This document shows, piece after piece, positions 1-10,339 of a DNA stretch of 10,339 nt. The position numbers were made by a program, and so were the translations under genes. Source of the stretch: JBFLXN01 sp040755715 [NCBI: Candidatus Edwardsbacteria bacterium] (GTDB taxonomy: Bacteria; Edwardsbacteria; AC1; JBFLXN01). The notes under the pieces are model-generated. The model saw only the letters and a program-made list of their open reading frames with translations. It was not told where the DNA came from and did not search any database. Within the stretch, counting starts at the first letter, position 1. Every line of letters starts with the position of its first letter. The DNA is taken from positions 1 to 10,339 of the forward strand of contig JBFLXN010000097.1 of assembly GCA_040755715.1 (NCBI GenBank), in the 5' to 3' direction.

Positions 1-29
1 TTTACTCTGCGTTGCCATTTTATAAGCAT
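1..29 (-). CDS. N-terminus of a gene running off the left edge
   Basis: Only nine codons (MLIKWQRRV) lie inside the window. The start is supported by context rather than by length: an ATG at 29-27 is preceded by the ribosome-binding site GGAGG (35-39 on the plus strand) with 5-base spacing, and a near-perfect promoter lies upstream at 64-92. The protein cannot be identified from this fragment. A short Met-hydrophobic-Trp start is seen in some small heat-shock (Hsp20) proteins, but that is a weak guess. It follows the ATPase gene on the same strand but has its own promoter and an operator-like dyad, so it is probably regulated separately. Confidence 0.5.
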
Positions 30-36
30 ATTTACC

Positions 37-60
37 TCCAGAATATAAGTTTATTCTGGA
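37..60. promoter_or_regulatory. Operator-like perfect dyad over the start site of the left-edge gene
   Basis: TCCAGAATA (37-45) and TATTCTGGA (52-60) form a perfect 9-base inverted repeat with a 6-base spacer. It covers the expected transcription start (about 57) of the promoter at 64-92, and its distal arm overlaps the ribosome-binding site at 35-39. This position is typical of a repressor operator. Because the start site falls inside the proximal arm, an RNA hairpin is less likely than a protein-binding DNA site. The motif does not match CIRCE or any other operator I know. Confidence 0.55.
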
Positions 61-63
61 AGT

Positions 64-92
64 ATTATAACATTTTTCTATTAAAATGTCAA
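64..92 (-). promoter_or_regulatory. Consensus sigma70-type promoter for the left-edge gene
   Basis: Read on the minus strand, TTGACA (87-92) and TATAAT (64-69) are separated by exactly 17 bases, a perfect match to the housekeeping-promoter consensus. The predicted start is near 57, inside the dyad at 37-60. A consensus promoter combined with an overlapping dyad suggests strong expression held down by a repressor. Confidence 0.8.
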
Positions 93-130
93 CAAATATT
101 TTACCAAAATTTATGCCGTTTCATATAACT

Positions 131-985
131 TTAGAAAACTGGCTGTCTCTTACTAGTTTCCGTAGTTTCTTCAGACTTTAACCCCAAATCACCGATTACC
201 TCTTCAATCATCGCTTCATCAATGATGGATTTCTTCAGCATACAGCCTTCAAGAAGAGCATTATCACAAATAGTGTTAATCAATCTTGGTTTCCCATCAG
301 AGTAGAAATGGATAAATTCATAAGCGGATTCAGTAAAAAGGTCCTTATTACATCCAACCACAGTAAGCCGGTGTTTAATATATGCTTTGCTTGATTCACT
401 GGTTAGTGGTTCAAGTCTATGTCTCACAGCGATGCGCTCTCTTAAGGGAGGATCCAGAGCCAAACATTGTTCTAAATCGGGTAAGCCAAAGAGAAGAAAG
501 GTAATCAGCATAGAGCCAGACATTTCCATATTCAGGAGCCCCCGCAGTTCTTCCATAATTTCTTTTTTCTTCAGCATATTGGCTTCATCAATAATGACTA
601 CGGCTTTGCGTTCCTCGTTATAGATTTTCATCAATCGTTCATAGAGCTGACCCACCAAGGCAGCTCTGCTTTCGGCGGGTCTTTCTACACCGAGATGAGT
701 AGCAATCTTGTGAATCAACCAGCCCTCAGCAATATCTGAATGGACAATCACCAGAAGAGCGGTTTCATACTGGTCGTCAGGTAAAATTTCTAACATCCTT
801 CTACAGACCGTAGTCTTGCCCGTGCCAATATCACCCAGGATGACAGCTAATCCCTTCATCATTTCGGCGGCATGGGTCAGTTTCAAAATCGCCTTTGAGT
901 GCTGAGGACTGTCATAATAGAAACGATTGTCAGGGGCATTAGAAAAAGGTATCTCCGAAAGATGATAAAATTCTGTATAATCCAT
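131..985 (-). CDS. ExeA/TniB-like AAA+ ATPase
   Basis: A 284-residue P-loop ATPase. Visible motifs are Walker A GDIGTGKT (51-58), Walker B AVVIIDEA (128-135), a sensor-1-like LLFGLPDL (164-171), an arginine-finger-like LRERI (181-185) and a sensor-2-like GKPRLIN (231-237). The N-terminal FYHLSEIPFSNAPD and the YSDGKPRLIN region match the ExeA/GspA group, which also includes TniB-type transposition ATPases. Classical ExeA carries a membrane segment and a peptidoglycan-binding domain after the ATPase; here the chain stops after the ATPase core and I see no membrane segment, so it should be cytoplasmic. The start is supported by AGGAGA (991-996), 5 bases upstream. No secretin, pilus or transposase gene lies beside it, so its partner is unknown; roles in secretion or pilus assembly and in mobile elements are both open. 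Confidence 0.88.
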   Translation of the reverse strand: MDYTEFYHLSEIPFSNAPDNRFYYDSPQHSKAILKLTHAAEMMKGLAVILGDIGTGKTTVCRRMLEILPDDQYETALLVIVHSDIAEGWLIHKIATHLGVERPAESRAALVGQLYERLMKIYNEERKAVVIIDEANMLKKKEIMEELRGLLNMEMSGSMLITFLLFGLPDLEQCLALDPPLRERIAVRHRLEPLTSESSKAYIKHRLTVVGCNKDLFTESAYEFIHFYSDGKPRLINTICDNALLEGCMLKKSIIDEAMIEEVIGDLGLKSEETTETSKRQPVF

Positions 986-1100
986 TTTTTTCTCCTATTT
1001 ATGAATTACGGCGATGACAAACCTCTTAGCAACGAGAAGTTTATCTGTGTAATCAAGACATTATTCAAATTCCTATACTGCCTTGTAAACAAGATATTTA

Positions 1101-1173
1101 ACCACGGAAGCACGGAAAGGCAATGAAAAACTAGATTTTATTCTGTGTTTCTTGAATTCCGTGTTTCCGTGGT
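1101..1173. repeat. Inverted repeat of the ACCACGGAA type
   Basis: The left arm ACCACGGAAGCACGGAA (1101-1117) pairs with TTCCGTGTTTCCGTGGT (1157-1173) at 16 of 17 positions, with a 39-base centre. The left arm is itself a direct repeat, ACGGAA-GC-ACGGAA. I recall closely similar sequences as dispersed noncoding repeats in many environmental bacterial genomes. No transposase is present, so if mobile it is non-autonomous. Confidence 0.75.
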
Positions 1174-1222
1174 CCACCTTAGGCGGATTGAAATTTCGAT
1201 ACGGTTAAATAAAGATGGCACT

Positions 1223-1316
1223 GATTACAACGATTAGCTAAAAGATGTCAGCGATGGTAAAGGCCAATGACAGCGATGTTCTTATCACTGTAATCGGTAT
1301 TTTAATCGCCGTAATC
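1223..1316. repeat. Inverted repeat of the GATTA-N4-GATTA type
   Basis: GATTACAACGATTA (1223-1236) pairs with TAATCGCCGTAATC (1303-1316) at 12 of 14 positions. Each arm is a 5-base direct repeat separated by 4 bases. The right arm also pairs perfectly over 11 bases with 1005-1015, so the element may once have reached to about 1000, with the other repeat nested inside. Two similar stretches within the centre, at 1246-1256 and 1268-1278, share AGCGATG. Confidence 0.6.
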
Positions 1317-1352
1317 ATACCCTTATTTAAGTCACAAAGCACTATGCTTTAA

Positions 1353-1382
1353 AATATACTACAAATTATTTATTTTTTTCAA
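1353..1382 (-). promoter_or_regulatory. Possible promoter for the ATPase gene
   Basis: On the minus strand, TTGAAA (1377-1382) and TATATT (1353-1358) are 18 bases apart. It would give a leader of roughly 360 bases carrying the inverted repeats before the ATPase start at 985. A dyad AAAGCA/TGCTTT (1336-1350) sits just past the predicted start, reminiscent of the arrangement at 37-92. The region is very AT-rich, so a chance match is possible. Confidence 0.4.
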
Positions 1383-1416
1383 GTAAAATGTTTAATAATG
1401 TAAAATGTTTAATAAT
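1383..1416. repeat. Perfect 17-base tandem duplication
   Basis: GTAAAATGTTTAATAAT occurs twice in direct succession (1383-1399 and 1400-1416) with no mismatch. It lies immediately upstream of the possible -35 element at 1377-1382, in the position of an UP element or activator site for the minus-strand promoter. Confidence 0.9.
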
Positions 1417-1486
1417 ACCTACTCAGACAGATGGTTCTTCAGAGAACAGAAATATCGGAAGAGTTATCTGAATTCTCTAATAGGGT

Positions 1487-2398
1487 TCACACAGTTATCT
1501 CCTTAATGGCCAATTTTGTTAAATCTATTTCGCCTACACCTAACTCGGAGGCTAAACGAATATGCTCAATTTCTTCTCCTCTTTTGCCAAAGAATGTTGC
1601 CGCATAAGAATCAACAGAAACGGGATTAGTTCCTACTACGATTGTCTTTAATTCTTTAACCTTACCCGGGCCTTGCGGTCCATTTGTCAGAAGAATTCTG
1701 GTAGCGTCCAAAATAATCAGATTTGGCTTGATGGCCGTAGAAAAGTCAGCAATAGATTGAGACAATCCTAAGATATGAAAACTATTCATTGACCAGTTTA
1801 TACCCATGAGATTCTTTAAGGAAAGGGTCAGTTCCGTGCTGGCGTGAGTTTTAGCAATGGGCATATTGATAAAGACATCAGCGTCTAAGACACTGTTTAG
1901 AACCAGGGATGATTTCATTAGTTTACCTTTAGGAATCTCTATCTTTTGATAATCTCTTTTCTTGTTTCCGGGAAAAACTTTTGCTCCGGCTTTTTCAGCC
2001 GCTTCTTTTAGGCCGTTTCTTTGGAAGGCGATTTCTGGATTGTCACAGGTGTGGTCCCAGATTTCTACGCTTCTGGCACCGGCATTGAGGCAGATTCTGA
2101 CCATTGCCGCTAGGAGTTCCGGGTTTGTAGTAGCGGCCTGTTCTGGTCTTCTCGCCCAAGCGGCATTGGGTTTGATTACTACCCGGCTATCCTTTTTCAC
2201 AAATTTTTCTATTCCTCCAAAGGATGAAATGGCGGACCTTAAAGTCTGCTCCGGAGAGTCGCCTCTGGCCACGAGAAGGTCTATTCTCTCCTGGGGGATA
2301 AGAAACTTCTGGGAAACATCACTGAATAAGCTCTTACTGCTAACCAGAACTCCGATACCTAAGACTTGCTGTAGAAATTCTCGCCGGGAAATTCTCAT
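1487..2398 (-). CDS. Tat-exported DUF362 family protein
   Basis: A 303-residue protein of the DUF362 family, whose biochemical role is unsettled. The N-terminus has a twin-arginine signal, SRREFL at residues 4-9, followed by a hydrophobic stretch (11-21), indicating export of a folded protein. Family-like segments follow: VVIKPNAAW (73-81), EIWDHTCDNPE (112-122), DVFINMPIAKTHASTELTLS (174-193), KNLMGIN (195-201) and TIVVGTNPVSVDSYAATF (252-269). There is no C-terminal ferredoxin module and no cluster of cysteines, unlike DUF362 proteins fused to 4Fe-4S domains. The frame stays open to an ATG at 2449, but I chose 2398 because it places the Tat motif correctly and because a promoter lies within the upstream extension, giving an apparently leaderless start. 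It stops with TGA. Confidence 0.85.
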   Translation of the reverse strand: MRISRREFLQQVLGIGVLVSSKSLFSDVSQKFLIPQERIDLLVARGDSPEQTLRSAISSFGGIEKFVKKDSRVVIKPNAAWARRPEQAATTNPELLAAMVRICLNAGARSVEIWDHTCDNPEIAFQRNGLKEAAEKAGAKVFPGNKKRDYQKIEIPKGKLMKSSLVLNSVLDADVFINMPIAKTHASTELTLSLKNLMGINWSMNSFHILGLSQSIADFSTAIKPNLIILDATRILLTNGPQGPGKVKELKTIVVGTNPVSVDSYAATFFGKRGEEIEHIRLASELGVGEIDLTKLAIKEITV

Positions 2399-2405
2399 CA
2401 ATAAT

Positions 2406-2434
2406 AGTATAACAAAAATTGGCTGTAGAAGCAA
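2406..2434 (-). promoter_or_regulatory. Promoter giving a leaderless DUF362 mRNA
   Basis: On the minus strand, TTGCTT (2429-2434, a weak -35) and TATACT (2406-2411, a good -10) are 17 bases apart. Only 7 bases separate the -10 from the ATG at 2398, so transcription would begin at or one base before the start codon. No Shine-Dalgarno sequence precedes the ATG, which fits leaderless translation. Confidence 0.55.
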
Positions 2435-2468
2435 TAAAAAATAGAGCATTACAAAAGAGCCAATAAAA

Positions 2469-2508
2469 ATTGCCCTCTGAAATTAAGAAATTATTTTCAA
2501 AGGGCAAT
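2469..2508 (-). terminator. Intrinsic terminator after the barrel protein gene
   Basis: ATTGCCCTCTGAAA (2469-2482) pairs with TTTCAAAGGGCAAT (2495-2508) at 13 of 14 positions around a 12-base loop. On the minus strand the stem is followed at once by TTTTTATTGG, a usable T-run. It lies 36 bases past the stop of the barrel gene and separates that unit from the DUF362 gene, which has its own promoter. Confidence 0.8.
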
Positions 2509-2513
2509 CTTGT

Positions 2514-2529
2514 TGCAAAAAGTTTTGCA
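2514..2529. repeat. Short perfect palindrome before the terminator
   Basis: TGCAAAA (2514-2520) and TTTTGCA (2523-2529) form a perfect dyad with a 2-base spacer. It lies between the stop codon of the barrel gene and the terminator at 2469-2508. It may add a second 3'-end hairpin; no protein site is recognised. Confidence 0.5.
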
Positions 2530-2544
2530 GTGCTGGCAGGGGCA

Positions 2545-3594
2545 CTACTTCAAAAGGTCAAAGGCTAAGATACCGACTAAGGAGAAATAGTTGTTGTAAT
2601 ATTTCCACCCTTTCTCATTCCAGTAGGGAAGGTAGTGGTTAAAACCTGCTTCCACACCAAGATGAATTGGCGTTTTAGGAATCTGATATTCTATATTAGC
2701 CACGGGTTTAAGGGCTAAGAAGAGGTGGGGATATTTTTTAGTAGCCATTTTTGAGAATAGACATCCGCTTCCCAAACCAAGTGTCGTTGCGAAATTGTAC
2801 GCCTTGAAAATTATGTAACCTATCTTCATGCCAACAAGTGTCTCTGTAATCTGTCCCTCATCTACTATATCCACCACATACAGGTTTTCTTTCAGAGGAC
2901 TGTAGAAGTGGTAGTCCAGAAAAAAGCCCAAGAGTTTTCTTGTGGAAAGTTGATACTCGTATCTCACTCCGCTTTGGGGAGAGGGTTCTCCTTTATTAGG
3001 GAAATAGACCGGTCCAAAATGAACGCCAACTACCCGATACCCCACCGAGATTTTTTTTCTTTCCTCCGTCTGTTTCAAGAGTTCAAGAGATAGAGCCCCC
3101 ACCGCGGAGAAATTGTCAGTCGGCTGTGTATATTTAAAAGAATGAGTATATCGGGCTTCTAAGGTGAGGTAAATATTTGTCTGAGGTAGATAGTATTCAA
3201 AACCGAGAACTGGTCTTACGGTGAAAAAGCCCTTATCTTTTGGCAGACGGTGGTTGTTGTTCCAATAGTAATAATGTTCACTATAATCAGAAATTAAGGT
3301 GCCTGCATCAGCGCCGATTCTCGTAGTGAGATTATAAGTCTTCCACCGATAGGCTGCTCTTGCTGTAATGAGATGTTCCACAAAGTCGCTGGACACATCA
3401 TGGCAGTCATAGATTATGCCGATTAGTCCTTTTTCTCCGAGAGGAAGTTCCAGTCTAATTCCAAACAGGCTGCATTTGCTGGGAGGAAATCTCTCGCCGG
3501 CGTGGACTCCTAAAAGAGGGGAGTTAGCGTAAGATTTATTAAAAGCGAAGAAAAGAATCGCCACCACCACGAAGAAATTATAGTATCGCAACAT
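2545..3594 (-). CDS. Secreted, internally duplicated beta-barrel-like protein
   Basis: A 349-residue protein with a Sec signal peptide (hydrophobic 7-18, likely cleavage after SYA at 21-23). The rest alternates short aromatic and hydrophobic strands with polar turns, as in outer-membrane barrels. It is built of two related halves, roughly 27-174 and 183-349. KTYNLTTRIGADAGTLIS (85-102) aligns with KAYNFATTLGLGSGCLFS (264-281); RPVLGFEYYLP (127-137) aligns with KPVANIEYQIP (296-306); ALSLELLK (167-174) aligns with ILAFDLLK at the C-terminus. The final Lys means it lacks the usual C-terminal aromatic signal of many outer-membrane proteins, so location is inferred. GGAG within GGAGAG upstream gives a good ribosome-binding site. 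It lies 77 bases downstream of the lipoprotein gene and is probably co-transcribed with it. No specific family is recognised. Confidence 0.75.
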   Translation of the reverse strand: MLRYYNFFVVVAILFFAFNKSYANSPLLGVHAGERFPPSKCSLFGIRLELPLGEKGLIGIIYDCHDVSSDFVEHLITARAAYRWKTYNLTTRIGADAGTLISDYSEHYYYWNNNHRLPKDKGFFTVRPVLGFEYYLPQTNIYLTLEARYTHSFKYTQPTDNFSAVGALSLELLKQTEERKKISVGYRVVGVHFGPVYFPNKGEPSPQSGVRYEYQLSTRKLLGFFLDYHFYSPLKENLYVVDIVDEGQITETLVGMKIGYIIFKAYNFATTLGLGSGCLFSKMATKKYPHLFLALKPVANIEYQIPKTPIHLGVEAGFNHYLPYWNEKGWKYYNNYFSLVGILAFDLLK

Positions 3595-3615
3595 TTCTTC
3601 TCTCCTTTTTTATTT

Positions 3616-3650
3616 TGGAGTGGCTTATCCCGCAATTGTAAGCCACTCCA
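3616..3650. other. Strong hairpin between lipoprotein and barrel genes
   Basis: TGGAGTGGCTT (3616-3626) and AAGCCACTCCA (3640-3650) form a perfect 11-base stem with a 13-base loop. In the direction of transcription (minus) it is followed by an A-rich, not T-rich, stretch and then by the ribosome-binding site of the barrel gene, so it is not a standard intrinsic terminator. It could be an RNA-processing or stability element that sets the relative levels of the two proteins. Confidence 0.65.
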
Positions 3651-3671
3651 CTGATAATCCAGCTTCTGATT

Positions 3672-5036
3672 CTAAAACCACGGAACAAAAACATAGATTT
3701 GAGCACCACCAGTAGTGCCTTTCCATCCGGAATAGGGTAGAGGAGGGAAAGGAATATCTTCTATCTGGTCATCACTATCTCCAAACCAGCCGCTGTCTCT
3801 CTCCCTAATTTTAATACTACATAAATAATAGTAAGCTGTGAAAATAGATTCGGAATATATTTGTTGCCCTGGCCACGCAAAGTCATATTCTACCTGTTCA
3901 TCATCTACTCCGGGGAAATCAGTATCGGTCTGGGGATTTACAACTCTAGTATAAATCTCTGGGGTACTTTTCCACCACGGTTCACAGTCATTGTACAAGA
4001 TAAATTTTTGTACATAAATGACATAATAAGCAGGGGGACCACCGCCTCCTCCTCCACCACCCCCTCCACCTCCTCCGTCTCCATTAGGCACATAATCAAT
4101 TTGGGTCATGCATATTACTATTACAGGAAAAGATGGTGGAGAAGAAGAAGTGAGTGGGATTTGGTTACCGCTGGCATCATAGCCGTATATTATCGGAATC
4201 TGAGCGTCATCACCAGCAAGAGCGTATGTTACTATGGGTGGGGTTTCATCTAACGGAACACACCCATGCGGAAGAAAAAGCCGAAGTGCATACTCTGGAT
4301 ACTTAGCAATAATACTTTCGGTTTCCAGAATCTTCACTTGCACTACCGGATCAGGAATTGGCAAAGGCTTAACCACGCTTAGAAACGATGAAAGATTGAC
4401 TACGCCCGGCGTGGAAGAACTAGCGAACAAGTCTCTGAGGGTGGGAGCTATGGCTGCGGGAGACGCATGGTAAGCAACAACTCTTCCAAGATTTGAAGCC
4501 AAAGTTTTAAGGTCAGTATTAGCTGCCTCCGAGCTGACTGGGAAAGGTGTTCCAGGGGACCACCACTCACTCGCTACTGAAACAATAATGAAACTCTTTG
4601 GGGCACCACGCAGCCTAACTCTGATTTCATTCTGATCTACTGGCAATTGTACCTGTTTCTCGACCACAGCAACTTGTTGGTTGAATTCATTTTCCTTGAC
4701 GATTTCGTGGTCATTAAGGAAAATGCTTGCTGCAGAGACTCTATTTTCGCCTAAAGAATCGCCATTTTGAACCCTAAAGGTACAAGAAGCTCCAGTCCAT
4801 CCCCAAAAGGTAGCGGTATAAACATTAGGAGTACCAGTAGTTCTAAAGTAGATTCTTGGACCGAAAAGACACACAGTCTGTTCCGAGGGATTTGAAGGGG
4901 AAAGCCTCGTAGTGGCGCCGTTCTGAGGAAGGGCTTCTTCTTTATTGACACTCGTTGGCTGTTTTTTCCCGCAACCGATTAGCAGTAGCATTGTCGCACT
5001 CAATGCTACAAGTAGTGTTAGAGAACCTCTTTTCAT
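3672..5036 (-). CDS. Lipoprotein with N-terminal beta-sandwich and 13-glycine linker
   Basis: A 454-residue lipoprotein. The lipobox LIGC ends at Cys22 and is followed by GKKQ, so it should be lipid-anchored in the envelope. Residues 55-155 (C-LFGPRIYFRTTGTPNVYT to APKSFIIVSV) resemble a beta-sandwich motif I recall at the N-terminus of many secreted bacterial proteins, where an IFLNDHEIV-like strand precedes NEIRVRLRG. Residues 245-312 form a middle region with PIIYGYDASGNQI (281-293). A run of 13 glycines (321-333) then links to a C-terminal domain with YNDCEPWWKSTPEIY (348-362) and IKIRERDSGWFGDSDD (408-423), an acidic pattern suggestive of metal-binding beta-sandwiches and loosely of DUF3103. 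The C-terminal assignment is weak. The start is set by AAGGAG (5045-5050), 8 bases upstream. It is the first main gene of a unit with the barrel protein. Confidence 0.82.
   Translation of the reverse strand: MKRGSLTLLVALSATMLLLIGCGKKQPTSVNKEEALPQNGATTRLSPSNPSEQTVCLFGPRIYFRTTGTPNVYTATFWGWTGASCTFRVQNGDSLGENRVSAASIFLNDHEIVKENEFNQQVAVVEKQVQLPVDQNEIRVRLRGAPKSFIIVSVASEWWSPGTPFPVSSEAANTDLKTLASNLGRVVAYHASPAAIAPTLRDLFASSSTPGVVNLSSFLSVVKPLPIPDPVVQVKILETESIIAKYPEYALRLFLPHGCVPLDETPPIVTYALAGDDAQIPIIYGYDASGNQIPLTSSSPPSFPVIVICMTQIDYVPNGDGGGGGGGGGGGGGPPAYYVIYVQKFILYNDCEPWWKSTPEIYTRVVNPQTDTDFPGVDDEQVEYDFAWPGQQIYSESIFTAYYYLCSIKIRERDSGWFGDSDDQIEDIPFPPLPYSGWKGTTGGAQIYVFVPWF
4038..4076 (-). repeat. GGN-codon run encoding 13 glycines
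   Basis: Thirteen consecutive GGN codons encode the linker of the lipoprotein. Codon third positions are mixed, so it is an imperfect microsatellite and less prone to slippage than a pure repeat. Gain or loss of triplets would only change linker length. Confidence 0.95.
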
Positions 5037-5087
5037 TTTTGCTTCTCCTTTTCAAAAAGTTTTTTCAATTTAGGTTTCAAGTTACAA

Positions 5088-5160
5088 ACCCTGGCTATTT
5101 CTACTGCCCCGCCAGCCTGCCCGTGCGCTCCGCTTGCCAGCCCAACGGCCAGGGTGGGGC
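5088..5160. repeat. GC-rich imperfect inverted repeat in the leader
   Basis: ACCCTGGC (5088-5095) pairs with GCCAGGGT (5148-5155), and GCCCC near 5106 pairs with GGGGC (5156-5160). The interior, rich in CCAGCC and TTGCCAGCC, is far more GC-rich than the neighbouring genes. It resembles GC-rich palindromic repeats that I recall from environmental genomes. Confidence 0.5.
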
Positions 5161-5220
5161 GAACTGAAGAGGTTCTCTTATCCTCGGGGGATAAAGGTAC
5201 CACGAAGACCTGAAAAAATA

Positions 5221-5304
5221 AACGCTACCACTTCTTGAACCGCCGACCTGTCTGGCCCGACTTTGTCGGGATTTGCGGCGGAAATCCTTCCTTACGGTAG
5301 CGTT
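5221..5304. repeat. Three nested perfect stems
   Basis: AACGCTACC (5221-5229) pairs with GGTAGCGTT (5296-5304); inside it CCGCCG (5240-5245) pairs with CGGCGG (5276-5281); inside that CCCGAC (5256-5261) pairs with GTCGGG (5265-5270) around a TTT loop. All three stems are perfect and concentric, so the sequence can form one long interrupted hairpin on either strand. It is either a palindromic repeat or the core of a structured leader RNA. Confidence 0.75.
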
Positions 5305-5317
5305 GAATCCAATGGAA

Positions 5318-5347
5318 CTAAGAGAGAGAGTTACTACAATTCTTCAT
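5318..5347 (-). CDS. Possible 9-codon leader ORF
   Basis: ATG at 5347-5345 opens a frame encoding MKNCSNSLS, closed by TAG at 5320-5318. AGGAGG stands 11 bases upstream of the ATG, a strong ribosome-binding sequence at a somewhat long distance. It lies about 30 bases past the predicted transcription start and just before the nested stems at 5221-5304, the layout of a leader peptide that couples ribosome movement to downstream folding. The peptide has no run of a single amino acid that would name a signal. A short ORF may also arise by chance. Confidence 0.3.
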   Translation of the reverse strand: MKNCSNSLS

Positions 5348-5382
5348 TTTTGAAAATTCCTCCTCTCTTTGAAACTTGTTTT

Positions 5383-5412
5383 ATTTTACCATAAAATTTG
5401 TTCTGTTGTCAA
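5383..5412 (-). promoter_or_regulatory. Promoter of the lipoprotein-barrel unit
   Basis: On the minus strand TTGACA (5407-5412) and TAAAAT (5383-5388) are 18 bases apart. A perfect 12-base palindrome AAAATGCATTTT (5417-5428) lies just upstream of the -35, and a second TTGACA occurs at 5437-5442 without a matching -10. The predicted start is near 5376. Confidence 0.7.
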
Positions 5413-5494
5413 TAGAAAAATGCATTTTGGGGGGAATGTCAAGAGAACATTGAGATGAAATTTTTCTTGATGGCATAGGAAATTATATAGAATC

Positions 5495-5568
5495 ACGAAT
5501 TAACACGAATGGACTCGAATTAAATTCTTGAATTTAAAATAGATTTGTGAAAATTCGTGTTCATTCGT
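5495..5568. repeat. Inverted repeat of the ACGAAT-N4-ACGAAT type
   Basis: ACGAATTAACACGAAT (5495-5510) pairs with ATTCGTGTTCATTCGT (5553-5568) at 15 of 16 positions. A perfect inner dyad TTAAATTC/GAATTTAA (5520-5537) sits in the centre. The arm is a 6-base direct repeat with a 4-base spacer. It lies in the divergent region between the two main promoters, ending 11 bases before the plus-strand -35. I recall near-identical arms as dispersed repeats in other environmental genomes. Confidence 0.75.
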
Positions 5569-5579
5569 TAAATTTTTCC

Positions 5580-5609
5580 TTGACGCGTGTGGCTCTTTTG
5601 GGATATACT
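5580..5609 (+). promoter_or_regulatory. Promoter of the TPR-RadC-restriction operon
   Basis: TTGACG (5580-5585) and TATACT (5604-5609) are 18 bases apart, each matching the consensus at five of six positions. The predicted start is near 5616, leaving a leader of about 110 bases. No other promoter of this quality is seen upstream of the two later genes, so it probably serves all three. Confidence 0.7.
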
Positions 5610-5671
5610 CAAATCTGTGGTTTGAAGGGGAAAAAAGGGAGGTCCACCTACGCAAGTGGGGAAGGATGTTA

Positions 5672-5695
5672 GCCAGAGGCTCATCTGCCTCCGGC
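5672..5695. repeat. Short GC-rich palindrome in the TPR leader
   Basis: GCCAGAGGC (5672-5680) pairs with GCCTCCGGC (5687-5695) at 8 of 9 positions around TCATCT. It resembles GCC-AGAGGC palindromes common as dispersed repeats. It matters for start choice: the upstream ATG at 5666 would translate this element into the protein. Confidence 0.6.
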
Positions 5696-5725
5696 GGAAA
5701 AGAAGAGGCAAGAAAGTGGTGCGAA

Positions 5726-6775
5726 ATGCTTACTAGACAATTTGACAGGATTGTATGCCTTGTTTGTTTTGTTTTCCCTTTGTTGAGCGTAAATCTGTTG
5801 GCCAACGAAGAAGAGATTGATTCGCTCATCTACAGAGGAATTGAGCTTACTCTGCAAGAGAATTATAATGAGGCGATGGGAGTCTTTGCCAAGATTATCC
5901 AGAGCGATGCGGAATCTCCAGTGGGATATTTCCTCCAAGCCACGGTGCTTCAGATAAAAATGCTTGACTTTGAGAGCAACAATTACGAAAGAGAATTCTA
6001 TAAACTGCTTGACACCACTATAGCTAAAACGGAAAGGTCTTTAACAAAGAATCCAGACGATGCCTGGGTTTATTTCTACCTCGGCGCTTCCTATGGCTAC
6101 AAGGCAGCTTACGAGGGGAAAAATCAGAAATATTTTTCTGCGCTTCATCACGGCTTAAAAGCAATTTCTAAATTGAAGAAAGCCCTAAAATGTGACCCTA
6201 ATCTTTACGATGCCTACTTGGGTCTTGGCACTTATCACTATTTTCGCACCAAGGCGACGAAGTTCATCAGTTGGCTTCCCTTTATTGGAGATACCAGAGA
6301 ACAGGGGATTGCCGAAATTCGTCTGGCAATGGAGAAAGGAAAGTATTCAAAGACTCTAGCGAAGAATGGTCTGGTCTGGATTTTTATTGAAGAGAAGAGA
6401 TATGAAGAAGCGCTTTCATTGGCTCAGGAATTACTGAGAGAATATTCCGAGAGTCGGACCTTCCATTGGGCACCGGCTGAGATTTATTATCACCGAAAGG
6501 AATGGGAAAAAGCTAACGATATGTTTCATCAACTTTTGAGGCTCATTGAGCAGTCAAATCTACCGAATAATTATAATCTTGTAGTAGTGAAATATCGTCT
6601 GGCTCAAACCTATTTTTATCAAAAGAAATTCGGCGAGTGTATTAGAGAATGCAAGGAGATTTTACAGCTTCCTTTAGATGAGAGGTCTAAGAGTAGATTA
6701 GAAGATATTATTTCGGAGATAGAGGAATTGTTGAAGAGGGCCAAAAGCAAACAGAAAAGCCAGAAGAAAGAGTAG
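5726..6775 (+). CDS. Secreted tetratricopeptide repeat protein
   Basis: A 349-residue protein with an N-terminal Sec signal (hydrophobic 9-25, likely cleavage after LLA at 24-26), then helical TPR-type repeats. Candidate repeats include SLIYRGIELTLQENYNEAMG (33-52), the DAWVYFYLGASYGYKA region (112-127), GLKAISKLKKALKCDPNLYD (143-162), NGLVWIFIEEKRYEEAL (214-230) and VKYRLAQTYFYQKKFGECIR (288-307). The YDAYLGLGTYHYF and PFIGDTREQGIAEI blocks (161-198) recall a TPR group related to the Iml2 family. The tail (330-349) is highly charged and lysine-rich. Such proteins are protein-binding scaffolds in the periplasm or at a membrane. I chose 5726 over the in-frame ATG at 5666 because the extra 20 residues derive from a palindromic repeat and would bury the signal peptide; no strong ribosome-binding site supports either. 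Its stop is 8 bases before the next gene. Confidence 0.8.
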   Translation: MLTRQFDRIVCLVCFVFPLLSVNLLANEEEIDSLIYRGIELTLQENYNEAMGVFAKIIQSDAESPVGYFLQATVLQIKMLDFESNNYEREFYKLLDTTIAKTERSLTKNPDDAWVYFYLGASYGYKAAYEGKNQKYFSALHHGLKAISKLKKALKCDPNLYDAYLGLGTYHYFRTKATKFISWLPFIGDTREQGIAEIRLAMEKGKYSKTLAKNGLVWIFIEEKRYEEALSLAQELLREYSESRTFHWAPAEIYYHRKEWEKANDMFHQLLRLIEQSNLPNNYNLVVVKYRLAQTYFYQKKFGECIRECKEILQLPLDERSKSRLEDIISEIEELLKRAKSKQKSQKKE

Positions 6776-6783
6776 AGGATTCT

Positions 6784-7152
6784 ATGAAAAGAAGCTCTGG
6801 ACAAAAAACCAGGGATAGTTCAGAAAACCAGAAATGGACACATCCTGGTGGTAAACTCGTGGAACTTGGAGCTGATAAACTTACAGATGCAGAATTGCTT
6901 TCTATTTTTATTGGTTCAGGAATCAAAGGAAAATCGGCGGAAAAAATAGCAGAAGAAATCCTCGCAAAGTTCAGTTCATTCAAGGGAATGGCCAATCAGC
7001 CTCTTGAGAAATTCTTAGAAATCAAAGGACTTGGCGATGTAAAAGTCATCAGAATTGCCGCTGCTCTGGAATTCGCAAAAAGGTGTGTTGATATCATTAT
7101 TGAAGACTTAAAGAAAGACCGAGAATTGCGAAAGGAAGTTTTGGGAGATTAA
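6784..7152 (+). CDS. Stand-alone RadC N-terminal (UPF0758-N) helix-hairpin-helix protein
   Basis: A 122-residue protein matching only the first half of RadC. PGGKLVELGADKLTDAELLS (21-40) and IFIGSGIKGKSAEKIAEEIL (41-60) follow the RadC N-terminal pattern, and FLEIKGLGDVKVIRIAAALE (77-96) is a helix-hairpin-helix likely to contact DNA. Full-length RadC is about 225 residues and ends in a JAB/MPN metalloprotease-like domain with an HxHxSD-type motif; none is present, and the next frame starts a different gene, so this is a genuine half-protein or an old truncation that is still open. AGAGGA overlapping the TPR stop gives the ribosome-binding site. The restriction enzyme gene starts 6 bases after its stop, so the two are almost certainly co-translated; it may assist or regulate that enzyme, but this is inference. 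Confidence 0.82.
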   Translation: MKRSSGQKTRDSSENQKWTHPGGKLVELGADKLTDAELLSIFIGSGIKGKSAEKIAEEILAKFSSFKGMANQPLEKFLEIKGLGDVKVIRIAAALEFAKRCVDIIIEDLKKDRELRKEVLGD

Positions 7153-7158
7153 GCAAGC

Positions 7159-10119
7159 ATGAGTAGAATAAAAGGTAGGTCTACCAAAGGCCCCAGCCCT
7201 TTTGATATGAGAGCACATAAGACGGAGAGGACCGCTGTCGCTATTTTAATGCACTGGATGAGGGAGATTATTGAAAGAAAAGACCTTGAGCTTGGTTTGC
7301 CAGATATTGAGACTACTGGTGATGATAGGAAGATGCCGGATACGGTTATATACGAATCCCGCCGAAGTCAGAAAATCCTCTGTGTTATTGAAGCAAAATC
7401 TTCGTATTACGATGTCTTTAACTATCAAGAGTTAAAAAAACCTGCCTGGGAAAAAGCCAATCAGAGAAAGGCAAAATATTTCGCCACTACCAACTTCAAA
7501 AGGCTCATCTGGTTCAATACTGAAAAAGTAAATGCTCAGAGACTAGAAGAAGAACAAATAATTGAAAAATACTTTCTCTCAGCAATAGAAAATCTGGATG
7601 ATATTGAACAGACAAGATACAGTGAACCTATAAAGAAAGGGCTTGAAGATTTTCTTACCAAACTCTATGCCGTTCATTCCGGCAGAGAGCCTGAGCCAAA
7701 ACAGGCAATAGATGAGTTTTTAGTTTTCAGACTTCAGGAGAAGATAAGGGTTCTCTCTACTTATTATAGAAGGATTATTGATGACCAATACCACAAAGAC
7801 AAATCTTTTGCTTTGAAACTAACAAAGTGGTTTGTAGACCAGGGCTGGAGTTTTGCCTGGCAGCCTCAGGATTTTGATAAAGCCGCAAGGCAGACCGCCT
7901 ATCTTCTTGTCAACAAGATTCTCTTTTATTATGGACTTCAGGCAAAAAGACCAAATGAACTTGTTCCTCTTGAAATACCCGAAGGTTTGCTGAGAGGTGC
8001 ACAACTTCAGAAATTTCTCCAGAGCTATTTTGATGAAGTCTTAAGAATTGACTATGAAACAATCTATACCACAGACTTCATAGATGTCATTGCGTTTCCT
8101 GAAGCAAAAGAGGTGGTAAAAGAGATAAAAGAGCTTGTCAATGTCCTCAAAAGATACGACTTTTCTAAACTTGGTTACGATGTGATAGGCAGAATCTTTG
8201 AGCGACTGATTCCTCAAGATGAACGACATAATCTGGGTCAGTATTTTACGAGTCCTGATGTGGTAGATTTAATCCTTAGGTTTTGCTTGTATCATGAAGA
8301 TAACAAAATACTTGACCCTTCCTGTGGGGCAGGAACTTTCCTGGTGAGAGCCTATCAGCACAAGAAGCTTATGAATCAAAGGCTGGAGCACGAGAAGGTT
8401 CTGGATACCCTCTGGGGAAATGATATTGCTAAATTTCCAGCTACTCTTTCCACCATAAATTTAGCCATCAATGACCTGGCGGTAGATAAAAACTATCCGA
8501 ATATTATCCAGGAGGATTTCTTTGCCATTATGTCACACCCTGAAGGGGGTTTTGAACTGCCAGAGAAATGGAGAAAAGTGAGGGCAAAAACACTTGGGGT
8601 TTTGGAGAGGGAGGTTACTTTTCCGAGATGGTTTGATGCGGTTGTTGGCAATCCACCTTACACAAGACAGGAAGAGATTCCTGAGATTGGAGTGGATAAG
8701 GAAAAACTAATTGAGAGAGCACTTAAAGACTCCTCGAGCAAAAAGATGGCCGAAATCGGAAAAAGGGCAGGAATTCATGCCTACTTCTTTGTTCATGGCA
8801 CAAAGTTCTTAAAAGATGGCGGATACTTCGGCTTTATCGTCTCCAACTCTTGGCTTGATGTAGACTATGGTAAAGGGCTTCAAGAGTTTTTCCTGAAGAA
8901 TTACAAAATAGTTGCCATCATTGAATCAAAAGTGGAGCGTTGGTTTGAAGAGGCGGACATCAATACCTGCATCGTGGTTCTTCAAAAATGTAGGGGCGAT
9001 TCACGAATCGCCCAAAAAGAACGAGACGAAAACCTCGTTCGCTTTGTGTGCCTCAAAAAATCCCTGCGTCACTTTATCCCGCCAGCCCAGGATATGTGGG
9101 AGAAGCAGGTTGAAAGATTAAATGCCATTGACAAGCTCAAAAAGACTATCCTTGCCCACAACAACCTTTATGAAACAGATGAATATAGAATCTTCCCGAA
9201 AAGCCAGAAAGAACTATGGGATGAAGGATTTGACCTAGAAGAGGAGAAATATATCGGAGCGAAGTGGGGCAAATATCTGAGAGCACCTGAAATTTTCTTC
9301 AAGTTCTTCAAGATTTTGGAAAAGGGTAAAGGGAAACTTGTGCCGCTGAAGGAGGTGGCAGAGGTTAGGCGTGGGTTTACAACTGGTGCCAATGAGTTCT
9401 TTTATCTTACTGAAGAGGAAATAAAACAAAGGAAAATTGAAGAAGAATATCTACAACCTATAATCTTTTCACTTAAGGAGGTTAAAGGATATAAATTGAA
9501 CAAAAATACTTTGACGAGTAAAGTGATTATATGCCACAAAACCGAAAAAGAATTAAAAGATACAAATTTGTTGAAATATATAAAATTGGGAGAAGAACAG
9601 GGCTACCACGAAAGACCCACCTGCTCTTCCCGTAAACCTGAACCGTGGTACAGTCTTGGAAAAGGCTGGAGATACGCACCTTTAATTTTTCCTTCTAAAG
9701 TTGGAGAAAGAATGCCTGTATTTTTGAATAAAGGCGTTTTTGAAGATAAGAAACTATACGGGGTCACCCCTAAAAAATCAATAAATAAACTGGCTTTGGC
9801 AGCATTATTGAATTCCACAATATCAAGACTTTTTATTGAATTTACCTGTAGGCAATTAACAGGTTCTCAAGCAATTGCAGATATAGATGTTGCAGTTGTA
9901 GAGGAACTACCAATCATTGCTATTAATAAAATCTCAAAAAGAATAGAAACAAAGCTTATAGATAAATTCAAGGCTCTCGCTAAAACCTCTGCCTTATCTA
10001 TTTTCAGGGAAATTGCTTCTTCACCTGATGAAGTTTCTCTTGATAAAGTTAAACCGGAACGCAGGGAACTTGACAAAATCATCATGGGCGAAATTTTAGG
10101 ACTGACAGATGAAGAGTAA
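7159..10119 (+). CDS. Type IIG single-chain restriction endonuclease / N6-adenine methyltransferase, probably cut short by a nonsense stop
   Basis: A 986-residue chain that should both cut DNA and methylate adenine within its target. Near the N-terminus MPD (59-61) and VIEAK (76-80) form a PD-(D/E)xK nuclease site, with E24 as a further candidate acid. A helical connector (about 180-350) leads to the gamma-type N6 methyltransferase: GQYFTSPDVVDLIL (360-373), SAM motif I ILDPSCGAGTFL (384-395) and catalytic NPPY (498-501). From about 700, RAPEIFFKFFKIL, KEVAEVRRGFTTGANEFF (731-748) and LAALLNSTI (880-888) mark the target-recognition region. No helicase or separate specificity subunit is nearby, supporting type IIG. 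Residues 611-620 lie over a palindromic element. After the TAA (10117-10119) the frame continues with family-like sequence for 33 codons, so the ancestral enzyme was about 1,020 residues. GGGAG (7143-7147) is the likely ribosome-binding site. Confidence 0.9.
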   Translation: MSRIKGRSTKGPSPFDMRAHKTERTAVAILMHWMREIIERKDLELGLPDIETTGDDRKMPDTVIYESRRSQKILCVIEAKSSYYDVFNYQELKKPAWEKANQRKAKYFATTNFKRLIWFNTEKVNAQRLEEEQIIEKYFLSAIENLDDIEQTRYSEPIKKGLEDFLTKLYAVHSGREPEPKQAIDEFLVFRLQEKIRVLSTYYRRIIDDQYHKDKSFALKLTKWFVDQGWSFAWQPQDFDKAARQTAYLLVNKILFYYGLQAKRPNELVPLEIPEGLLRGAQLQKFLQSYFDEVLRIDYETIYTTDFIDVIAFPEAKEVVKEIKELVNVLKRYDFSKLGYDVIGRIFERLIPQDERHNLGQYFTSPDVVDLILRFCLYHEDNKILDPSCGAGTFLVRAYQHKKLMNQRLEHEKVLDTLWGNDIAKFPATLSTINLAINDLAVDKNYPNIIQEDFFAIMSHPEGGFELPEKWRKVRAKTLGVLEREVTFPRWFDAVVGNPPYTRQEEIPEIGVDKEKLIERALKDSSSKKMAEIGKRAGIHAYFFVHGTKFLKDGGYFGFIVSNSWLDVDYGKGLQEFFLKNYKIVAIIESKVERWFEEADINTCIVVLQKCRGDSRIAQKERDENLVRFVCLKKSLRHFIPPAQDMWEKQVERLNAIDKLKKTILAHNNLYETDEYRIFPKSQKELWDEGFDLEEEKYIGAKWGKYLRAPEIFFKFFKILEKGKGKLVPLKEVAEVRRGFTTGANEFFYLTEEEIKQRKIEEEYLQPIIFSLKEVKGYKLNKNTLTSKVIICHKTEKELKDTNLLKYIKLGEEQGYHERPTCSSRKPEPWYSLGKGWRYAPLIFPSKVGERMPVFLNKGVFEDKKLYGVTPKKSINKLALAALLNSTISRLFIEFTCRQLTGSQAIADIDVAVVEELPIIAINKISKRIETKLIDKFKALAKTSALSIFREIASSPDEVSLDKVKPERRELDKIIMGEILGLTDEE
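8994..9040. repeat. Palindromic element inside the restriction enzyme gene
   Basis: GGGCGATTC (8994-9002) and GAATCGCCC (9005-9013) form a perfect 9-base stem with a 2-base loop. A second perfect 7-base stem, GAACGAG/CTCGTTC (9019-9025 with 9034-9040), follows. The first stem and flanks encode RGDSRIAQK (612-620), just before ERDENLVRFV, which reads like normal family sequence. GTAGGGGCGATTC palindromes are, as I recall, widespread dispersed repeats in cyanobacteria and uncultured phyla. The frame is kept. Confidence 0.7.
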
Positions 10120-10221
10120 CTTGAGGTTTATCGGGCGGTGGTGGATTTGGTGAAATCAAGAATTGAGAAAGCTAAAAGCGTGGGGAAAAATAAAAAAACA
10201 GTTGGTGGGGTTGATATATAG
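10120..10221 (+). pseudogene. Detached C-terminal tail of the restriction enzyme
   Basis: Immediately after the TAA, the same frame stays open for 33 codons to TAG (10219-10221). It reads LEVYRAVVDLVKSRIEKA and continues with a lysine-rich end. Together with the preceding EILGLTDEE it looks like the usual amphipathic helical C-terminus of this enzyme family. A CAA (Gln) to TAA change would be the simplest cause. It has no plausible start of its own. Sequencing error and stop readthrough are alternatives. Confidence 0.7.
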
Positions 10222-10339
10222 TTACTGGTGAAGAATCAAGACTTCAATATAACTGGTTCCTGATAAGGGAAGCCAAAGTTTTTGCTCTTTGACATTTTCT
10301 ATTCTTATTTTCTTTTTCCTTTGCGAGAACGATAAATTC
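10222..10339 (-). CDS. C-terminal end of a convergent reading frame entering from the right edge
   Basis: On the minus strand a frame is open from the right edge for 38 codons to TAA at 10224-10222. Its end reads RIENVKEQKLWLPLSGTSYI and then EVLILHQ, which looks protein-like, with alternating charged and hydrophobic residues. Its stop directly abuts the TAG at 10219-10221 of the extended restriction-enzyme frame, a layout typical of tightly packed convergent genes. No start lies inside the window and I do not recognise a family, so a chance open frame remains possible. Confidence 0.4.
   Translation of the reverse strand, partial: NLSFSQRKKKIRIENVKEQKLWLPLSGTSYIEVLILHQ

What the first reader, a model, noticed from the sequence alone, without database searches (positions are those of the whole stretch)
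6784..10119. RadC N-terminal half paired with a type IIG enzyme
A 122-residue protein with only the RadC helix-hairpin-helix region lies 6 bases upstream of a single-chain restriction-methylation enzyme. RadC's role is unclear, and a truncated form fixed beside a defence gene suggests a DNA-binding accessory subunit, modulator or control protein. If the pairing is conserved, it would define a two-gene variant of type IIG systems.
Basis: partly seen in the sequence, partly recalled or inferred. Interest (0 to 1): 0.6.

Follow-up and report, generated by a model that had tools for sequence, protein, structure and literature searches.

The report
RadC-derived partner of restriction-modification enzymes
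A small protein made only of the front half of the puzzling protein RadC sits, again and again in many bacterial phyla, directly in front of genes for enzymes that methylate and cut foreign DNA, which suggests that it is a conserved helper of those defence systems and gives a testable role for this part of RadC.

Summary
Window 6784-7152 encodes a 122-aa protein with the RadC N-terminal (UPF0758_N, HhH-like) domain and no JAB domain, ending 6 nt before a type IIG gene (7159-10119).

A scan with the small protein alone kept 80 relatives, all short forms; 61 of 80 have an RM enzyme downstream on the same strand (44 overlapping or within about 30 nt), and 8 of the other 19 run off the contig. Partners are several distinct IIG classes, a type ISP-like enzyme and an M+R pair.

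From the enzyme side: 12 of 13 close homologues of the window IIG carry it (the thirteenth has a remnant) and 0 of 19 divergent ones do; in a second IIG class 8 of 8 and 0 of 29.

It is not a decayed radC: dN/dS about 0.08, a separate clade, and 29 of 30 host genomes hold a RadC JAB domain elsewhere. In other loci RadC domains are fused to DNA methyltransferases.

Best reading: a DNA-binding accessory protein acting with the methyltransferase part; binding and mechanism are inferred. The window's own IIG looks C-terminally truncated.

The parts
6784..7152 (+). Short RadC-N gene, 122 aa (UPF0758_N, helix-hairpin-helix-like, no JAB domain)
   Evidence: ORF; Pfam UPF0758_N E 4.6e-18; short homologues; AF2 model mean pLDDT 88
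6835..6855 (+). Family signature WxHPGGK (residues 18-24). H20, G22 and G23 are invariant in the short family and absent from 16 canonical RadC domains compared (these read ERPREK there); W18 is invariant too but canonical RadC often has a W nearby, so it is not diagnostic
6919..6939 (+). First turn GIKGKSA (residues 46-52); naming it a HhH hairpin is inference
   Evidence: G46 and A52 invariant
6979..7002 (+). Family signature FKGMANQP (residues 66-73); Q72 and P73 invariant, Q72 in none and P73 in 6% of 16 canonical domains
7024..7044 (+). Second turn KGLGDVK (residues 81-87), candidate DNA-backbone-binding HhH hairpin (inference); G82 and K87 invariant
   Evidence: sub-threshold HHH_5 match 54-95; profile match to the HhH part of topoisomerase V
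7159..10119 (+). Type IIG restriction-methylation gene, 986 aa as written (REase - helical linker - MTase - variable specificity region)
7333..7398 (+). PD-(D/E)XK-type nuclease core, D61 ... E78-x-K80, invariant in 30 aligned homologues (motif name from general knowledge)
8311..8340 (+). MTase motif I LDPSCGAGTF
8650..8670 (+). MTase motif IV NPPYTRQ
10117..10119 (+). TAA stop where aligned relatives have a nearly invariant Gln; in-frame homology continues to a TAG at 10219-10221

Best explanation
The small gene encodes a dedicated accessory protein of restriction-modification systems: the RadC N-terminal helix-hairpin-helix domain, freed from the JAB domain and kept as a leader gene that abuts or overlaps the RM enzyme gene. 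Most likely it binds DNA without sequence specificity through its hairpins and docks on the methyltransferase part of its partner, holding or loading the enzyme on DNA (or on a particular DNA form such as hemimethylated or branched DNA) and so helping methylation, cleavage or the choice between them. Shown here: the domain, its conservation, the pairing and its direction, the change of partners, the fusions elsewhere. Inferred: co-expression, DNA binding, physical contact with the partner, and the effect on activity.
For: Small-protein-only scan: all 80 loci kept are short forms; 59 of 80 have a class 1-3 IIG downstream on the same strand, 44 directly adjacent with extrapolated gaps of -32 to +31 nt; L045 and L046 have other RM enzymes. 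Enzyme-side survey: class 1, 12 of 13 close homologues with the gene (1 remnant) against 0 of 19 divergent ones; class 2, 8 of 8 against 0 of 29. Purifying selection, median dN/dS 0.076 in 67 pairs, with four-fold sites near random (0.306 against 0.261 expected). Fusions: RadC-N::N6_N4 MTase followed by a PADLOC type II REase (L109, L110) and RadC::D12 MTase followed by a D12 MTase and an AlwI-like REase (L111). Tandem RadC-N abutting an MTase gene (L112).
Against: No complex was predicted and no biochemistry is known. Divergent relatives of both IIG classes do without the gene, so it is not needed for catalysis as such. In 15 of 59 loci other genes lie between the two, mostly toxin-antitoxin-type genes where identified. 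11 of 80 loci have more than 1.5 kb downstream but no RM enzyme that I recognised. L082 keeps a long open IIG frame with only a 5'-truncated radC-N. Distances of small protein and IIG correlate only modestly (Mantel r 0.38, 4 of 2000 permutations), as expected if partners are exchanged. Structural support for the HhH fold is weak: best Foldseek E 0.4, VIA Z at most 6.2, and SAM domains score as high as HhH domains.
Confidence: 0.6

Rival explanations
1. Safety or sensor factor: RadC-N recognises branched, gapped or replicating self DNA and restrains the partner's nuclease there, so that freshly replicated or damaged host DNA is not cut. It would be an anti-suicide module rather than an enhancer.
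For: RadC was tied to DNA repair, with dispute (passages read in PMC5512222, and PMC11981726); HhH-type repair proteins are among the fold matches; combined REase/MTase enzymes need a way to avoid self-cutting (general knowledge).
Against: In L109 and L110 the domain is joined to a methyltransferase whose REase is a separate gene, which points to methylation rather than to the nuclease. Divergent IIGs manage without it. PMC11981726 states that E. [quoted passage not shown]
Confidence: 0.17
2. Control (C-protein-like) regulator: the small protein regulates transcription or translation of the RM gene behind it.
For: It is a short leader gene that abuts or overlaps the RM gene in 44 of 59 loci, as C genes often do (general knowledge).
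Against: No helix-turn-helix family among the Pfam hits. In a single-chain enzyme R and M cannot be timed apart, which is what C proteins do (general knowledge). RadC N-domains are fused in frame to methyltransferases in other loci. Partner classes change while the protein stays conserved.
Confidence: 0.1
3. Hitchhiker or landing site: radC-N is a leader behind which RM and toxin-antitoxin cargo is exchanged, without functional contact.
For: Cargo behind the gene varies (several RM classes, several toxin-antitoxin types); the tree of the small protein needs 17 changes of the class 1 label, at least 4 of them forced by well-supported branches.
Against: Synonymous sites are near saturation while the protein is conserved, so it is not the DNA that is kept. 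Presence tracks the close homologues of two separate IIG classes and is absent from divergent ones. Fusions with methyltransferases exist elsewhere.
Confidence: 0.08
4. Decayed or frameshifted chromosomal radC next to an RM gene by accident.
For: Frameshifted RadC genes do occur in these genomes: short RadC frames in L218 and L221 and one of two in L219 have a JAB frame right beside them.
Against: All 80 loci kept are short forms, dN/dS about 0.08, separate branch 100/97, a RadC JAB domain elsewhere in 29 of 30 host genomes, no JAB hit in the window better than E 0.26.
Confidence: 0.02

Closest known systems
RadC / UPF0758 family (canonical RadC)
   Same: The N-terminal UPF0758_N domain aligns along its length.
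   Different: No JAB domain; HPGGKLRE where canonical RadC reads ERPREKL, and ANQP loop; separate branch 100/97; of 16 full-length radC regions of the same genomes 15 show no class 1-3 IIG, and the one that does (L210) also contains a short gene.
Type IIG enzymes (BpuSI; PADLOC REase_MTase_IIG)
   Same: Single chain with N-terminal PD-(D/E)XK-type nuclease, N6A-type MTase and variable specificity region; top PDB match of homologue L058 is 3s1s BpuSI.
   Different: A conserved separate RadC-N protein is encoded in front; none of the papers that I searched or read in part describes such a partner.
C (controller) proteins of RM systems
   Same: Small gene directly upstream of the RM gene.
   Different: No HTH family hit; occurs with single-chain enzymes; RadC N-domains are fused to methyltransferases in other loci.
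RadC (JAB) domains in polyvalent proteins, RadC/ArdB modules of mobile elements, RadC-like DinG (PMC5512222, PMC12458937, PMC11981726; passages read)
   Same: RadC-type modules in genome-conflict or DNA-processing settings.
   Different: Those passages concern the JAB domain or RadC genes of mobile elements; here only the N-terminal half is kept, as a leader gene of RM enzymes.

Membership tests
RadC family | UPF0758_N domain | tested here: met
   Pfam PF20582 65.5 bits, cut-off 27.1
RadC family | C-terminal JAB domain (PF04002) | tested here: not met
   No Pfam hit; NCBIfam RadC 71.2 of 180 bits; no JAB hit in the window better than E 0.26. A derived half, not a RadC.
Type IIG RM enzyme | REase and MTase in one polypeptide with catalytic motifs present | tested here: met
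   D61/E78/K80, LDPSCGAGTF, NPPY
Type IIG RM enzyme | Overall fold of a known IIG | tested here: met
   Tested on homologue L058, not on the window protein: best match BpuSI 3s1s, E 2.7e-18; model mean pLDDT 74
Type IIG RM enzyme | C-terminal part as in relatives | tested here: not met
   Window gene stops at 10119; about 170 aa of the typical ~1160-aa homologues missing
Type IIG RM enzyme | Cleaves and methylates DNA | not testable with these tools
   -
C (controller) protein | Helix-turn-helix regulator | tested here: not met
   No HTH family among Pfam hits up to E 0.1
HhH DNA-binding proteins | HhH fold and hairpin | tested here: inconclusive
   AF2 helical model; best Foldseek E 0.4; VIA Z up to 6.2 to MutY, XPF/ERCC1, NusA, UvrC, Hef but also to SAM domains; profile match to topoisomerase V E 1.2e-5
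Recurrent radC-N/RM module (proposed here) | Short gene upstream on the same strand of an RM enzyme | tested here: met
   Window, and 61 of 80 loci

The most novel reading that the evidence does not exclude
The RadC N-terminal domain is a general methyltransferase-partner module: freed as a short protein it serves several distinct RM enzyme types, and elsewhere it (or whole RadC) has been fused to methyltransferases. RadC itself may then be a factor that works on methylated or restricted DNA and not a general repair protein, which would explain its doubtful repair phenotype and its presence on mobile elements.
Probability: 0.25. Interest if true: 0.85.

Novelty: new variant of a known kind. 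Interest (0 to 1): 0.66.

Why it matters
RadC is widespread and its function is disputed (passages in PMC5512222 and PMC11981726). A conserved, JAB-less half of it tied to RM enzymes of several distinct kinds, and other RadC domains fused to methyltransferases, give a concrete place to test what the N-terminal domain does. It would also define an accessory component of type IIG and other RM systems that a defence-gene library does not flag (no PADLOC hit for the small protein up to E 0.1). Ten searches of the open-licence library listed no paper that I recognised as describing it.

Tried and rejected
Decayed radC: rejected. Conserved DNA site rather than protein: rejected because four-fold sites are near random. 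Generic clustering of any radC with RM genes: of 16 regions with full-length radC from the same genomes, 15 gave no class 1-3 IIG and the sixteenth (L210) also contains a short gene. That control looked only for those three enzyme classes, some regions are cut by contig ends, and L221 shows a frameshifted RadC near an HsdM-type gene. Other short RadC frames as members: L218, L221 and one of two frames in L219 have a JAB frame beside them; L220 and the other L219 frame were not resolved.

Led nowhere: viral-contig scans with the two window proteins; plasmid hits of the small protein, most of them annotated radC; phage hits at 33-37% among the listed records; the scan of viral contigs with the fused protein, where the 80 loci kept showed no RadC-N by profile. 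Metagenome contigs were not scanned. A prediction of the two-protein complex could not be run. The organism of the window is unknown and no genome is held for it.

Rows dropped and limits. L060 (internal stop), L077 and L079 (short frames) were left out of the profile and the trees, and rows with X letters out of the profile; 35 of 81 short proteins went into the tree with canonical RadC. 53 of 81 small proteins went into A1 and 30 class 1 enzymes into A2. In the enzyme-side survey only the top few candidates per genome were scored, so further copies may be missed. 21 of 28 genomes with divergent class 1 hits were fetched; seven were not (one of them, G621, with a 46% piece); L105 and L116 lacked upstream DNA, so n = 19, with 1.0-3.1 kb seen. 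For class 2, 40 of 51 listed places were examined; L230, L245 and L251 lacked upstream DNA; 0.9-3.2 kb was seen for the 29 negatives, so a gene pushed further away by an insertion could be missed. Many of the close class 1 and class 2 homologues found from the enzyme side are the same loci as those found from the small protein, so the surveys overlap, although the genome samples were drawn without regard to the small gene. The class labels in the tree include 19 'none' rows, some of them only contig ends.
Full report
WHAT IS THERE. The window carries, on the + strand, a 369-aa TPR-protein gene (5666-6775), then 8 nt later a 122-aa gene (6784-7152), then 6 nt later a 986-aa gene (7159-10119). 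The 122-aa product is the RadC N-terminal domain only: Pfam UPF0758_N, 65.5 bits against a cut-off of 27.1, no JAB domain; the NCBIfam RadC models match only positions 3-82 and 3-88 and stay far below cut-off; JAB regions of RadC from related loci find nothing better than E 0.26 in the window. The 986-aa product is a type IIG enzyme: Eco57I/N6_Mtase domains, PADLOC REase_MTase_IIG 2.5e-51, an N-terminal D61...E78-x-K80 nuclease core, LDPSCGAGTF and NPPY motifs, conserved in 30 aligned homologues. A model of a full-length homologue (L058, mean pLDDT 74) matches BpuSI (3s1s) best.

THE PAIR RECURS. A scan of the genome collection with the small protein as the only query kept the best 80 of 113 relatives. 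All 80 are short open frames, 44 to 157 aa as read, 72 of them 95-125 aa. 59 of the 80 have a class 1, 2 or 3 IIG gene downstream on the same strand: class 1 (like the window) 47, class 2 (about 1080 aa, alike to class 1 only around the MTase core) 10, class 3 (about 1340 aa) 2. In 44 of the 59 the two are adjacent, with extrapolated gaps from -32 to +31 nt; in 15 they are 445-1482 nt apart. Two more loci have other RM enzymes further downstream: L046 a type ISP-like single-chain enzyme and L045 an N6_N4 methyltransferase followed by a DpnII-like REase. That makes 61 of 80. Of the other 19, 8 run off the contig within 1.5 kb. Eleven have room but no RM enzyme that I recognised: seven (L020, L056, L057, L060, L068, L069, L072) lie in bins labelled Desulfobacterales, Desulfobacteraceae, Deltaproteobacteria or Pseudomonadota beside housekeeping genes (PALP-family enzyme, cysteinyl-tRNA synthetase, formyl transferase in the ones searched); L079 is a short frame; L038 has only 1.6 kb; L030 has a PIN-like gene and others; L052 has HicAB and, further on, a ResIII-type helicase gene.

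FROM THE ENZYME SIDE. Genomes around G010 (genome of Chloroflexi locus L021: 151 of its phylum, 294 of its class) and G014 (genome of Nitrospirae locus L033: 295 of its phylum) were searched with a class 1 enzyme without regard to the small gene. Thirteen genomes hold close homologues (best piece at least 53% identical). Twelve have a short radC-N upstream (ten, two by positions); the thirteenth (L082) keeps a 5'-truncated remnant, with what reads like a HicAB pair behind it. Of 28 genomes with divergent homologues (46% or less) 21 were fetched, 19 have upstream DNA and none has the gene. A second IIG class gave the same picture: 8 of 8 homologues at 47% or more identity with upstream DNA carry it, 0 of 29 at about 24-37% do. 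The gene therefore marks the close homologues in two separate IIG classes. A contig of the viral collection (L121) carries a class 2 pair too.

NOT A BROKEN RADC. Short-family genes evolve under purifying selection (median dN/dS 0.076 in 67 pairs, maximum 0.263; pairs are not independent), while third positions of four-fold codons are nearly random (identity 0.306 against 0.261 expected), so the protein and not the DNA is conserved. A 100/97 branch sets 35 short members, together with the two domains of L112, apart from 16 canonical RadC domains of the same genomes and from the fused domains; within it the 35 are one side of a branch with weak support (65/78). H20, G22, G23 and Q72, invariant in the short family, occur in none of the 16 canonical domains, which read ERPREKL where the short family reads HPGGKLRE. 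29 of 30 host genomes have a RadC JAB domain at another place. Of 16 regions with full-length radC from these genomes, 15 show no class 1-3 IIG; the other, L210, also contains a short gene.

FUSIONS. In the host genomes the UPF0758_N search also found RadC domains joined to DNA methyltransferases. L109 and L110 encode RadC-N::N6_N4 methyltransferase followed on the same strand by genes that both match the PADLOC type II REase model PDLC03572 and are 54% identical to each other. L111 encodes a whole RadC (with JAB) joined to a D12 methyltransferase, followed by a D12 methyltransferase and an AlwI-like REase. L112 encodes two RadC-N domains in one frame, abutting or overlapping a methyltransferase gene; a nucleotidyltransferase/HepT pair lies one gene further up. 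The domains of L109-L111 group among canonical RadC, away from the short family (long branches, so caution), which suggests a second, independent union of RadC with methyltransferases. In L109 and L110 the fusion partner is the methyltransferase while the nuclease is separate.

PARTNER EXCHANGE. On the tree of small proteins the labels (three classes and 'none') need 18 changes against 28.1 in shuffles; well-supported branches alone force at least 4 for class 1 and 4 for class 2. Distances of small protein and enzyme correlate only modestly (Mantel r 0.38, 26 pairs, 4 of 2000 permutations as high). In the 15 separated loci the genes between are ParE-like toxins, PBECR2-like, PHD-like, DUF4258, PIN, nucleotidyltransferase plus HEPN and DUF3800 proteins (representatives searched, others by cluster); in L036 they were not identified. 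So the protein is kept while enzyme and extra cargo change, which fits a generic DNA-related function better than a sequence-reading one (inference).

HOW IT MAY WORK. The predicted structure (pLDDT 88) is nearly all helical. Matches include HhH domains of MutY, XPF/ERCC1, NusA, UvrC and Hef, but scores are low (best Foldseek E 0.4, VIA Z up to 6.2) and SAM domains score alike, so the fold comparison is inconclusive by itself; a profile match to topoisomerase V (E 1.2e-5) and the family's Pfam relation to RadC are better support. The turn KGLGDVK with invariant G82 and K87 fits a backbone-binding HhH (inference). I propose a non-specific DNA-binding helper that docks on the methyltransferase part; the HPGGK and ANQP parts, peculiar to the family, may face the partner (inference). 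DNA binding, contact and effect on activity are not shown.

THE WINDOW'S OWN COPY. Relatives read ...GLTDEEQLEVYRAVVDLVKSRIEKAKS...; the window has a TAA at the Gln codon (10117-10119), further in-frame homology to a TAG at 10219-10221, and no trace of the C-terminal region of relatives (best tblastn E 0.66, elsewhere in the window). In L001, L008, L042 and L054 that region is a separate ORF directly behind the enzyme. The window enzyme may be truncated, decaying, or affected by a sequence error; the argument for the pair rests on the family, not on this copy.

LITERATURE. Passages read: PMC5512222 (RadC JAB domains in polyvalent proteins; repair role disputed), PMC12458937 (RadC/ArdB modules), PMC12707154 (passages by term; 'helix-hairpin-helix' does not occur), PMC8620254 (radC in a figure legend), PMC11981726 (RadC-like DinG, which concerns the JAB-type domain). 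PMC1779556 does not contain the word RadC. Ten searches listed no paper that I recognised as describing a short RadC-N paired with RM enzymes; the library holds open-licence papers only, and the rest of the hits were seen as listings only.

Noticed in passing
window 10117-10221: IIG gene ends at a TAA where relatives have Gln, homology continues to a TAG at 10219-10221, and the C-terminal region of relatives is absent.
   Followed up: yes
L109 2302-3462 (-), L110 1702-2853 (-), L111 1751-3568 (-): RadC N-terminal domain (L111: whole RadC) fused to DNA methyltransferases, each followed on the same strand by REase-type genes (in L111 after a second methyltransferase).
   Followed up: partly
L112 2229-2780 (+) and 2767-5001 (+): Two RadC-N domains in one frame, abutting or overlapping a methyltransferase gene; a nucleotidyltransferase/HepT pair one gene further up.
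   Followed up: partly
L006, L013, L014, L019, L022, L024, L027, L028, L031, L035, L043, L050, L053; also L046, L052, L082: Toxin-antitoxin-type or small nuclease-like genes of many kinds directly behind radC-N, mostly between it and the IIG gene (L082 read by eye).
   Followed up: partly
L001, L008, L042, L054, directly behind the IIG gene: The C-terminal region of class 1 enzymes is a separate ORF there; the L042 copy has no Pfam hit.
   Followed up: partly
L020, L056, L057, L060, L068, L069, L072: Short radC-N genes without an RM enzyme, beside housekeeping genes (PALP-family enzyme, cysteinyl-tRNA synthetase, formyl transferase in the copies searched); L060 has an internal stop.
   Followed up: partly
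window 8994-9040: Two neighbouring inverted repeats inside the IIG coding region, at a short insertion that the aligned relatives lack.
   Followed up: no
L121 5977-9535: A contig of the viral collection with radC-N and a class 2 IIG.
   Followed up: partly
L218, L219, L221: Short canonical-type RadC frames with a JAB frame beside them (one of two in L219): frameshifted RadC; an HsdM-type gene lies near the one in L221.
   Followed up: partly
window 5666-6775: TPR-protein gene ends 8 nt before radC-N and may share its operon; what lies upstream in the other loci was listed but not compared with it.
   Followed up: no
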